Under the pieces are notes generated by a model, which did no database searches, had not been told where the DNA came from, and worked only from the letters and a program-made list of their open reading frames with translations. A stretch of 64,000 bases of DNA from NCBI RefSeq assembly GCF_001618885.1, contig NZ_CP015114.1, positions 1,736,001 through 1,800,000 on the forward strand, written 5' to 3'. Made by a program: the position numbers and the translations under genes. Shown here piece after piece: positions 1 to 64,000 of the stretch (position 1 is its first letter; each line of letters begins with the position of its first letter). The stretch is from Staphylococcus condimenti (lineage in GTDB: Bacteria > Bacillota > Bacilli > Staphylococcales > Staphylococcaceae).

Positions 1-254
1 TTGAGCTTTTTGATTTTGGAAAATACAGTAACACCTTGCATATACCGTGCATCTTCTATTTCGTTTTTATTATTAAGTTGCAATAAAACAAGCGTGCCGG
101 CTTTAAAGATAGAGGGACGTCTTCCGATAGCTACTCTACCTTTAGAACGTAATTCAGTGTAATGTTTGGTAAAATGTTTGATTTGTAAAAATCCTAAGCC
201 ATACTGAATTACAAAACCCGCAGCAGCTAAAATAATTAACAGTATAATAAACAT
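1..254 (-). CDS. gutM: GutM-type glucitol operon activator (partial)
   Basis: Minus-strand gene starting with ATG at 254 and running off the left edge, so only about 84 residues are seen. The protein begins with one hydrophobic segment (MFIILLIILAAAGFVIQYG). The typical GutM/SrlM features follow: a QIKHF motif, 'LRSKGRVAIGRRPSIFKAGT' and 'ARYMQGVTVF'. GutM is an accessory activator of sorbitol PTS operons. It starts 2 bases after the gutR stop, so the two are probably cotranscribed. The sorbitol PTS components would be expected further left, outside the window. Confidence 0.9.
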   Translation of the reverse strand, partial: MFIILLIILAAAGFVIQYGLGFLQIKHFTKHYTELRSKGRVAIGRRPSIFKAGTLVLLQLNNKNEIEDARYMQGVTVFSKIKKL

Positions 255-256
255 GA

Positions 257-2143
257 TTAATCCCTCATCTCTTCGTTTAATAAATATACAAAATCCTCAA
301 AATCAGTCTGACTTGTAATTTTTTTTGTTAAATACGTATTCTTAGTGATGCTTAATACTTCTTCATAAATTCTGATTAATATAGCTTCATTACTTATAGT
401 TTTTGGCGTAGCAATTAATATAACAATTTTCAAGTCAGGATAACTTTTGATTGTATTATCTAATATGGCTACTTTGATTTGGATACCTTCCATTGAATGA
501 GTAGCGTGAGGAAAACCCACAGCTTTATTTATTGTGGATTTTAATTTTTCGCGCTCTATAATCGTTTGATCAAATTTACTATCTACGCGTTGTTCATCAA
601 TCATTTCTGATGCTAAAAAATGAATAACTGAATAATAGTCATCGGCATCTGATAAATGATAAAAATCTCGTTCATTAATAAAATCTAATATTACACTTCT
701 ATTAAAGACTTCTTTATTGCTAATATCTTTATAAATCAAAAATTGTTCAATGCGAAGCTTGAAGTGTTTTTCATTAAAGACATTTTCAATATATATAATT
801 TTATTGAATAAACGATTTAGCGGTTGAGTAGAAATAATGAAATCATATTCAGATTCCACGATACTCAAATCAGTTTTTTCAATAGCTTCAATAGAAATAT
901 CTTTTCCAAATATTTTATAAAGATAACTAGAAAGCAATTTGATAGTACTTAGGCCGCCATCTGTATAAATACCTATGTTTTTCATATCTGAAAATCTTTG
1001 CTCTAACTGTTCCAAATATACACTGAAGTATATTGTTAAAAATCCTAATTCAGGTTTTGAAATAGATAAACCTGTATATTTAGTGATGTTATCACCTAAA
1101 ATTTTTGAAAGTTCAAAGGCAAATGGAAATTGAATATCCATTTCAGCAGAAACATTATTTTCTAGCTTAATATTAAAAATCAATCTATTAATAAGGTGTT
1201 TGATGTGAAGTTTAATATCTTTGTTAAATAAATCTTCATCTATTTGGATATCGAAATACCTTTTTACATCTCTAATGGTATTGTTAATTATTTTCATAAT
1301 GAGTTTTTCATCTGATTCATTAATTATTTCTTCCATTAGTGAAGCTCTTCTTCCTAAAAGTTGTATAGCAATAAGAAGAAGTTCGTAATTTGAATTACTA
1401 CTTGCATACGTTTGAGATATATATTCATTTAGAAAATTCAAGGTGTTAAATTCATTGGATTTAAAAATAGCTGCATCTGTATTTTTAAAACTATCTTTTT
1501 CAATGAATTTGTGTTTACTTAGTCTAAGTAATGTAATTTTGATTGAATTTTGTAGGTTGAAAAAGGTTTGGGTATCTAGATTCATAGTGTTTTTAAGCTT
1601 ATCTAATTTTTCGTTTAAAGGTTGAGGCAATTCTTCCTCATTGAGAATTTTCGGCAACTTTTCTATTGTAAATTTTCTAATATAAATTTCTTTGCCTTTT
1701 AAGGAAATTCCAACATTAGGTTTTCCTATGATTTGTAAATTGTATTCTTTTATTTTTTCTCTAAGTTCTGTTACTAATGTATTAAGCGCAGTTCTGCTTA
1801 AATATAATTTTTCGCTCAAGTCATCAATAAGAGAAATATCGTTTATAATTAATTCATAAAACAATTTTCCTAAGCGGTTTGTTAAAATACTTTCAGAACC
1901 ATTATTTAAGATGCTATCCTTATTTAATTCATCCCAAAATTTTTGATCATCCATAATAGTTAAAACTAAAAGAGAATCTCTTTTTCTAATAGAAAAGATG
2001 TCTGTGAATTCTCGATTGATTTGTTTGATATAATTTATAATCGTTTTTTCTGAGATATCTAATTCAATAGCTGCTTTATCTATTGGTAAATTTGACTTTA
2101 ATAAAATTTGGACCAACTTAAAGTGTTTTTGATTTAGCGGCAT
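257..2143 (-). CDS. gutR: PRD-containing sorbitol operon regulator (GutR-like)
   Basis: A 628-aa transcription activator or antiterminator of the BglG/MtlR type. The N-terminal helix-turn-helix (about residues 1-60, with 'DKAAIELDISEKTIINYI') is followed by two PTS regulation domains (about 170-390). A PTS EIIB-like region follows (about 390-475), then a C-terminal EIIA-like domain (about 490-628) with 'VGFPHATHSMEG', where the phosphorylatable His is expected. Such proteins sense PTS phosphorylation state and activate sugar operons. ATG at 2143 is preceded by GAGGGGG at good spacing. It lies 26 bases after gutD and 2 bases before gutM, so sorbitol is the likely inducer (inferred from context). 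Confidence 0.88.
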   Translation of the reverse strand: MPLNQKHFKLVQILLKSNLPIDKAAIELDISEKTIINYIKQINREFTDIFSIRKRDSLLVLTIMDDQKFWDELNKDSILNNGSESILTNRLGKLFYELIINDISLIDDLSEKLYLSRTALNTLVTELREKIKEYNLQIIGKPNVGISLKGKEIYIRKFTIEKLPKILNEEELPQPLNEKLDKLKNTMNLDTQTFFNLQNSIKITLLRLSKHKFIEKDSFKNTDAAIFKSNEFNTLNFLNEYISQTYASSNSNYELLLIAIQLLGRRASLMEEIINESDEKLIMKIINNTIRDVKRYFDIQIDEDLFNKDIKLHIKHLINRLIFNIKLENNVSAEMDIQFPFAFELSKILGDNITKYTGLSISKPELGFLTIYFSVYLEQLEQRFSDMKNIGIYTDGGLSTIKLLSSYLYKIFGKDISIEAIEKTDLSIVESEYDFIISTQPLNRLFNKIIYIENVFNEKHFKLRIEQFLIYKDISNKEVFNRSVILDFINERDFYHLSDADDYYSVIHFLASEMIDEQRVDSKFDQTIIEREKLKSTINKAVGFPHATHSMEGIQIKVAILDNTIKSYPDLKIVILIATPKTISNEAILIRIYEEVLSITKNTYLTKKITSQTDFEDFVYLLNEEMRD

Positions 2144-2169
2144 ATTATACCCCCTCTATTTATTGGGGA

Positions 2170-2964
2170 TTAACCTCTTGATTTACCGCCTGAAATGTTA
2201 ATAGTTGTTCCAGTGATATAACTCGATTTGTTTGAACTTAAGTAGCAAACTAAATCAGCAATGTCGGTTAATTTTCCTACTCTTCTTAAAGGAATAGATT
2301 TAGAATAATCCCCATTTAATTTTTCTACCGTGGTATTTCTGCAATAAGCTAAAGCATTTTCATATTCAGGAGTTCTTAAACCTGTTTCTTCAATTATTCC
2401 AGGGGCAATTGCGACAACATTGATATTGAACTTCCCTAATTCTTTTGCCCAGCTTCTTGTTAATCCAATAAGTGCTGCTTTTGTTCCTGAATATAGACTT
2501 TGTCCTTCTGACCCTTCTTGTCCGGCTTCACTTGAAACATTGATAATAGTGCCGGAGTTATTTTCGATAAAATGTTCAGCAACTGATTGACTAAACCAAA
2601 TCGGTCCTTTTAAGTTCACAGCAAACATTAAATCTAAATCTTTTTCATTTATTTCGTACTCGGGTTTTTCCTTTATAGAATCAGTTAGCAGACGAGGTAA
2701 GTTGATACCTGCATTATTTACTAGAACATCGATTTTTTTCTCACTTTGAATAACTTCTCTAACAGTTTCTGAAACATTTTCTTTGTTAGTTACATCTGTT
2801 TGGATAAAATGATAATTTTTATGAGTTAAGTCGTTACCTTTAATATCTGCGTTATAAACTATGGCTCCGTTATCTAATAGTTCTTTTACAATAACGTTCC
2901 CAATTCCTGAACTTCCGCCAGTTACGATAATCACTTTATTTCCAATTTCTAGCCAATTTGACAT
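2170..2964 (-). CDS. gutD: sorbitol-6-phosphate 2-dehydrogenase (SDR family)
   Basis: Short-chain dehydrogenase predicted to oxidise D-sorbitol 6-phosphate to fructose 6-phosphate with NAD+. The Rossmann motif TGGSSGIG, the NNAG motif and the catalytic Ser...YSGTK set are all present, as is a C-terminal 'ITGTTINISGG'. The start is ATG at 2964: GGAGG lies 8 bases upstream, while the longer in-frame TTG at 2979 would place that ribosome binding site inside the gene. It is the first gene of the operon gutD-gutR-gutM. Assignment to sorbitol rests on the neighbours as well as family resemblance. Confidence 0.85.
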   Translation of the reverse strand: MSNWLEIGNKVIIVTGGSSGIGNVIVKELLDNGAIVYNADIKGNDLTHKNYHFIQTDVTNKENVSETVREVIQSEKKIDVLVNNAGINLPRLLTDSIKEKPEYEINEKDLDLMFAVNLKGPIWFSQSVAEHFIENNSGTIINVSSEAGQEGSEGQSLYSGTKAALIGLTRSWAKELGKFNINVVAIAPGIIEETGLRTPEYENALAYCRNTTVEKLNGDYSKSIPLRRVGKLTDIADLVCYLSSNKSSYITGTTINISGGKSRG

Positions 2965-3004
2965 ATGACTGACCTCCAATTAATTTCTTTAATTCCATCT
3001 TAAA

Positions 3005-3018
3005 TTAAAGCGCTTTCA
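3005..3018 (-). promoter_or_regulatory. cre (CcpA) site upstream of the sorbitol operon
   Basis: On the minus strand the sequence TGAAAGCGCTTTAA matches the CcpA operator consensus TGWAANCGNTNWCA at all but one fixed base. It lies about 40 bases upstream of gutD, a typical position for carbon catabolite repression. Confidence 0.7.
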
Positions 3019-3316
3019 CAATTAATACACCTTTGTGTGGAGTTTATGGAAAGTGATTGTATTAATTAATGGAGAACAGAGTGAGACTATTTCTATATCA
3101 GTAAATTATATTTTATCATGCATATTGCAAGTTAATATTAGTAAGTTGTGGAAGTATAAAAAATAATGATGTTAATTATGTATAATATCTAAGTAAATGA
3201 AACTTATTTCTTTCAAAGAGTTAATTATATATGCAAAAAGTACTGATGTTATTTATGATCTTTCAGTATAATTAACTTATACAATTAAAAGTTAAATGAA
3301 AAGAAGAAGGTGCAGC

Positions 3317-3901
3317 ATGAAAGAACAAGCAAATTTTGCTCAGTGTTTTGGTTTGTTTTGGAAAAATTATTTTAATTTTAAAGGATGTGCGACGAGGAGA
3401 GAATACTGGTTTACTATAGCATGGCTAGCTATCATAACAATTCCAGTTATGTTAATTGGTTTGTTTGGTTTAATTACTTTTTTAACAGGTATATCTCTTA
3501 TATTTGGAGGGGCATTATTTTTATTTATTACGATGTTTTATTTTCTTGCTTCATTTGTCTTACTTATTCCTGTATTAACATTGATTATTAGAAGGTTTCA
3601 CGATAGCGGTAAGTCTATGTTATTACCGATACTATTCACAGTGATGTTAATGACAATACCATATCTGCCTGACCTTACATTTAATCAATTCGGAGCAGGT
3701 GATATTACTTTTTTATCATTTTTATTTTTAGTTTTTCACATTTCTTTTATCCCTATTACTATTGCCTTAGGTATATATATCTTTGTAGTTACCTTGCTAC
3801 CTAGTAAAAGAGAGAAAAATAAATATTGCAAAATCATGTTAGTCAATAAACATATAGAAGGAAAAAGAAAAGTTACTTCGTTTTCAAAAACATTAGAATG
3901 A
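3317..3901 (+). CDS. DUF805 family membrane protein
   Basis: Predicted inner membrane protein of about 194 aa, function unknown. The N-terminal 'FWKNYFNFKGCATRREYWF' is the hallmark of DUF805. Four hydrophobic segments follow, and an 'IRRFHDSGKS' motif typical of the family sits between segments. The ATG at 3317 is preferred to 3296 because a purine-rich AAGAAGG lies just upstream. Monocistronic, ending at a strong terminator. Confidence 0.85.
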   Translation: MKEQANFAQCFGLFWKNYFNFKGCATRREYWFTIAWLAIITIPVMLIGLFGLITFLTGISLIFGGALFLFITMFYFLASFVLLIPVLTLIIRRFHDSGKSMLLPILFTVMLMTIPYLPDLTFNQFGAGDITFLSFLFLVFHISFIPITIALGIYIFVVTLLPSKREKNKYCKIMLVNKHIEGKRKVTSFSKTLE

Positions 3902-3918
3902 ATAAGTTCGTAATTAAG

Positions 3919-3951
3919 AAGCACAATCTCAGGAATGAGTTTGTGCTTTTT
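3919..3951 (+). terminator. rho-independent terminator after DUF805 gene
   Basis: Stem AAGCACAA...TTGTGCTT extended by CTCA/TGAG, followed by TTTT. Confidence 0.85.
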
Positions 3952-4067
3952 CGCTATATTAATTATTTACAAGCTATATAATGCCCGCTGCTCAATATAT
4001 AACTGTCTTTCTCCTTTAGTTTTGATGAGTTTATTTGATAATAAATAAGTTGGATTTTTGAATTTGA

Positions 4068-4100
4068 AAAGCACTCTCATGATTGTTGAGGAAGTGCTTT
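4068..4100 (-). terminator. hairpin downstream of the 52-aa small ORF
   Basis: AAAGCACT and AGTGCTTT form an 8-bp stem just past the stop codon of the small minus-strand gene. The T-run is weak on either strand. Confidence 0.45.
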
Positions 4101-4110
4101 CTTTAAAGCC

Positions 4111-4269
4111 TTAATAAATAATTCTGTTGATTTTCAAATCTTTAATATCAAAGATTTTAGGATTATGTTTAACTCCGTAATAGTATAAATTCTTAGCAAT
4201 ACTTTGAGCTAAACGATTATCATAATGTTTTCCTTTAAAAATGATTTCAAATTTATCGATTCCGAGCAT
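4111..4269 (-). CDS. small hypothetical protein (52 aa)
   Basis: Reads MLGIDKFEIIFKGKHYDNRL and ends NRIIY. The ATG at 4269 has a strong AAGGAGATG ribosome binding site 5-6 bases upstream, and a hairpin follows the stop, so it is probably expressed. It is basic and soluble, without signal peptide or membrane segment. I recognise no family. It lies between the DUF805 gene and the GTPase cassette and is transcribed away from both. Confidence 0.6.
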   Translation of the reverse strand: MLGIDKFEIIFKGKHYDNRLAQSIAKNLYYYGVKHNPKIFDIKDLKINRIIY

Positions 4270-4571
4270 ACTGATCATCTCCTTAGATAGTATTAGGATT
4301 TTTTACACATGAAAAATATGTGGAAATAGTTCATTTTAAAATTCGACTTCTTAAGAATACATAAAGGTCTATTCATTATTTGTTGTCATATATATTGTCT
4401 CAGTAATAATTTTATCTAATGTTATGTGAGATTGAGGATCGTGTTAAGTTAACTTATAAACATCAACTCTCTTATATGAATATCATATATATAACCATAG
4501 ACATATTTTGACTAGGCAAAATGATATGTTGAAAATAGCAAATTACACGCTTTCATTCGGAGGGGAAAATT
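4270..4571. other. intergenic region upstream of the GTPase gene
   Basis: About 300 AT-rich bases without an ORF. It must hold the divergent promoters of the 52-aa gene and the GTPase gene. The only clear structure is the shared palindrome at 4497-4515. Confidence 0.5.
4497..4515 (+). promoter_or_regulatory. WYL-box copy 1 (putative operator)
   Basis: ATAGACA-TATTT-TGACTAG, an imperfect inverted repeat fitting ATAGWCA-N5-TGWCTAT. It lies about 57 bases upstream of the GTPase start codon. Three related copies occur at 6067, 7141 and 7460, around the WYL regulator and its downstream module. Confidence 0.6.
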
Positions 4572-5537
4572 ATGGACTATTATAGAGAAAAGTATGTTGA
4601 AGATAGAAGTAAAATAATGGATGTTACTGAGATTTTATTAGAGTATGTTAAACAAAATGAAACAAACTTTAAACTGCTAAAAAACATCTCTGAAATTGAA
4701 AGAATACGAGAAAGCTTTTTAAGAAAAAAATTTGAAATTGTGATAACGGGGGACAGCAAAGTTGGGAAATCTACCTTTATTAATAAACTAGTAAATAAAA
4801 ATGTACTGCCAACAAGTCCAACAAAAGTAATAACTTACATCAAGCACTCTGATTATACACATAGTATTGAAGGTACGAAGATTCATCTGAAAAATGGTGA
4901 AATCATTACCATAGATAATGAAAAACTAGTCGAATTAAGTGAAAGTGATATAAGCGAAATAGAATACTTGGAAGTTTTTCTGGATTCAAATTTTTTGAAA
5001 GAAGGTGTCGCAATTATAGATACACCTAGTATTACGACACTCAGTAAGGTACAAGAAGATAATATTGATACTCAAATTAAAGAAGCTTCTGCTCATATTT
5101 TTTTATGTAGTGCAGACCAAGGTGGATGTACAGCAGAAGTAAATTTTATTCAAGATAAAGAACAATATATAAACAAAACATTATTTGCAGTAAATAAAAT
5201 GGATCTTATCCATCCTGAAGAAGAGGGAGAAATTATTGATGCTATGATAATGAATTTTGACCTTAAAACTACTGAACATCTATTTTTAATGAGCATACAT
5301 AATGATGAGAATCCTATGATAGCAATTAAGAAGCAGTTGGAACAGGTGATATTCGGGGACGACAAATTAAAAAAAGAAATTGCCGAAGCATATAAGACAA
5401 TAAGTCGTCATTATGCTTTGCTAATAAAAGAAAATTTATTGAAAACGAAAGAAGAATTAGAAAATGATGCATTCTTTAAGAAGATAGATGATGATATGAA
5501 TGCTCTATTTAAAAAAATGAGAAATAATTTGAAGTAA
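4572..5537 (+). CDS. dynamin-like / TRAFAC GTPase
   Basis: A 321-aa GTP-binding protein. The P-loop GDSKVGKST is at residues 60-68, a G3-like DTPS at 150-153 (Ser where Gly is usual) and the guanine-specificity motif NKMD at 208-211. A helical N-terminus (1-50) precedes the G domain, and the C-terminal 60 residues are charged and helical. It is shorter than full dynamin-like proteins, with no obvious membrane paddle, so it may be a G domain acting with a partner. GGAGGGG precedes the ATG. A WYL-box copy upstream ties it to the WYL regulator and to the membrane/nuclease module. A defence role is inference. Confidence 0.75.
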   Translation: MDYYREKYVEDRSKIMDVTEILLEYVKQNETNFKLLKNISEIERIRESFLRKKFEIVITGDSKVGKSTFINKLVNKNVLPTSPTKVITYIKHSDYTHSIEGTKIHLKNGEIITIDNEKLVELSESDISEIEYLEVFLDSNFLKEGVAIIDTPSITTLSKVQEDNIDTQIKEASAHIFLCSADQGGCTAEVNFIQDKEQYINKTLFAVNKMDLIHPEEEGEIIDAMIMNFDLKTTEHLFLMSIHNDENPMIAIKKQLEQVIFGDDKLKKEIAEAYKTISRHYALLIKENLLKTKEELENDAFFKKIDDDMNALFKKMRNNLK

Positions 5538-5551
5538 ATAGAATATACACC

Positions 5552-5588
5552 AAACAAAGCAAACCATCCCAAGGCTTGCTTTGTTTAG
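5552..5588. terminator. bidirectional terminator between GTPase and DUF4870 genes
   Basis: AAACAAAGCAA and TTGCTTTGTTT form an 11-bp stem between convergent genes. Confidence 0.8.
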
Positions 5589-5594
5589 GTTCTG

Positions 5595-5960
5595 CTATTT
5601 AATGATTGAAAGTGAGAATGGTACTACATAATCTTCGCCTTTGTTAACGGCAATAATAGCCATGATTGTATAAACAATACTTGCAATCGAGATAGCAATT
5701 AATGGAATGATACCTATAATAATAAGCGTTAAAATGTATGAAACTACTCCGTAAATTGCATAACTAATAGCATAATTTAAATAGTTTTTACCTTGTTGGT
5801 TGATAAAAGGAGATTCATCTTTTTTCATTAACCAAATAATTAAAGGACCTATAAAACTTGTGAATAAACTTAAAATCCACATTACCATTGCCATTGTGCG
5901 ATCATCTTTTGGTACTTCTTGAAATCTTTGAGGATTTTCAGAACCGTTTTGAAAATTCAT
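5595..5960 (-). CDS. DUF4870 domain membrane protein
   Basis: A 121-aa protein with a hydrophilic N-terminus (about 25 aa) and three hydrophobic segments, including 'FINQQGKNYLNYAIS', the typical DUF4870 (Tic20-like) signature. Function unknown. The ATG at 5960 is chosen over 5969 because GAAGGG lies directly against the upstream ATG but about 9 bases before the second. It is divergent from the WYL regulator, with a WYL-box between them, so it could be part of the same regulon. Confidence 0.8.
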   Translation of the reverse strand: MNFQNGSENPQRFQEVPKDDRTMAMVMWILSLFTSFIGPLIIWLMKKDESPFINQQGKNYLNYAISYAIYGVVSYILTLIIIGIIPLIAISIASIVYTIMAIIAVNKGEDYVVPFSLSIIK

Positions 5961-6066
5961 TTCCCTCATCCCTTCTTTATTGTATTTTTTGCTTTTAGCA
6001 AAAATAAGTATAAGTACACTACAAAATACTTAATGCAATACTCTCATACATTTATTGTATATGTAT

Positions 6067-6087
6067 AGATAGTCAATTTTTGTCTAT
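6067..6087 (-). promoter_or_regulatory. WYL-box copy 2 (putative operator)
   Basis: On the minus strand this 21-bp site agrees with copy 4 (7460-7480) at 19 of 21 positions: ATAGACA, a 5-base centre, then TGACTATCT. It sits between the divergent DUF4870 and WYL genes, about 95 bases before the WYL start. Confidence 0.65.
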
Positions 6088-6182
6088 ATTGTGTAGTTTA
6101 TTTGTATTTACAAAAACTTAAAAATAAAATCATTAAATTTAATGATATAATTTGTTGAAATAGAGGGAATGGTGGTGTCAAA

Positions 6183-7139
6183 ATGGCGAAATCTATACAA
6201 TTACTTGAATTATATTTACGTTTTTTAGACGGCGAAAAACTTACAAAATCTACAATAAGTCAATATTTTGATAATAAGTCAGATAGAACAATCCAAAGGT
6301 ATATTTCTGAGCTCAATAAATTTATTAGTAGCTATGAGGCAACTGAACATTTATATATCAAATATGATTATAAAATTAATGCCTTTAAGATGTTTAATAA
6401 TGGCAATCAAAACATTAATCAAAAACAAGTACTAGCCATTATCAAAATGTTGATGGCAGCAAGAGGGCTTACTAAAGAAGAAATAGATAAAACAGTTGCA
6501 CATTTAACAGAACGTCTCAAACCAGAGGACCGTAATATTATTGAGCAAGCAATCCTTTCTGAAATGACACACTATCACCCCATGATTCATGAGGAACCGC
6601 TTTTAGACAAAATATGGGATATCAATCTCATTATTCAAAATGGTCAATCACTATCATTTGAATATTCGAATGCGATGAATAAAGTTAAGCATCATGTAAT
6701 CAAGCCAATGTATATTACGTTTTCAGAACTTTATTTTTACGTTGTAGGTGTGAATGAGAAAGAACAAGTTATTATTTATCGTTTAGATCGGATTCTTGAA
6801 TATGAAGGTATTAAAAAAAGAATTGCCACTCCAGATTCACCTTACTTTAAAGAAGGAGAGCTGAAACAACGTATTTATTTCATGTATGGAGGGGAATGGC
6901 AGCGCGTAAGATTTGAATTCAATAATGGAATTATAGAATCAGTCATGGATCGCTTTCCAACTGCAAAATTACTTAAAAAAGACTATGAAAATAATCGCTT
7001 TGAAGTTGAAATTGAAGTTATAGGTAACGGCATTATAATGTGGCTGCTTTCTCAAGGAAGTAAAGTGAAGGTATTGTCTCCACAATCAGTAAAAGAATTA
7101 TATTTAGAAGAGTTGAAAAAGATGATAAATCAATATTGA
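6183..7139 (+). CDS. WYL-domain helix-turn-helix regulator
   Basis: A 318-aa YafY/WYL-type transcription regulator. The N-terminal winged helix (about 1-70) contains 'TISQYFDNKSDRTIQRYISEL'. The middle and C-terminal regions carry the WYL domain (about 145-230, with 'IKPMYITFSELYFYVVGV' and 'IIYRLDRI') and a WCX-like C-terminal domain (about 235-318). WYL regulators of this layout (BrxR and CapW families) often repress phage-defence operons and sense a small ligand. Here four copies of an inverted repeat surround the gene and its neighbours, suggesting autoregulation and control of the GTPase and the HNH module. The ligand is unknown. Confidence 0.85.
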   Translation: MAKSIQLLELYLRFLDGEKLTKSTISQYFDNKSDRTIQRYISELNKFISSYEATEHLYIKYDYKINAFKMFNNGNQNINQKQVLAIIKMLMAARGLTKEEIDKTVAHLTERLKPEDRNIIEQAILSEMTHYHPMIHEEPLLDKIWDINLIIQNGQSLSFEYSNAMNKVKHHVIKPMYITFSELYFYVVGVNEKEQVIIYRLDRILEYEGIKKRIATPDSPYFKEGELKQRIYFMYGGEWQRVRFEFNNGIIESVMDRFPTAKLLKKDYENNRFEVEIEVIGNGIIMWLLSQGSKVKVLSPQSVKELYLEELKKMINQY

Positions 7140-7140
7140 G

Positions 7141-7159
7141 GTAGACAAAATTTGTCTGG
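7141..7159 (+). promoter_or_regulatory. WYL-box copy 3 (putative operator)
   Basis: GTAGACA-AAATT-TGTCTGG contains a perfect 7+7 palindrome (AGACAAA/TTTGTCT around one base). It begins 2 bases after the WYL stop codon and ends just before the ribosome binding site of the small gene at 7170. Confidence 0.6.
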
Positions 7160-7169
7160 GGGCATATGT

Positions 7170-7361
7170 ATGATACAAGTAATCCAAGATGAAAGGATGA
7201 TATGCATGTTCAAGTTAACCGACAGACAAAAGAGAAAACTAATCGACATGATATTTGTAATAGAATATGACGAAAATCAAGATGAAGAAGAGTTCTATCG
7301 TGAATTAGAAAGTGAACTACGTGAAATTTTCGAAAAAATAAAGCGATTTTTTTGGGTTTAA
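7170..7361 (+). CDS. small acidic helical protein (63 aa)
   Basis: Starts at ATG 7170 after GGGGG at good spacing. An alternative ATG at 7206 has its own AAAGG. The core 'FKLTDRQKRKLIDMIFVIEY' is followed by a strongly acidic, predicted helical stretch (DENQDEEEFYRELESE) and ends FFWV. No family recognised. The position directly behind the WYL gene, with an operator copy in the gap, suggests it belongs to the same regulon. A small antitoxin-like or adaptor role is possible but unproven. Confidence 0.6.
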   Translation: MIQVIQDERMICMFKLTDRQKRKLIDMIFVIEYDENQDEEEFYRELESELREIFEKIKRFFWV

Positions 7362-7459
7362 AATGTAGTTATATTAGCTTCTGTATCTTGGAAGTTAATA
7401 TATTTATATCTTCATTAAGGTGTGGCAAGGCTCAAAAAATAAATTTTTAAATTATTAGG

Positions 7460-7480
7460 ATAGACAAATAATGACTATCT
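7460..7480 (+). promoter_or_regulatory. WYL-box copy 4 (putative operator)
   Basis: ATAGACA, a 5-base centre, then TGACTATCT; near-palindromic arms GATAG/CTATC. It lies about 120 bases upstream of the two-gene module, ahead of a TATAAA-type -10 region near 7575. Confidence 0.65.
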
Positions 7481-7601
7481 TAAATTCAGTAAGATATATA
7501 GTAAAATACATGTAAGAAATTGATTTAAAAACATGCACATTAAGTAGTTTTATTTTAAAAACAATAAACAAATTATATAAAATATATGCGAGGTTAGGGA
7601 A

Positions 7602-8477
7602 ATGTTTAATAAAGAGAATAGAAAACAAGCATTAAGAAATTATGAAATAAATGCCGAAGAATATGAAAAAGAAAGAGGCTTATTAGTAACTGATTCAGAA
7701 GAATTATATGCAACTAGATTAATTTTGAAAGAACATGTAAAAAAGATTTGGGAATTTTTAAATAATATGAGAAATAAACCTGAAGAAGTACAAGTGAAGG
7801 TAGAAAAATTAAGAATTGAATTTGCAAAATTTGAGAACTTTGTAAAAGAAGTTAATGCTGAAGTAGAATCCACTTTAAAGAAATCAGCAGGGAGCATAGG
7901 AACTGGAATTGCTGCTGGAGCTGGAGTAGCTGCTTTTGGACCTGCTGCAGCAATGGCAATCGCAACAACCTTTGGAACAGCTTCTACAGGAACAGCAATT
8001 TCAGCATTAAGTGGAGCAGCCGCGACTAATGCAGCATTAGCTTGGCTTGGAGGCGGAGCGCTAGTTGCAGGTGGAGGCGGAACAGCTGCAGGAACAACCC
8101 TTTTAGCGCTTAGTGGCCCTATAGGATGGACGATTGGCGGAATTTCACTTGTTGGGGCTGGTATATTTACTAATTCTAAAAATAAGAAAATGGCTAATGA
8201 AGCACGCGAAAAAGCATTAGAGATAAAAAAACAAGCAGTAATATTAAAAGGTACTAGAGAAGAAATTAAAGAAACAACATCTTTAACTCAAAATACTAAT
8301 GACTTAATAGAACCTTATTTCACAAGTGTGTTTGATCGAGCATCAAAATACAAAATGGATTATAACTTAATTAAACAAGCTAATGATAATGAATTAGTTA
8401 ATGACTTAGGCAGCCTAATCAATCAAGCAAAAGGAGCAACGGAATTATTAAATAGAGCAATAGGTCAGGAGGCATAA
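7602..8477 (+). CDS. Ala/Gly-rich predicted membrane protein, partner of HNH protein
   Basis: A 291-aa protein of unknown function. It has a charged, helical N-terminus (about 1-95, coiled-coil-like). A long Ala/Gly/Thr-rich hydrophobic core follows (about 97-190, with 'GIAAGAGVAAFGPAAAMAIA' and GGGALVAGGGGTAAG), then a charged helical C-terminus (195-291). The hairpin of hydrophobic helices between two coiled coils resembles the general plan of alpha-pore-forming or membrane-remodelling proteins; this is shape only, not homology. Its stop is 3 bases before the next ATG, and the downstream ribosome binding site lies within its last codons, so the two genes are translationally coupled. A WYL-box is upstream. 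Confidence 0.7.
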   Translation: MFNKENRKQALRNYEINAEEYEKERGLLVTDSEELYATRLILKEHVKKIWEFLNNMRNKPEEVQVKVEKLRIEFAKFENFVKEVNAEVESTLKKSAGSIGTGIAAGAGVAAFGPAAAMAIATTFGTASTGTAISALSGAAATNAALAWLGGGALVAGGGGTAAGTTLLALSGPIGWTIGGISLVGAGIFTNSKNKKMANEAREKALEIKKQAVILKGTREEIKETTSLTQNTNDLIEPYFTSVFDRASKYKMDYNLIKQANDNELVNDLGSLINQAKGATELLNRAIGQEA

Positions 8478-8480
8478 CTT

Positions 8481-10271
8481 ATGGAAAATACCGTAAGTTT
8501 TGATAGATTTGTTGATTTAAACTATCTTAAAGGCACTGAGATTTTTAAAAGTGAAGAAGAAAAAATAAAAGAAGTGTCTAACAAATTGTTAGATGAATAT
8601 AAGGAAATAGTTTTAACTCAAATTATTAATCAATTTGGAATTGGACAACTAATTGGCGGCTATAAAGACGGTGGAAACGTTTCTACAGAGTATAATGCGA
8701 AAAAAGGTATATTCGCAGATGAAGAAACGAAAGCAAGATATACAAGAGAATATAAGCATAGTGATTATAGTAATGATATATTTTCGATTGATAAAAGTGG
8801 TCAAAGAATTTTAGAGACTCCGGGATTATCAACACTAAATTATCAGGCGACAAAAGTGAGAGAAGATATAAGAAATAAAATAACCCCAGTAAAAAATACT
8901 CCAGAATATATTAGATTAAAAAATACAAATCCTGGAGTAGGGGAAAAAAGCAAGAGAATGGTTAAAGCTTCTAATAATGCTAGAAAAAAAATTGATAAAT
9001 TTAAAAAAAATAATTTGAATAAAGAAGGCTATTTAACTGATGGGTATAATACTAATAGGACAGCAGAGAACCATTCAAATTTTCATATGGACCACGTTAC
9101 TTCAGCTAAAGAAATACATGAAAAATTTAAACTTTATACTTCTAAAGAAGAAGCAGCGAAAATAGCATTAGATCCAAATAATATTACTCCAACAGATGGT
9201 TCAGCAAATCAATCTAAAGGCAAAAATAATTTATTAGAGTGGAACGAAAGTAAAAGTAAAAGGGACCCCGAAAAAACTAACGGTGAATTATATGAATTAG
9301 ATAATGAAAAAGTATCTGAAAGGTATAAAACTTCAACAGAATTCATAGAAAAGGAATATAAAAAAAAGAAATATAAACATATAAAAAAAGGTGTAGTTAA
9401 TGCAGGATTAAAACAGGGGAGTAACTTTGCACTCAAACAAGCATTAGGAATTTTTTTATACGAGCTAGGTAATGAATTTTCAAAAGAAATGAAGAATTAT
9501 TTAGGCAACCTTAAAAGTATGAAAAATTTTAAAGAAAAAACTGAAGAGTTTAAAAAAAGTTGTGAAATTATTAAGGATAATCTATTAGAGAAGAAATGGA
9601 AGATTCTTAAAGGTTTCCCAGAAGGGTTTATCAGTGGTTTTATTAGTAATATAATAACATTCATAATTAATTCATTCCTAACTACTTATAAGAGAATGGT
9701 GAAGATAATTTCTGAATCTTTCTCAGGGCTCGTTTCTGCCGTTAAGACTTTATTTTCTAATGATTTTGAGGATTCTAATCAAAAATATAAAGCCGCGATA
9801 AAAGCTTTTACTGGAGTAATAATAGGCTCTCTTGGAGGTATAATGACTGAAAGTTTGATTTTATATTTGAGAACTACTCCTTTTGGTCTATTTGCAATTC
9901 CTGTAGGAAGTATCATTGGAGGTATTTTAACAGGAATTGTAACTGTATCTGCTCTTTATATGATTGATGATTTTTCTGGTTTTATTAAATCATTAAAAGG
10001 TATTTTCAAAAAAGATGAAATATCTCAAGAGGAATTGAATCAAAAATATAAAGAATTAGTAATAAAAATGGATGAAGAATACCAGTTTATTATTAGACGT
10101 ATTTATAGAGAATATAAACACTTGTTAGAAATAACGCAAAAAGCTTTTGATAGAACTATTTCTTCCACACAACGTTTTAATAACACAGTGGAATATGCTG
10201 TGGCTTTTAAAGTGGATGAAAGTGAAATAGTAAAAAACACACAAGAAATAGATGATTTTTTCTTAAATTAA
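8481..10271 (+). CDS. HNH-like nuclease with C-terminal membrane segments
   Basis: A 596-aa protein. An HNH-like motif is visible: HMDHV at residues 202-206, then 'NNITPTDGSANQSKGKNN' at 233-250. The order DH...N...N..KG is as in HNH endonucleases. Residues about 270-390 are Lys-rich and helical. Hydrophobic segments occur at about 380-405, 445-470 and 474-497, and the last 90 residues are coiled-coil-like. A nuclease domain joined to membrane segments, with a glycine-rich membrane partner and a WYL regulator, suggests an abortive or toxin-like effector. No metal-site test can be done here, so activity is inferred. Low GC and Lys/Asn-rich codon use point to acquired DNA. Confidence 0.7.
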   Translation: MENTVSFDRFVDLNYLKGTEIFKSEEEKIKEVSNKLLDEYKEIVLTQIINQFGIGQLIGGYKDGGNVSTEYNAKKGIFADEETKARYTREYKHSDYSNDIFSIDKSGQRILETPGLSTLNYQATKVREDIRNKITPVKNTPEYIRLKNTNPGVGEKSKRMVKASNNARKKIDKFKKNNLNKEGYLTDGYNTNRTAENHSNFHMDHVTSAKEIHEKFKLYTSKEEAAKIALDPNNITPTDGSANQSKGKNNLLEWNESKSKRDPEKTNGELYELDNEKVSERYKTSTEFIEKEYKKKKYKHIKKGVVNAGLKQGSNFALKQALGIFLYELGNEFSKEMKNYLGNLKSMKNFKEKTEEFKKSCEIIKDNLLEKKWKILKGFPEGFISGFISNIITFIINSFLTTYKRMVKIISESFSGLVSAVKTLFSNDFEDSNQKYKAAIKAFTGVIIGSLGGIMTESLILYLRTTPFGLFAIPVGSIIGGILTGIVTVSALYMIDDFSGFIKSLKGIFKKDEISQEELNQKYKELVIKMDEEYQFIIRRIYREYKHLLEITQKAFDRTISSTQRFNNTVEYAVAFKVDESEIVKNTQEIDDFFLN

Positions 10272-10279
10272 TATATCTA

Positions 10280-10315
10280 AACATCGACTCCCCCGAGGAT
10301 TCGATGTTTTTTCTT
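10280..10315 (+). terminator. terminator of the membrane/HNH module
   Basis: AACATCGA...TCGATGTT stem followed by TTTTC and TTTTTT. Confidence 0.85.
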
Positions 10316-10367
10316 TTTTCACTTCTCCGCCCCAAATTGCACCATTTCCCTATCTATGTTTAAATTA

Positions 10368-10381
10368 AGAAAACGCTTCCA
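10368..10381 (+). promoter_or_regulatory. possible cre site upstream of BCCT gene
   Basis: AGAAAACGCTTCCA resembles TGWAANCGNTNWCA with mismatches at the first base and one W position. About 150 bases before the start codon. Confidence 0.35.
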
Positions 10382-10532
10382 AATAATATATCAATGATAA
10401 CCAACCTTTTTAATCATATCTCATTCACATCTAGATAATCTCATAAGCTCAACCTAACGTACCTAGATCTTTTTACATCTAAGACATATGCATAAAAACA
10501 CTAAACTATAGATAGGATGATGTTTTACAGTT

Positions 10533-12119
10533 ATGAAGAGTAAAAGGAAAAAGCATAGAAATATTGTTTATTATACATCCGTCGCAATTATTTTAATTGT
10601 GACATTAATCGCAGGTATCTTTCCAAAACTATTCGGAAAATATGCGCAAAGTACATATGATATGATAGCAGGTTCATTCGGTTGGTTATTCTTAGTAATT
10701 ATCTTTGTATTGGACGTGTTCTTAATCGCCCTAGCAATCTCACGTTATGGCCGCTTCAAACTAGGTTCTGATAATGAAGCACCAGAGTTCTCATTCATCT
10801 CTTGGGTCGGCATGTTATTTTCTGCAGGACTAGGAGTAGGAATTGTCTTCTGGGGTGTTGCAGAACCGCTCACACATTATCTGCATTCTCCATTCCCAGG
10901 AAAAGTACCCGATCAATCGGCTGAATCTGCACGTGTCGCTATGGGATATACATTCTTTCACTGGGGGATTTCACAATGGTCCATCTTTGCGATTTCTGGA
11001 CTGACAGTAGCCTACTTCCAATTCCGTAAGCAACGTAACGGATTAATTTCAACAGCCATGGAACCTGTATTTGGAGAGGCGTATAATCGTCCGCTTCGCA
11101 ACCTCATCGATATCTTAGCTATCATCGCCACAGTCATGGGTATCGCAACATCTATCGGACTCGGCATCATGCAAATTGGCGGCGGTCTCCATCATGTATT
11201 CAATCTGCCGAATACGAATGTAACTAAGGTAGCCATCACTGTAATTATGGTCTGTATCTTCCTCGGTTCAGCACTCACAGGTTTGAACCGCGGTGTGAAA
11301 TGGCTGAGCAACATCAACGTCGGTCTCGGAGCCGTCTTACTTATTTTTATCTTAATATTCGGCGACTTAAAATTCGTTCTAGAATCCTACACGCTTGCAA
11401 TTGGTGATTACTTGCGCAACTTCATCGAATACAGTCTGCGTGTGAATCCATATACCGGAGATAACAGCTGGATTCAAAAATGGACAGTCTTCTATTGGGC
11501 ATGGGTGATAGCATGGTCACCATTTATCGGTGGTTTTGTGGCACGAGTTTCACGTGGTCGTACTATCCGTGAATTCGTGATAGGGGTCTTAATCATCCCA
11601 CCGCTTATTTCATTTACATGGATAGCAGGCTTCGGCGGTACAGCATTGAAAGTTGCATTAACACAAAATACAGGAATCGAAAAAATAGTCGATAAAGATT
11701 ACTCCGTAGCACTCTTTGAGTTGCTGCAGCAATTCCCGATTTCTGATATCACAAGCGTCTTAGCTATCGCATTGATCTTTATATTTATTGTGACAAGTGC
11801 GGACTCTACAACACATATCGTAGCAAGTATGGCTACAGGCGGTGTGGATAATCCCAAAGTGCAACATAAAGTAATTTGGGGATTATTAATTGGTGCGATT
11901 TCTGTAACTATGACCATTGCGGGAGGTCTAACCAGCCTGCAAACAGCTTCACTTGTTACAGGTCTGCCATTCTCTATTATTTTGGTACTCATGATCTTTT
12001 CTATTATGCGTGCACTGCATCGAGAACCCACTGAGCATTTCCAAATGACTTATATTGAAGATGATACTGACTATTCAATACCTTTAGAAAAAAGAGAGCA
12101 AGAGAATAATGAAAACTAA
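10533..12119 (+). CDS. BCCT family osmolyte transporter (glycine betaine type)
   Basis: A 528-aa secondary carrier of the betaine/carnitine/choline family, similar in size to OpuD. About 12 hydrophobic segments. Family signatures include 'FWGVAEPLTHYLHSPFPG' (around residues 108-125) and 'YWAWVIAWSPFIGGFVARVS' (around 322-342), which contains the Trp-rich substrate box of TM8. It likely imports glycine betaine by Na+ symport under osmotic stress; the substrate is not readable from sequence alone. Its GC is higher than the preceding module, marking the return to core-like DNA. Confidence 0.9.
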   Translation: MKSKRKKHRNIVYYTSVAIILIVTLIAGIFPKLFGKYAQSTYDMIAGSFGWLFLVIIFVLDVFLIALAISRYGRFKLGSDNEAPEFSFISWVGMLFSAGLGVGIVFWGVAEPLTHYLHSPFPGKVPDQSAESARVAMGYTFFHWGISQWSIFAISGLTVAYFQFRKQRNGLISTAMEPVFGEAYNRPLRNLIDILAIIATVMGIATSIGLGIMQIGGGLHHVFNLPNTNVTKVAITVIMVCIFLGSALTGLNRGVKWLSNINVGLGAVLLIFILIFGDLKFVLESYTLAIGDYLRNFIEYSLRVNPYTGDNSWIQKWTVFYWAWVIAWSPFIGGFVARVSRGRTIREFVIGVLIIPPLISFTWIAGFGGTALKVALTQNTGIEKIVDKDYSVALFELLQQFPISDITSVLAIALIFIFIVTSADSTTHIVASMATGGVDNPKVQHKVIWGLLIGAISVTMTIAGGLTSLQTASLVTGLPFSIILVLMIFSIMRALHREPTEHFQMTYIEDDTDYSIPLEKREQENNEN

Positions 12120-12125
12120 AAAGAT

Positions 12126-12157
12126 AAGTCTAGATGTGAAAACCGTCTAGACTTTTT
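12126..12157 (+). terminator. terminator after BCCT gene
   Basis: AAGTCTAGA...TCTAGACTT followed by TTT. Confidence 0.85.
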
Positions 12158-12231
12158 AAATTGATTTAAAAATACTGCAGCATAATAAATAAGAGATAGA
12201 AGTTGAAAAGTCAGCTGTTACCGTAAATTGT

Positions 12232-12260
12232 ATGCAAACAACAAGTATAAATTAAAAATA
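12232..12260 (+). repeat. 29-bp direct repeat, copy A
   Basis: Agrees with 14644-14672 at 27 of 29 positions (TATGCAAA, two variable bases, then a shared 19-base tract). The copies flank the toxin locus and the CstA gene, 2.4 kb apart. Confidence 0.6.
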
Positions 12261-12373
12261 TAGTCGCCATTTGCATGTAAAGAGTCGACTATATGAAAAT
12301 GAAAATATTTATTTTATTATGTCATGATGAAAAATAACTGAGAAAATAATATAATATTTCTAAGAGAAAGTTG

Positions 12374-12395
12374 AATAGATGGTGGCAAATCTATT
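12374..12395 (+). promoter_or_regulatory. 5'-UTR hairpin before the toxin ribosome binding site
   Basis: AATAGAT and ATCTATT form a perfect 7-bp stem 5 bases upstream of GGAGGTGG. A TATAAT -10 box lies at about 12350. Similar leader structure is common in type I toxin mRNAs and may limit ribosome access. Confidence 0.5.
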
Positions 12396-12413
12396 TTGAA
12401 GGAGGTGGTGCCT

Positions 12414-12446
12414 ATGGCGTCACTGAATTTAGAAAGGATAGGCTAA
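12414..12446 (+). CDS. 10-codon leader ORF preceding the type I toxin
   Basis: Starts with ATG 4 bases after the strong GGAGGTGG and reads MASLNLERIG, then TAA. The TAA is followed immediately and in frame by the ATG of the 31-aa toxin. As I recall it, S. aureus SprG1 has a continuous 44-aa ORF containing an internal start that gives a 31-aa form. Here a stop codon separates the corresponding parts. Confidence 0.5.
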   Translation: MASLNLERIG

Positions 12447-12542
12447 ATGACAACATTTGAAGTAATTATAGTCATGATAGCGTTTGGTGAATTTACACTG
12501 AGCCTTATCACTATAATTATTGAAATTGTTAAAAAAAGATAA
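12447..12542 (+). CDS. SprG-like type I toxin (31-aa holin-like peptide)
   Basis: Encodes MTTFEVIIVMIAFGEFTLSL, ends IVKKR, 31 aa in all. One hydrophobic helix with a Phe-Gly in the middle and a basic tail are the hallmarks of the SprG / 'putative holin-like toxin' family. Translation probably depends on the ribosome binding site of the leader ORF, by re-initiation at the adjoining TAA-ATG. The stop overlaps the end of the antisense RNA hairpin on the other strand. The peptide would insert in the membrane and depolarise or kill when its antisense RNA is lost (family knowledge). Confidence 0.75.
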   Translation: MTTFEVIIVMIAFGEFTLSLITIIIEIVKKR

Positions 12543-12680
12543 AAAATAAACCATCTCACAACTTTGACGTAGTTGAGATGGTTTAAATCATCAAAATCAT
12601 GTCACCGTCTTTTAAACGGTCTCTGAAAGCGTCGTGTTGGAGCACGGTGCCTTTCTTTACGCCTTTATTATCGCATAAGA
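12540..12680 (-). ncRNA. SprF-like antisense antitoxin RNA
   Basis: A minus-strand promoter with GATAAT in TGCGATAATAAA is near 12665-12675. The transcript runs left through GCGTAAAGAAA and a GGAGCACG/CGTGTT region. It ends at a strong hairpin (AACCATCTCA/TGAGATGGTT, 12549-12585) followed by ATTTTTT on the minus strand. The hairpin lies at the 3' end of the toxin gene, giving a tail-to-tail overlap as in SprG/SprF pairs. Ends are approximate. Confidence 0.6.
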
Positions 12681-12749
12681 GAAAGTAAAAGTACACACAA
12701 ATACATAAAGAGAAGCCTTTTAGAAGAAAATTGACGCTGAGTTCAGAAA

Positions 12750-12892
12750 ACAAAAAATAAACCATCTCACAACTTTGATGTGACTGAGATGGATTATTTA
12801 AACAATCTTAGCATGTCACCGTCTTTTAAACGGTCTCTGAAAGTGTCGTGTTGGAGCACGACGCTTTTCTTTACGCTTTTATTATCGCACAA
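12750..12892 (-). ncRNA. second, orphan SprF-like RNA copy
   Basis: About 140 bases closely repeat the first antitoxin gene, including the same GATAAT promoter element (TGCGATAATAAAAGCG) and the terminator hairpin with T-run. No intact holin-like toxin is found next to it. Just before it, 'CTGAGTTCAGAAAACAAAAAA' followed by TAA could encode a remnant C-terminus (LSSENKK). Confidence 0.55.
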
Positions 12893-13078
12893 GATAAATT
12901 GAAAATACATAGAGAAAATTCTATTTTAAAGGACAGACTTATAGCGTTATTGAGTTCATTATGAGAAAAGAAATTATGTATCTATTAGGACTATAATATA
13001 GTTGCTTTTCATTAGAAAGAGTTTGACCAGTTATTATTTTCACAATCTTGTGACAATTAAAAGTTTATGATTAAATAA

Positions 13079-13092
13079 AGTAAGCGTTTACA
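13079..13092 (+). promoter_or_regulatory. cre site upstream of CstA-family gene
   Basis: AGTAAGCGTTTACA matches TGWAANCGNTNWCA at every position except the first. It lies 50 bases before the start codon, fitting CcpA control of a carbon-starvation transporter. Confidence 0.65.
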
Positions 13093-13141
13093 TTTATCAA
13101 CTTAGAGTTCTTCATATAAAAATAAATAAAGGGGGAGTAAA

Positions 13142-14596
13142 ATGATTACATTTATAGTTTCTATCATTTTGCTGATTGTAGGTTACTTTACATACGGGAG
13201 GTATATCGACAAGATGTTCGGTCCAAAACAAGCACGACCGACACCTGCTTATAACCAACGCGATAATGTTGATTACCTGCCGATGAAAACATCATCAAAT
13301 TCATTAATCCAGCTTTTGAATATCGCAGGAGTTGGACCTATCTTCGGACCGATTATGGGAGCTTTATATGGTCCAGTTGCTTTTATTTGGATAGTAGTTG
13401 GATGTATTTTTGCCGGAGCTGTCCATGATTATCTTACAGGGATGATTTCTATACGAAATAAAGGGGCTCATTTACCTGAACTTGCAAGTAAGTTTTTAGG
13501 CAAGGTGATGAAGCATTTCGTTAATATCTTCTCAATTCTCTTATTACTTTTAACTGGCACTGTATTTGTAACAAGTCCAGCGCTACTATTACATAATTTA
13601 ATGGATGGGCGCGTAGCATTAGGAATAATTATTTTTGCGATTTTTGTGTATTATATTTTATCTACTATTTTGCCGATCGATAAAATCATTGGTCGCATTT
13701 ACCCGATTTTTGGTGCACTTTTATTTGTGAGTGCAGTAGGTATGGGATTCCGTCTTATTCAAACAGGTGCACACATACCAGAAATCAGTTTACAAAATAT
13801 GCATCCCGATGGCGCACCGATTTTCCCTTTACTTTTCTTCACTATCACATGTGGAGCATTATCAGGGTTTCATGCGACACAAACACCAATCATTTCTAGA
13901 ACAACAAATAATGAAAAAAATGGTCGGTTTATTTTTTATGGAATGATGATTGCTGAAGGAATTATCGCTATGATTTGGGCAGCAGCTGGAATGAGTTTGT
14001 TCCATGGATACGAAGGCTTACAAGGTGTGTTGGCTGAAGGAGAGGCTGCTTTAGTAGTGAGCAAAGCAGCGCACTTACTGCTTGGTTCTGTTTTAGGAAC
14101 AATTGCTGTACTCGGTGTGATTGTCTTACCAATTACCAGCGGAGATACTTCATTTAGAAGTGCGCGTATGATTATTGCAGATTATCTGCACATCGATCAA
14201 CGTAAGTTAGCAAAGCGTATTTTTGTAGCAGCACCACTCTTTATCATTAGCTTTGCATTAACTCAAATTGATTTTACAGTCTTGTGGCGCTATTTCTCAT
14301 GGGCCAATCAAACCACTGCAGTAGTAGCTCTATGGGTTGGAACTATGTATCTTCTATTGGCTAAGAAGAATTATTGGGTGGCAGCTGTACCTGCAACTTT
14401 TATGACGTGGAATATCTTTGTTTATATTTTGAGTCAGAAAATTGGCTTTGGTATAAATCTTACAGTCAGCTATTATTTAGCTTTCGGATTAACGCTATTA
14501 TGGATCGGTTATTTTGTATATCAATATAGAAAAATGACTGCTAAAACAGAATTTGAATTAGATTATCAAATATCTGGGCAAGAACCGGCAGTTTAA
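13142..14596 (+). CDS. carbon starvation CstA family transporter
   Basis: A 484-aa integral membrane protein with about 13 hydrophobic segments. CstA-type motifs include 'SLIQLLNIAGVGPIFGPIMG', 'GAVHDYLTGMISIRNKG' and 'GALSGFHATQTPIISRTTNN'. Members import peptides or pyruvate in enterobacteria; the Gram-positive short forms are less studied. This one is about 200 aa shorter than E. coli CstA at the C-terminus, which I take as normal for the short subfamily. GGGGGAG precedes the ATG. The cre site just upstream suggests expression when glucose is exhausted. Confidence 0.88.
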   Translation: MITFIVSIILLIVGYFTYGRYIDKMFGPKQARPTPAYNQRDNVDYLPMKTSSNSLIQLLNIAGVGPIFGPIMGALYGPVAFIWIVVGCIFAGAVHDYLTGMISIRNKGAHLPELASKFLGKVMKHFVNIFSILLLLLTGTVFVTSPALLLHNLMDGRVALGIIIFAIFVYYILSTILPIDKIIGRIYPIFGALLFVSAVGMGFRLIQTGAHIPEISLQNMHPDGAPIFPLLFFTITCGALSGFHATQTPIISRTTNNEKNGRFIFYGMMIAEGIIAMIWAAAGMSLFHGYEGLQGVLAEGEAALVVSKAAHLLLGSVLGTIAVLGVIVLPITSGDTSFRSARMIIADYLHIDQRKLAKRIFVAAPLFIISFALTQIDFTVLWRYFSWANQTTAVVALWVGTMYLLLAKKNYWVAAVPATFMTWNIFVYILSQKIGFGINLTVSYYLAFGLTLLWIGYFVYQYRKMTAKTEFELDYQISGQEPAV

Positions 14597-14606
14597 AATT
14601 ATGACA

Positions 14607-14636
14607 AGTCAAGCACTAGTTGCTTGGCTTTCCTTA
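14607..14636 (+). terminator. terminator after CstA gene
   Basis: AGTCAAGCA...TGCTTGGCT stem followed by a T-rich tract. Confidence 0.7.
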
Positions 14637-14643
14637 TTTTTAT

Positions 14644-14672
14644 ATGCAAATGACAAGTATAAATTAAAAATG
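14644..14672 (+). repeat. 29-bp direct repeat, copy B
   Basis: Second copy of the repeat at 12232-12260. The following 25 bases (GAAAAAGTAAAAGTATA...) also resemble sequence next to the first SprF-like gene, so this may be a decayed toxin-locus fragment. Confidence 0.55.
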
Positions 14673-14728
14673 AAAAAGTAAAAGTATATAAAAATAACCG
14701 AAAATGAAATCATTACCATGTATGATTG

Positions 14729-15433
14729 CTAATTAATATTAATAATACTTGCATCATTGTTAGCAAACTTATTCAACGCATCACAATAAGTCATAATAGT
14801 AGTAGCATCCATACAAGTCCGCGTCTTATTTTGAGTAATTTTATGATATAAAGTTTGTTTGAATTCTGATTTAGAAGAAGGTGTAGCAATATATTTATTC
14901 GGATTACCTACATAAAGATTGCCATCACCTTTATGGTTGAAGTAAATAACCATCTCGATGAACCTTGCATCAAATATTTGATTTGCAAATTCACGTGTCT
15001 TTTGAATTTGAGCGAAAGGATGCCCATATTTTTTAAAAGCAAATTGTTTATTTTCATTGCTGAGAATAAAGGTGATGTAATCATCGCTATGTTCTGGAAA
15101 TAAATACTTTTTTAAACCATCTAAATTAAATTTTTCCAAGTTATCTTTACTAAAATTGAAATAAATATCACCTTTCCAGTGTTTTGTTTCAATGATAAAG
15201 AGGCCGTTTGTACAAATTACAAAATGATCAATTTGTCTGATTTGATTTTCATCTTCAATTAACACGTTGTTATAAATTGCATAGTGATCGACAACTTTGC
15301 TTTTTTTAAACTCTAAAAAGATTTCTTGCAAATGATTGCTGGTGATTTGTTCTCCCACATTTAACGAAGACTGCACTAAATCTTGTAAATACTTAATTTT
15401 GTTGTTTAACTTTTCAGCATTAAAATTTTCCAT
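14729..15433 (-). CDS. NERD-domain nuclease-related protein
   Basis: A 234-aa protein with a nuclease-related (NERD) domain at about residues 35-130. 'QIDHFVICTNGLFIIETKHW' supplies the Asp and the Glu-x-Lys expected of this PD-(D/E)XK-like fold. The C-terminal third is unassigned. It is divergent from the helicase, with 145 bases between starts. NERD domains are often fused to or encoded beside UvrD-type helicases, so the two probably act together on DNA. Weak AT-rich codon use matches the neighbouring DarT cassette. Confidence 0.85.
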   Translation of the reverse strand: MENFNAEKLNNKIKYLQDLVQSSLNVGEQITSNHLQEIFLEFKKSKVVDHYAIYNNVLIEDENQIRQIDHFVICTNGLFIIETKHWKGDIYFNFSKDNLEKFNLDGLKKYLFPEHSDDYITFILSNENKQFAFKKYGHPFAQIQKTREFANQIFDARFIEMVIYFNHKGDGNLYVGNPNKYIATPSSKSEFKQTLYHKITQNKTRTCMDATTIMTYCDALNKFANNDASIININ

Positions 15434-15578
15434 GAAATTCTCCTTATTAAGTTTAATAATTATTTATGAATATATATGTAAAAATAAAGTCTGAATTTAA
15501 TGTTATACTAGGTATTGCATACAATTATTTTCAAAATTATAAATAGTTAATATTTATTATGAAGGGGAGAAATATGAT

Positions 15579-17111
15579 ATGTCAATACCAACTCTTGTGG
15601 GTCATCAAACTGAGATTTTATATGTAGCTGATAATCAAAACATGGTTATCACTGGTAGTGCAGGATGTGGGAAATCATTATTAGCTATCTACAGAATATA
15701 TTGGCTCTCTAAGGTGTACCCTAATGATAGAATTGTTTTGCTTACATTTAATAAAGCGGTAAATCAAGATATGATTTCCAAAATAGAGCTTATTGCTGCA
15801 CAACGAAATGAAACAGTACCTAATAATTTGATTGTTAATACATATAATTTATTCATGAAAGAAATTTTAAATAAAATTTGTGATAATTTTCAGGAAGAAG
15901 AGTTATTACTTAATAAATATAAAGAAGGAAAGGGAGTTAAAAATTATAATCATTATAAGAAGAAAGTTAGACAGGTTGAACAAGCTGTAGACGAGATTAG
16001 TAAAAAGTATCCAGATGAATCTTCGTTTAAAAGACCTTATCAAACCTTTTCTGACGAAATATCGTGGCTGCAACAAATGGCAGTTAGTACTCTAGAAGAC
16101 TATGAAAAGATGGAGAGAATAGGAAGAAGAAGCACTAGAATAGATAGAAGTAAAAGAAAATATTTTTATGAAGTTTATGAAAAGTATTTAGAAAATAGAG
16201 AAGAAGACGATAGATATTATGACTTTGAGGATATCGGGAGTTTAATACGAACTTTATTAGAAAAAATTGAAGATCAAGATAAAAGAGAAAAGTTGATGTC
16301 TTTTAAATATATTCTTATCGATGAATTTCAAGATTTCACATCAGATATGTTAATGACTGTAAATGCTTTAAGTGATAAAAATGGCGCATTAGTGTTGTTA
16401 GGAGATATCAATCAGGGTGTATTCGGAAAGCGTATTTCTTTCAAATCGCTAGGTATTAATATGAATAGTTATAAGAAGTATAAATTGATTCAAAATTATA
16501 GAAATAGCCGTCCAATCAGTGAGTTAGCTGAAGAGATATCTAATTCACCATATTTTGACAAGAGTAATGAATTTTATGCAGAAGCTGAATTAGGAATCAG
16601 AAAAGGACAAGACCCAAAAATTATCCAATACAAAAATGAAGAAGAAGAGATGTCCAAAGTTTATCAATATATTAAAGCTGTGGAGACAAACTATAAAGAC
16701 GAAAGTGTATGTGTCATACTTCCAACGCATAAGTTTAAAGACTTTAAAGGTTTTATTGAAAAGCATGGTAATAATTTTAAAGAATATAGTTTAACTAATC
16801 ACGAAAGTAATATTGTCATTGGATCTTATAGACAAATTAAAGGGTTGGAATTTGATACGGTTATTATGCCTTTTTTAAGTAAAAAGACTTTTTTGGAAAG
16901 TTTAACGATTGACAATAATGAGCTTGATACGGATAAAGAAGATTTTGATCTTACTAATATAGGCACAGAAATACTAGAGAAATACATTGCGCAGTATTAT
17001 GTTGGTGTTACAAGAGCAAGAAATAAACTTATTATTTTATACTCAGGACAAATAACGCCATTATTAGACAACTCATCTTTTGAGAAATATAAAAAAGGGA
17101 GTGAAAATTAA
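15579..17111 (+). CDS. UvrD/Rep-like superfamily 1 helicase
   Basis: A 510-aa ATP-dependent helicase. Walker A is TGSAGCGKS near residues 26-34, Walker B is LIDEFQDF near 245-252, and motif VI is 'YVGVTRARNKLIILYSG' near 478-494. At 510 aa it is smaller than UvrD (about 720), lacking parts of the 1B/2B insertions, as in NERD-associated helicases. GAAGGGGAG precedes the ATG. Its TAA overlaps the ATG of darT1 by one base, so the genes form an operon. It probably unwinds or tracks along DNA as sensor or processor in the cassette (inference). Confidence 0.85.
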   Translation: MSIPTLVGHQTEILYVADNQNMVITGSAGCGKSLLAIYRIYWLSKVYPNDRIVLLTFNKAVNQDMISKIELIAAQRNETVPNNLIVNTYNLFMKEILNKICDNFQEEELLLNKYKEGKGVKNYNHYKKKVRQVEQAVDEISKKYPDESSFKRPYQTFSDEISWLQQMAVSTLEDYEKMERIGRRSTRIDRSKRKYFYEVYEKYLENREEDDRYYDFEDIGSLIRTLLEKIEDQDKREKLMSFKYILIDEFQDFTSDMLMTVNALSDKNGALVLLGDINQGVFGKRISFKSLGINMNSYKKYKLIQNYRNSRPISELAEEISNSPYFDKSNEFYAEAELGIRKGQDPKIIQYKNEEEEMSKVYQYIKAVETNYKDESVCVILPTHKFKDFKGFIEKHGNNFKEYSLTNHESNIVIGSYRQIKGLEFDTVIMPFLSKKTFLESLTIDNNELDTDKEDFDLTNIGTEILEKYIAQYYVGVTRARNKLIILYSGQITPLLDNSSFEKYKKGSEN

Positions 17112-17812
17112 TGGTTCAAGCAGTTGTGAAAAACCGTCATATTACTAGATTGTGCCATTTTACTAAATCCAAAAACCTGCCTTTTATTTTAGGTGAAGGG
17201 ATAGATAGTGATAATGGTATTTTAGCGAATAATTTTATTTCTGATACTTCATTTTTGAATAAAACTGATGAGAATAGATTTGATAATCACGAAGATTTTA
17301 TTTGTACATCGATTCAATATCCTAATTGCTATTATTTTTCTACTGTAGTTAAAAAGAATCAAACTGAAATATTTAATGAATGGACGATACTGGGAATCAG
17401 TCCTAAAATTATTGATGATTCTACAAAATTCTGTGCTGTAAATGCAGCTACTAAGGGTGGAAGAATGATTGGAAATGGTGCTGAAGCTTTTGAAGAAGTT
17501 TTTAGTGAAAGAGTAGAAGGAAAAAGAACTTTTATTAGGAATCAGAACTACCCAGACAATGTTCCTACTAACGTGCAAGCGGAGGTATTGATTTATAACA
17601 AAATACCTAAAGAAAATATTACAAGCCTTATTTTCCCCACAGAAGCAATTGCTGAAAAAGAATGTTTAAGATTGGAACTTTGTGGAGTTAATGTTTCCCA
17701 ATATGACATAATAGTATCAAGTGACTTGTTTGAAAAGAAAGAAATAGTACGATTATTACAATCAGGAAAAATACCTGAAGAAAAGGTGTTGAAATATAAA
17801 CAATATGGCTAA
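17111..17812 (+). CDS. darT1: DarT1-type DNA ADP-ribosyltransferase toxin (DUF4433)
   Basis: A 233-aa protein with the DarT layout. 'ITRLCHFTKSKNLPFILGEG' binds NAD+ near the N-terminus. 'SIQYPNCYYFS' follows in the middle, then 'FCAVNAATKGG'. 'QAEVLIY' supplies the catalytic Glu at residue 158. DarT enzymes attach ADP-ribose to single-stranded DNA bases: DarT2 to thymidine with a DarG macrodomain antitoxin, DarT1 to guanosine with a NADAR antitoxin. The NADAR gene next door argues for the DarT1 type. It overlaps the helicase by 1 base and the antitoxin by 8. Confidence 0.85.
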   Translation: MVQAVVKNRHITRLCHFTKSKNLPFILGEGIDSDNGILANNFISDTSFLNKTDENRFDNHEDFICTSIQYPNCYYFSTVVKKNQTEIFNEWTILGISPKIIDDSTKFCAVNAATKGGRMIGNGAEAFEEVFSERVEGKRTFIRNQNYPDNVPTNVQAEVLIYNKIPKENITSLIFPTEAIAEKECLRLELCGVNVSQYDIIVSSDLFEKKEIVRLLQSGKIPEEKVLKYKQYG

Positions 17813-18458
17813 TCGATTCGTTTATTATGTTGATCCAACAGACCATTTTAATTTTAAAAAAGCAGATGTTTCTTTTAAGTGGTTTCCTGGCTTTTCAAAA
17901 GAGCAAAAACAGAAAAGTATAAAAGAATTACATCAGCAATTTTTAAATCTAAATATTACAGATAAACTTCTTGAAGTATCGAGTAAATCGGAAAAAAGTA
18001 TAGGAGTTAAAGCGAGTGCTTTTAATTTAAAAATAAGTACAATTAAAGGGCATAATATTAGCGTTGAACAGATATTCCAATCTAGTAAAGTTTATAAAAA
18101 AGCGGGGAACCAAAATTATCTTTTAGAAGAGGGATATAATTCTAAAGAAATGAAACGAAAGTTAAGAGAAATTGATAAAGATGATTATATGATTAAATAT
18201 AGTAGTTTTCATCATGACTTCCCGTTAGAGCCTAAAACGCTCTTTTATAATTGGATATATATCAATGCTTTAAATCAAAATGAAGAAGTAGCAAAAGAAA
18301 TTTTAAAGTACGAGGCGTTTACAGATATAGAATTCAATCCAAAGCGCTCTTTTAATTGTCAGGCTGAAGCGTGTGCTATCTACGTTTCTTTAGTAAAACA
18401 AAAAAATTTAGAAGAAGCTTTGAAGAACATTAAAACCTTTGAAAGTATTGTATATTAA
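17805..18458 (+). CDS. DarT1-associated NADAR-type antitoxin
   Basis: A 217-aa protein that begins inside darT1 (8-base overlap). Characteristic stretches include 'FKWFPGFSKEQKQKSIKELH' (25-45), 'SAFNLKIS', 'SVEQIFQSSKVYKKAG', 'PLEPKTLFYNWIYINALNQN' and 'FTDIEFNPKRSFNCQAEACA'. I recognise these from the DarT1-associated NADAR antitoxin family. NADAR proteins remove ADP-ribose from guanine bases, so it should neutralise DarT1. The overlapping starts give tight translational coupling of toxin and antitoxin. Confidence 0.8.
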   Translation: MANRFVYYVDPTDHFNFKKADVSFKWFPGFSKEQKQKSIKELHQQFLNLNITDKLLEVSSKSEKSIGVKASAFNLKISTIKGHNISVEQIFQSSKVYKKAGNQNYLLEEGYNSKEMKRKLREIDKDDYMIKYSSFHHDFPLEPKTLFYNWIYINALNQNEEVAKEILKYEAFTDIEFNPKRSFNCQAEACAIYVSLVKQKNLEEALKNIKTFESIVY

Positions 18459-18584
18459 AAAGAATAAGTGCTATTTTGATTTCACTAGTATATTAAGATG
18501 ATATAAAAATTGTAAAAAACATACTCTTTCAACATATTTTATGTAATAATAAAAATGAATAAGATAACAAAGGGGTTATGTTGT

Positions 18585-19193
18585 ATGAGTGAGTTAATAG
18601 CAGCGTTAGTTGGTGCAGTTTTAGCATTGATTGGTACGATTATAGGAATTAAGATGCAATTTAAGAAGCAAGATGAAGATCGTGAAAAGGAGTATCATAA
18701 TGATTTAGTAAGTATGATTGATATTATGGTATTTAAAGCATCTAAAGTTAGAAACAATCAATTAGATTTTAATAACGCAAATCTTAGTAAAGAAGATACA
18801 ATTAATATTTACCAAGAAATTGAAGGAGATTATTTAGCACTAGATCAACAGCTTCAAACTTTAATCGTAATGATGAGTCATCATAGCGATAAATCTAATA
18901 GTGATATTCAAAAATTATTATCGAGTTACCAACCGTTAGAATACAGATATAACAAATTTAAGGTTGCACATAAAATTTATAGACAACAATTTGATGAAAA
19001 AGACTTCGATAAAAATGCAATTGCATTTTCAAAAAGAAAATTTGACGAAGCAGTGCATCGATTTATTTACAACATTAAAGATTTTTCAAAAGAACGCTAT
19101 AACCATGATATTTATGAACCTAAATTAAACGCGCTAGTCGATAAAGAAGATGCTAAAAAATATAGAGACTACAGCAAAGTATATAGTGGTTAA
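18585..19193 (+). CDS. membrane-anchored coiled-coil protein
   Basis: Starts at ATG 18585 after AAAGGGG; the upstream in-frame ATG has no ribosome binding site. One N-terminal membrane helix ('ELIAALVGAVLALIGTIIGI') is followed by about 175 charged, mainly helical residues facing the cytoplasm. About 202 aa. Family not recognised. It has its own promoter region (126-base gap after the NADAR gene) and a terminator. Similar single-helix anchors occur in phage-defence loci, but its link to the DarT1 cassette rests only on position. Confidence 0.65.
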   Translation: MSELIAALVGAVLALIGTIIGIKMQFKKQDEDREKEYHNDLVSMIDIMVFKASKVRNNQLDFNNANLSKEDTINIYQEIEGDYLALDQQLQTLIVMMSHHSDKSNSDIQKLLSSYQPLEYRYNKFKVAHKIYRQQFDEKDFDKNAIAFSKRKFDEAVHRFIYNIKDFSKERYNHDIYEPKLNALVDKEDAKKYRDYSKVYSG

Positions 19194-19225
19194 AAAGTAA
19201 GCAATTAATTATTTAAATACTTAAA

Positions 19226-19253
19226 ACGTCGTGTAGATGCACGGCGTTTTTTT
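19226..19253 (+). terminator. terminator after the coiled-coil gene
   Basis: ACGTCGTG...CACGGCGT stem followed by seven T. Confidence 0.8.
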
Positions 19254-19279
19254 AATGTAAGACTCTTAATGCACAATAC

Positions 19280-19325
19280 AAAAATAAAGCATCTCACAAT
19301 TTTAACGGATTAAAGATGATTTTAA
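19280..19325 (-). repeat. decayed third copy of the SprF-type terminator region
   Basis: AAAAATAAAGCATCTCACAA and the following 25 bases resemble the terminator hairpin segments of the two SprF-like RNAs at 12541-12585 and 12751-12796. The arm pairing is degraded and no promoter or toxin is seen. Confidence 0.4.
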
Positions 19326-19416
19326 CCATTATCTCACAAATGCTGCATAGTATTTTTAACCATTTTATTACAACCTAATATATTAAAAAGTGTAATATTA
19401 ATTTAAAAATGACAAA

Positions 19417-19447
19417 AAGCGGATACATCTCATAGATGCATCCGCTT
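19417..19447 (-). terminator. terminator of trhO
   Basis: AAGCGGATACATC...GATGCATCCGCTT, with TTTT beyond the stem on the minus strand. Confidence 0.85.
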
Positions 19448-19453
19448 CTCCTC

Positions 19454-20407
19454 TTACTGTTGAACTGTCTCTTTAAAGTTTTCTAAACGTCTTTCTTTTT
19501 CCTCATCGCTAATGTTGTGTTTAGCAACATAACGGTTGCGTTCATGTTCTGCACATTCTTTACAGCAAGCGCCTAAATAACGGTGTTCATTTTCTTCAGA
19601 AACTAAGATTTGTTTATTGCATTCCGGGTTGCTGCAATTGATATAACGTTCGCAAGGTGTACCATCGAACCATTCTTTACCGATGACTGTTTTTTCAACT
19701 TGGTTAACATCTACACTGATACGTTCATCAAAGACATACATTTTACCATCCCAAAGTTCACCTTTTGTTTCAGGATCTTTACCATAAGTTGCGATTCCGC
19801 CTTCAAGTTGCGCTACATCTTCAAAACCTTCTTTTAAAAGGAAGCCTGAGAATTTTTCACAACGGATACCGCCAGTACAATAAGTGACAATTTTTTTATC
19901 CATGAACATTTCTTTGTTTTCTTTAATCCAATCAGGTAAATCTCTGAAACGTGTAATGTTAGGGCGTACAGCGCCTCGGAAATGACCTAAATCAAATTCA
20001 TAGTCGTTACGTGCATCGATAACGATAGTTTCATCATCTTCTAAAGCTTCACGGAATTCAGAAGGTGACAAATATTTACCTGTTGTTTCACGTGGGTCGA
20101 TGTCGTTGTCTAAATCAAGCGCAACGATTTCTTTTCTAGGACGCACATGCATCTTTTTGAAAGCATGTTCTTCCGCTTCATCGATTTTGAAAGTGATATC
20201 TTTAAAACGTTCATCAGCACGCATATGTGCAATATATTTATCTGTATCTTCTTTTGTGCCGGATAAAGTACCGTTGATACCTTCAGTGGATACTAAAATA
20301 CGGCCTTTTAAGTTGTTCTCTTTACAAAATTCTAAATGCTCTGCAGCAAAAGTTTCGGGGTCATCGATTGTGACATATTTATAATATAACAATACTCTAT
20401 AATCCAT
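19454..20407 (-). CDS. trhO: tRNA uridine(34) hydroxylase, rhodanese-like
   Basis: A 317-aa cytoplasmic protein of the YceA/TrhO family, which hydroxylates tRNA U34 to 5-hydroxyuridine. The N-terminal acylphosphatase-like domain ('[14 protein letters not shown]', '[15 protein letters not shown]') is followed by a rhodanese domain with the active-site loop [11 protein letters not shown] (Cys near residue 182). A Cys-rich C-terminal region ('[10 protein letters not shown]', '[10 protein letters not shown]') completes it. GAGGAG precedes the ATG. Monocistronic. Confidence 0.93.
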
Positions 20408-20612
20408 AATTATTACTCCTCATATTCTCTATCATTATTTATTATAAAGGAAAAAGGGCAGACGTTAATGATGCAGAAGACTGATTTTAAACCTAAATGC
20501 ATCCATTTAATGCGTTATTCAAGCAATTTTCCATGTAATTCGCAAATTTTTCTCCTATCATATCTTAACAAAAAACACAAAAGATGCAATGCGGGGTGCT
20601 CAGATTCAACGC

Positions 20613-21548
20613 TTAATCAAACTTGCGAATATCTAATAAATACCAAGTGTAGTGGAGGATAACGAATATAACAACAACCGTCGCAAAAATAATTTCAATC
20701 ACTGCTAAAGACCAAATTATTTCCGGGGGAATAAAAGGCAATGATACATTTTGAGCAACACTGTACGTAGCAGATGCTGTTGTTACCCAAGGGAATGTGA
20801 GTGCTGCATAGGCTGGTGTAAAACGGTTAGTTAGAATCTTAGGAATAAAGCATAATGAAAATATGAACAACAGTTGAGACATTATAAAGAATAAATCTAT
20901 ATAAAGATAAGAATAATCTGTTTCATTCATTAAATAACCATTCAAACATAAAGCAGCAGGTGCACTTATAATCACAACCATCGGCAATTGCAGTCGTCCA
21001 TAATATTTCCATGATTGTTCAAGCACTATAATCGTAATGAGTGTTAAAAATGACATTGAGCCCATAACAATAGCAATATCTCCTATTATCTTATAAAAGT
21101 TCGGTGCTGATTCAGCAATAACACCTACCCCTACAAACATAACAAACCAACTGGTATTAGGCGGTGTGAATCGATCACGCGGGATATGGTAAATACAAAA
21201 AATTGCCATCATAATGACGTGCATCATAATCGCGCCAAACCATAAAATTGTTAAAAATGAAGAAGTGATGCCAAAAGACTGCTTAATAACAGCAAGCATA
21301 GTTATCAACATCATCGGCAAGGCTGGGAAAATTGCAAAGATGTTTGTGTTTTTCAATTCATTCACAATGTCTTTTGGGTAAATACAACTCTTTAATATAA
21401 ATAATGCGACACATAAACAACTGATGATAAAGGAAACTAACCCGGCAATAATCATATTTAAATGATAGAACAACGTACTTAACGTCATGACGCCGAGCGC
21501 TAATCCATTTATGGCCACAGGTACTTTGCGTAATATATGTAATAGCAT
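20613..21548 (-). CDS. TDT family (TehA/SLAC1-like) transporter
   Basis: A 311-aa protein with about ten hydrophobic segments. It opens with 'VPVAINGLALGVMTLSTLFY', close to the start of the tellurite-resistance/dicarboxylate transporter (TDT) family. 'PAYAALTFPWVTTASATYSV' matches the second half of the fold. Members are anion channels or exporters; the substrate here is unknown. No clear terminator is seen after the stop. Confidence 0.82.
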   Translation of the reverse strand: MLLHILRKVPVAINGLALGVMTLSTLFYHLNMIIAGLVSFIISCLCVALFILKSCIYPKDIVNELKNTNIFAIFPALPMMLITMLAVIKQSFGITSSFLTILWFGAIMMHVIMMAIFCIYHIPRDRFTPPNTSWFVMFVGVGVIAESAPNFYKIIGDIAIVMGSMSFLTLITIIVLEQSWKYYGRLQLPMVVIISAPAALCLNGYLMNETDYSYLYIDLFFIMSQLLFIFSLCFIPKILTNRFTPAYAALTFPWVTTASATYSVAQNVSLPFIPPEIIWSLAVIEIIFATVVVIFVILHYTWYLLDIRKFD

Positions 21549-21630
21549 ACTTTATAACCTCTTTAAATTTATCTCTCTAGTGTAAGTTTATATGAATAAC
21601 GTCTCATATAGAAGACTTGAGCAAAATAAA

Positions 21631-21662
21631 AAGAATCACCTTGTTATTCAAAGTGATTCTTC
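21631..21662. terminator. terminator after the Pro/Gln-rich gene
   Basis: AAGAATCAC...GTGATTCTT with A/T tracts on both sides. Confidence 0.8.
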
Positions 21663-21670
21663 TCATTTGT

Positions 21671-22201
21671 TTAATGTCCGTTAGATTGATTAGGTTCAGC
21701 TTGTTTTTGAGGTGCAGGCTGTGTTTTTTGTACGGGTGTATTATTTTGATTTTGTGTTTGATTTTGTTGTGGTTGTGCAGGTTGTTGAGGCTGCTTAGGT
21801 TGTGCTTGAGATGGTGCAGGTTGTGTTGGTGCTGCTTTTGGTTTTTCAGCTTCTTTAGGTGTTTGACGCGTTGTTTCAGTACGTTGAGTCTGTTCTTGTT
21901 TAGGTGCAACATAATAAGAACGTTGCTGTGTTTGTTGGCTTTGACTCGTATCTTGCTGATATTGTGTCGTGTCTTCTTGAGTTGGTTCGTCAACTCGTTT
22001 TGTTTCAACTTTTTTCTTTTTATCTGATTTATCTTTGTCGGCTTTGTTGTCTTTAGCGTCTTTCTTTTCATAATATTTCAGAGCACTTGCTTGATCACTC
22101 TTCATATATTTTTGATACGCAATCACACCGCTTACGGCGATACCTGTAATTAACAAGGCTGTAACAACAACCGCTGCTATTCTTTTAAATGCTTGTCCCA
22201 T
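21671..22201 (-). CDS. membrane-anchored Pro/Gln-rich protein
   Basis: A 176-aa protein. The N-terminal hydrophobic helix (residues 9-31) is a membrane anchor or uncleaved signal. A Lys/Asp-rich segment (45-68) and a long low-complexity tail rich in Gln, Pro and Thr (75-176) follow. The tail is probably extracytoplasmic and may cross the wall as a spacer. AAGGAG precedes the ATG. No enzymatic domain or sorting signal. The other frames across this stretch stay open only because of its biased composition. Confidence 0.75.
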   Translation of the reverse strand: MGQAFKRIAAVVVTALLITGIAVSGVIAYQKYMKSDQASALKYYEKKDAKDNKADKDKSDKKKKVETKRVDEPTQEDTTQYQQDTSQSQQTQQRSYYVAPKQEQTQRTETTRQTPKEAEKPKAAPTQPAPSQAQPKQPQQPAQPQQNQTQNQNNTPVQKTQPAPQKQAEPNQSNGH

Positions 22202-22399
22202 GCGTAGCGACTCCTTATATCATGTTTAATCGTGGTGCTGTCTTCAATATACATAATCATTTTATAGAATAGAGATAAACATTTCCACTGATTTAAAGTA
22301 ATTTTTTGAAAAGATCGTTGAAACATACAAGCGTTATGAAATATTGTCGTCATTTTAAGTGGAGATATTGTATGATAAAAGAAAAAATGAGGTACATCT

Positions 22400-23254
22400 A
22401 TGATTAAACTTACAGATTTTATAACAACACCCAATATAAAGCGCACTAAAATTAAATTTAATATGAATGCCAGCGATATAACAAAACGCGCTTGGGACTT
22501 TCTTTTAGAAGACCATCCAGGATGGATAGAACTTAATGCGTGGAAAACTAAACAGACGAATAATAATCTGAATCATGCAGACTACTTGATTGCTCTAGCG
22601 CAGTATTATCCGTACGGGCCTGAGTATTTCGTATTTGGCGGCTTATACAAGGTTGAAAAAATAATTCCGGAAGTTTTTGATAAACCAGGTTATAAACTGA
22701 CTCTAATGAATGAATATCAAGAATATATCAAACGGTTAATCATTAAAATAGACCGCCCTATAGGAAGGGATGTCTATAATCGCTTGTACAGCAATGTTCA
22801 AGCACAATTGAATCCTGAAGTGTATGAAATTGTGCCTAATGTAAAATTGGGACATTTTCCTGGTTATCAAAATATTTGTATGACGCATAAAGAATTAAAA
22901 CAAATTGTGGAACGTAATGAACCGAGCTGGCAAGAAGCACTCAGTTATGTAAAAGGTGTATATGTGATTACAGATATGCATAATGGACAACTTTATATCG
23001 GTTCAGCTTCAGGCAATACTGATGGGATTTGGCAAAGATGGGCAGGATATGCACACCCAAACAATTTAACTGGAGGAAATAAAGCGTTTTTAAAAATATT
23101 AGAAGATAAAGGATCTAAGTATATTACTGATAACTTTCAGTATTCCATTATTGAGATTTTTGATACTAAAACAAAAGTGGAAACGATATTGGAGCGTGAA
23201 AATTATTGGAAGAATGTATTTAAAACGAAAGATTTCGGGATGAATCATAATTAA
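22400..23254 (+). CDS. GIY-YIG nuclease family protein
   Basis: A 284-aa protein. The C-terminal half (from about residue 190) carries a GIY-YIG-like domain: 'GVYVITDMHNGQLYIGSASG', then 'GIWQRWAGYAH' with the catalytic-type Arg, then Glu residues near 'ERENYWKNVF'. The N-terminal half (1-170) is not recognised and may bind DNA or another ligand. No mobile-element signs surround it, so a free-standing homing role is not supported. The ATG follows GAGGTAC. Confidence 0.8.
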   Translation: MIKLTDFITTPNIKRTKIKFNMNASDITKRAWDFLLEDHPGWIELNAWKTKQTNNNLNHADYLIALAQYYPYGPEYFVFGGLYKVEKIIPEVFDKPGYKLTLMNEYQEYIKRLIIKIDRPIGRDVYNRLYSNVQAQLNPEVYEIVPNVKLGHFPGYQNICMTHKELKQIVERNEPSWQEALSYVKGVYVITDMHNGQLYIGSASGNTDGIWQRWAGYAHPNNLTGGNKAFLKILEDKGSKYITDNFQYSIIEIFDTKTKVETILERENYWKNVFKTKDFGMNHN

Positions 23255-23329
23255 AGTGTAAATGTTTAATCTAAAATTAAAGTGGTATAAAATTTATAGC
23301 CAACAAATCTAAAAGCGAGGTTGATAAAC

Positions 23330-23605
23330 ATGGCAGAAATTAAACAAGGTAACAATAAGTTTTACGTTGGAGATTCTGAAGAGCAGCCGGAAGCAGAGAT
23401 TACGTACGTATCAGCTGGCGAAGATAAAATTGATGTAAACCATACTGGTGTCAGCGGAAGTTTAGAAGGACAAGGTATCGGTACTCAATTAGTTAAAAGA
23501 GTTGTAGAATATGCGAAAGAAAATAATTTAAAAATTATCCCGTCTTGTCCATTTGCGAAAAAAGTAATTGAAGAAACGCCTGAATTCCAAGACGTTTTAG
23601 CATAA
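23330..23605 (+). CDS. small GNAT-type N-acetyltransferase
   Basis: A 91-aa protein of the short YjdJ/GNAT_2 type: 'VSGSLEGQGIGTQLVKRVVE' provides the acetyl-CoA-binding Gly-rich loop and 'IPSCPFAKKVIE' the conserved C-terminal motif. The ATG at 23330 is chosen over the TTG at 23321 because GCGAGG lies about 10 bases upstream. Substrate unknown. Confidence 0.85.
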   Translation: MAEIKQGNNKFYVGDSEEQPEAEITYVSAGEDKIDVNHTGVSGSLEGQGIGTQLVKRVVEYAKENNLKIIPSCPFAKKVIEETPEFQDVLA

Positions 23606-23635
23606 AGGAAGTCTAGAGGGAGTCTAAAGACAGAT

Positions 23636-23677
23636 GGCTGTCCCAGCGCATTTATTAGTGCTGGGACAGCCTTTTTA
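23636..23677 (+). terminator. terminator after the GNAT gene
   Basis: Near-perfect GGCTGTCCCAGC...GCTGGGACAGCC stem plus TTTTT. Confidence 0.92.
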
Positions 23678-23681
23678 TATA

Positions 23682-24599
23682 TTATATCTCTTCTAAATTA
23701 TTTTCGATTTCTGTGCGGCGGTCTTCAAGGAAGTCAGGCAAAGAAAGTGACTTTCCTAAGTTTTCGACTTTTGTATCTACTGTGAAACCAGGTGCTTCAG
23801 TCGCAAACTCATACATAATTTTATTATGGCGATAGTAAAGTGATTTAAAGAAATAGCGATCAATAATGCCAGTATTGCTGTCTGGAAGTTGATTGATTCT
23901 TTGACGTATGTCTTCTAAATCTTCATCGGTAGGAACACTGACCGCAATATGATGGACATAGCCTCTGCCAGGTTTTACACGTTCTCCGCTATCTTCGACT
24001 AAAACAAAGTTAGAATAAATGCCTTCTGAATCTAGTGTATAAACATCTTCAGCTAACGGTTGATAGCCTAGTATATCAACTAGGAAGTCTGCGGTAGGTC
24101 TTGTATCTCGCAATCGCAATTCTACTGGTCCCATGCCTAGTATCTGTACATTTTCTGGTATATCTGAATAAGGATTGTGTTGCCAAACTTCAGGGGTTTT
24201 ATGATTGTGATTATCTATTAAAATGAGTTCTAATCCATCTGGATCTTGAAACGTAAGTGCTTGTTGTCCCAAATACGTTGTAGCATTAGTCTGTATTTCG
24301 TAATGATTCAAACGTTCTTCAAAGAAATCTAAAGCGTGTTTATCAGGTACAAGCAAAGCAATACGTGCAATACTGTTTGTGCCTGGATGATGTTTTCCTA
24401 AATTAGGCATCTCAAAAAATGTTAATAAAGTTCCAGGTGTTCCTGTTTGATCTCCATAAAATAAATGGTACATCGTAGGATTATCTTGGTTCACGGTTTT
24501 TTCAACTAAACGAAGCCCTAAAATTTCAGTATAAAAATATTTGTTTTGACGCGCGTCTTTTGTGTACATAGAAATGTGATGATGTCCTGTGATTGGCAT
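23682..24599 (-). CDS. VOC-family ring-cleaving dioxygenase (MhqO/MhqE-like)
   Basis: A 305-aa protein made of two vicinal-oxygen-chelate domains. Domain 1 begins 'GHHHISMYTKDARQNKYFYT' and domain 2 contains 'GYVHHIAVSVPTDED'. Metal-binding His residues are in the expected strand positions, with Glu in 'QDPDGLELILID' and 'KIMYEFATE'. Related proteins in Bacillus and Staphylococcus belong to quinone-stress regulons; no MhqR-type regulator is adjacent here. Monocistronic. Confidence 0.85.
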   Translation of the reverse strand: MPITGHHHISMYTKDARQNKYFYTEILGLRLVEKTVNQDNPTMYHLFYGDQTGTPGTLLTFFEMPNLGKHHPGTNSIARIALLVPDKHALDFFEERLNHYEIQTNATTYLGQQALTFQDPDGLELILIDNHNHKTPEVWQHNPYSDIPENVQILGMGPVELRLRDTRPTADFLVDILGYQPLAEDVYTLDSEGIYSNFVLVEDSGERVKPGRGYVHHIAVSVPTDEDLEDIRQRINQLPDSNTGIIDRYFFKSLYYRHNKIMYEFATEAPGFTVDTKVENLGKSLSLPDFLEDRRTEIENNLEEI

Positions 24600-24755
24600 A
24601 CTATCCCTCTTTTCCAGTCTATATTAAGTATAAAAAGTATACTTAAATCATATAACTATTTAGAAGGAAGGTAAAGCTATAAGCTTATCTTTAAATCTGT
24701 TTCTTTAAGAATTATTGGAATCTATGATATAACGGGTATAAGGAGAGAAATATAC

Positions 24756-24947
24756 ATGAAAAGATTACCAATAATAATCCTTAAATTTATGTTCTATTTT
24801 GATATCATGTTCTTCTTTGAATACGTTGTATTTGATAAGGTAGATTACCTTTATTGTTTAGGTTTAGCATTAGCGCTTGTGATCTTTACAGAAATAGGTA
24901 ATCCAAAGAACAAGAAGAAGAAAAAACATGATGATGACAATAAATGA
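24756..24947 (+). CDS. small membrane protein (63 aa), first of three
   Basis: Two hydrophobic segments (about 5-25 and 32-48) and a Lys/Asp-rich tail (KNKKKKKHDDDNK). ATG at 24756 after AGGAGAG. No family recognised. It is first in a row of three similarly sized two-helix proteins spaced 30-60 bases apart. Confidence 0.65.
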   Translation: MKRLPIIILKFMFYFDIMFFFEYVVFDKVDYLYCLGLALALVIFTEIGNPKNKKKKKHDDDNK

Positions 24948-24994
24948 CGGGTATAATCAACTAAAAGATAAACAGACGATTGGATGATAACAAA

Positions 24995-25171
24995 ATGAAT
25001 GTACCAAGAATGTTAATGTATGTGGCACTTATGTGCTTTATAGTCATTGTAGAAATGATATTAGTTGCGACAGTAGGATTACCGAAATATATAGTTATTG
25101 TAATTAGCGTTATTCTTTTGATTTTGGTGGTACTTATCGTAATGGAAGTTGTTAAGAGGAAAAAGAAATAA
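24995..25171 (+). CDS. small membrane protein (about 58 aa), second of three
   Basis: Two hydrophobic helices and a basic tail (VKRKKK). The ATG at 24995 follows GGATG at fair spacing; a TTG at 24980 would add five residues. Similar in plan, though not clearly in sequence, to its neighbours. Confidence 0.6.
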   Translation: MNVPRMLMYVALMCFIVIVEMILVATVGLPKYIVIVISVILLILVVLIVMEVVKRKKK

Positions 25172-25220
25172 GTAGCACTTCTATAAAGATCAAATAATTT
25201 GATAAGGTGGTTAACCCTGA

Positions 25221-25409
25221 ATGGATTCGATGAAAATCACAGTGTTGTCCGTAATTGTGTTTTTGCTTATCGCATTAGAGGTAGCAATGAATAGTTATGC
25301 TAACCCTCATTTATTCTTGATGACAGTAATAAGTATATTTACTGTAGTTGCCGCTGGAGTATTAGTATCTGAAGTCATAAAAGGTTACAAACAAGGTTAT
25401 AAAGAATGA
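25221..25409 (+). CDS. small membrane protein (62 aa), third of three
   Basis: Two hydrophobic helices (about 5-24 and 31-50) and a Lys/Tyr-rich tail (KGYKQGYKE). AAGGTGG lies about 10 bases before ATG. A strong terminator follows directly, closing the small operon. Confidence 0.65.
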   Translation: MDSMKITVLSVIVFLLIALEVAMNSYANPHLFLMTVISIFTVVAAGVLVSEVIKGYKQGYKE

Positions 25410-25415
25410 ACTCTC

Positions 25416-25455
25416 AAGCTTGTACGTTGTAAAAGACGTGCGAGCTTATTTTTAT
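25416..25455 (+). terminator. terminator closing the small-protein operon
   Basis: AAGCTTGTACGT...ACGTGCGAGCTT stem followed by ATTTTTAT. Confidence 0.85.
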
Positions 25456-25490
25456 TGTTATTTTAAAAGAAGGCAATTCAAATTCGTACA

Positions 25491-25510
25491 TGTAACAATG
25501 TTATGTTACA
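25491..25510. promoter_or_regulatory. inverted repeat upstream of DUF4004 gene
   Basis: TGTAACA-N6-TGTTACA, centred about 33 bases before the start codon; possible operator for the regulator itself. Confidence 0.45.
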
Positions 25511-25533
25511 CTGTTGGTAGGAGGTATCGCTCT

Positions 25534-26139
25534 ATGCCAGAACAACTTATTAGTAAGAAAGAACTTTTATTGAAGTGTGACATTACTTATGGTCAGCTTT
25601 ATCGTTGGAAACGCAAGAATCTAATCCCTGATGAATGGTTTATTCGTAAATCAACTTATACAGGTCAGGAATCCTTTCTGCCGAAAGATAAGGTATTGAA
25701 GCGTATCAAAGATATACAAAAATATAAAAATGAATATTCCTTAGATGAATTGGCGAAGATGTTTGCTGAAGAAGGAGAAGCAGCAGAGAATAATGTAATC
25801 AGTGATGAAACATTGATGAATCAATGGTCACGTTATTTTATGAATGAAGTAGGGGAAACATTGTTGAATGAATATCCTAAGCAAAAAGCTGTTTATGTTG
25901 GAACAATTTTAAATGATGTATTAACAAAGAGTATTATATCGATGGATGAATTGCAGGATTTAAAAGACTTTTTACTTCAAAACAGCAAGGAAAATAAACA
26001 GGCGGTCTTATATATTTGTCGAAAACTAGGCATCACTTTTTATTTACTTGTTGAGCAACAAACGGAAATTATTTTAGATAAAAGCGTTAAAGTGCTTGAT
26101 ACGATTCAAGCAGAGAAGCTATTTATGAAAGAACAGTGA
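25534..26139 (+). CDS. DUF4004 (YhbD-like) helix-turn-helix protein
   Basis: A 201-aa protein. The N-terminal MerR-like DNA-binding region reads 'LISKKELLLKCDITYGQLYR' then WKRKNLIPDEWFIRK; the rest is helical and probably mediates dimerisation. The true start is ATG 25534 with GGAGG nine bases before. Longer reading to 25420 would run through the preceding terminator and the inverted repeat. Function unknown; autoregulation is suggested by the palindrome upstream. Confidence 0.82.
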   Translation: MPEQLISKKELLLKCDITYGQLYRWKRKNLIPDEWFIRKSTYTGQESFLPKDKVLKRIKDIQKYKNEYSLDELAKMFAEEGEAAENNVISDETLMNQWSRYFMNEVGETLLNEYPKQKAVYVGTILNDVLTKSIISMDELQDLKDFLLQNSKENKQAVLYICRKLGITFYLLVEQQTEIILDKSVKVLDTIQAEKLFMKEQ

Positions 26140-26223
26140 AGATATGAGATAATAGTACAGATATCTTACTTAATACAGATGTGAAGGAATGTATTCAAGT
26201 TTAAGCATACAGTAAAAATAATG

Positions 26224-26248
26224 CCCCAAACAGATAAACTGTTTGGGG
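26224..26248. terminator. bidirectional terminator
   Basis: CCCCAAACAG...CTGTTTGGGG between convergent genes. Confidence 0.85.
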
Positions 26249-26256
26249 TTTGTTGA

Positions 26257-26478
26257 TTACTTGTTTTTAGTTGCTCTAATGAATAGTCCGAGTAACGTGA
26301 ACGTTGTTACAGCAAATACGATATTCATGATTGAAAGAATCTCTATGATGACAACGTCTTTACCTAAACGTTCAAATGCATTCTGCTGCATCTCTTGATC
26401 AGTGTTAAAGTTACCTTCTTCTACACGTGAAGGCTTTTCTTCTAAATCTTTCATCATTCTGTCTTCTACAAAAGGCAT
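26257..26478 (-). CDS. small tail-anchored-like membrane protein (73 aa)
   Basis: Starts at ATG 26478 because AAAGGAGG lies about 9 bases upstream; the longer reading from 26508 would include that site. A hydrophilic acidic N-terminus (about 45 aa) is followed by one hydrophobic segment ('ILSIMNIVFAVTTFTLLGLF') and a short basic tail. No family recognised. It sits 24 bases after the MFS gene stop and may be cotranscribed with it. Confidence 0.65.
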   Translation of the reverse strand: MPFVEDRMMKDLEEKPSRVEEGNFNTDQEMQQNAFERLGKDVVIIEILSIMNIVFAVTTFTLLGLFIRATKNK

Positions 26479-26532
26479 AATGGATTCCTCCTTTGTTGCT
26501 AAATCCATTCCCTCTTATCATAAAAACAAACT

Positions 26533-27717
26533 TTAAACCGTTCTTTCTTCTTGTTGTAATGCACGATAACTTATCCAACTGCTGATTAAACCAATGATTA
26601 AGATGGCAGTCGCAAATAACAATGCAGAGTTATAATTGCCGGATTTTCCGATAAGGTAACCTGAAACAAAAGGTGCAATCATTTGTCCAATACTGTAGAT
26701 AACAGTTAATGTCGCAATGAAGTTAGACTTACTGCCTGTTTGGAACATTAGCATTTGTCCTTTGGACATAAATAGTGTTGTGAGACCTAAGAAAGTACTG
26801 CCGAATAATAGTGAACTGATAATCAAGCTGGCAATATCATGAGAAATCACAGGTAAACAAACACTGATAATTTGTAATCCGAAGGCCATGTAAGTTGCTT
26901 TACTATAATCTAATTTTTCCGCAATCATCGACCAAACAACAGTAGAAGGAATTGCGCCTAATCCTACAAACATCCAACTTAAAGCTGCATATTCAGAAAA
27001 TGCAGGAATAGATTTGATAATCGCAACTAAGAAAGTTCCTGTAATGATATAACCCGCACCTTCGCAAAAGTAGGCGATCGAGAACCAGCGCATAAACTTG
27101 GGATTTAGACGGTGGGTAGTCTTACTTCCTTTGTTATCCTGAGCATGTGTCTCTACTGGAGGATTTTCTTTCATAAAGAAGATGACCAGTAATCCGAGTA
27201 TTAAAGAGAATACACCTAGGATAATCCAAGTCATCTGCCAAGTGGATTCATCCGTAAAGAAGAATACATAAATACTGCTTGAGAATAACCCTAGACCTAC
27301 CGCACTATATAACAACCCGGAAATACCTTCCTTGTGAGCCTGGCGCAATGCTTCTAAAACTACATTTGAAGCAAGTACAAAGACAGTCCCGCTTGTGATA
27401 CCAGCAATGAGACGCAGTATTGACCATAATATGTAATTTGTCGTGAATCCCATTAAGATAATGGAGAGAATATTAAGTATTAGATAGATTTTGACATCTA
27501 CAACTTTGCTTTTGAAAATGAAAAACATGGGAATAATCGCACCGAGTAAATAACCAAGATAATTAATGGTCGCAAGTAATCCTGCGGCTTGATCACTCAT
27601 ATGCTCAGCATGTTGCATGAACGGTAAAATCGGCGTATAGGCAAAACGCCCGATTGCCATAACAATAAATAAAGAAGCCATTCCCAATAAAAGCTGTCTA
27701 TGAGCATGATGATTCAT
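26533..27717 (-). CDS. YbfB/YjiJ-type MFS transporter
   Basis: A 394-aa major facilitator with 12 hydrophobic segments. 'GRFAYTPILPFMQHAEHMSD' followed by 'GLLATINYLGYLLGA' near the N-terminus is the signature of the YbfB/YjiJ subfamily. Substrate unknown. GGAGGCG precedes the ATG. Confidence 0.85.
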   Translation of the reverse strand: MNHHAHRQLLLGMASLFIVMAIGRFAYTPILPFMQHAEHMSDQAAGLLATINYLGYLLGAIIPMFFIFKSKVVDVKIYLILNILSIILMGFTTNYILWSILRLIAGITSGTVFVLASNVVLEALRQAHKEGISGLLYSAVGLGLFSSSIYVFFFTDESTWQMTWIILGVFSLILGLLVIFFMKENPPVETHAQDNKGSKTTHRLNPKFMRWFSIAYFCEGAGYIITGTFLVAIIKSIPAFSEYAALSWMFVGLGAIPSTVVWSMIAEKLDYSKATYMAFGLQIISVCLPVISHDIASLIISSLLFGSTFLGLTTLFMSKGQMLMFQTGSKSNFIATLTVIYSIGQMIAPFVSGYLIGKSGNYNSALLFATAILIIGLISSWISYRALQQEERTV

Positions 27718-27868
27718 AGAATCGCCTCCTTTTGTGATATGGCCTCTATTATACGCTTATTAATCTATTAATAATAATGAAGTTTTATGAATATTAAGAT
27801 AAGTTAAACTTATCGTTGTTTTTTACGCAGAGAATAAACTTTTTAGATGGTATCTTATCCCTCAATTA

Positions 27869-28894
27869 TTAACTCGTTGATTTTTTGATACCGAATATTT
27901 TCCAATAAGTCCCAAGTCTCCAAATATATTCAAGTGGCCCATATTTAAAGTTTTTCAACCAAATACTAGAGAAAGTAAATTGAATGATATAAATTACGAG
28001 GCAAATCCAAAATGTATTCATAAAATCAACGTGGTGTTTGCCAAATATTAATATAGCAACATAAATCAATAATGTTTGCCCGATATAGTTTGTAAGTGCC
28101 ATTCTGCCATACAGACGTAATGGCGATAACAATTTACCGATAATATCAACTCTGACGAGTAATAAAAGTAATGATACATAAAACACCGCAATAAATGGGC
28201 TAGTGATGATCAGTAAGTGATCATATATTTCTCGATTTTGAATGAATATATCAGCTTCTTTTTTGCTTAAATGAGGGACGAGCATTGGGTTATTAATTAA
28301 TTGATGCGCTTTAAATAATACAGTCCAGCTTGCTAAAGATAAAATACCTGAAACAGCAGTTACAAGTGTTAAAATCTTTGTTTTAATATGAGTGAATAAT
28401 TCAAATTGACCTGCAGCTAAACCTAAAATAAAGTAGGGTAAAGGCAGAATGATTTTGCTGTTTAAATATATAAAAGCGATTAATATAACGAGACCTATTA
28501 CTAAATTAATATATTTATTCAAATAAAAGAAGGGGATTAAAAATAAGCCGAAAATAGCATATATGAATAAAGCCTCTCCTGGCTGCAAGAATTGATGTAT
28601 AATCCCGAATATTCCTAAGAAGAAAAGACGTCTTAAAAATAATTTGTTGGCATTTAAACCTTTCTGTTTAGCGTTATTAATAAAAATATAAAAACCTACT
28701 CCGAATAAAAATGAGAAAATCGCAAAAAATTTATTTTCTACAAAATAATCGATAAGAGCTAAGTAATTAACTTGGTTTTGATTAATTAAGTCAGAAGGCT
28801 GCATCATTGATATAATATTAGTCAAGATAATACCTAATAATGCAAAACCTCTCATAAAATCTAATTCTGAAATTCTTTTTGTCTGCACTTGCAT
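27869..28894 (-). CDS. DUF418 family membrane protein
   Basis: A 341-aa protein with about nine hydrophobic segments. The N-terminus 'RISELDFMRGFALLGIILTN' and 'FFAIFSFLFGVGFYIF' are typical of DUF418 proteins (YeiB-like). Function unknown. It begins 17 bases after the YxeA-like gene, so the two form an operon. Confidence 0.85.
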   Translation of the reverse strand: MQVQTKRISELDFMRGFALLGIILTNIISMMQPSDLINQNQVNYLALIDYFVENKFFAIFSFLFGVGFYIFINNAKQKGLNANKLFLRRLFFLGIFGIIHQFLQPGEALFIYAIFGLFLIPFFYLNKYINLVIGLVILIAFIYLNSKIILPLPYFILGLAAGQFELFTHIKTKILTLVTAVSGILSLASWTVLFKAHQLINNPMLVPHLSKKEADIFIQNREIYDHLLIITSPFIAVFYVSLLLLLVRVDIIGKLLSPLRLYGRMALTNYIGQTLLIYVAILIFGKHHVDFMNTFWICLVIYIIQFTFSSIWLKNFKYGPLEYIWRLGTYWKIFGIKKSTS

Positions 28895-28911
28895 AAATAA
28901 CTCCTTCTGAA

Positions 28912-29289
28912 CTACTCTTTTTCAATTGCTTTTAATGCTTGCTGAGGTACATCGTTTTTACTTACTTCTTCGAATGTTTCAACATGGGCACCTTTATGTT
29001 TAATTTTGAGATAATGATCTGTTTTTAATTTCTGAATGGCTTCAAATGTTATCTTTCGGCTTTTTCCTTTTTCGTTATAAACAGGCTGTGTATAGCTTAC
29101 TCTGTTATACTCCAATTGTTTGTCAGGACGCTTTGTTTTGAGATAGCTTTCTTCTTTTTTAACTAGAGGATTAAATTGATGAAGTATAGCAAAATATTCT
29201 CCTTCTTGATGTTTATCATTTGAAAATATATAAATTAAAGCCGAGGCAAAAAATATTAAAGGTAAAATAATAATAAATGATTTTTTCAT
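28912..29289 (-). CDS. YxeA family (DUF1093) exported protein
   Basis: A 125-aa protein. A hydrophobic signal/anchor (residues 3-22) is followed by a small domain with 'EYNRVSYTQPVYNEKGKSRK' and 'LKIKHKGAHVETFEEVSKND', as in YxeA-like proteins of OB-fold type. The ATG at 29289 has AAAGGAG upstream; the longer start at 29307 would bury it. First gene of an operon with the DUF418 protein. Confidence 0.82.
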   Translation of the reverse strand: MKKSFIIILPLIFFASALIYIFSNDKHQEGEYFAILHQFNPLVKKEESYLKTKRPDKQLEYNRVSYTQPVYNEKGKSRKITFEAIQKLKTDHYLKIKHKGAHVETFEEVSKNDVPQQALKAIEKE

Positions 29290-29465
29290 AACTTCTCCTT
29301 TCAACAATCACTATCGTAGCAAGGATTTGAAGCGCTGCCTACTTACAGTTTTGTCACCTTTGTGTTATATGGGTTTAAGTATTAAAGAGAATTTTAAAAG
29401 CAGATTTTTTCGTAATAAAAAGAATGTATCAAGAGGTAAGGAAATAATTAAGTAATTGAAAATAA

Positions 29466-29504
29466 AAGATGAGACTAGGTACATAAAGCACCTAATCTCA
29501 TCTT
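29466..29504. terminator. bidirectional hairpin terminator
   Basis: AAGATGAGACTAGGT...ACCTAATCTCATCTT long stem. Confidence 0.75.
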
Positions 29505-29538
29505 AAATAATATTTTTATCATATTTTAACGAATATGT

Positions 29539-29673
29539 TTATTTGTCATCTTTTTTATCTTTTTTGTCGCCGCCTAATTTATCTTTAGCGTACTCTTTAC
29601 CTTTATCAATGTACTCATCTTTGTGTTCGTTTAAATGTTCTTCGCCTTTTTTCTTAATATCGTCAAAGTTCAT
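29539..29673 (-). CDS. small Lys/Asp-rich protein (44 aa)
   Basis: Reads MNFDDIKKKGEEHLNEHKDE and ends GGDKKDKKDDK. AAGGAGGA lies about 8 bases before the ATG, and the hairpin at 29466 can end its transcript. It is highly charged, probably disordered or helical, and resembles small stress-type staphylococcal proteins; I cannot name it. The plus-strand reading frame over this stretch is a shadow. Confidence 0.7.
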   Translation of the reverse strand: MNFDDIKKKGEEHLNEHKDEYIDKGKEYAKDKLGGDKKDKKDDK

Positions 29674-29891
29674 AATTTATTCCTCCTTCAAATTTAAGTA
29701 CAGTTATGGGTTACCCCGTGATGAGGTACTGAAACACAATAATTTCAATAAATTTTGAAGTAAATTGAAAAATGGCTCAACCACTAGGTCTATAGAGCTA
29801 AATTTATTTTCAAAAAAATATAGTTGATACGCTACAATTAAGTATCGGATTAAAAAAAGTTGATGTTTTTATACATATTTCATTTTTGTTT

Positions 29892-31760
29892 TTAGTTCTT
29901 TTTATTCAAATGCAGTAAATCAAGTTGAACCAGCAGCGGGTCATGATCACTTGCACGTCCTGACATGTCTGTGAAGTCTGAATTGACATGTACCATATCT
30001 AATTTAGAATGCGGTGCAAGATTATTAGATACAACAACATGGTCTAAAGCTTGTGAGTTGCCTTGATAAACGTATGAATAACGCTCGTTTTGAGGTACGT
30101 TGTTCACTAAATCTGTCATTTGATTACCTTCTAATGTTTTAAGAGGTTGTGACCATTGGAAATCATTAAAATCACCTAATGCTACAATGTTAGCCTTTGG
30201 ATTGTCTTGTTTAACTTGTGTCACAAAACGTGAGACGGCTTTCGCAATTTCAACGCGTTGTGTTTCACTACCTAAATTGACAGGTTGGTTTTTACCGAAT
30301 AAGGCATCGTCGCCATTTTTAGAATTCCAATGATTCGCAATCGCAATGACTTGTTTGCCTCGGAATTTGAATTGAGCTGCTAAAGGTTTGCGGGAATCTA
30401 TAAATGCTGGATTATTTGGATCAATTCTTCCAGGGTTACGTGTTAAGTTGCCTTTTTGATAAGAGACAGCAGTATTAGCATCACCTGGTTTAATCTTACT
30501 ATCAAATTGAACACGGTTAGGATTATATAAGAAACCAACACGGATATTAGCACCCGGTTGACCACCGTCTTTATTCATTTCAGGGTCGATATTAATATAT
30601 TTATATTCTGGCCCCCCGGCAGTCTTAATAGCTTTAATAAGGCGTTGGTATGATTGGTCTCCTTGCGGTCCTCCATTGCCTGGACCGTCGTTATCTTGAA
30701 CTTCTGTCACGCCGATAATATCAGGTTGTTTCATGTTTTTGACAATACCATTTGCCAGTTTTTGTGCTTTATCATCACTTGATGATTTTATATCATTTGA
30801 GAAGTTTTCTAAATTATAAGAAGCCATTGTTAATTTTTGTTTTTCAGGATTGATAGAAGTAGGCTGAGGTTGTGTTTGTCCTTTTTGGTAAGCCTTTTTC
30901 ATGTCATCTAAATCTACATTGATTTTATAGTTTTGGAAACCGTAATTTACATAACCGATAATTGGTCCTTTAAAATGATCGCCAGTTACCACATTAAAAT
31001 CACGCGCTTTATTATTGTCATACATTTTAAAAGGGATACGTTCTCCATTGGCATCATTTTGTTTTAATAATAATCCGCCGTTTTTCGTTTCTGCAGGGTG
31101 GTCTTCAGGCACTGTAAATAAGTCGCCATGCTCTTGAGGTCCTACACTGCGGACATTACCTGTTTGCACACGCATGCCTTCTAATGATTCCCAGTAATCT
31201 ATCGCGTATTGATTACGATCGAAACTTTTGAAATTATCATTAGCTGAAATAGCTTCAGGTATATGTTTGATGACGTAAGGTTTTGGAAGCGGCTGGTTGT
31301 TGGACTCTATTGAAATTTTACCTCCGCGGTCATCACGTGCATTGATTTCTGTAACAGGTAAATCTGTATTAGCTTTGTCATCATAGCCGTCAATCGCATA
31401 TTCGTTAACAGTACCTGTGACTTTGACAGCGTCACCGACTTTAACATCTGCTTTTTTATTGCCGGAATAAACAATGATGCCTTCAGAAGTGTTAGGGTTA
31501 TTATCTATTTTGCTGTCAGGTGTCTGCATATGGAAGTAATGTTGACCGCGAATTTCATATTGGTATGTAACGATACCTTCAACATTTTGTACTTTTTTAT
31601 TATTGAGCGGTGAATAATGACCTGTACCTTGTATGTCATGGATGCTTACAGTTTTGGTATCAGGTGTGGATGTTGCTTCTGCATGTACTGCTTGAGGGGT
31701 AAGTATAACAGTAGCTGTCGCGACTGCTGAAAAAACAGGTTTTAAAAATTTCTTTTTCAT
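29892..31760 (-). CDS. secreted endonuclease/exonuclease/phosphatase-family nuclease
   Basis: A 622-aa exported protein. The signal peptide ends at about residue 28 (...PQAVHA). An OB-fold-like region (about 35-280) precedes an EEP nuclease domain (about 310-615). The domain shows 'TMASYNLENFSND', the catalytic Glu in VTEVQDN, 'IANHWNSKNGDD', 'ALGDFNDF' and 'SDHDPLLVQL' at the end. Similar to extracellular nucleases of the ExeM/YhcR type. No LPXTG motif, so it is probably released. Monocistronic. Confidence 0.87.
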   Translation of the reverse strand: MKKKFLKPVFSAVATATVILTPQAVHAEATSTPDTKTVSIHDIQGTGHYSPLNNKKVQNVEGIVTYQYEIRGQHYFHMQTPDSKIDNNPNTSEGIIVYSGNKKADVKVGDAVKVTGTVNEYAIDGYDDKANTDLPVTEINARDDRGGKISIESNNQPLPKPYVIKHIPEAISANDNFKSFDRNQYAIDYWESLEGMRVQTGNVRSVGPQEHGDLFTVPEDHPAETKNGGLLLKQNDANGERIPFKMYDNNKARDFNVVTGDHFKGPIIGYVNYGFQNYKINVDLDDMKKAYQKGQTQPQPTSINPEKQKLTMASYNLENFSNDIKSSSDDKAQKLANGIVKNMKQPDIIGVTEVQDNDGPGNGGPQGDQSYQRLIKAIKTAGGPEYKYINIDPEMNKDGGQPGANIRVGFLYNPNRVQFDSKIKPGDANTAVSYQKGNLTRNPGRIDPNNPAFIDSRKPLAAQFKFRGKQVIAIANHWNSKNGDDALFGKNQPVNLGSETQRVEIAKAVSRFVTQVKQDNPKANIVALGDFNDFQWSQPLKTLEGNQMTDLVNNVPQNERYSYVYQGNSQALDHVVVSNNLAPHSKLDMVHVNSDFTDMSGRASDHDPLLVQLDLLHLNKKN

Positions 31761-31975
31761 TAATGCTCCTCCGAATATGTATGAATTTTGTTTTAATTAT
31801 AACAATAAAGTAATTAACTATTTGTTAACTTTTCGTAAATATAGACTTTAAATGAAATGCTATTTTTGTGCATAGGATTTTTAAAATTTGTTTGAGTTTG
31901 AATATAAATAAATGATTGTGAAAGAAGTGAAAAGGGAATTTTAAAATTATATAGAAACAATGAGGAGGCGTTAGT

Positions 31976-33058
31976 GTGGATTATACAAGATTAGGTAACT
32001 CCGGTTTAAACGTTTCAAGATATGCATTGGGTACGATTCCTTTTGCAGGCAGCAATGGTTTTGAAAATGCAGGCGGTATGACGGAAAAAGAAGTTGAATA
32101 CTTCATTGATTATGCTTTAGAACAAGGTATCAACCAGTTTGATACGGCTAATCTGTATTCTAAAGGTGATTCGGAAATTGCTTTAGGAAAAGGGATTCGC
32201 AATCATCGAGATGAAATGGTCATCAGTACGAAAACAGGTTTCCCATATAATGACAATCCTAATAATGTTGGAGCATCTAGACTCAATATTGAGCGTTCAA
32301 TTGATCATTCTTTAAAACGATTAGGTACGGATTATGTGGATTTATATTATGTGCATACTTGGGATGGTCAAGTTCCGGTAGAAGAGACAATTCAAACAAT
32401 GAATGATTTGATTCAAAAAGGTAAAATCCGCTATTGGGGTGTATCTAACTATAGTGGTTGGAATTTAGCACAAACTTATACGTATGCGACACAAAATAAT
32501 ATGGCTCCGCCTATTGCACAACAAATATACTATACTCCGGAATCACGAGAAGCCGAGTATGAGTTATTACCAGCAGGTAGTGAGTTGGGTGTCGGAAACA
32601 GTATTTGGTCACCTCTAGGAGAAGGATTACTCACTGGCAAGATAACACGCGATCAAAAAGGTGAACCTCACACCCGACAAGGTGATGGTTGGCCAGAACC
32701 TTATATTAAAAATCATGAACTATTTTATAAATTGATTGATTTGGTAACAGAAATTGCGCATAAACATAATGCTACAATACCTCAAGTTGTATTAGCTTGG
32801 CTGCGTGATAGACCTAATGTAGATTCGATTGTTATTGCCGCACGAAACAAAGAACAGTTAAAAGAAAATATTGGGTCTTATAATTTACAATTGACTGCTG
32901 ATGAGGTAAATGCAATTAATGAATTAACGATTCCAGAGCCTATTTATCCTTTATGGCACCGTGCTATGAATTCATCGGCAAGAGCTTCTGAAGCAGAAAA
33001 AGAGTATATGAGAGACTATCAAGAATTGATGGATCGAAAAGACAATTTAATTCAATAA
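31976..33058 (+). CDS. aldo/keto reductase
   Basis: A 360-aa NADPH-dependent oxidoreductase with a TIM barrel. 'MDYTRLGNSGLNVSRYALGT' opens the fold. Catalytic Asp and Tyr sit in 'FDTANLYSKGDSE', Lys in 'VISTKTGFPY' and His in 'DLYYVHTWD'. Most like the YhdN/KAB subfamily. Starts with GTG after GAGGAGG. Substrate unknown. Confidence 0.87.
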   Translation: MDYTRLGNSGLNVSRYALGTIPFAGSNGFENAGGMTEKEVEYFIDYALEQGINQFDTANLYSKGDSEIALGKGIRNHRDEMVISTKTGFPYNDNPNNVGASRLNIERSIDHSLKRLGTDYVDLYYVHTWDGQVPVEETIQTMNDLIQKGKIRYWGVSNYSGWNLAQTYTYATQNNMAPPIAQQIYYTPESREAEYELLPAGSELGVGNSIWSPLGEGLLTGKITRDQKGEPHTRQGDGWPEPYIKNHELFYKLIDLVTEIAHKHNATIPQVVLAWLRDRPNVDSIVIAARNKEQLKENIGSYNLQLTADEVNAINELTIPEPIYPLWHRAMNSSARASEAEKEYMRDYQELMDRKDNLIQ

Positions 33059-33068
33059 AATGACAAGC

Positions 33069-33100
33069 GTCCCATTCGTTAAGAAAGTGACGAATGGGAC
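33069..33100. terminator. hairpin after aldo/keto reductase gene
   Basis: GTCCCATTCGT...ACGAATGGGAC perfect 11-bp stem, weak T-run. Confidence 0.65.
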
Positions 33101-33263
33101 ATATTAATATCTAATGGTTTACATTATGGGTTATATATTCAAAAAGTAAATAATATAAAAAATTATAATTTAAGGATGGACTTGTAAGTAGATAGTTAGA
33201 TATACTAATATTAATCATTATATTATTCTAAATTTTTGTTTAATAAAGAGAGGAGGAACTAAA

Positions 33264-33737
33264 ATGATTAAAAGAACAGCAGAACATGTCTTAACTTGGA
33301 TCGGTGTAGGAGTTGCAGCGCTTGGGTTATTGTTGATTGGTTTAATGTTGCCATTTATGAGCGGAGATGCTTTTATCCAGGGTATGCAAGAAGGTGACGG
33401 AAATCTTACGTATGAAGATGCAGCAACTTCAGCTTCAATTTTCCAAACATTCGCTACAGTTGGTTTAGTATTAGGTCTCGTAACATTAATACTAGCAATT
33501 ATTGGTGGTATATTTATTAGTAAGAAAGCGAAAATAGCAGGTATTTTGCTATTAATCGCTGGGGTTATTACGTTACTAGGAAACTGGATTTCTGCAATTT
33601 TATGGATTGTGGCAGGTATCTTGCTATTAGTGAAAAAACCTAAAAGAGATACTCTGACTGAAGATGGTTATTATAATTACGATAAGGCCAATGAAGTTGC
33701 GAAAGAACGTACAGAAGAGGATCCTTATAAATATTAA
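33264..33737 (+). CDS. DUF4064 family membrane protein
   Basis: A 157-aa protein. The first segment 'RTAEHVLTWIGVGVAALGLL' and three further hydrophobic segments match the DUF4064 plan seen in staphylococci. A charged C-terminal tail with repeated Glu/Lys (residues 127-157) follows. Function unknown. GAGGAGGAA precedes the ATG. Confidence 0.82.
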   Translation: MIKRTAEHVLTWIGVGVAALGLLLIGLMLPFMSGDAFIQGMQEGDGNLTYEDAATSASIFQTFATVGLVLGLVTLILAIIGGIFISKKAKIAGILLLIAGVITLLGNWISAILWIVAGILLLVKKPKRDTLTEDGYYNYDKANEVAKERTEEDPYKY

Positions 33738-33747
33738 AACCATAGAG

Positions 33748-33779
33748 AAATCGCCTAACAGTAAATTAGGCGATTTTTT
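33748..33779. terminator. terminator after DUF4064 gene
   Basis: AAATCGCCTAA...TTAGGCGATTT followed by TTT. Confidence 0.88.
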
Positions 33780-33796
33780 GTGTTTAAAATTCGTAT

Positions 33797-34540
33797 TTAT
33801 ATCATTTCGCTTCCGCCGCTGACAGGCATATAGCTTCCCGTAATATAGTCGCTATCGTTACTTGCGAAAAATGCGACAGCTTTCGCTACATCTTCAGGTT
33901 GTGCAATTCGCTTCATTGGCACAAAGGAAGCTTGCTGATCTTTATATTCTTGAGGCATACCAGAAGTTGCGTTTGTTTCAACCATGCCTGGTGCGACTGT
34001 ATTAGCGGTAATACCTTGATCTGAAAATTCATCCGCAACATATTTTACGAATGCATTGAGACTGCTTTTAGACACCCCGTGGGCTAAGAAGTTAGGAGCA
34101 GCGCGTTTGCTTAAGCCGCTGGAAATATAAACGAGTTTACCGTATTTCTGTTCTTTCATATATGGGATAACTGCTTTAGTTCCAAAGAAAGCAGCTTGCA
34201 ACTCGTCATCTGTTTTATGAATAAATTCATCCCACTCCATATCTTCAAATGATTTCATTGGAAATTTCATACCGGCATTATGCACAAATATGTCAATACT
34301 TCCGAAAGTTTCTTTTGCTTTTTGTGCAAGTTGAGCTAAATCTTCTTTATCACGTGCGTCTGCTTTGACAGCAATGGCGCGTCCTCCGTTATTTTCAATA
34401 TATTCAACTACTTTTTCAGCGGCATCCGGACTAGAGTAGTAATTAACGACAACATTTGCGCCGCGTTCACCTAATAGCTTTGCTGTGGCAGCACCGATAT
34501 CGTGACTTGAGCCTGTGACAATTGCTGTTTTACCGTTCAT
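33797..34540 (-). CDS. SDR family oxidoreductase with atypical active site
   Basis: A 247-aa Rossmann-fold protein. The cofactor loop reads TGSSHDIG, so the usual middle glycine of TGxxxGIG is Asp. The catalytic YxxxK position reads HGVSK (in 'NFLAHGVSKSSL'), His replacing Tyr. The catalytic Ser (ISSG), NAG and the C-terminal 'ITGSYMPVSGG' are normal. I recall the His variant in a subgroup of Firmicute SDRs, so it may be a conserved branch rather than a dead enzyme. Substrate unknown. Confidence 0.85.
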   Translation of the reverse strand: MNGKTAIVTGSSHDIGAATAKLLGERGANVVVNYYSSPDAAEKVVEYIENNGGRAIAVKADARDKEDLAQLAQKAKETFGSIDIFVHNAGMKFPMKSFEDMEWDEFIHKTDDELQAAFFGTKAVIPYMKEQKYGKLVYISSGLSKRAAPNFLAHGVSKSSLNAFVKYVADEFSDQGITANTVAPGMVETNATSGMPQEYKDQQASFVPMKRIAQPEDVAKAVAFFASNDSDYITGSYMPVSGGSEMI

Positions 34541-34741
34541 TAGTATCTCTCCTTTAGATTAGAAGTTATTTTTCATTTTAGAAGCTATATAGATTTTTAT
34601 CAAAATATTTAAATGTAATAAATTCCGTTTTATCTTTAGATTGAAAATAGTTATTTTATATTTATAAAAAAACACAAAATGAAATTATGCTATACTATTA
34701 AAGTATTGTTAACTTAAATTTTGAAGGGAGAAAGGGATTTC

Positions 34742-35818
34742 ATGTTAAGCAAAGTTAATAAGGCATCGATAGGAATAGCTCTAGCATATTTGAGTTTTAT
34801 AGTTGGAGCAGGATTTACTACCGGACAAGAACTCTTGCAGTTTTTTGTTAACCATGGCAACTATGCTTATCTAGGTGCAATTTTGACAGGAATTATTGTG
34901 ACATTCGGAACACGTCAAATTGCAAAAATGGGGTATCGTTTAGATGCAGATAGCTACGATATTTCATTGAATAATTTATTTGGGAATGTATTAGGTAGAA
35001 TTATTGATTACTTAATTATTTTTTTCTTATTTGGTCTGACCGTTGTAATGGTTGCTGGAGGGGGTTCAGCACTGCAACAAGGGTTTAATATACCAGATTG
35101 GATAGGTTCATTAATTATAGTAGTGTTACTTTTTGTGGTATTGCAATTGAAATTTGATAAAATATTAACTGTTTTAGGAGCAGTTACACCATTTTTAGTA
35201 ATTGCAGTTTTGATTATTGCAGGTACTAATATCATACATCCCGCGATACATTTTTCAGATGTGGATCAGTACACGAAACCTTCTAAAACCTCTAGTCACT
35301 TTTGGTGGTGGGATGCTATTGTATATGGCGGTTTGATTATCGGAAACAGCTTCAGTTTCTTAACTATAGTAGGTAATGATGCGCTAAATCATAAGGTAGC
35401 ACGTCGCGGCGCTTATTTTGGAGGATTAACATTCAGTATTCTATTATTGATTATGATTGGCGGCCTATTAGCAAATTTACAAAAAGCGAATACTGTGGAT
35501 ATTCCTACATTACTGTTAGCGAACGATATCCATCCATTCTTATCTTATTTAATGTCAGCTGTCATGTTCGGTGTTATTTTTAATAGTTGTATCGGGATGA
35601 TTTATCCATTCCTTACACGATTTACCGATCCGACATCAAAAAAATATATTATAATGCTTGCTGTAACTCTTATACTTGCATATATCTTAAGCTTCGTAGG
35701 ATTTGTAGATTTAGTGAATTTCGTCTTTAAAGTGTTTGGTTATATCGGATTATTTATTACAACTTCATTATTGATACGTTGGATTATGAATAAATTTACG
35801 AAAAAGAAATTACTTTAA
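34742..35818 (+). CDS. YkvI family membrane protein (putative transporter)
   Basis: A 358-aa protein with about ten hydrophobic segments in an APC/LeuT-like pattern. 'ALAYLSFIVGAGFTTGQELL' contains the broken first helix (GAGFTTGQE), typical of YkvI-type proteins. The ATG at 34742 follows GAAAGGG; the TTG at 34721 would overlap another GAAGGGAG. Substrate unknown. Confidence 0.82.
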   Translation: MLSKVNKASIGIALAYLSFIVGAGFTTGQELLQFFVNHGNYAYLGAILTGIIVTFGTRQIAKMGYRLDADSYDISLNNLFGNVLGRIIDYLIIFFLFGLTVVMVAGGGSALQQGFNIPDWIGSLIIVVLLFVVLQLKFDKILTVLGAVTPFLVIAVLIIAGTNIIHPAIHFSDVDQYTKPSKTSSHFWWWDAIVYGGLIIGNSFSFLTIVGNDALNHKVARRGAYFGGLTFSILLLIMIGGLLANLQKANTVDIPTLLLANDIHPFLSYLMSAVMFGVIFNSCIGMIYPFLTRFTDPTSKKYIIMLAVTLILAYILSFVGFVDLVNFVFKVFGYIGLFITTSLLIRWIMNKFTKKKLL

Positions 35819-35820
35819 AA

Positions 35821-35854
35821 AAAGGCTCCTCTAAATGAAAGAGGAGCCTTTTTT
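35821..35854 (+). terminator. terminator after YkvI gene
   Basis: AAAGGCTCCTCT...AGAGGAGCCTTT plus TTT. Confidence 0.92.
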
Positions 35855-36052
35855 AAATGGTGTTTTGTAGTATTAATCGGGAAATAGTGCCCTTACAATA
35901 AAGATAATAACAGGATTAATATTAATAGACAGATAATATCTAACAGAATACTAAAAAGGTTATTAAAATCTTGAAAACTGGAAAAATAAGGTATAGAAAT
36001 TACATAGTGCATACTATTATTAAGTTGGATAAGCATGAAAGGAGTATGCGAT

Positions 36053-36529
36053 ATGAATGAAGTGATTTACTTAGCAGGAGGATGTTTGTGGGGCGTACAA
36101 GCCTTTGTAAAGACATTGCCTGGTGTTATAGAAACTGAAGCAGGGCGCGCAAATGGTTCAACAAATGATTTAGACGGCCAATATGACGGATATGTAGAGT
36201 GTGTAAAAACGACATTCGATTCAAATAAAGTAAGTGCTAAAGATTTAACAGGCCATCTTTTTGAAATCATTGATCCCTATAGCAGAAATCAACAAGGCGA
36301 AGATATTGGCCCTAAATATCGAACGGGTGTATATAGTGAACAAGCAAGTCATTTAGAAGAAGCGAAAGAATATATTCAAGACCGTCCTGATAGAATAAGA
36401 GTGGTCGTAGAAGTCTTGCCGTTAACAAATTTTGTGCCAAGTGCTGAAGAACATCAAGATAGACTAGATAAATATCCTGATGACTATTGTCATGTTCCTA
36501 AAAAGTTATTACAAAAATATAATGCATAA
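36053..36529 (+). CDS. msrA: peptide methionine sulfoxide reductase MsrA
   Basis: A 158-aa protein of the MsrA family, reducing methionine-S-sulfoxide. The active-site motif is GCLWG (Cys near residue 11), Leu replacing the usual Phe. 'GHLFEIIDPYSRNQQGEDIG' and 'GPKYRTGVYSE' match the MsrA core, and 'FVPSAEEHQDRL' the C-terminal part. No obvious resolving Cys at the C-terminal end beyond 'DDYCHVP'. The ATG at 36053 has AAAGGAG upstream. A divergent paralogue-like member, so a specialised role is possible. Confidence 0.87.
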   Translation: MNEVIYLAGGCLWGVQAFVKTLPGVIETEAGRANGSTNDLDGQYDGYVECVKTTFDSNKVSAKDLTGHLFEIIDPYSRNQQGEDIGPKYRTGVYSEQASHLEEAKEYIQDRPDRIRVVVEVLPLTNFVPSAEEHQDRLDKYPDDYCHVPKKLLQKYNA

Positions 36530-36580
36530 TCTAAAGAAGTTCAGATACACTATCTGGACTCCTTTTTACTTTCTTTAAAA

Positions 36581-36775
36581 TTAGAAAAAGAAATGGAAAA
36601 TTCTATAGCAAGCTAACCCTAATATAATAAGGAAAAGTAGAATGCCTGGAATTGTAAAAAGTGTATTTCTTTTTTTCTTATTATCTTCATCTTCTTCTGG
36701 ATTATAATTTCTTAATTCTTCTTCAATTTCTTGATTGATTTCATCAAGACTTTTTTTTTCGTTTTTATTAGTCAT
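36581..36775 (-). CDS. small membrane protein (64 aa)
   Basis: Acidic, helical N-terminal half (KSLDEINQEIEEELRNYN) and one C-terminal hydrophobic helix ('LFTIPGILLFLIILGLACY'), so tail-anchored. The ATG at 36775 has GAAGG 9 bases upstream. No family recognised. Confidence 0.65.
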   Translation of the reverse strand: MTNKNEKKSLDEINQEIEEELRNYNPEEDEDNKKKRNTLFTIPGILLFLIILGLACYRIFHFFF

Positions 36776-36784
36776 CTTTATCAT

Positions 36785-37247
36785 CCTTCGTTAATTATAT
36801 ATTTATACAACAAAGAAAAGGTAATTCCCAAAAATTATATGAACTATTTGTAAATTATAATGGCAGAAATGGAAAAATAAATCAAAAGTAATGAGATTGC
36901 AGAAGTTTATATTGTATAAAATTGGTTTATATAATAAAGAAAGTGTTGATATTTAATGAGTATTTATAAGTAAATAATACAACTCGGCATTTATATGCTA
37001 TTTAGAAGCTGTATATATCGTATTAGATAAGAGATAGTTATGAAAATATTATAATTCAAGTTATAGTGTACGTTATAATTTAGCTCTATTTTTTAAATTC
37101 TTATTAAAGAGATTATATATATTAAACTTACCAATTTACAAAGATTTAATTTTAAACAATTGGTGAAAACAAATAAAAACAATTTATTAAATTGTGCGAT
37201 TGTGTTATTGTTTAAGTGTAAGTTTATAACTTTATAGGAGGGATTAT
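36785..37247. other. AT-rich intergenic region upstream of the surface protein
   Basis: About 460 very AT-rich bases. No convincing ORF, RNA or repeat seen; the 3' part must hold the promoter of the surface protein gene. Confidence 0.5.
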
Positions 37248-40200
37248 TTGAATAATCAAGAATTTTCAAAAAAGAGACGCAATCGTTATTCAATTCGTAA
37301 AGTTACTGCAGGCGCAGCCTCAATTATTGTAGGTATTACATTATTTGCTAGTGCAAATGATGCGCAAGCTGCAGAACAAGTCAATGATGGGGACACTAAA
37401 GCACAAACGACTGAATTTACCACAGGTGATTCTGAACAAACAGTAGGTAAGCAAGATGTACAATCAAATCCTAATGAAGCTGGTCAGCAAGAAATGAATC
37501 AAGGTTCTACCACACTTGAAGAAGCAGAAAATCAAAATGGATCAGTTTCAAACCAGCAAAAGGAAAATATCAATAATGTAAGTGGGCATGAAGTTCAACG
37601 ACAAGAAGATCAACCAAAAGTAGCAAATGAACAAGTGACAAATCAACCGCAATTAGAAGATGCACAAGGCAGCGAGAAACCAGATTCTCAAAATACTGAA
37701 CAATCAGTAAACTCTGAGGACGCAACTTCGGAACATGATTCTGAACATATAAAGACTAACGACCAGTTGAATGGACGACAAAAACAAGTTGAAAATAACC
37801 AGCAATCAGAACCACAAAATGATACCACTCAAGATGAACAAGAACAATCAGAAGCAGCGGCAAAACAACGAAATCAAGTAGAGAGTAGACAATCACAATC
37901 TATTGAAAGTTCAATAAACCAAAATAAACAAGCAGAACAAAAACCAATAACTGATGATAATACACAAGGAAACACAGAAGCACAACATACAGAGCAGATA
38001 CCTGCAAACTCTCAACAAAAACCAGAAAATAATACATCTAACGTGGATGAAACAAAGCCAGCTGAGGAACAACTTGAAGCTCCTCAAACAAAAGGCGCAG
38101 AAGCGGCAGGTTTGAATAATCCTGAACTATTCAGTGCACCAGTTGACGATACAACAGCACCAGCTCAAAATCCAGTTGAACAAAATGGTAATCAAAACCC
38201 TGTAGAGCAAGGTACTGAAGCAGATGTGCCGGCTGACGATACATCTTTTGACCCTAATGGTTCAACAGTAACGGATGCTAACAATCCTACTTTACGTAAT
38301 GTAGGAACTGGTTCAGACAACTTAAAAGATGTATCTGATGATGCTAGAAATTATTCAAATCAAAAAGAGAGTACACAACCTTTAGCAACATCGCCAAGAC
38401 AATTTATGCGACTTTACAGCTTAAATCAACCGTCTTCTACTTCTAGTAATACAGATGCACAAACCTTTGCTGCAACAGGTGCAGATAGCGATGCAACTGC
38501 ACAAGCAGAACCGACAAACGCAGAAAGTGGTGCAACGGCACAAGCTGAATCGACAGACACGGATAGTGGTGCAACTGCACAGGCTGAACCAACAGGTGTT
38601 AATGTAAATGACAAAGTGACAGCTTCAAATTACCAATTATCAAATAAAACAATTCAAGCCAACGATAGTCAAGGAACAGATATGTCTGTTGACTTGAAAG
38701 TTGATAATAGCGTAAAAGCTGGAGATTATTTCACTGTTCAATTCCCTCAATACTTAAATTATTTTGGTAATAGTACGCCTGAAAGCGTCTATATTCCTGA
38801 TTTGATGAATGGTGATCAAAAGGTCGCGACAGGTAGCTTTAATTCTAAGGATAATTCATTAACGTATACATTTACAGATTATGTGAATACTCATGATAAT
38901 GTTACAGGTAAATTTAATTTACCTTTATGGGCAGATAGAGCAAATGCTAGAAATTCTGGTGATTATCCTGTCACAACAACTGTTGCTGGAGAATCATTTT
39001 CTGATAATGTTAATATCAATTACCGTGTAGCGCAATCACCTGCGCAATCGAATATTGATTCATTTATCACGTATACTGACCAAGCAACTGGGGACTATAC
39101 ACAAACAATATATGTAAACCCTGAAGGAAAACGAGCTTATAATACTAAAGTTGATTTATACAACTATTGGCCAAATGAAAACACTCCATCTGATAGCTCT
39201 GCTCAATTAAACCCTAATGTAACCAACTTTAAAATCTATGAAGTTAGAAACGGAGAGCGTTTAAACACAAGTTTTTATGTGGACGAAAACAATCCGAATT
39301 TAGTCGATGTAACTGATTGGGTCAATGAAAATTATAACTTCAATCCGCAGTATCATAAGGATGAAAATGGTGGAGAAGTTCTGACATTAGATTTTAAAGA
39401 TTTAACCTCTAATGGAAGTCGTTATGTTATTATTTTAAACAGCCAAGCTGAAGATGGAAACCGCGAAACTATTAAGACAAGAGCAGAAATGACTTCAGAT
39501 GCTACAGAAGATGGGCAAGGTCATTATTACTTCAGTTGGGATAATGAAAATATTTATCAACAAGGATCAGGTGAGGCAGACGGAGATGAGGATACAGATG
39601 CCGACGCTGACGCCGATGCGGATGCTGACTCAGATGCCGATGCTGACTCAGACGCTGATGCCGATGCCGATGCTGACGCCGATGCGGATGCAGATGCCGA
39701 TTCAGATGCGGATGCCGACGCTGATGCTGACGCTGACTCTGATGCCGACGCCGATGCTGACGCTGACTCTGATGCCGACGCCGATGCAGATGCTGACTCT
39801 GATGCGGATGCCGACGCCGATGCCGACGCAGACGCGGATGCCGACGCAGACGCAGATGCTGACGCTGATGCCGACGCGGATGCCGATGCCGATGCAGATG
39901 CTGACTCTGATGCGGATGCCGACGCCGATGCCGACGCAGACGCGGATGCCGACGCAGACGCAGATGCTGACGCTGATGCCGACGCGGATGCCGATGCCGA
40001 CGCCGACGCAGACGCAGATGCCGATGCCGATGCTGACGCCGATTCAGATGCGGATGCCGATTCAGATGCGGATGCCGACGCTGATGCTGACGCTGACTCT
40101 GATGCGGATGCTGACTCTGATGCCGACGCCGATGCGGATGCGGATGCCGACGCAGATGTCGATGCGGATGCTGACGCCGACGCTGACTCTGATGCGGATG

Positions 40201-40454
40201 CTGACGCCGACGCTGACTCTGATGCCGACGCCGATGCGGATGCCGACGCAGATGTCGATGCGGATGCTGACGGAGATCATCCAGGAGAACCTCACCATGA
40301 TTCAGATGGAGATAATGGCCATCATGGTTCAGGTGATAAAGGATTGCCAGATACGGGTAATGATAATAAACAAGCTGGATTATTCGGTGGTTTGTTTGCA
40401 GCACTAGGTTCTGCATTATTATTCGGACGCCGTAAGAAAGATAAAATGGAATAA
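37248..40454 (+). CDS. YSIRK/LPXTG cell-wall-anchored MSCRAMM-like protein with Asp-Ala repeat stalk
   Basis: A 1068-aa surface protein beginning with TTG after TAGGAGGG. The YSIRK-type signal peptide ('[20 protein letters not shown]') is cleaved after about residue 42 (DAQA). Residues 43-445 are low-complexity, rich in Gln/Asn/Glu. Residues 450-780 look like paired IgG-like adhesin domains, with '[15 protein letters not shown]' and TYTFTDYV as in the N2-N3 domains of Clf/Sdr proteins. Residues about 783-1008 are an Asp-Ala repeat with scattered Asp-Ser. The sorting signal LPDTG, a hydrophobic helix and RRKKDK end the protein. Ligand unknown. Sortase A would anchor it. Confidence 0.9.
39592..40272 (+). 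repeat. hexanucleotide Asp-Ala repeat region
   Basis: About 680 bases of 6-bp units GAY-GCN (Asp-Ala), with interspersed Asp-Ser and two Asp-Val. A perfect 108-bp tandem duplication lies at 39783-39890 and 39891-39998. Third positions are highly varied, which keeps two other frames open here; those long frames are composition artefacts. Confidence 0.9.
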
Positions 40455-40467
40455 AATCCTTTAAATA

Positions 40468-40496
40468 GGGGGCTGGACTTTGTTCCGGCCCTTTTT
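40468..40496 (+). terminator. terminator of the surface protein gene
   Basis: GGGCTGGA...TCCGGCCC followed by TTTTT. Confidence 0.88.
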
Positions 40497-40524
40497 ATAC
40501 ATATAGAAGAAGGGAATTGAACTC

Positions 40525-42153
40525 ATGAATATAACCAACGAAGTTGAACAAATTTTACAAAAAGCAGAGAAGAATTTATTAGGCAGAGATTATATTTTTG
40601 TTAGTTTAGGGAATCCTAATATGAAAGCAACAATCAAACTTTTGAAACACCCTTCGAATATTAAAAGAGATATCATAAAGCAATATGAACAATTTAAGAA
40701 AAAAGCAGGAAGGTTTCCTGAATGGGTTAAAATAGATTTTGTTTACCGTACTGAAGAAGCATCTTTTGATGAAGTTAGAAAAGAACTGGAAAATACCAGA
40801 CGCAATTACGTGGATTTCGGAATCGCATTGGATAAAAATTGGAATCTTACTTTTATGGCTGAAGAAATAAATGTCAATGCTTTTGTACGTCCAGCTAAAG
40901 ATAAAAAATCTTTTTTCCTGTCTGAAGATAATATCAATAACTACCTGAAAAAATATACAAAACAAATGAATGCATTCAGACGTAAAGATTATGAAGGCAA
41001 AAACATTACAAAGTTCTACACTAAAGGTTATTTTATTGAAGTTAATGGAGTCTTTGAATTGGACGCAGAAGGACGAGAAAAAGGCTTAAGAAACGTAACA
41101 AATCTTTCCCGAGAAATCGATAAAATGATTGAAACATCTACGAAGCATTTGCAAAATGAACTGCAGGCTGATGGCAAATTTAATTACGGCTATTTCCCAC
41201 ATTTTGATAAAAAAATTAGTTTTTACAATAATTTGCGACATTCATCATCGACTTATGCCATGATAGAAGGCCTTCATTATCTAGGAGAAGATGTAACAGT
41301 TGCAGAGAAAGCCATTGATTATCTCATTAATAACTATCTATTTGAACAAAACGGTACAGGTCATATTTTTGATGATACTAAAAATATCAATGAAATTAAG
41401 TTGGGACAAAATGCGGCATTCATCTTTGCGGTTTGTGAATATCTGCAAATTAAACCGGAGCATCCTAAATATCTAGAAGCTGCACAGAAAGTAGCAGAAG
41501 GTATCTTGACGATGATTGATTCAGAAACTGCTCAAACTGTGCATGTGCTGCATTATCCAACGTTAGAGGTTAAAGAAAAATTCCGGGTGATTTATTATGA
41601 TGGAGAAGCTGCTTTGGCCTTATTACGTTTGTATCAAATCGATAAAAATCCTAAATGGCTTGAAACAGTCAAAGCCATGTTTGAACGATTTATTCATCTC
41701 AAATATTGGCAGTATCACGATCATTGGCTCGGTTATTGTACGAATGAATTAATTCAAATTGCTCCTGAACAAAAATATATTGAGTTCGGTATTCGAAACG
41801 TATCAAGTTATCTTGATTATATTAAAAACAGAATCACAACATTCCCTACTTTCATGGAAATGTTAATGGCAACTTATCATATTATCGCAAAGGCACGCGA
41901 AAAAGGATTTGGAGATGTAGTCGACAAGTTGATTAATGTTGACGAACTTATCGATACTATCCATACACGTGCAGATTATCAGCGTACAGGTTATTTCTAC
42001 CCGGAACTTGCGATGTATTTTAAAAATCCTAAAAGAATCTTAGGTTCATTCTTTATTAAACATCATGGCTATCGTGTAAGGATAGATGATATTGAGCACT
42101 ATGTTTCAGGTTACGTTCAGTATCAGCATGTATTTAAAAAAGAGAGTGAGTAG
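40525..42153 (+). CDS. alpha/alpha-toroid (six-hairpin glycosidase-like) protein of unknown function
   Basis: A 542-aa cytoplasmic protein without signal peptide. Residues about 1-170 form a separate basic domain that I do not recognise. From about 195 the pattern of paired helices with 'YGYFPHFDKKISFYNNLRHS', 'STYAMIEGLHYLG', 'YYDGEAALALLRLYQ' and 'WQYHDHWLGYCTNEL' suggests a six-hairpin glycosidase-like or terpenoid-toroid fold. It starts 29 bases after the surface protein's terminator and has its own AAGAAGGG site. Proximity raises the idea of a cell-envelope or glycan role, but nothing shows it. Confidence 0.6.
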   Translation: MNITNEVEQILQKAEKNLLGRDYIFVSLGNPNMKATIKLLKHPSNIKRDIIKQYEQFKKKAGRFPEWVKIDFVYRTEEASFDEVRKELENTRRNYVDFGIALDKNWNLTFMAEEINVNAFVRPAKDKKSFFLSEDNINNYLKKYTKQMNAFRRKDYEGKNITKFYTKGYFIEVNGVFELDAEGREKGLRNVTNLSREIDKMIETSTKHLQNELQADGKFNYGYFPHFDKKISFYNNLRHSSSTYAMIEGLHYLGEDVTVAEKAIDYLINNYLFEQNGTGHIFDDTKNINEIKLGQNAAFIFAVCEYLQIKPEHPKYLEAAQKVAEGILTMIDSETAQTVHVLHYPTLEVKEKFRVIYYDGEAALALLRLYQIDKNPKWLETVKAMFERFIHLKYWQYHDHWLGYCTNELIQIAPEQKYIEFGIRNVSSYLDYIKNRITTFPTFMEMLMATYHIIAKAREKGFGDVVDKLINVDELIDTIHTRADYQRTGYFYPELAMYFKNPKRILGSFFIKHHGYRVRIDDIEHYVSGYVQYQHVFKKESE

Positions 42154-42246
42154 GAGAATGATTTAATACTTGTTAGTTTAAAATGTTTCGCAAATTTAGA
42201 AGATGAACTTAAAAAAGTAAGATTTATTATTTGTGATTGCAGTGAT

Positions 42247-42304
42247 GGCTTGTCTCGAGGCATTCGCATTTTCACTATGCGAGTCTTAAGACAAGCTATT
42301 TTTT
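42247..42304 (+). terminator. nested hairpin terminator after the toroid gene
   Basis: Outer stem GCTTGTCT/AGACAAGC, inner stem CATTCGCAT/ATGCGAGT, then ATTTTTTC. Confidence 0.7.
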
Positions 42305-42326
42305 CTACAGTATTTGGTTTTGAATT

Positions 42327-42354
42327 GAAAAAAGCGGAACCTCTCGGATTCCGC
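42327..42354 (-). terminator. terminator of the LLM oxidoreductase gene
   Basis: On the minus strand GCGGAA...TTCCGC followed by TTTTTT. Confidence 0.8.
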
Positions 42355-42359
42355 ACACT

Positions 42360-43664
42360 TTATACTTCTAAATGTTCTCTGAAAGTAGAACCTTTATATT
42401 CCTTACGATATAAACCGCGTTTCTGCATCTCCGGCACAATTAAATCAACAAAATCTTCAAGACTACCAGGAAGTGTTGGTGGCATTAAATTAAAACCATC
42501 TGCTACGCCTTCATTGAACCAATGCTCCATTTCATCCACAATTTCTTCTGGTGTACCAATCAATGTTAAATGACCACCGCCTGCATTCAAGTAACCTAAT
42601 AATTCACGTACTGTAGGATCCGTATCCTTAATAATTTCTAATACTGTTTCATAACGTCCTACGGGTCCAGTGAAATCTTCAACTGGAGGTAAACCTGGTA
42701 CTTTTTCATCTAGTTCCCACTCAGTGCAGTCTTGTTGAACGAAGAAACTTAATTGCTTTAAAGCAGTTTCAATTGGTAATTTTTCATCCAAAGCTGCTTT
42801 CTTTTCTAAAGCTTCTTCGTGCGTATGTCCTACATAGGTTACTAAACCCGGAAAAATTTTAAGACTCCGGTCAGTGTTGCCTTTCTTAGCAATCTCAGTA
42901 TCCATGCGCTTTCTGAAATTTCTTGCTTGCTTAATATTCCATGAAACAGAATAAACAGCATCTGCATATTTTACTGCTAAAGCTACGCCTTGTTTTGAAG
43001 CTCCCGCTTGCATTGCGACAGGTTTGCCTTGCGGGCTGCTTGGTGTTGAAAGTGGGCCCTTAACTGCAAAATTGACACCTTTATGGTTAAAAGGCTGGAT
43101 TTTTTCAGAGTCGACCAACTTATTTGATTCACGATTATGTTTAAAATCTTTTGGATGCCAGGATTCAAATGCAGCATTCATTACCTCAGCAAATTCATCA
43201 GCAATTGCGTATCTTTCATCGTGATTCGGCAACTCTGCCATACCATGATTTTTGGCTTCAAAATCGGTCATAGAAGTAACCAAATTCCAACCAACACGTC
43301 CACCAGAAATATGGTCGAGGCTTAATAATTGTCTTGCAGCTGTATAGGGATTAGAAAATGTACTTGAGATTGTTGAAACTAAACCTACATGTTCTGTTAC
43401 CTGTGAAATAGCTGTCAAATTGACAATTGGATCAAACCAAAAAGCAGGCATTGTTGTATCGTCTTTAGCAGGAAAAGACTGATTATCAGCAAAAAAGACA
43501 GCATCAAATAAACCGCGTTCTGCAGTTTGTGCTAACTCTTGATAGTAAGTAATATCTCCAATGCGTTCTACGCTTGAATCAGGCATGAGCCATGCTGCTT
43601 GGTGATGGCCAGAACCAAAAATTAGAATACCGATATGCAGTTGTTTATTTTTTTGCTCGGACAT
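42360..43664 (-). CDS. LLM-class flavin monooxygenase (NtaA/SnaA/DszA type)
   Basis: A 434-aa TIM-barrel protein of the bacterial luciferase-like family. 'ERGLFDAVFFADN' near residue 50, 'STFSNPYTAARQLLSLDHIS' and 'GGRVGWNLVTSM' match the NtaA/SnaA/DszA/SoxA subgroup. These use reduced FMN and O2 to open or desulfurise small heterocycles and amines. It lies 130 bases after an SDR gene, and no terminator is visible between them, so both should be under the TPP riboswitch upstream. A role in thiamine or thiazole/pyrimidine salvage is inferred from that control only. Confidence 0.87.
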   Translation of the reverse strand: MSEQKNKQLHIGILIFGSGHHQAAWLMPDSSVERIGDITYYQELAQTAERGLFDAVFFADNQSFPAKDDTTMPAFWFDPIVNLTAISQVTEHVGLVSTISSTFSNPYTAARQLLSLDHISGGRVGWNLVTSMTDFEAKNHGMAELPNHDERYAIADEFAEVMNAAFESWHPKDFKHNRESNKLVDSEKIQPFNHKGVNFAVKGPLSTPSSPQGKPVAMQAGASKQGVALAVKYADAVYSVSWNIKQARNFRKRMDTEIAKKGNTDRSLKIFPGLVTYVGHTHEEALEKKAALDEKLPIETALKQLSFFVQQDCTEWELDEKVPGLPPVEDFTGPVGRYETVLEIIKDTDPTVRELLGYLNAGGGHLTLIGTPEEIVDEMEHWFNEGVADGFNLMPPTLPGSLEDFVDLIVPEMQKRGLYRKEYKGSTFREHLEV

Positions 43665-43794
43665 TACTATTCACCTCAGATTAATTATTTTAAAAGAATG
43701 AGAAAGAGGGAGAACACGCTCTCCCTAATCATTTATTTCCTATTGAAAAACTGCTTTATTACTTAGAATAAAATGCAATTTTAAATGTACGTTT

Positions 43795-44547
43795 TTAATT
43801 CATTGTAAGACCGCCATCTACTGTAATGTTTTGCCCAGTAATGCCTTTAGCTGATTCAGATACTAGATAAGCAACCATGTTGGCAACATCTTGAGGTGTT
43901 GTCACTTTTTTCAACGGTGTAGTTTGTGCAATTAAGTCAAAGACTTCTGGTGTAGTTACAGCACTTGCATCTGTTGTTTTTAAAAGTCCTCCTGAAACAA
44001 CATTTGCTGTAATACCATATTGTCCTAATTCAGATGCGATATTGCGCGTGAAGCCGATTAAGGCAGCTTTTGCAGTTGTATATTCATGATAAGGAACTAC
44101 AGGATTCTGATAAAGATTAGTACCAATACTTACAATACTTCCGCTTTGATGTTCAATAAATTGAGGAACAACACTTTGAACCACATTAAATGCTGCTTTT
44201 AATGTGCCGTCAATTTGTTGTTGATAGTCTTCCCAACTCATATCAGGAAAGGCTTTTTGTGCTGTTGGATCAAATTTAAAACCAACAAGTGCATTGTTCA
44301 CAACTGCATCAATACGGCCGAACTTCTCAGTTCCTTCTTTTACCAGCTGGTCTACTTCTTTACGGTCAGTTACATCTGCTTGCAATGCAATAGCCTGTTC
44401 ATTTCCAATTTCTTTTGCAAGTTGTTCAGCAGCTTCTTTACTTTGGTTATAATCAATGATGATATTGAAACCTTGCTCAGCAAGTGTTTTGCTGATTACT
44501 TCACCTAACCCACGTGCACCGCCTGTTACGAGTACTGTTTTTGCCAT
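43795..44547 (-). CDS. SDR family oxidoreductase under a TPP riboswitch
   Basis: A 250-aa short-chain dehydrogenase: VTGGARGLG cofactor loop, 'NNALVGF' (Gly of NNAG replaced by Leu), catalytic Tyr and Lys in 'YHEYTTAKAALIG', and 'ITGQNITVDGG' at the end. By family it resembles 3-oxoacyl-ACP reductase-like proteins, but the genomic control points to vitamin metabolism. Start at ATG 44547: GGGAG is 9 bases before it, while the earlier ATG at 44553 is too close. It is the first gene behind the riboswitch terminator and is followed by the LLM monooxygenase. Confidence 0.87.
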   Translation of the reverse strand: MAKTVLVTGGARGLGEVISKTLAEQGFNIIIDYNQSKEAAEQLAKEIGNEQAIALQADVTDRKEVDQLVKEGTEKFGRIDAVVNNALVGFKFDPTAQKAFPDMSWEDYQQQIDGTLKAAFNVVQSVVPQFIEHQSGSIVSIGTNLYQNPVVPYHEYTTAKAALIGFTRNIASELGQYGITANVVSGGLLKTTDASAVTTPEVFDLIAQTTPLKKVTTPQDVANMVAYLVSESAKGITGQNITVDGGLTMN

Positions 44548-44580
44548 ATTCATCCGCTCCCTTTTTCTATAAATGAACAT

Positions 44581-44757
44581 AAAAAAATACGCATGATTAC
44601 TAGAATCAGCGTAGGCAGAGAGCAGTCTGCGGTCTGTATAAAAGCAAACCAGTGCATACTGCGGTTATCTCACACTTTCCTACGCTAGTTTCAGCTAGAT
44701 CAGGTTCAAAGGGTCTGAGGAAATCCTCATCTCAGTTTAAAAAACACCCCTAGTGCG
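44581..44757 (-). promoter_or_regulatory. TPP riboswitch (THI element) with terminator platform
   Basis: Read on the minus strand, the aptamer (about 44757-44670) has P1 arms CACT/AGTG, the CTGAGA motif, 'ACCCTTTGAACCTGATCTAG' and GCGTAGGAAAG, all hallmarks of TPP riboswitches. Downstream a hairpin ACGCTGATT/AATCATGCGT at 44588-44612 followed by seven T is a terminator. The aptamer segment GCGTAGG (44679-44685) is perfectly complementary to CCTACGC in the terminator 5' arm (44609-44615). This gives an antiterminator when TPP is absent. It predicts repression of the SDR and LLM genes by thiamine pyrophosphate. Confidence 0.9.
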
Positions 44758-44906
44758 TATTATTTTGTTACTTTCAATGTAGCTTGATTTTGTAGACGTG
44801 TCAAGAAAGGGCACTATTAACATTTTAAGCGTGAAAACAAGATGGTGAAAGTGTTATGATAGAAAGGAATTCTAGCAGATAATTTTAGATGAATGGAGGG
44901 ATTTGA

Positions 44907-45104
44907 ATGTTCTGGTTAGGAATGTCATTCCCAATCTTGGCAGTAGGTTTCATTGTGATGGCTGTACGTGAAGAAAAGAAACGTAAAGCAAAGCAAAAAG
45001 AAAAAGAAGCAAAATGGGAAGCAGAAAAAGCGCATGAAAATAGCGGAACGTCAGATGAATCTACAAATCATCATTCGAATGCCGAGAAAGAAGTTAAGCA
45101 TTAA
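44907..45104 (+). CDS. small membrane protein with charged tail (65 aa)
   Basis: One N-terminal hydrophobic helix (residues 2-20), then a Lys/Glu-rich helical stretch ('REEKKRKAKQKEKEAKWEAE') and a polar Ser/His tail. ATGGAGGGA precedes the start. No family recognised; resembles small single-pass staphylococcal proteins. Confidence 0.65.
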   Translation: MFWLGMSFPILAVGFIVMAVREEKKRKAKQKEKEAKWEAEKAHENSGTSDESTNHHSNAEKEVKH

Positions 45105-45116
45105 TTGAATATATGA

Positions 45117-45146
45117 CAAAAGGCTAGCTGTGTTGCTAGCCTTTTT
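45117..45146. terminator. bidirectional terminator overlapping the SdpI-like gene end
   Basis: AAAGGCTAGC...GCTAGCCTTT. The stop codon of the minus-strand gene (45136-45138) lies inside the stem. Confidence 0.88.
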
Positions 45147-45489
45147 GTTTGTGATTGAAGTTGTAAAGTTTGATTTCGGTAAGGGCAATAATTAATCCAG
45201 TGCCTATTAAATAAACTAGAACTTGTATCCAAAATGATATTTGTTTATATGAGGTTATTAAATCAAACCAAATCCATATAAAACTTATTATTAAGAATAT
45301 AATGTGGATTCGTTTGAAATTTTGTTGAAAATATTTTTGAGCAACAGTCCATGCTTCTGATGATTTCAACGATGATGGTGTACGATAACCGATAAGTAAA
45401 TTACGTTGATTTATAACATCCTTGTCGATGAGGCGAAAGATTAAATAATTGACGATTAGAATTAATAATGTGATGCCGAATAATAACAT
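45136..45489 (-). CDS. SdpI family membrane protein
   Basis: A 117-aa protein with three hydrophobic segments. The family motif is 'NLLIGYRTPSSLKSSEAWTV' followed by AQKYF, as in SdpI/YfhL proteins. SdpI of Bacillus gives immunity to the SDP toxin, but short homologues are widespread without a toxin partner, and none is visible here. Start ATG 45489 follows AGAGAGG; the upstream codons to 45558 add an implausible hydrophobic leader. Confidence 0.8.
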   Translation of the reverse strand: MLLFGITLLILIVNYLIFRLIDKDVINQRNLLIGYRTPSSLKSSEAWTVAQKYFQQNFKRIHIIFLIISFIWIWFDLITSYKQISFWIQVLVYLIGTGLIIALTEIKLYNFNHKQKG

Positions 45490-45625
45490 GATGAATTCCT
45501 CTCTTATATTTATTCTAAATATAAGATAAAAAGAAAAGCAATACAATATTATATTCATTTTTTAAAGGAATATTCAATATGATAAGCTAACAATGTGAGA
45601 TGAGTAATGTAAGGAGGGGGATTAT

Positions 45626-45874
45626 ATGGCTAAATCAAAACTGGAACATGAAAATGAAATGCGTCAATCTGTTTTTTGGAGAAAAGGATTTATACCAATT
45701 TACTTTATTGCAGCTTTACTTTTGTTTTTACTATTTCATTTTTATATTGGTGCTAGTCCTTCTATTTACTTGATCATGTTATTTTTAATTGGTTTAGGTA
45801 TTGCTTCGATTATTTATAATAACAACAAGAAAAGTGTACATATTAAGAACAATAGAGATGAAAACAAGCTGTGA
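45626..45874 (+). CDS. small membrane protein (82 aa)
   Basis: Charged N-terminus (about 20 aa), two hydrophobic helices (about 22-42 and 46-64) and a basic Asn-rich tail. GGAGGGGG precedes the ATG. The last codons form the 5' arm of the terminator. No family recognised. Confidence 0.65.
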   Translation: MAKSKLEHENEMRQSVFWRKGFIPIYFIAALLLFLLFHFYIGASPSIYLIMLFLIGLGIASIIYNNNKKSVHIKNNRDENKL

Positions 45875-45893
45875 ATCAACAGCTTGTTTTTTA
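45863..45893 (+). terminator. terminator overlapping the end of the 82-aa gene
   Basis: ACAAGCTGT...ACAGCTTGT followed by TTTTT. Confidence 0.85.
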
Positions 45894-46005
45894 TTATGAA
45901 TGCACAAAATTGTTTCTTTAATATTTACCGACTAAATCTTTAAGATTAGGTTATAATTATAAAAATAAGAAAATTCAGACATCTAAAATAAAAGGGGTTT
46001 TGTTT

Positions 46006-47430
46006 ATGGGAGAGACAACAGAAACAAAGAGGAAGACAAAATCATCGAAACAAAAGAAATTTCAGTTTAAAACACCGCATACCTATGCCTTATTAATGAT
46101 GATTATCGCTGTAGCCTGTATTTTAACGTATATCATTCCTGCCGGTGAATATAAGCGTGAAGAAAAAGGAGGGCAAACGCTTGTAGTACCTGGTTCTTAT
46201 CATGAAATTGCACAACATGGCGTATCATTTTTAGATTTATTTCGTGCAGTACCAGAAGGGCTATTAACTGGTGGAGAAATTGTATTTTATATCTTTTTGG
46301 TTGGGGGAGCTTTTGGCATTGTACATAGAACAGGCGCTTTTGAAAATGGAATCAATCAAGCCATCAAGTCATTAGGATCATCTAAAATTTTAATGATTCC
46401 ACTTACAATGACAGTTTTCTCGATATTAGGTTTTTCGATAGGGTTAGCAGAAGAAACTATTATTTTTGTGCCTATTGGTGTCATCATTGCACGCACGTTG
46501 GGATATGATGCGATGACTGGTGCAGCTATGGTAATACTCGGTGCTGCCAGCGGATTTATTGGCGGAATGCTTAACCCATTTACTGTTGGGGTTGCACAAA
46601 CCGTTGCCGAATTACCGATGTTTTCAGGTTGGGGACTGAGAACTATTATTTATCTGTTTATTTTAGCGGCGGCGATTAGTACAGTTTTAATCTATGCTCG
46701 AAAAGTAAAACGTAATCCGAAGAAAAGTATTGTCTATCAGCTTGAAAAAGAAGAAGGGAACAGCCATAAAGAAATAAACTACGAAAGATTCACTAAACGA
46801 CAAGCATTGGCACTCAGTATGATTGTCTTAGCTATTATTTTTAATGTCTATGGAATCTTTCGTTATGAATGGACATTCAATCAAATGAGCGCAAACTTTG
46901 TGTTGGCAGGTTTACTTGCAGGATTAATTAGCGGGCTCGGTTTAAATGGTACATTTGATGCGTTCATCGATGGTATGAAAGACATACTTTTTGGGGCAAT
47001 GATTGTAGGGTTCGCTAAAGGTATCGTAGTTATTTTAGAACAAGGAAAGATTATCGATAGTATTATCCATGGCATGACTACATTATTAAATGATGTGCCT
47101 TCATCTATTGTGATTATCGTGATGTTTGTCTTCCAGTTTTTCCTGAACTTCTTTATACCGTCAGGTTCAGGACAGGCATTAACTACAATGCCATTAATGG
47201 TACCCATTTCGGATTTACTGCATATTAATAGACAATTAACTGTACTTGCCTTCCAATATGGTGATTCTATTAGTAATGTGCTCTTCCCGACGTCTGCTAT
47301 CTTAATGGGGGCACTTGCAGTAGCTAAAATTTCTTACGTTCAGTGGTTGAAATTCGCTTGGAAACTCATTGCTGTATGGGCAATTATTTGTGCAATAGCC
47401 ATGTCTATCGCATTACTTGCAGGTTATTAA
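46006..47430 (+). CDS. YfcC family (DcuC/ArcD-like) transporter
   Basis: A 474-aa carrier with about 12 hydrophobic segments. 'KTPHTYALLMMIIAVACILT' then YIIPAGEY marks the YfcC start. 'EETIIFVPIGVIIARTLGYD' and 'PSGSGQALTTMPLMVP' fit the ion-transporter superfamily. Probably a carboxylate or basic amino-acid/peptide carrier; the substrate is unsettled. The ATG at 46006 has AAAGGGG 8 bases before, so the TTG at 46000 is rejected. Confidence 0.87.
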   Translation: MGETTETKRKTKSSKQKKFQFKTPHTYALLMMIIAVACILTYIIPAGEYKREEKGGQTLVVPGSYHEIAQHGVSFLDLFRAVPEGLLTGGEIVFYIFLVGGAFGIVHRTGAFENGINQAIKSLGSSKILMIPLTMTVFSILGFSIGLAEETIIFVPIGVIIARTLGYDAMTGAAMVILGAASGFIGGMLNPFTVGVAQTVAELPMFSGWGLRTIIYLFILAAAISTVLIYARKVKRNPKKSIVYQLEKEEGNSHKEINYERFTKRQALALSMIVLAIIFNVYGIFRYEWTFNQMSANFVLAGLLAGLISGLGLNGTFDAFIDGMKDILFGAMIVGFAKGIVVILEQGKIIDSIIHGMTTLLNDVPSSIVIIVMFVFQFFLNFFIPSGSGQALTTMPLMVPISDLLHINRQLTVLAFQYGDSISNVLFPTSAILMGALAVAKISYVQWLKFAWKLIAVWAIICAIAMSIALLAGY

Positions 47431-47560
47431 ACAAAAGCTACACATCACAAATAATGTTGTTTATGCTTACATTTTGAACGAATTATTAAAACAAATTTTT
47501 ATTGAAAAAAACAAATTTGAATAAAGAATGACAGAATGTAAATTCTATTTTAAGTTTTCG

Positions 47561-47601
47561 AAAAAGAGGCATGTTATTAAATGACATTTGTCTCTTTTTC
47601 G
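47561..47601. terminator. hairpin terminator between YfcC and crtM
   Basis: GAAAAAGAG...CTCTTTTTC arms around an imperfect inner stem. Confidence 0.6.
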
Positions 47602-47660
47602 CTTAATATGTAACACAAGTTTCTTTTAAGTTCGAATAATGACAACAAGGTGTGATTTTT

Positions 47661-48524
47661 GTGGAACAAACAGTAAATGAGGATTATGACTATTGCAGAC
47701 GTATTATGGAAGAGTATTCTAAAACATTCTTCTATGCATTCAATAATCTTCCCGAAAGTGAACGTAAAGCGATATGGGCAATCTATGCAGTTTGCCGTAT
47801 GATAGATGACAGTATAGATGAATATGAGGATCCTGAACGTTTAAAAGCTATCCGTGAAGATCTAGACGCTATATATACAGGACAATCTGAAATCAAACAA
47901 TTTAAAAGTGATGCGCATGTGATGAGAGCATTTGGTGATACGTTACAATTTTATTCTGTTCCGCAACATGCATTTGTAACCTTAATGGATTATGTAGAAC
48001 AGGATTTAACCATGACAACACTGCCTACAGATCAAGCATTGTATGCATATTGTTATGGTGTTGCCGGAACAATAGGAGAACTTTTAACACCTGTGTTAGC
48101 AGAACCACAATATCGCGAAACTGCAGATACAGTCGGTATTGAATTAGGTAAAGCTTTACAGATTACTAATATTTTAAGAGATGTGGGTGAAGATTATAAA
48201 AATAATCGTGTGTATTTAAGTGCTGAACGTCTTGAGAAATATCAAGTAGATTTAAAAGAAGTTTTTCATAAAGGTGTCACTCAGAATTATATAGATTTAT
48301 GGGAAAGTTACGCACGAGATGCTGATGATATGTATGAACATGCACTTAATAATCTGCATTACTTTTATCCAAAAGCACGTCCGATTATTGAACTGGCAGC
48401 TGAAGCGTATCGTGAGATTTTGCCTGTAGTACGTAAACAAAAATATTCGTTGCATAAGCGAGCTTATGTAAATCGATTGAAAAAAGGGCGTATTTATCGA
48501 CGTGTTATGAAAAACTATAAATAA
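47661..48524 (+). CDS. crtM: dehydrosqualene (squalene/phytoene) synthase, CrtM-like
   Basis: A 287-aa head-to-head prenyl synthase. Two Asp-rich motifs are intact: DDSIDEYED (near residue 50) and NILRDVGEDYKNNR (near 172), which bind the diphosphates through Mg2+. 'YCYGVAGTIGELLTP' matches S. aureus CrtM, which joins two farnesyl diphosphates. It starts with GTG after AAGGTG. In S. aureus crtM lies in the staphyloxanthin operon crtOPQMN; here no desaturase or other crt gene is within the window, so the product's fate is unclear. Confidence 0.85.
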   Translation: MEQTVNEDYDYCRRIMEEYSKTFFYAFNNLPESERKAIWAIYAVCRMIDDSIDEYEDPERLKAIREDLDAIYTGQSEIKQFKSDAHVMRAFGDTLQFYSVPQHAFVTLMDYVEQDLTMTTLPTDQALYAYCYGVAGTIGELLTPVLAEPQYRETADTVGIELGKALQITNILRDVGEDYKNNRVYLSAERLEKYQVDLKEVFHKGVTQNYIDLWESYARDADDMYEHALNNLHYFYPKARPIIELAAEAYREILPVVRKQKYSLHKRAYVNRLKKGRIYRRVMKNYK

Positions 48525-48530
48525 AAAAAC

Positions 48531-48563
48531 AACTTCTGCTCAAAAATCGAGCAGAAGTTTTTG
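48531..48563 (+). terminator. terminator of crtM
   Basis: AACTTCTGCTC...GAGCAGAAGTT followed by TTT. Confidence 0.9.
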
Positions 48564-48602
48564 TGTTAAAAGACCATTTCCCAGGAAATGATCCTTTAAA
48601 TA

Positions 48603-49028
48603 TTAATCGAATTCTACTAATTGCGGTCCATCTTCAGAATCACTGTTCATTAATTTGATTGAAGTTGGAACAGCTCTGATGACACATAATTTAGGATCTG
48701 ATTTTGATTGAAAGAATGATTTGTCTTGTTCTTCCCAAATCCAATCAATAACATCAGGGTCTTCAGTCACCTCTAAGTTAGCATAAATTTCTAGGAAACT
48801 ATGATTCTTAGTATCATCATAACCAAGTAAGATATGCGCAATTGGGTTCTTTTCAATTTCTTCTATCTTCAAAGAGTCTCTGCTTGTTTTAGTATAAAGG
48901 TCAAATTCTTGATCGTAGAAAATCATATATCGACTATCAGGAACATTGTCTTGTGAAGTGGATAATACACCAATACGAGATGCTTTCATAATTTCTTTGA
49001 TTTTTTTCAATACTACTTCTCTATCCAT
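48603..49028 (-). CDS. pyridoxamine 5'-phosphate oxidase-fold (general stress) protein
   Basis: A 141-aa split-barrel flavin-binding protein. 'IMKASRIGVLSTSQDNVPDS' is followed by RYMIFYDQEFDLYTKTSRDS and 'AHILLGYD', as in the general stress protein 26 / PNPOx-like family. Probably binds FMN or a deazaflavin; the substrate is unknown. AGAGAGG precedes the ATG. Monocistronic. Confidence 0.8.
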   Translation of the reverse strand: MDREVVLKKIKEIMKASRIGVLSTSQDNVPDSRYMIFYDQEFDLYTKTSRDSLKIEEIEKNPIAHILLGYDDTKNHSFLEIYANLEVTEDPDVIDWIWEEQDKSFFQSKSDPKLCVIRAVPTSIKLMNSDSEDGPQLVEFD

Positions 49029-49164
49029 TTAACCTCACCTCTCTTTAAATATTTACCCGTTTCAAATTATATTAAAGAGAATTATAGAAAATTAGTATTT
49101 TGTTTTGATGTAAAATGTAAAACAAATATAATGGAGTTAAGAAAACGTAAATGAGGGTGAGTGC

Positions 49165-50346
49165 ATGAGAGTTAAAAAAATAGTAATTGCTCCAGATTCA
49201 TTTAAGGAAAGTTTGTCAGCAGCAGAAGCAGGACGAGCATTGCAAATGGGTTTAAGTGCAGTGCTTCCTGAATCAGTCGATTATGATATTGTACCAATGG
49301 CAGATGGCGGTGAAGGTACGATGCAGTCACTGCACTCTGCACTTGGTGGCGATTATCAAAAGATCAAAGTGGATAATGCCCTGGGTGAAGAGATAAGTGC
49401 TCAATATTCTTATGTGTTCAATCAAAATACAGCAATCATCGAATTGGCTGAAGCTTCAGGACTAGAACGAATCTTTGAAAAGGACCGAAATCCTTTATTA
49501 ACTTCTACTTTCGGAACAGGACAGATCATTCAAGATGCATTAGATAAGGGTGCTGAAAAAATCATTTTAGGTATTGGAGGCAGTGCGACGAATGATGGCG
49601 GCACAGGTATGCTGCGTGCATTAGGTGTGAGATTTTTCGATGAAAATGAAGAAGCATTACCTGGCGGCGGTGCATCTTTAAAACGTTTAAATCGAATTGA
49701 TACAAGTGAAATGGACCCACGTATTAAAGATGTGGAATTTGAAATTGTTTGTGATGTAGATAATCCGTTATTAGGTGAACGCGGCGCTACTAAAACATAT
49801 GGTGTACAAAAAGGCGCTTCTGAAACAGATTTGGAAACGCTAGAAGCAGCGCTTACGCAATACCGTGATGTATTAGAGCAAACCTTTAATCATGATTATT
49901 CTGAAGTACCCGGTGCAGGAGCAGCAGGCGGCACAGGAATAGCATTACTCGCTTTCTTTTCAGCAGCACTTACACGTGGTATTGATGTTGTACTTAAAGA
50001 AACAAAATTAGAAGAAAGATTAAAAAACGCAGATTTATGTATTACTGGAGAAGGTAAGATAGACACGCAGACGATTTATGGTAAAACGCCGATTGGTGTG
50101 GCAGAAGCAGCTAAACGTCGTGGCGTGCCTGTTGTAGCAGTCTGCGGCGTAGTGGGCGAAGATTATGAAATCGTACATGATTATGGTATTTCTTATGTTT
50201 TTTCACTCGTAGGCAGAGACGATAAAAATAAGCAGGCAGATAAACCTTCTAAAAAAGAAATTTCAGATGCAATAGAAAACGGATTTAGTCATATGGTGGA
50301 AAAGGGCAGAGAAATTGGTGAATGGCTTCAAGATAAATCATTATAA
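49165..50346 (+). CDS. glycerate kinase
   Basis: A 393-aa kinase of the GlxK/GarK family, phosphorylating D-glycerate with ATP. 'KIVIAPDSFKESLSAAEAGR' is the N-terminal signature. 'MADGGEGT', 'GIGGSATNDGGTGMLRALG' and 'GAGAAGGTG' follow, as does 'ITGEGKIDTQTIYGKTPIGV' in the C-terminal part. Length and motif order are normal for the family. Monocistronic with a strong terminator. Confidence 0.93.
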   Translation: MRVKKIVIAPDSFKESLSAAEAGRALQMGLSAVLPESVDYDIVPMADGGEGTMQSLHSALGGDYQKIKVDNALGEEISAQYSYVFNQNTAIIELAEASGLERIFEKDRNPLLTSTFGTGQIIQDALDKGAEKIILGIGGSATNDGGTGMLRALGVRFFDENEEALPGGGASLKRLNRIDTSEMDPRIKDVEFEIVCDVDNPLLGERGATKTYGVQKGASETDLETLEAALTQYRDVLEQTFNHDYSEVPGAGAAGGTGIALLAFFSAALTRGIDVVLKETKLEERLKNADLCITGEGKIDTQTIYGKTPIGVAEAAKRRGVPVVAVCGVVGEDYEIVHDYGISYVFSLVGRDDKNKQADKPSKKEISDAIENGFSHMVEKGREIGEWLQDKSL

Positions 50347-50387
50347 ATTGTAATGAGATTCGATAGAGAAATAATTTTCAGAAGTAA

Positions 50388-50428
50388 AAGGCAGATTTTC
50401 TTAATGATAAATGAAAATCTGCCTTTTT
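50388..50428 (+). terminator. terminator of glycerate kinase gene
   Basis: AAGGCAGATTTTC...GAAAATCTGCCTT followed by TTT. Confidence 0.92.
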
Positions 50429-50681
50429 GTTTCATAAAGTAGATTTCAATAAACTAAGATAAACAATTTTTGAAAAAGAACTCATCTGCATATGCACCCT
50501 CAATAACTTTACAGAAGAAATTGATAACAAGAAATACATTTACCAGAAAGTCATCTTTACAAAAAAATAATCTTTTAAAAGGCTATAAATGTAACCGTTT
50601 CACTCTTTGTTATATAAGTGTTTTATCATTTTAACGTTACTTCCTTCATCAAAAAACTTCTAAAAAAATGAAATTTTTCTG

Positions 50682-50710
50682 TTGACGAATGCTTTTTAAC
50701 GGTTTATTAT
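50682..50710 (+). promoter_or_regulatory. promoter of the YhgE/Pip gene
   Basis: TTGACG and TATTAT separated by 17 bases, followed by the first operator. The gap 50429-50681 holds nothing else I can assign beyond a weak cre-like TGTAACCGTTTCA near 50589. Confidence 0.7.
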
Positions 50711-50718
50711 TGTAAATC

Positions 50719-50733
50719 GTACACAGGGTGTAC
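50719..50733. promoter_or_regulatory. operator 1, inverted repeat
   Basis: GTACAC-AGG-GTGTAC, perfect 6-bp arms, 8 bases after the -10 box. Confidence 0.65.
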
Positions 50734-50818
50734 TATTAAAAAAACGACTTTAATAAAGCATCACACGACGTATAAAGAAGTTACGATTACACGCAAACGC
50801 GTATCATAATGTCTGGTT

Positions 50819-50833
50819 GTACAATGGGTGTAC
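50819..50833. promoter_or_regulatory. operator 2, inverted repeat
   Basis: GTACA-ATGGG-TGTAC, same 5-bp arms as operator 1, exactly 100 bases downstream and 29 bases before the start codon. Confidence 0.6.
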
Positions 50834-50861
50834 TTTTAGGAAAGTAAGGAGAGAGTAGAAA

Positions 50862-52295
50862 ATGTTTAATGAGTTTAAATTAATGAAAAACAATAAAATG
50901 TTGATTGTGGCATTAATTGCAATCGGATTATTGCCGCTTATTTATGTAGCGTTATTTGTGGGATCAATTTGGGATCCATATGATAAAACAGATAATTTGA
51001 AAATCTCGATTGTAAACCAAGATAAATCAGCAACGTTCCAAGACAAAAAATTAACCATCGGAGATGACTTGGTTGATAAATTAAAAGATAATAAAAAATT
51101 CACATTCCAAGAAGTCTCTAAAGAAACAGCAAGAAAGCAATTGAAAAATGGTAAATCATTAGGAACTATCATTATTCCTGAGAATACGTCAAAAAATGCA
51201 ACAACATTATTAGATGAACACCCCAAAAAAATTCATTTAGAAACACAAGTCAACCCTGGTTCTAGTTTTACAGGAAGTCAAGCAGCACAAAAAGCAATTG
51301 ATACTGTAACAAAAACAATGCAAAATAATGTGCGTGAAGAATATTTAGGTGAATTATTCAAAGCAAATAAACAATCTAAACAAGGTTATACTGATACTTC
51401 AAATGCATTAGGTCAAATGTCTGATGCAGAAGGACAATTAATTGATGGTAATAACCAAGTAACTGATGGATTGAAACAAATGGCACCGATGGCTGGCGCA
51501 CAAGGGCAACAGTTACTGCAAGGTAATGAGAAAGTAACAAGCGGCTTACAAGAATTACAGCAAAATAATAATCAATTGAAATCAAAAATTGATGATGCAG
51601 TTCAAAAACAAACAGATATGCATTTCGAAAAAGCAAATAAAAAAGCATTAAATGATATTGAAGATGTTGATCAAAATAATATTACAAAAGCAGACCATTA
51701 CGGTGAAACAGTATTGCCTTATATGGCTTCTGTAGGTTTATTCGTAGGTGCGGTATCATTCGCAGCGATTTATCCGCTTACTAAAACAATGAACCCTGAA
51801 ACAAGACCTTGGAAACAAATACTAGGTAAAATATTACTTTACGTAATACAAGGTACTTTTGCAGCAATCTTAATGAGTTTATGGGTTATCTTCGGACTCG
51901 GCTTAGATATTGAAAATATGGGTCACTTCTTATTAGTGGGTATTTTCTGGAGTATTGCGGCATTGTCTCTTACTTCACTCTTAGTGTTGTTCTTAGACCG
52001 TGTCGGACTCTTCTTAGCAATGCTTGTACTTGTATTGCAATTGAGTTCAAGTGAAGGTATGTTCCCGATTGAGATGTCAGCGGCATTCTTCCGCTTTATC
52101 CATCCATTCTCACCAATGTCATATGCCATTCAAGGTTTCCGTGAAGCAATCTTCACAAATGCAGGACACTTCAGTTTCGGATTTGTAATGATTGCACTTG
52201 GCAGTATTGCAGTCGTTTCAATGTTATTGCAATATTTAACATTGATTTGGTTTAACAAACGCGGCAAACCGCTAATCCAAATGAGTTTCAATTAA
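50862..52295 (+). CDS. YhgE/Pip-type membrane protein (ABC-2-like exporter or phage receptor family)
   Basis: A 477-aa protein. One N-terminal helix (about 13-33) is followed by a large extracytoplasmic domain with coiled-coil-like stretches ('SKQGYTDTSNALGQMSDAEG', about 35-280). Five hydrophobic segments form the C-terminal ABC-2-like part (about 285-470). 'KIHLETQVNPGSSFTGSQAA' is typical of YhgE. At 477 aa it is shorter than YhgE of Bacillus (about 775), lacking much of the coiled coil. AAGGAGAGAG precedes the ATG. Two GTACA..TGTAC operators suggest tight repression, probably by the MarR or TetR protein encoded downstream. Confidence 0.82.
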   Translation: MFNEFKLMKNNKMLIVALIAIGLLPLIYVALFVGSIWDPYDKTDNLKISIVNQDKSATFQDKKLTIGDDLVDKLKDNKKFTFQEVSKETARKQLKNGKSLGTIIIPENTSKNATTLLDEHPKKIHLETQVNPGSSFTGSQAAQKAIDTVTKTMQNNVREEYLGELFKANKQSKQGYTDTSNALGQMSDAEGQLIDGNNQVTDGLKQMAPMAGAQGQQLLQGNEKVTSGLQELQQNNNQLKSKIDDAVQKQTDMHFEKANKKALNDIEDVDQNNITKADHYGETVLPYMASVGLFVGAVSFAAIYPLTKTMNPETRPWKQILGKILLYVIQGTFAAILMSLWVIFGLGLDIENMGHFLLVGIFWSIAALSLTSLLVLFLDRVGLFLAMLVLVLQLSSSEGMFPIEMSAAFFRFIHPFSPMSYAIQGFREAIFTNAGHFSFGFVMIALGSIAVVSMLLQYLTLIWFNKRGKPLIQMSFN

Positions 52296-52383
52296 AAGCA
52301 AGCAATATATCTGGATGTAACTAAAGTAGGACACGATAAACTGTTATACTAGGATTAGTGATAAATTGAATGGAGGCATAGTC

Positions 52384-52842
52384 ATGACATATGATATGCA
52401 AGAAGCGCTGACGCGTTTCGACCTCATTTTGATGAGTATAAACAAGACGATTTCAGAATTGCTGCAAGAAACGGGTTTGGAATACACAATTTCGCGCGAA
52501 CAAATGGAAGCACTCATTATTATACGCACTTGCCGTCAAGTTACAGTGAATGAATTAGCTGAGAAGCAAGGCATTTTTAAGACTGCTGCTTCTAAACGCA
52601 TTAATAAATTAGAAAAACTAGGATTGGTAAAACGTGTAGAGAGTGAAAATAAACGTATTAAATTGATGCATTTGACAGAAGAAGGCACAAGATTTTTAGA
52701 TGAAGTAAAACGAAAGTTATCGAGTGTTGTTGAAGAAAGTTTAAATGGTTTATTTTCAATAGAAGAAATTAATGACTTCGTCAGCAAATTAGAGGATATC
52801 GAAAAGGCTTTAAAAAGCAGAAAAAGATATATACACGATTGA
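52384..52842 (+). CDS. MarR family regulator
   Basis: A 152-aa winged-helix regulator. 'ISREQMEALIIIRTCRQVTV' leads into NELAEKQGIFKTAASKRINKLEKLGLVKR, the recognition helix region, and then the wing 'ESENKRIKLMHLTEEG'. Start ATG 52384 follows TGGAGGC. It lies 90 bases after the YhgE-like gene with no terminator seen between, so cotranscription and feedback control are plausible. Confidence 0.87.
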   Translation: MTYDMQEALTRFDLILMSINKTISELLQETGLEYTISREQMEALIIIRTCRQVTVNELAEKQGIFKTAASKRINKLEKLGLVKRVESENKRIKLMHLTEEGTRFLDEVKRKLSSVVEESLNGLFSIEEINDFVSKLEDIEKALKSRKRYIHD

Positions 52843-52862
52843 TTATGATAGGTATTAGAAAT

Positions 52863-52909
52863 AAAGCAGCTGAAGCGCTTATGGGAGAGAGCGTTTCAGC
52901 TGCTTTTTT
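52863..52909. terminator. terminator shared by MarR and TetR genes
   Basis: AAAGCAGCTGAAGCGCT...AGCGTTTCAGCTGCTTT plus TTT. The stop codon of the minus-strand gene lies in its T-run. Confidence 0.88.
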
Positions 52910-53474
52910 ATTTGATACCTAATAAATAATTTAAATATTGGTGGGCTTGTTCAAAAGAGATTTCAGGATGATACAGTGTCCAATCTATTACAAGAATGGT
53001 CGTATTACTGAAATGCTGAGCGAGCAACTCAGGGGGTAATCCGCCATTTGTATTATGGATACAATTTTCAATTTTAATACTGATAGTGTTTTTCAAGTAA
53101 CTCATAAATTCTCTGATTAGCTGCTGTGTTTTTGTGTTGTATTTTAAAATGTCTTCTACTTCTGAACGATGCGTTTCCAATAAATCATATAATTGTGTGA
53201 AAGTCAGTGAAACTAATTCAGGAGAAGTGTGTTTGGAATTCGGATCGAGTTCGATTTTTTGTGATATTAAATCGAAGCAGTAGTGAACCAAATCATATTT
53301 ATCATAAAAATAATTATAAAATGTTGCTCGCGGGTAATTACTACTATCGCATATATCTTTAGTCGTCATGTCTTCAAGTGATTGAGTTTGAAGCAAAGTC
53401 AGCGTAGCATTCGCAAAATCATGCAATGTTCTTTGTACATGACGTTTATGTAATTTGTCTGAACTGATTTTCAA
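52908..53474 (-). CDS. TetR/AcrR family regulator
   Basis: A 188-aa regulator. The N-terminal HTH includes 'TTKDICDSSNYPRATFYNYF' then YDKYDLVHYCFD, typical of the YhgD/DhaS-like branch. The likely start is TTG at 53474, with GCGAGGTG 8 bases upstream; the longer TTG at 53501 would bury it. In Bacillus a TetR-type gene (yhgD) neighbours yhgE, so this may be the regulator of the YhgE/Pip gene or of the divergent oxidoreductase. Confidence 0.82.
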   Translation of the reverse strand: MKISSDKLHKRHVQRTLHDFANATLTLLQTQSLEDMTTKDICDSSNYPRATFYNYFYDKYDLVHYCFDLISQKIELDPNSKHTSPELVSLTFTQLYDLLETHRSEVEDILKYNTKTQQLIREFMSYLKNTISIKIENCIHNTNGGLPPELLAQHFSNTTILVIDWTLYHPEISFEQAHQYLNYLLGIK

Positions 53475-53502
53475 GAAACGCACCTCGCTTAATTTATACA
53501 AT

Positions 53503-53520
53503 TTTAGATAAGTGTCTAAA
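53503..53520. promoter_or_regulatory. operator-like palindrome at the TetR gene
   Basis: TTTAGA-TAAGTG-TCTAAA, perfect 6-bp arms, just upstream of the TetR coding region and within the divergent promoter area. Confidence 0.55.
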
Positions 53521-53604
53521 TTTTTGCAAATGAATAATCATGTATATTGTAACTTTTTGAAAACGACCTTACAATAAAAATAATCAGGAAGCGGAGTGAT
53601 AGAA

Positions 53605-54618
53605 ATGGCTGAAATGATGAAAGCAATGGCTGTTGATAAATACGGTAATAATCCGGTTCATATGGAAGATATCCCAGTTCCTGAAATCGGACCTGAAGAT
53701 GTTCTAGTACGCGTGAAAGCTGCTAGTGTGAATCCAATTGATTTCAAAACGCGAAATGGAGATATGAAAGTATTAGTTAAACATAAATTTCCGCTTGTTT
53801 TAGGCAATGACTTTGCAGGCGTTATTGAAAAAGTCGGTAAAGACGTCACTGATTATAAGGAAGGCGATAAAGTATACGGCCGTCCGTCTAAAGGGGAAAT
53901 GGGGACGTTCGCACAATATTTTGCGATTGATCAGCATGAAATTGCGCCTATGCCTACCAATTTGAACTTTGTGGAAGCAGCCAGTATTCCTTTAGTCGGA
54001 TTGACGTCTTATCAAGCATTACATGAAGTGATGGATTTGAAAAAAGGTGACAAATTATTAGTACAAGCTGGTTCAGGCGGTGTCGGCACGTTTGCAATTC
54101 AACTTGCCAAAGTGATGGAGTTGTACGTGGCAACGACAGTAAGTGATAAAGGCGAAGCACTTGTTAAAGACTTAGGTGCAGATGAAATTATTAATTATAA
54201 AAAACAAAACTTCTGGGATATTTTATCTGGCTATGATGGTGTGTTTAATCTGATTCCAGGTAAAGATTTAGATGAAGCTTTTACGATTTTAAAACGTGGC
54301 GGTACTATTGCTTCATTAGTAGGACCACCGACAAATCAATTTGCAGATGAAGTGCATTTAAATCCAATTAAACGTTTAGGCGTTTGGTATATGTCTCGCA
54401 ATGTTCGTAAGTTAATGAAAAAATACGATGTATATTATGAATTTTTCTTAATGCATCCAAGCGAAGAACAATTACGTGTAATTGGGAACTTGATAGAAGA
54501 ACATAAGATAAAACCAGTAATTGATAAAGTATTTCCATTCCACGAAACACAACAAGCTTTAGAGTACTCAGAAAAAGGACATGTTAAAGGTAAAGTTGTA
54601 GTAAAAGTTGAAGATTAA
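53605..54618 (+). CDS. NADP-dependent quinone-type oxidoreductase (zinc-free MDR)
   Basis: A 337-aa medium-chain dehydrogenase. The GroES-like N-terminus contains 'ASVNPIDFKTRNGDM', 'PLVLGNDFAGVIEKVGKDV' and 'GDKVYGRPSKGEMGTFAQY'. The cofactor motif is 'VQAGSGGVGTFAIQLAK'. No zinc-ligand Cys set is present, so it is of the quinone oxidoreductase type. Start ATG 53605 follows GCGGAG. The divergent TetR gene and palindrome suggest electrophile-type induction (inference). Confidence 0.87.
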   Translation: MAEMMKAMAVDKYGNNPVHMEDIPVPEIGPEDVLVRVKAASVNPIDFKTRNGDMKVLVKHKFPLVLGNDFAGVIEKVGKDVTDYKEGDKVYGRPSKGEMGTFAQYFAIDQHEIAPMPTNLNFVEAASIPLVGLTSYQALHEVMDLKKGDKLLVQAGSGGVGTFAIQLAKVMELYVATTVSDKGEALVKDLGADEIINYKKQNFWDILSGYDGVFNLIPGKDLDEAFTILKRGGTIASLVGPPTNQFADEVHLNPIKRLGVWYMSRNVRKLMKKYDVYYEFFLMHPSEEQLRVIGNLIEEHKIKPVIDKVFPFHETQQALEYSEKGHVKGKVVVKVED

Positions 54619-54664
54619 GACTGCGAGCAGTCTAATGTCTTTTTAAAGAAAGTAGGTAAAAATA

Positions 54665-55528
54665 ATGAATGAAGTTGTTTTAATAACAGGTGCATCATCA
54701 GGTATGGGCCAAGCAACAGCGGAACGATTGAATAAACATGGTTATAAAGTGTATGCTGCAGCACGTCGCACAGATCGCATGGCTGATATGCAGGCGCAAG
54801 GAATTCAAACAAGATATGTAGACTTAACAAAAGATGAGTCTATGGTGAAATTAGTAGAAGATGTCATTGCAGAAGAAGGGCATATTGATGTACTCATTAA
54901 TAATGCAGGCTATGGTTCATTCGGTGCCGTTGAAGACGTACCGCTTGCTGATGCAAAACGTCAATTTGAAGTAAACTTATTTGGTATGGGACGTATGACA
55001 CAATTGGTCTTGCCATATATGCGTGCGCAACATTCCGGTAAAATTGTAAATGTTTCATCTATGGGCGGTAAAATCAATGAACCGCTTGGCTCTTGGTACC
55101 ACTCAGCTAAATTTGCAGTAGAAGGCTTAAGTGATAGCATGAGATTAGAATTAAAGCCCTTTGGTATTGATGTGATTATTATTGAACCTGGTTTGATTCA
55201 AACTGAGTGGGAAGGTATTAGCGCAAAAAGTTTGCTTAAAACTTCAGGGGATACAGCTTACAGCAAAATGGCACATCAAATGGCAAACATATTAGATGGC
55301 GGTGCACCTGCATCTAAGCCGGAAGTGATTGCTAAGCTGACTGAACGTGCCATTGAAGCAAAACATCCTAAAACACGTTATGCTGGCGGTATGGGAGCTA
55401 AACCGCTTATTTTCTTAAAATGGGCACTTCCTGATAAAGCATTTGATGCATTATGGATGGGTGTATTGAAATTACAAGGTAACAGCAACCAAGATATTGC
55501 TGAGAAGAAAGCACAAAAAGAAATATAA
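54665..55528 (+). CDS. SDR family oxidoreductase
   Basis: A 287-aa classical SDR: ITGASSGMG cofactor loop, INNAGYGSFG, catalytic Ser in VSSMGG, Tyr and Lys in 'WYHSAKFAVEG'. Longer C-terminus than usual, as in the retinol-dehydrogenase-like SDR group. It begins 46 bases after the oxidoreductase gene with AAAGTAGG, so both are probably in one operon. Confidence 0.87.
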   Translation: MNEVVLITGASSGMGQATAERLNKHGYKVYAAARRTDRMADMQAQGIQTRYVDLTKDESMVKLVEDVIAEEGHIDVLINNAGYGSFGAVEDVPLADAKRQFEVNLFGMGRMTQLVLPYMRAQHSGKIVNVSSMGGKINEPLGSWYHSAKFAVEGLSDSMRLELKPFGIDVIIIEPGLIQTEWEGISAKSLLKTSGDTAYSKMAHQMANILDGGAPASKPEVIAKLTERAIEAKHPKTRYAGGMGAKPLIFLKWALPDKAFDALWMGVLKLQGNSNQDIAEKKAQKEI

Positions 55529-55540
55529 ATGAATAAAATA

Positions 55541-55610
55541 AATGGTAGAGTGAAGTGCAGCAGAAATCTAAAAAATTAAGTGTTCTGTGCTTCCACTCTA
55601 CCATTTTCTT
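55541..55610. terminator. long bidirectional hairpin
   Basis: AATGGTAGAGTG...CACTCTACCATT with a further inner pairing CAGCAGAA/TTCTGTG. Confidence 0.8.
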
Positions 55611-56465
55611 TTACACAAACATTAATAAGAAGATGATCGCAATACTTGCTGAAGCATTGTTCAGCATATGAACGATATAGCTGTCCCAAATATTGCGTTT
55701 GCGGTTATAAGCCATATAAAAGCCAACTCCCATGCCTCCATATAAGAAAAAGATAATTATATTATTAGGCATATGATTAAGCGAGAAGATAGCTGAAGAA
55801 ATCAACATCGGCCACCAGAAAGATAACTTTCTGAAAATCGTTTCTTTGAAGATGCCGCGGAAAGTCAATTCTTCAAAATAAGGTGCAATAAACGAGATAT
55901 GTATCAAGAAAATTGCAAGAGCGATAACAACCATCGGATCACTGAAGTCCGTTAACTTGTTGATTTGTCTCATTAGCGTTCGATCATTAGCTGTGGAATC
56001 TTCTTTAAAGATACCAGTTGCAGCAATCATGCATAATGTTGTCCATACACGTATGCCGATAAAGAAAAGTACATCGATTCCGACATCTTTAAGATGAATT
56101 GCTTTCATACGTTCATAGCCCCGTTTGCGATAATACCAAGTAATTAACCAAGCCATAAGACTTGAAGCAACGATGTAAAGTAATATAAGAATACTAAAAA
56201 CTATCGGACTATCACCGTTGAAAAAAGAAACATAACCCGCAACGCTACCTGCAATAGCAGTAGGGATTTGTGTAGCTATCATAAAGCCGAGAAATATCAG
56301 TATGTTAACAACGATATTCCCTTTAGGTGATAAATTTCGAGATGCGCCTGGTTGTGCTTGATGCGGGCGGCGGATGAGTTGATAACGGCGTCTTGGTGGT
56401 TGAGAGGTATATTCTGAATCTAGGGTGTTTGAGTCATGAAGCGGATGATTTGTTCGTTCTGACAT
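55611..56465 (-). CDS. CPBP family intramembrane glutamic protease
   Basis: A 284-aa membrane protein. After a polar N-terminus (about 50 aa) come six to seven hydrophobic segments. Motif 1 'YFEELTFRGIFKE' (EExxxR) and motif 2 'FSLNHMP' (FxxxH) are the catalytic features of CPBP/Abi proteases. Some members protect against self-made bacteriocins or process anchored proteins; no target can be named here. AAGGAGG precedes the ATG. Confidence 0.87.
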   Translation of the reverse strand: MSERTNHPLHDSNTLDSEYTSQPPRRRYQLIRRPHQAQPGASRNLSPKGNIVVNILIFLGFMIATQIPTAIAGSVAGYVSFFNGDSPIVFSILILLYIVASSLMAWLITWYYRKRGYERMKAIHLKDVGIDVLFFIGIRVWTTLCMIAATGIFKEDSTANDRTLMRQINKLTDFSDPMVVIALAIFLIHISFIAPYFEELTFRGIFKETIFRKLSFWWPMLISSAIFSLNHMPNNIIIFFLYGGMGVGFYMAYNRKRNIWDSYIVHMLNNASASIAIIFLLMFV

Positions 56466-56753
56466 AATTGAACCTCCTTAAGATAATTGAATTATGCATA
56501 TTTTAACATAAGAATATTAACTCAATATGAAATAACGAAATTTTAAACATCTGATGACTAAGTGATTGACAGTGTTATTATTTAAGTTTTATTATAGTAA
56601 ATGTACAAGGTTGCGCTCTTATTTTTTGAATGTCACATGCATACAAACGCTTTATTTTTAATGGGGTTAGATATGCTCTACAATGGGGTTGAAAAGAGAA
56701 GTGGAGTTGCTTACAACAAGTTCAATTATAAATTTAAGGAAGGTGGTTTTAAA

Positions 56754-58241
56754 ATGAGTCAGTCAGAATCAAAAAACGTCATTTTAATCGGTGCTGGGGT
56801 TTTAAGCACAACATTCGGTTCATTTTTAAAAGAAATTCAACCAGACTGGAATATCAAACTATTTGAACGTTTAGATGGACCAGCGTTAGAAAGTTCATAT
56901 GATACAAGTAATGCAGGTACTGGGCATGCTGCATTATGTGAGTTGAACTACACAGTTGAACAACCAGATGGTTCAGTTGATGTAGAAAAAGCTAAAGAAA
57001 TAAACGAAGAATTTGAAATCTCAAAACAGTTTTGGGCGCACTTAGTAAAAACAAATGCGATATCAAATCCACGTGAGTTTATCACACCACTTCCCCATAT
57101 TAGTTTCGTACAAGGTATCCGTAATGTTCAATTCTTGCAAAAACGTTATAATGCATTAAAAGATTTACCAATGTTCAAAGGGATTGAATTTACACAAGAC
57201 CGTGAAAAATTAGCGGAATGGATGCCGTTAATGATGAAAGACCGCAAAGAAAATATTGCGATTGCAGCAAGTAAAATTGATGAGGGTACAGATGTTAACT
57301 TTGGTGAGTTAACTCGTAAACTTGCGAAAAACTTGGAATCACATGATAATGCTGAATTGAATTACAATCATGAAGTTATCGGTTTCCAACAACTTGGAGA
57401 TAAAAAATGGGAAGTCGAAGTACGCAACTTAAATGATAATACAGTCTCTACACATGTTGCAGATTATATTTTCATCGGTGCCGGCGGTGCAGCAATTCCA
57501 TTACTTCAAAAAACAAAAATCGAAGAAAGCAAAAACTTGGGCGGTTTCCCAATCAGCGGTGCTTTCTTAGTATGTAAAAATCCAGAAGTCGTAAAAGAAC
57601 ATGATGCGAAAGCGTATGGCAAAGAGCCGCCAAATACACCACCGATGACAGTACCACACTTAGACCGTCGTTATGTTCGTGGTGAAAAAAGTTTGTTATT
57701 CGGACCATTCGCAGCAATCGGTCCTAAGTTCTTGAAACATGGTTCTAACTTAGACTTGTTCCGTTCATTAAACAAAGACAATATTTTAACAATGACTTCA
57801 GCAGGTATGAAGAACTTATCATTAGTGAAATATTCTATCCAACAATTAATGATGAAAAAAGAAGATCGTATGAAAGAATTGCGTCGCTTTGTTCCTAGTG
57901 CTAAAGATGAGGATTGGGAATTACACATTGCTGGTAAACGTGTTCAAGTTATTAAAGATACTCCAGAATTCGGTAAAGGATTTATTCAATTCGGTACAGA
58001 AGTGGTGCATTCTAAAGACCATACAGTTGTAGCAATGTTAGGTGAATCACCGGGAGCATCAACATCTGTATCCGTAGCACTTGATATTATAGAACAAAAC
58101 TTCCCTGATTACGTTGAAGCTTGGACTCCAAAAATTCAAGAAATGGTGCCATCATATGGTCAATCATTAATTGAAGATACAGCTTTATTAAATAAAGTAC
58201 GTGAAGATTCAGCAAAAGCTTTAGAACTAAATGAAAAATAA
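56754..58241 (+). CDS. mqo: malate:quinone oxidoreductase
   Basis: A 495-aa FAD-dependent, membrane-associated enzyme that oxidises malate to oxaloacetate with quinone. 'NVILIGAGVLSTTFGSFLKE' is the FAD-binding start. 'SSYDTSNAGTGHAALCELNY', 'FIGAGGAAIPLLQKT' and 'LFGPFAAIGPKFLKHGSNLD' are typical. Start ATG 56754 follows AAGGAAGGTGG; upstream in-frame codons to 56601 lack a ribosome site. Strong terminator after it. Confidence 0.95.
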   Translation: MSQSESKNVILIGAGVLSTTFGSFLKEIQPDWNIKLFERLDGPALESSYDTSNAGTGHAALCELNYTVEQPDGSVDVEKAKEINEEFEISKQFWAHLVKTNAISNPREFITPLPHISFVQGIRNVQFLQKRYNALKDLPMFKGIEFTQDREKLAEWMPLMMKDRKENIAIAASKIDEGTDVNFGELTRKLAKNLESHDNAELNYNHEVIGFQQLGDKKWEVEVRNLNDNTVSTHVADYIFIGAGGAAIPLLQKTKIEESKNLGGFPISGAFLVCKNPEVVKEHDAKAYGKEPPNTPPMTVPHLDRRYVRGEKSLLFGPFAAIGPKFLKHGSNLDLFRSLNKDNILTMTSAGMKNLSLVKYSIQQLMMKKEDRMKELRRFVPSAKDEDWELHIAGKRVQVIKDTPEFGKGFIQFGTEVVHSKDHTVVAMLGESPGASTSVSVALDIIEQNFPDYVEAWTPKIQEMVPSYGQSLIEDTALLNKVREDSAKALELNEK

Positions 58242-58253
58242 ATAGAAGTTATG

Positions 58254-58289
58254 AAGGCAGAAATCCAATGAAGATTTCTGCCTTTTTTT
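58254..58289 (+). terminator. terminator of mqo
   Basis: AAGGCAGAAATC...GATTTCTGCCTT followed by TTTTT. Confidence 0.92.
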
Positions 58290-58535
58290 ACATTTGAAAT
58301 GAATTTTATAATGGCTAATAAAATGTTTAAGTTAATCGCTTGAAGCTCTGAAGTTAATTGATTTAATGCTAGAAAATCCGAGTGTTTCAATAGGTCAACC
58401 TTATGGACTTACCTTTTCCTATTCCCTTGAATTCTGCTTTTAATCTTTATAATCACAATTTTCAGAATTATTTGCACAATACAATAAATTATCGATATAC
58501 TGGTTTCAACTCACATCTTTTAGGGGGAGATGCGT

Positions 58536-60055
58536 ATGTCTGAATCAAAAAGAAAAAAGGGTTTGTTGACAGGTCGCTTGATATTATCGAAAAGTCAGGA
58601 AATAAATTGCCGGATCCTGTAGCTATTTTCATTTCACTCTGTGTCATTATTTTAATTGCATCATTTATCACAGGTTCATTAGGTGTGAAAGCAAAGAATC
58701 CGGCAGATGGAAAAGTAGTTGAGGCTGTTAATTTATTGACGCCTAGTGGTATTGCGAAGATGATTTCTGAAGCGGTTAATAACTTTGCGGAATTTCCGCC
58801 GTTAGGACTTGTACTTGTCGTTATGCTTGGGGTAGGTATTGCTGAAAAGACAGGTTATTTTGAGACGGTTATGAAATATACTATTGAAAAAGCACCAAAG
58901 AAAATTATTGTACCTGTTATTATTTTAGTCGGCATTTTAGGTAATGCAGCTGGGGACGCTGCGCCGATTGTCTTACCGCCGATTGCTGCAATGATTTTTA
59001 TTAAATTAGGATACCATCCGATTGCAGGTCTTGTAATGGCGTATGCTTCTGCACTTGGCGGGTTTTCAGCCAGTCTGGTTATTGGGATGACAGATGCACT
59101 CGTCGTTTCATTTACAGAACCAGCCGCAAAACTTGTGAGTGACTCTGTACACGTTAATGCTGCTATGAACTATTATTTTTTATGTGCATCTACTTTACTC
59201 TTATTAATTGTTGCTTGGTTTGTAACGGTGAAAATCGTCATTCCACGTTTTGGGCATTATGAAAATGCTGTTGAAGAAGAGGAAGATGACATTACTAAAC
59301 AAGAACGTCGTGCTATGTTGTTTGCAAATATCGGCATGCTTATTGTTTTAATTGTGATTGCAGCTTTAGCTATTCCAGAAAATGGAATTTTACGTAATGC
59401 AAAGACAGGAAGTTTAATTGATGACTCGCCACTCATGAATGGTATTGTACCTCTTATTACAATATTGTTCTTGGTACCTGGATTGATTTATGGTTTTGTG
59501 GCTAAAACAATGCGTACTACACGTCAATTTGCCGAAATGTTAGGGGATGCAATGAGCACGATGGGACCATTCATTGTTATTGTATTCTTCGCTGCTCAGA
59601 TGCTTGCATATTTCACTTGGAGCAACCTTGGAACAATTATGGCAATCAAAGGGGCAGAAGCGCTTAAAGGTGCAAATGGAGTCGTCTTAATACTAGGCGT
59701 TCTCATTCTTTCTGCAGGCATTAATATGCTGATGGGAAGTGCTTCGGCTAAATGGGCAATACTTGCGCCGATACTGGTGCCAATGCTTATGTTGTTAGGT
59801 TACCATCCAGCTTTTACACAGGTAATTTATCGTGTTGGTGATTCTATCACAAATCCTATTACACCTATGATGCCGTATCTTCCGTTACTTTTATCCTTTG
59901 CACAACGTTATCAGAAGGATATCGGTCTTGGAACACTTATCGCTGCGCTTATGCCATACTCTGTTGCGTTCGGAATCTTTTGGACATTACTTCTGATCGT
60001 ATGGTACTTGCTAGGTATTCCAGTTGGTCCAGGAGGTCCGATTCATTTACCTTAA
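58536..60055 (+). CDS. AbgT family transporter, 5' end needs a -1 frameshift
   Basis: About 506 aa if the two frames are joined. The ATG at 58536 has a strong AGGGGGAG before it but that frame stops at 58620. The main frame has no ATG of its own near its start. The heptamer A-AAA-AAG at 58553-58559 is in the right phase for -1 slippage. A shift there gives MSESKRKKG, then FVDRSLDIIEKSGNKLPDPV, as expected for AbgT N-termini. The rest has about 12 membrane segments with 'GNAAGDAAPIVLPPIAAMIF' and 'SAGINMLMGSASAKWAILAP'. It probably imports p-aminobenzoyl-glutamate or a similar amide. Either programmed frameshift, mutation or homopolymer error. Confidence 0.8.
58553..58559 (+). promoter_or_regulatory. 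A AAA AAG slippery heptamer
   Basis: Zero-frame codons AGA-AAA-AAG contain X XXY YYZ as in dnaX. Slippage by -1 joins the ATG to the long AbgT frame. Confidence 0.5.
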
Positions 60056-60148
60056 AGGTTTATTGAGGAGAAATTAATACTAACAAGAACATTTAATATT
60101 AAAACAAGATAAGAGGTATTGAATTTTCATCATAAGGGGGACGACATT

Positions 60149-61303
60149 ATGAATTATGAACAGTATAAAGATACTATTATCGCTTATCGTAGACACTTGC
60201 ACGAACATCCTGAAGTATCTTTTAAAGAATATGAAACAGCAGAATTTATTCGTTCAAAATTAAGAGAAATGAAAAATTGCGAAATAGTTGAACTGACAGA
60301 AACGAGCACAGTTGCTGTATTCAATGAAGGACAAGGTAAGAAAATCGGTTTACGTGCTGATATTGATGCTTTGCCAGTAACAGAGCAACGAGATGAATTC
60401 GAATTTATTTCTCAGAATGAAGGAGTCATGCATGCTTGTGGCCATGATGGGCATACTGCGGTATTACTAGGTGCTGCACACTACTTTAATGATTATATAG
60501 AAACAATTCCTAATGAAGTACACTGTATTTTTCAACATGCTGAAGAGCTGATTCCAGGCGGTGCACGTGAAATGGTAGCAACTGGCTATTTTGATGATTT
60601 TGATTTCATCTATGGGCATCATTTATGGACACAGTTGGAACTTGGATTAATAGATATTAAAGAAGGACCGGCAAGTGCTAACTCTGATATATATCATATT
60701 ACAATAAAAGGGAGAGGCGGACATTCTAGTATGCCGGAAAAAGCAATTGATTCTCTTGTGTTAGGAGCACAATTTGTAAATGCACTGCAAACAATTGTAT
60801 CTCGCCAAGTATACCCATTTGATCCAGTTGTTGTTTCGAATACAATTTTTCAAGCTGGAACATTTGGAGCAGAAAATGTAATTGCAGATAAGGTAGAATT
60901 AGGCGGGTCTGTCCGTACTACAACTGAAGAAAATAGAAAGTTAGTCATGGATCAAATGGAGCGTTTATTGAAAACGACTTGTGATAGTGTAGGTGCTGCG
61001 TATGAGCTGGATTACCTTGTTGGTTATGACAGTGTCTATAATGACCCAGAACAAACACGCTGGGTAAAACAATTAGCTGAAACCTATTTCCCAGGAAAAG
61101 TAGTCACAAGAGATCCGATGATGGGCGGAGAAGATTTTAGTGCTTTTTCAAACATTGTACCAAGTGCATATGCGTTTATTGGCGCAGGACAAGCTGAAGG
61201 GGAATACGACAGGCCCCATCATCACCCGAGGTTTGCTTTGAATGAAGAAGCATTTGAAATGGCTTTTGATATGTTTACAGAAGTAGCGAAGCATTATAAA
61301 TAA
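60149..61303 (+). CDS. M20 family amidohydrolase (AbgA/HipO-like)
   Basis: A 384-aa metallopeptidase. 'YRRHLHEHPEVSFKEYETAE' opens the fold. Metal ligands are visible in 'HACGHDGHTAVL', 'FQHAEELIPGGA' and near the end in 'GGEDFSAFS'. 'HHLWTQLELG' and 'GRGGHSSMPEKAID' (dimerisation domain) are normal. Likely hydrolyses N-acyl amino acids or p-aminobenzoyl-glutamate. Start ATG 60149 follows AAGGGGG. It directly follows the AbgT-type transporter, fitting an uptake-and-cleave pair. Confidence 0.88.
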   Translation: MNYEQYKDTIIAYRRHLHEHPEVSFKEYETAEFIRSKLREMKNCEIVELTETSTVAVFNEGQGKKIGLRADIDALPVTEQRDEFEFISQNEGVMHACGHDGHTAVLLGAAHYFNDYIETIPNEVHCIFQHAEELIPGGAREMVATGYFDDFDFIYGHHLWTQLELGLIDIKEGPASANSDIYHITIKGRGGHSSMPEKAIDSLVLGAQFVNALQTIVSRQVYPFDPVVVSNTIFQAGTFGAENVIADKVELGGSVRTTTEENRKLVMDQMERLLKTTCDSVGAAYELDYLVGYDSVYNDPEQTRWVKQLAETYFPGKVVTRDPMMGGEDFSAFSNIVPSAYAFIGAGQAEGEYDRPHHHPRFALNEEAFEMAFDMFTEVAKHYK

Positions 61304-61316
61304 GTAGCCAACAAAT

Positions 61317-61354
61317 AAACGAGAGTGAGCTCAGTGATAAGTTCACTCTCGTTT
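61317..61354 (+). terminator. terminator of the AbgT-amidohydrolase pair
   Basis: AACGAGAGTGA...TCACTCTCGTT stem. Confidence 0.88.
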
Positions 61355-61635
61355 GATGTGTTTCTTAAAAGCTGCTATTTATATTGACAATCAGTATTGT
61401 GACAGTATTAATCAAACCAATAACAAAACAAAGCAATATTCTAACAAGTTACATATAAATTGTTAGAATATTGTGTTAATATAGAGTTATAACTTTAATG
61501 ATTATCTAATAAAGAAAATGGTCCTCAATAAACAATTGTTGAGGATTTTATATTATCTTTTCGTTAAATCTAATGACTTTGCTTACAATGGTTATATTTT
61601 ACCGTTGAAAAATAAAATATTTGGGGGAAACAGCT

Positions 61636-62460
61636 ATGAAAGTAACAAAACTATTAATGTTTGTAAGCATGATTGCCGTTTTACTTTTAGCGGGATGTCA
61701 AAGCCAAGAGGATAAGGAAAAAGAGTTTAGAAAGCAGACAAACATTTATCTCGAAAAATTAACAAAAGAGATAGATAAAACAGATAATACCAGTGAGGAA
61801 GAATTGTCGGATTATAAAAAGACGGTTGCTAAGACAGATAAAGCAAATAAGAAAATCAAAAAAGATTTTAAGGATTATAAAGATTCCTTTGATAAAGATG
61901 CTTTAGATAATAAGAAAAATAAGAAAATTTATACAGGGGTTAGTAATATCACAGAACTGTATATAAACTTATACGATAATTTAAATAAAATTTCTAAAGC
62001 TAAAGATGTAGATACAATAAAATTTTCAAAGCATGCTTTGAATGACTTCTATATCACTTATTTTGCTCAAGCTAACCAAATCGACAATTTACAAGATGCA
62101 AAAGCAGAAAAATCTTTAAACAAAGATGTATATAGTCATTTTGAAGATACAGTGTTAAAAGGATATCAAGACTTACCACAAGTTATTGGTTCATATATTA
62201 TGATGCAAGGTCATGGACAAGATCTTGATAAGAAGGATGTACCGAAATATGACATGACTAAGTATGCAAAGTATAAAAATAATGATGATACAAAAACAGT
62301 TTCAGCCAAAAAGTATAATGATTTAGCTGATAAAGTGAATAAGGAATTAGATGACGACTCACAAGTACCTCACATTCATAAAAGCGTGAATGAGTTTGTC
62401 TATAAAATTTTACAAGGTAAGTACGATGTATTGAAAGAAAAAGAAAGACAGGGTTATTAA
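61636..62460 (+). CDS. lipoprotein of unknown function
   Basis: A 274-aa exported lipoprotein: signal 'MKVTKLLMFVSMIAVLLLAG' with lipobox LLAGC, so diacylated and anchored outside the membrane. The mature part is Lys/Asp-rich and almost all helical, with coiled-coil-like stretches (residues 30-110) and a C-terminal segment 'VPHIHKSVNEFVYKILQGKY'. Resembles staphylococcal EMYY/tandem lipoprotein-like helical proteins in general character only. Start ATG 61636 follows TTGGGGGAAA. Confidence 0.75.
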   Translation: MKVTKLLMFVSMIAVLLLAGCQSQEDKEKEFRKQTNIYLEKLTKEIDKTDNTSEEELSDYKKTVAKTDKANKKIKKDFKDYKDSFDKDALDNKKNKKIYTGVSNITELYINLYDNLNKISKAKDVDTIKFSKHALNDFYITYFAQANQIDNLQDAKAEKSLNKDVYSHFEDTVLKGYQDLPQVIGSYIMMQGHGQDLDKKDVPKYDMTKYAKYKNNDDTKTVSAKKYNDLADKVNKELDDDSQVPHIHKSVNEFVYKILQGKYDVLKEKERQGY

Positions 62461-62480
62461 AATATTTAAGAAGGTTACTG

Positions 62481-62513
62481 AAGAAGATTGGATTGTTACC
62501 CAGTCTTCTTTTT
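62481..62513 (+). terminator. terminator of lipoprotein gene
   Basis: AAGAAGATTGG...CCAGTCTTCTT plus TTT, with one mismatch. Confidence 0.7.
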
Positions 62514-62653
62514 AAGTTTTTAGGCGATAATCCTCAATATATAATCAATAGTAAATATTTTGAGAATAGCAGTTGAATGTATGTTATTGATATCATAAAA
62601 ATAGGGAAAGTAAGTTATCAACGCATAAGCAAAGGGGCGATTCACACTGCGGT

Positions 62654-62671
62654 TTGTCTGAAGGCAGACAA
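62654..62671 (+). promoter_or_regulatory. leader hairpin upstream of HAD gene
   Basis: TTGTCTG-AAGG-CAGACAA, perfect 7-bp stem with a GNRA-like purine loop. It lies upstream of a TATAAT (62703-62708), so it may be in the promoter region rather than in the mRNA. Confidence 0.35.
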
Positions 62672-62738
62672 TCGGATGTCTAAAATAATCAATATGATAG
62701 ACTTATAATAAGATTTTAGTAGAGAGGGAGATCTATAT

Positions 62739-63494
62739 ATGAATATTGTGTTTGATGTGGATGGAACGATTTGTTTTAACGGTCAATACATAGAAGACGA
62801 GTTATCTAATCAAATAACAGCATTACAACAGAAGCATAATATTATTTTTGCTTCTGCCAGACCTATTCGAGATTTGATTCCTGTTGTTAAAAATTTTAAC
62901 AGTCAGCTGCTTATTGGGGGTAATGGTTCTATTGTGCAAAACGACGATGAAATTGAAGTTGTTCAATCAATTGATGCAGCAAGTTTTGAAATTATAAAAG
63001 ATTTGGTTCATCGATATCATTTAAAGTATATCGTTGATGATGATTTTAATTATGCTTCTAATTTGTCGAGTGATTATAAAATATATAAGCAATTGGATCC
63101 AGATCATCTTGCAAAAAATATTGAATTAGAAGATATTAGTACGCCGATTAAAATAATATTGGTAGACATACCTTCAAATAATTATCCATCGTTGAAAAAA
63201 CATATTGAAAAGCTGTCTGATCAGCTCTCTATAAACTTTCATGATAATGAGCGGAACATAGATATTACAGCTGAAAATATAAATAAATATACAACTTTGA
63301 TTAAATATCTTCAAAATGAAGAGTATATCGCATTTGGTAACGATGTAAATGATATTCAATTATTAAATCATGCAGTAAAAGCATATTTTGTAGGTACTAA
63401 AGATAATCAAATTGCCTTGAATTTACAACATTTAAACCTGATAGAAGCCGATACACAACTGATTACACAAAATATCGGTAAATTATTAAATTGA
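62739..63494 (+). CDS. HAD-superfamily (Cof-type, IIB) phosphatase
   Basis: A 251-aa hydrolase. Motif I 'FDVDGTICFNG' holds the nucleophile Asp. Motif II is 'IIFASARPIRDLIP' and motif III/IV 'FGNDVNDIQLL' binds Mg2+. A C2B cap lies between. Usually dephosphorylates sugar phosphates or pyridoxal phosphate; the substrate is not predictable. AGAGAGGGAGA precedes the ATG. Confidence 0.88.
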   Translation: MNIVFDVDGTICFNGQYIEDELSNQITALQQKHNIIFASARPIRDLIPVVKNFNSQLLIGGNGSIVQNDDEIEVVQSIDAASFEIIKDLVHRYHLKYIVDDDFNYASNLSSDYKIYKQLDPDHLAKNIELEDISTPIKIILVDIPSNNYPSLKKHIEKLSDQLSINFHDNERNIDITAENINKYTTLIKYLQNEEYIAFGNDVNDIQLLNHAVKAYFVGTKDNQIALNLQHLNLIEADTQLITQNIGKLLN

Positions 63495-63520
63495 CCATCT
63501 ATGGAGTGATGGTCTTTTTT
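63493..63520 (+). terminator. terminator of HAD gene
   Basis: GACCATC...GATGGTC followed by TTTTTT, overlapping the stop codon. Confidence 0.88.
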
Positions 63521-64000
63521 ATTGAAGTTCAAAATTGACTGCTTTTTACTGAAATTCCCCCTTGAAATCGGTATCAATGGAAAATTTTTTTGAAAAATTT
63601 TTCTAAAACGCTGTAACCACTGATGCTTTAGTCACGAACGCACTTAAATTTTTCAGAAAAATGGGGCAAATCGGTGTAATTTCATCATGTGCAATTTGAT
63701 AAAAAAATTGGTTATGTTAAGCTAAATAACGTCTTTGCTAAAAAGTTAATAATTATTTGTTGCAGGAAATGAAGGATTTAAAAATAATATTTTGATTAAT
63801 CATAAAATTCTGAATCGTAATTAATGATACTCATAACCATTGATTGAATATGTAGAATCACAGCAAAAGATAGAACTGAATGTTACATAAACAAAGGGTT
63901 TGAATTTTTCACATGATAAATGCTGTATTACATAATTTATATCGATTCAAACATTCAACTAGGGGTAGAAAGATTTTGCAATATTAGCGTTGAATGCATA
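63521..64000. other. non-coding region at the right edge
   Basis: About 480 bases without a credible ORF. The segment 63535-63690 is unusual: poly-A/T blocks (AAAATTTTTTTG, AAAAATTTTTC), a GC-richer core around 'CTGTAACCACTGATGC' and a further A/T block. It could be a remnant of a mobile or plasmid-derived element; I could not place it. The remainder is plain AT-rich DNA leading to the next gene. Confidence 0.4.

Follow-up and report, generated by a model that had tools for sequence, protein, structure and literature searches.

WYL regulators in phage defence

The best studied WYL regulators linked to defence are repressors whose promoter targets are palindromes or inverted repeats 19-27 bp long, as described in portions of two reports (PMC9122601, PMC9122588). 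According to portions of the first of these, the BrxR family is 97% proteobacterial and the survey met 6 members in 607 Firmicutes genomes (PMC9122601). For DriD, portions of a further report describe a site lying over the -35 position, a fixed distance from the -10 element, and a shared upstream site that serves a divergent operon (PMC12340889). Literature searches found nothing on WYL together with Bunzi, nothing relevant on an interchangeable slot, and nothing joining three of WYL, dynamin, phage defense and glycine zipper. The locus described here suggests that a WYL regulator, operator sites and a terminator frame one site for swappable candidate defence genes, which would come under ready-made control.

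Organization of the locus

The window, the whole 64 kb stretch of DNA that was analysed, covers positions 1,736,001 to 1,800,000 of the forward strand of NZ_CP015114.1, in the 2.66 Mb genome of Staphylococcus condimenti. When the locus is compared among four Staphylococcus species, the GTPase, DUF4870, WYL and small genes, the operator/promoter and the terminator are common to all and are referred to as fixed. What lies between promoter and terminator varies from species to species; this interval is called the slot and its genes the cargo. The features of the window are as follows.

4497..4515, plus strand: site 1, upstream of the GTPase gene, operator-like palindrome with 1 mismatch to ATAGWCA-N5-TGWCTAT, TATGTT 10 nt downstream
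4572..5537, plus strand: dynamin-like GTPase, 321 aa, fixed (PF00350, 1.5e-14)
5595..5969, minus strand: DUF4870 membrane protein, fixed, divergent from WYL (PF09685, 3.3e-31)
6054..6059, minus strand: DUF4870 -10 hexamer TACAAT, exactly 10 nt from site 2
6069..6087, no strand assigned: site 2, in the DUF4870-WYL interval, a perfect palindrome that all 4 species carry with 0 mismatches
6183..7139, plus strand: WYL-WCX regulator, 318 aa (PF13280, 3.4e-6; PF25583, 4.7e-8)
7141..7159, plus strand: site 3, palindrome directly past the WYL stop, 3 mismatches, TATGAT at 7169-7174, 10 nt downstream
7206..7361, plus strand: small acidic protein, fixed, 51 aa from the likelier start, after GAAAGG (a 63-aa frame begins at 7170)
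7460..7480, plus strand: site 4, cargo promoter palindrome and left edge of the slot, perfect (0 mismatches) at 7460-7478
7481..7515, plus strand: conserved cargo promoter block, holding the inverted repeat ATCTTA-N7-TAAGAT (from 7477) and TATAGTAAAAT
7602..8477, plus strand: cargo gene 1, PDC-M09A (PDLC04407, 2.6e-90)
8481..10271, plus strand: cargo gene 2, PDC-M40B (1.8e-54, best stretch 159-594)
10279..10315, plus strand: Rho-independent terminator and right edge of the slot, sequence common to four species by alignment

The slot of the window holds M09A and the HNH-like membrane protein. In two sister species, G014 and G004, it holds BnzA (1.7e-134) and BnzB (3.7e-162) of the Bunzi system, and in the remaining one a single EcsC-type gene (PDC-S30, 7.2e-96). 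A near-identical site 4 promoter precedes all three cargo types. Homology of the window with all three sisters stops just past this promoter, at 7507-7515, and the window copy of the terminator gives a z of -4.3 on folding. The original prediction had placed the GTPase, the WYL regulator, the small protein and the membrane/HNH pair in one regulon. An operator-like motif does link these genes, but the membrane/HNH pair is interchangeable cargo and not a fixed part, and the GTPase is the weakest member because site 1 is kept only partly.

The WYL and WCX domains of the regulator score above the Pfam cut-offs and its N-terminal HTH_11 match (0.012) below; an N-terminal HTH is probable. Homologues of this protein number 80. 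For the small gene, 7206 is the likelier start codon because the 63-aa frame overlaps the -10 box of site 3. The GTPase gene is a mosaic in its 5' half, dS between the window and G014 being 0.83 in the first half and 0.10 in the second. The Leo dynamin system, with its LeoA and LeoBC large GTPases, was considered for the window and rejected: the window GTPase has 321 aa and matches the LeoBC profile at 0.041 only. Searches of plasmids for the GTPase and M09A gave no match. DNA homologous to DUF4870 adjoins WYL in S. croceilyticus and S. pragensis, and the DUF4870 -10 hexamer is TACAAT in three of four species compared and TACGAT in one. The DUF4870 gene is the probable target of site 2.

The palindromic sites

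Four copies of the ATAGWCA-N5-TGWCTAT-like motif had been reported at 4497, 6067, 7141 and 7460, and all are found there. Sites 2 and 4 agree at 19 of 21 bases in opposite orientation, as claimed, with arms at 6067-6087 and 7460-7480 that are 90% complementary. Site 2 also fronts the divergent DUF4870 gene, which the original prediction omitted.

Site 4 has 0 mismatches in three of the four species and 1 in G014, and the inner core of site 2 is retained in S. croceilyticus and S. pragensis. The core of site 3 is kept across the sister species, more weakly in G004, and an equivalent follows WYL in S. croceilyticus, S. pragensis and two order-level relatives. Site 1 of the sister species retains its right half but differs in the left half or in the spacer, with TAAATT or TAAGTT at the -10 place. 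All four species retain sites 2 and 4, with WYL dS at about 1.4-1.6 in the more distant pairs; this conservation is not purely selection, since recombination can also keep fixed sequence.

A genome-wide scan, which the original prediction had proposed, showed that the strict form of the motif is rare: two perfect matches occur in 2.66 Mb, both at the locus (sites 2 and 4), and four matches with one mismatch, site 1 among them. Allowing up to 2 mismatches gives no excess in the genome (45 matches, and 54 with the reversed motif as control). The loose form with up to 3 mismatches is uninformative, having 18 matches in the 64 kb window where 16.6 are expected. A one-mismatch site at 1455253, with a short WYL-like gene 133 bp downstream, was set aside for want of a fitting -10 geometry. 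A spacer-masked matrix was built only from more distant relatives, using seven sites that belong to S. croceilyticus, S. pragensis and order-level relatives. It puts the four reported sites at ranks 1-4 of the 64 kb. Sites 1, 2 and 4 score 15.7 each and the fifth-ranked site (35926) is close, at 14.6. None of 60 first-order Markov simulations matched rank 1 or the site numbers at the scores of ranks 2, 3 and 4; the best single simulated site scored 16.7. The motif stands next to the same fixed genes in the three sister species and also beside WYL homologues across Bacilli.

Operator and promoter geometry in the WYL clade

Near 31 WYL genes, GWCA-Nk-TGWC occurs 0, 0, 0, 15, 4, 1, 0, 2 and 0 times for k = 2 to 10; in a subset of 26 loci the counts are 0, 0, 0, 13, 3, 1, 0, 1 and 0. 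The larger set drops L112 alone, which has no WYL gene. The subset also drops L100, L105, L109 and L110, taken as near duplicates from gene lengths or protein start, and L111, on a 5-kb contig from a genome that already contributed another WYL locus. The spacing-5 palindrome is tied to a Bacilli WYL clade, in several families with different neighbours.

A -10-like hexamer lies exactly 10 nt past the core in 19 of 27 site-orientations, the next best offset reaching 4, and 1000 simulations of this rule gave at most 8. The 27 comprise the 15 sites and, added by hand, three one-mismatch sites (L047, L048, L045), the S. pragensis (L053) sites and the five window entries, with the minus direction used only for sites facing DUF4870. 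In a smaller set that leaves out the L061 and L103 sites the count is 16 of 23. The best match to a -35 element in the clade promoters is 3 of 6 positions at most, so none is seen. Within the window, 3 of 5 site-orientations fit the 10-nt rule. Site 4, which has the greatest weight for the cargo, does not: its nearest -10-like hexamer is 12 nt away, with others at 19 and 24. Site 2 has only TTTATT at the -10 position toward WYL, and its geometry suits DUF4870 better. A consensus promoter scan found no more promoters than in shuffles.

The original prediction took the WYL protein for a repressor like BrxR and CapW. Its part as likely reader of the palindrome stands; repression is doubtful, as many clade promoters look activator-dependent. 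A repressor reading, in which a WYL dimer blocks RNA polymerase at the promoters until a phage-derived ligand frees it, is in our view unlikely. It would follow the best studied defence-linked WYL regulators in repressing through promoter palindromes or inverted repeats of 19-27 bp (portions of PMC9122601 and PMC9122588), the window operator also overlaps the -35 region, and 7 of the 19 fitting promoters have an extended -10, which can work without a -35. However, the strict 10-nt spacing without a -35 is expected for activation and needless for repression. The solved chains closest to the WYL profile include DriD, with DriD-type chains at about 1e-7, whereas BrxR/CapW chains match the profile (A6) at E 0.011-0.91 only (7qfz 0.011, 7t8k 0.56).

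The cargo genes

PDC families are candidates only. The membrane/HNH pair, for which no named system had been recognized, matches the named PADLOC candidates PDC-M09A and PDC-M40B, although these belong to different candidate systems. M09A has two long coils flanking a Gly/Ala-rich middle; its AF2 model is poor, with low confidence in 91-189, and it matches the LeoBC profile at 8.2e-8. Cargo gene 2 encodes an HNH-like domain and a helical C-terminal half that is probably membrane-associated. Its residues H205, N234 and N243 are invariant in 38 sequences and may form the HNH triad of a beta-beta-alpha metal nuclease. Its long match is to M40B, and that to M09B (3.5e-17) is confined to residues 503-596, the last 95 or so. 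The M09B subunit proper was not found, and none of the ten proteins examined matched the M40A partner, the neighbour of cargo gene 2 being M09A. Foldseek gave no match for cargo gene 2 with E <= 0.001, and its VIA matches were weak and were rejected. Literature searches on PDC-M09, PDC-M40 and PDC-S30 turned up PDC-S30 alone.

This cargo is rare. In a set of 120 genomes that counts relatives and S. condimenti itself, M09A occurs in no other genome and M40B in one other, as a weak match containing stops; in a phylum sample M40B is found in 2 of 398 genomes, own included. The Bunzi proteins have no BLASTP match to M09A or M40B at 1e-4.

WYL homologues elsewhere adjoin Bunzi-, Leo-, EcsC-, M40B plus M09A-, DolB- and SspE-like genes. 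PADLOC gave no match for the genes tested beside four WYL loci (L106, L107, L097, L044) and weak matches only beside two (L096, L104); the neighbour at L103 is a reverse transcriptase, which may not be defence. With one protein as query, no WYL homologue was confirmed in viral contigs. That the cargo serves some other membrane/nuclease role, such as interbacterial killing or plasmid exclusion, would accord with the candidate status of the PDC families. It is unlikely, given that the equivalent slot holds Bunzi in sister species and that Leo-, Bunzi- and DolB-like genes are found at homologous WYL loci.

Probable exchange of cargo

Between G014 and G004, dS is 0.33 for BnzA and 0.24 for BnzB, versus 1.41 for WYL. 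Measured per 150 bp, identity between the two is 0.75-0.93 to the left of site 4 and 0.78-0.87 in the transporter; between site 4 and the terminator it is 0.82-0.97, with 21 of 22 bins at 0.87 or more. The stretch of high Bunzi identity starts at the operator. Instead of exchange, the cargo could reflect independent insertion and loss at a terminator-adjacent hotspot whose edges have no regulatory meaning. Four species are few, and no recombinase gene or border repeats were noticed in passing. Such an origin is nevertheless improbable, as the same operator/promoter stands before three cargo types, window homology ends just past it in all three sisters, and the Bunzi identity rises at the operator itself.

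Specificity of the operator pattern

With one mismatch allowed, operator-N10-TATAAT has 38 matches in 29 of 398 Bacilli genomes, versus 17 for the reversed control, and 15 versus 0 when only the genus is counted (30 genomes, among them that of S. condimenti). The pattern is not specific by itself, because a WYL-type gene lies within about 1.5 kb in 5 of 30 such loci only; at the other motif loci of the S. condimenti genome the figure is 1 of 7. This genome also has a second WYL-like gene (G000:C1:1680439-1681308; profile E 6e-19, no Pfam WYL match), with TGGACA-N5-TGTCCA-N10-TATATT as its promoter. These low WYL counts would suit an unrelated regulator that reads the four sites beside a merely adjacent WYL gene, which is most improbable given that second gene's own promoter and the enrichment of the spacing-5 palindrome around WYL homologues of several families with different neighbours.

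Proposed mechanism and significance

The locus is probably a regulated defence slot, in which a fixed WYL factor and its palindrome provide activator control for swapped modules. The WYL factor would bind TAGACA-N5-TGTCTA before DUF4870, the small gene and the slot, and more weakly before the GTPase. It is most likely an activator responsive to infection or DNA damage that stands in for the -35 element, as DriD does. Defence modules would be swapped between the left operator-promoter and the right terminator, probably via homologous recombination in the fixed flanks, and would fall under WYL control at once. Together, M09A and M40B probably form a membrane/nuclease effector whose action comes late or is lethal to the infected cell. 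More tentatively, the locus may be a resident slot for immunity expression, integron-like without an integrase, whose frame belongs to the WYL activator and captures whole modules under the same infection-triggered switch; the WYL clade could then be the Bacillota counterpart of BrxR with the opposite sign.

The palindrome, 10 nt and a -10 without a -35 would form a testable DNA signature for a WYL regulon in Bacilli. This matters in a group where the BrxR survey, in the portions cited, came upon just 6 members in 607 Firmicutes genomes (PMC9122601). The locus can be used as a trap: in a new strain, any genes found between promoter and terminator would be defence candidates whose control is already known. 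A further question that it touches is how newly gained, potentially toxic defence genes obtain safe regulation.

Comparison with known systems

Like BrxR and CapW, the window regulator has WYL and WCX domains, a putative N-terminal DNA-binding part and linkage to varied defence genes, and it shares with BrxR a palindromic site with a 5-bp spacer. It looks distant from these repressors in sequence, and many promoters of its clade look activator-dependent. DriD (7tzv), an ssDNA-bound WYL activator of Caulobacter, resembles the clade in having its site at a fixed distance from the -10 over a poor -35, and resembles the window in that a site upstream of two divergent units serves the divergent one, as site 2 probably does for DUF4870. 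However, DriD controls a DNA-damage response and not a defence slot, and its DNA-binding half has no sequence match to the window regulator. Bunzi, absent from the window, fills the equivalent slot in G014 and G004. Relative to the PADLOC candidates PDC-M09 and PDC-M40, the window pair joins the A gene of one with the B gene of the other.

Palindrome and promoter geometry

The features discussed are listed by position in the window.
4497: site 1, palindrome of the GTPase gene
6069: site 2, palindrome of the DUF4870 and WYL genes
6183-7139: WYL-WCX regulator, proposed reader of the sites
7141: site 3, palindrome of the small gene
7460: site 4, palindrome of the cargo genes
7602-8477: M09A, candidate defence family
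8481-10271: M40B, candidate defence family
10279-10315: terminator

The four palindromes (ATAGWCA-N5-TGWCTAT-like) were re-located in the sequence where the original prediction had placed them. It had noticed no further copies in the window by eye. The exact form is rare: the single 2.66 Mb Staphylococcus chromosome has two copies, both at this locus and 1.4 kb apart. Mismatch-tolerant counts found loose versions no more often than chance. With a matrix built from seven sites of more distant relatives, sites 1-4 rank first to fourth in the window, and none of 60 simulations matched any of their ranks.

Intergenic DNA around 31 WYL loci, several of them related and thus not fully independent, contains 15 copies of GWCA-N5-TGWC versus 0-4 for each other spacing from 2 to 10 (13 versus 0-3 in a 26-locus version). 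With the same dependence among loci, a -10-like hexamer begins exactly 10 nt past the palindrome core in 19 of 27 site-orientations (runner-up offset, 4; 16 of 23 in a smaller set), while the best offset in 1000 simulations averaged 4.9 and never exceeded 8. Most operators end 37-125 bp before the following start codon; the extremes are 11 and about 293 bp. No -35 element is visible at the promoters of the operator sites examined. The geometry of site 2 fits DUF4870 better than WYL. Site 4, the cargo promoter, is the main misfit: AGTAAG occupies the 10-nt position, and TAAGAT lies 12 nt past the site, within a second inverted repeat. This repeat (7477-7495, ATCTTA-N7-TAAGAT) overlaps the end of site 4 and is found in four species with one loop base differing.

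The same genome (G000) has a diverged second WYL-like gene lacking a Pfam WYL domain (G000:C1:1680439-1681308; L049:8440-9309). Its promoter, TGGACA-N5-TGTCCA-N10-TATATT, has the geometry of the clade, as does a second such site preceding the TM2 membrane gene behind it. The TM2 gene has parallels in the DUF4870 gene of this locus and in the zinc-ribbon genes that, on Lactococcus plasmids, are transcribed divergently from WYL.

Fixed genes in related species

The order GTPase, DUF4870, WYL, small gene is common to three sister species (G014, G016 and G004), and the motif, whose recurrence in homologous loci the original prediction had proposed as a check, is present beside these genes in all three, site 1 only partly. 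All four species have the same site 2; site 4 is the same in three of them and differs by one change in the other. For site 3 the mismatch count is 3 in both the window and G014, 2 in G016 and above 3 in G004, and the left arm of this site is kept throughout. The right half of site 1 is kept in the sisters; a search over 17 positions with 2 mismatches found the site in G016 and G004 and not in G014, whose spacer is one base longer. Staphylococcus croceilyticus and S. pragensis, at a WYL identity of 56-59%, retain the DUF4870-WYL pair together with site 3 and, of site 2, the inner core. In S. pragensis a stop codon interrupts the WYL gene. Compared with its nearest sister, the GTPase of the window is mosaic, dS being 0.83 over the first half and 0.10 over the second. 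The G004 GTPase (L042:6478-7446) has the P-loop GESGVGKYT, with Y where S/T is expected, and may be inactive.

A probable exchangeable slot

Homology between the window and its sisters ends at 7507-7515, directly after the promoter behind site 4, and returns at 10269-10272, after which come the terminator and a gene for a BCCT transporter. The intervening slot holds different genes.

Cargo of the slot
Window: M09A and M40B
G014 and G004: BnzA and BnzB (Bunzi system)
G016: one PDC-S30 gene, with an EcsC match just below the Pfam cut-off

Between G014 and G004, dS is 0.33 for BnzA and 0.24 for BnzB, and 1.41 for the adjoining WYL genes. Identity in 150-bp bins is 0.75-0.93 left of site 4, unevenly so (0.91-0.93 over the WYL end and small gene, 0.79 in the bin before site 4); 0.82-0.97 inside the slot, where 21 of 22 bins reach at least 0.87 and the low bin is the gene junction; 0.79 just past it; and 0.78-0.87 in the transporter. 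Because of this dS contrast and identity profile, we read the Bunzi cassette as having moved horizontally. Casual inspection of the slot borders revealed no integrase or border repeat; since this search was unsystematic, we only infer that recombination in the fixed flanks was the exchange route. Downstream of the BCCT gene, diverged repeats of ~158 bp (12541-12909) also occur in the three sisters. About 4 kb past the slot, 14729-18458 may be a second defence cluster, with a NERD-domain gene (PF08378, 2.4e-13), a UvrD/GajB-like helicase, a DarT-like gene (PF14487, 8.2e-17) and one more ORF.

In M09A, whose relatives number in thousands, two long coils flank a Gly/Ala-rich stretch. The N-terminal part of M40B is confidently modelled, has an invariant H-N-N set and overlays weakly on beta-beta-alpha nucleases; a long helical second half follows. 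A Clostridioides difficile plasmid carries a related pair (M40B, 2e-70; M09A-like, 8e-32) downstream of a WYL homologue (36% identity), in reversed order with one gene between. One database M40B relative and one WYL relative, each with a longest contig of 14,882, may lie together; another M40B relative, in G134 (L112), has no WYL gene within the 13 kb examined.

Neighbours of the regulator clade

At 1e-20, 44 of 398 sampled Bacilli genomes, including this one, match WYL profile A6.

Neighbours of WYL homologues (loci scanned in other genomes)
L094, L095: three Leo-like genes
L099: HEC-06/Orf5/SspE-like genes
L098, L102: IetA-like ATPase with PDC-S02
L047: DolB/PDC-M37B-like gene
L046: EcsC
Lactococcus and Lachnospira plasmids: Bunzi-like and dynamin genes
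L101: UzuA, second gene past a broken WYL
L093: DpdF-like gene ~6 kb past WYL
L103: reverse transcriptase
L096, L104: weak matches only
L106, L107, L097, L044: no match among neighbour genes tested

On the lactococcal plasmid pNP40 (L057, NC_010901), reputed for phage resistance, a BnzB-like gene and a gene of 486 aa accompany a WYL homologue.

Activation or repression

DriD is among the closest solved relatives of the WYL protein. PMC12340889 describes DriD as an activator. The DriD site overlaps the -35, keeps a fixed distance to the -10 and serves the operon transcribed divergently from the DriD gene; site 2 likewise fits the divergent DUF4870 better than WYL. Because of this parallel, the orientation of site 2, the fixed 10-nt spacing to the -10 and the missing -35, the WYL protein would more probably be an activator than a repressor.

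Comparison with known systems

As far as sequence can tell, the putative regulon is real. The candidate defence genes are exchangeable and their putative switch is not, which goes beyond the original prediction and is more interesting than the regulon alone. The open-licence papers searched yielded no description of the slot architecture or of activation as the probable regulatory sign of this lineage. The locus would be WYL-controlled defence, a known kind, but of a separate lineage.
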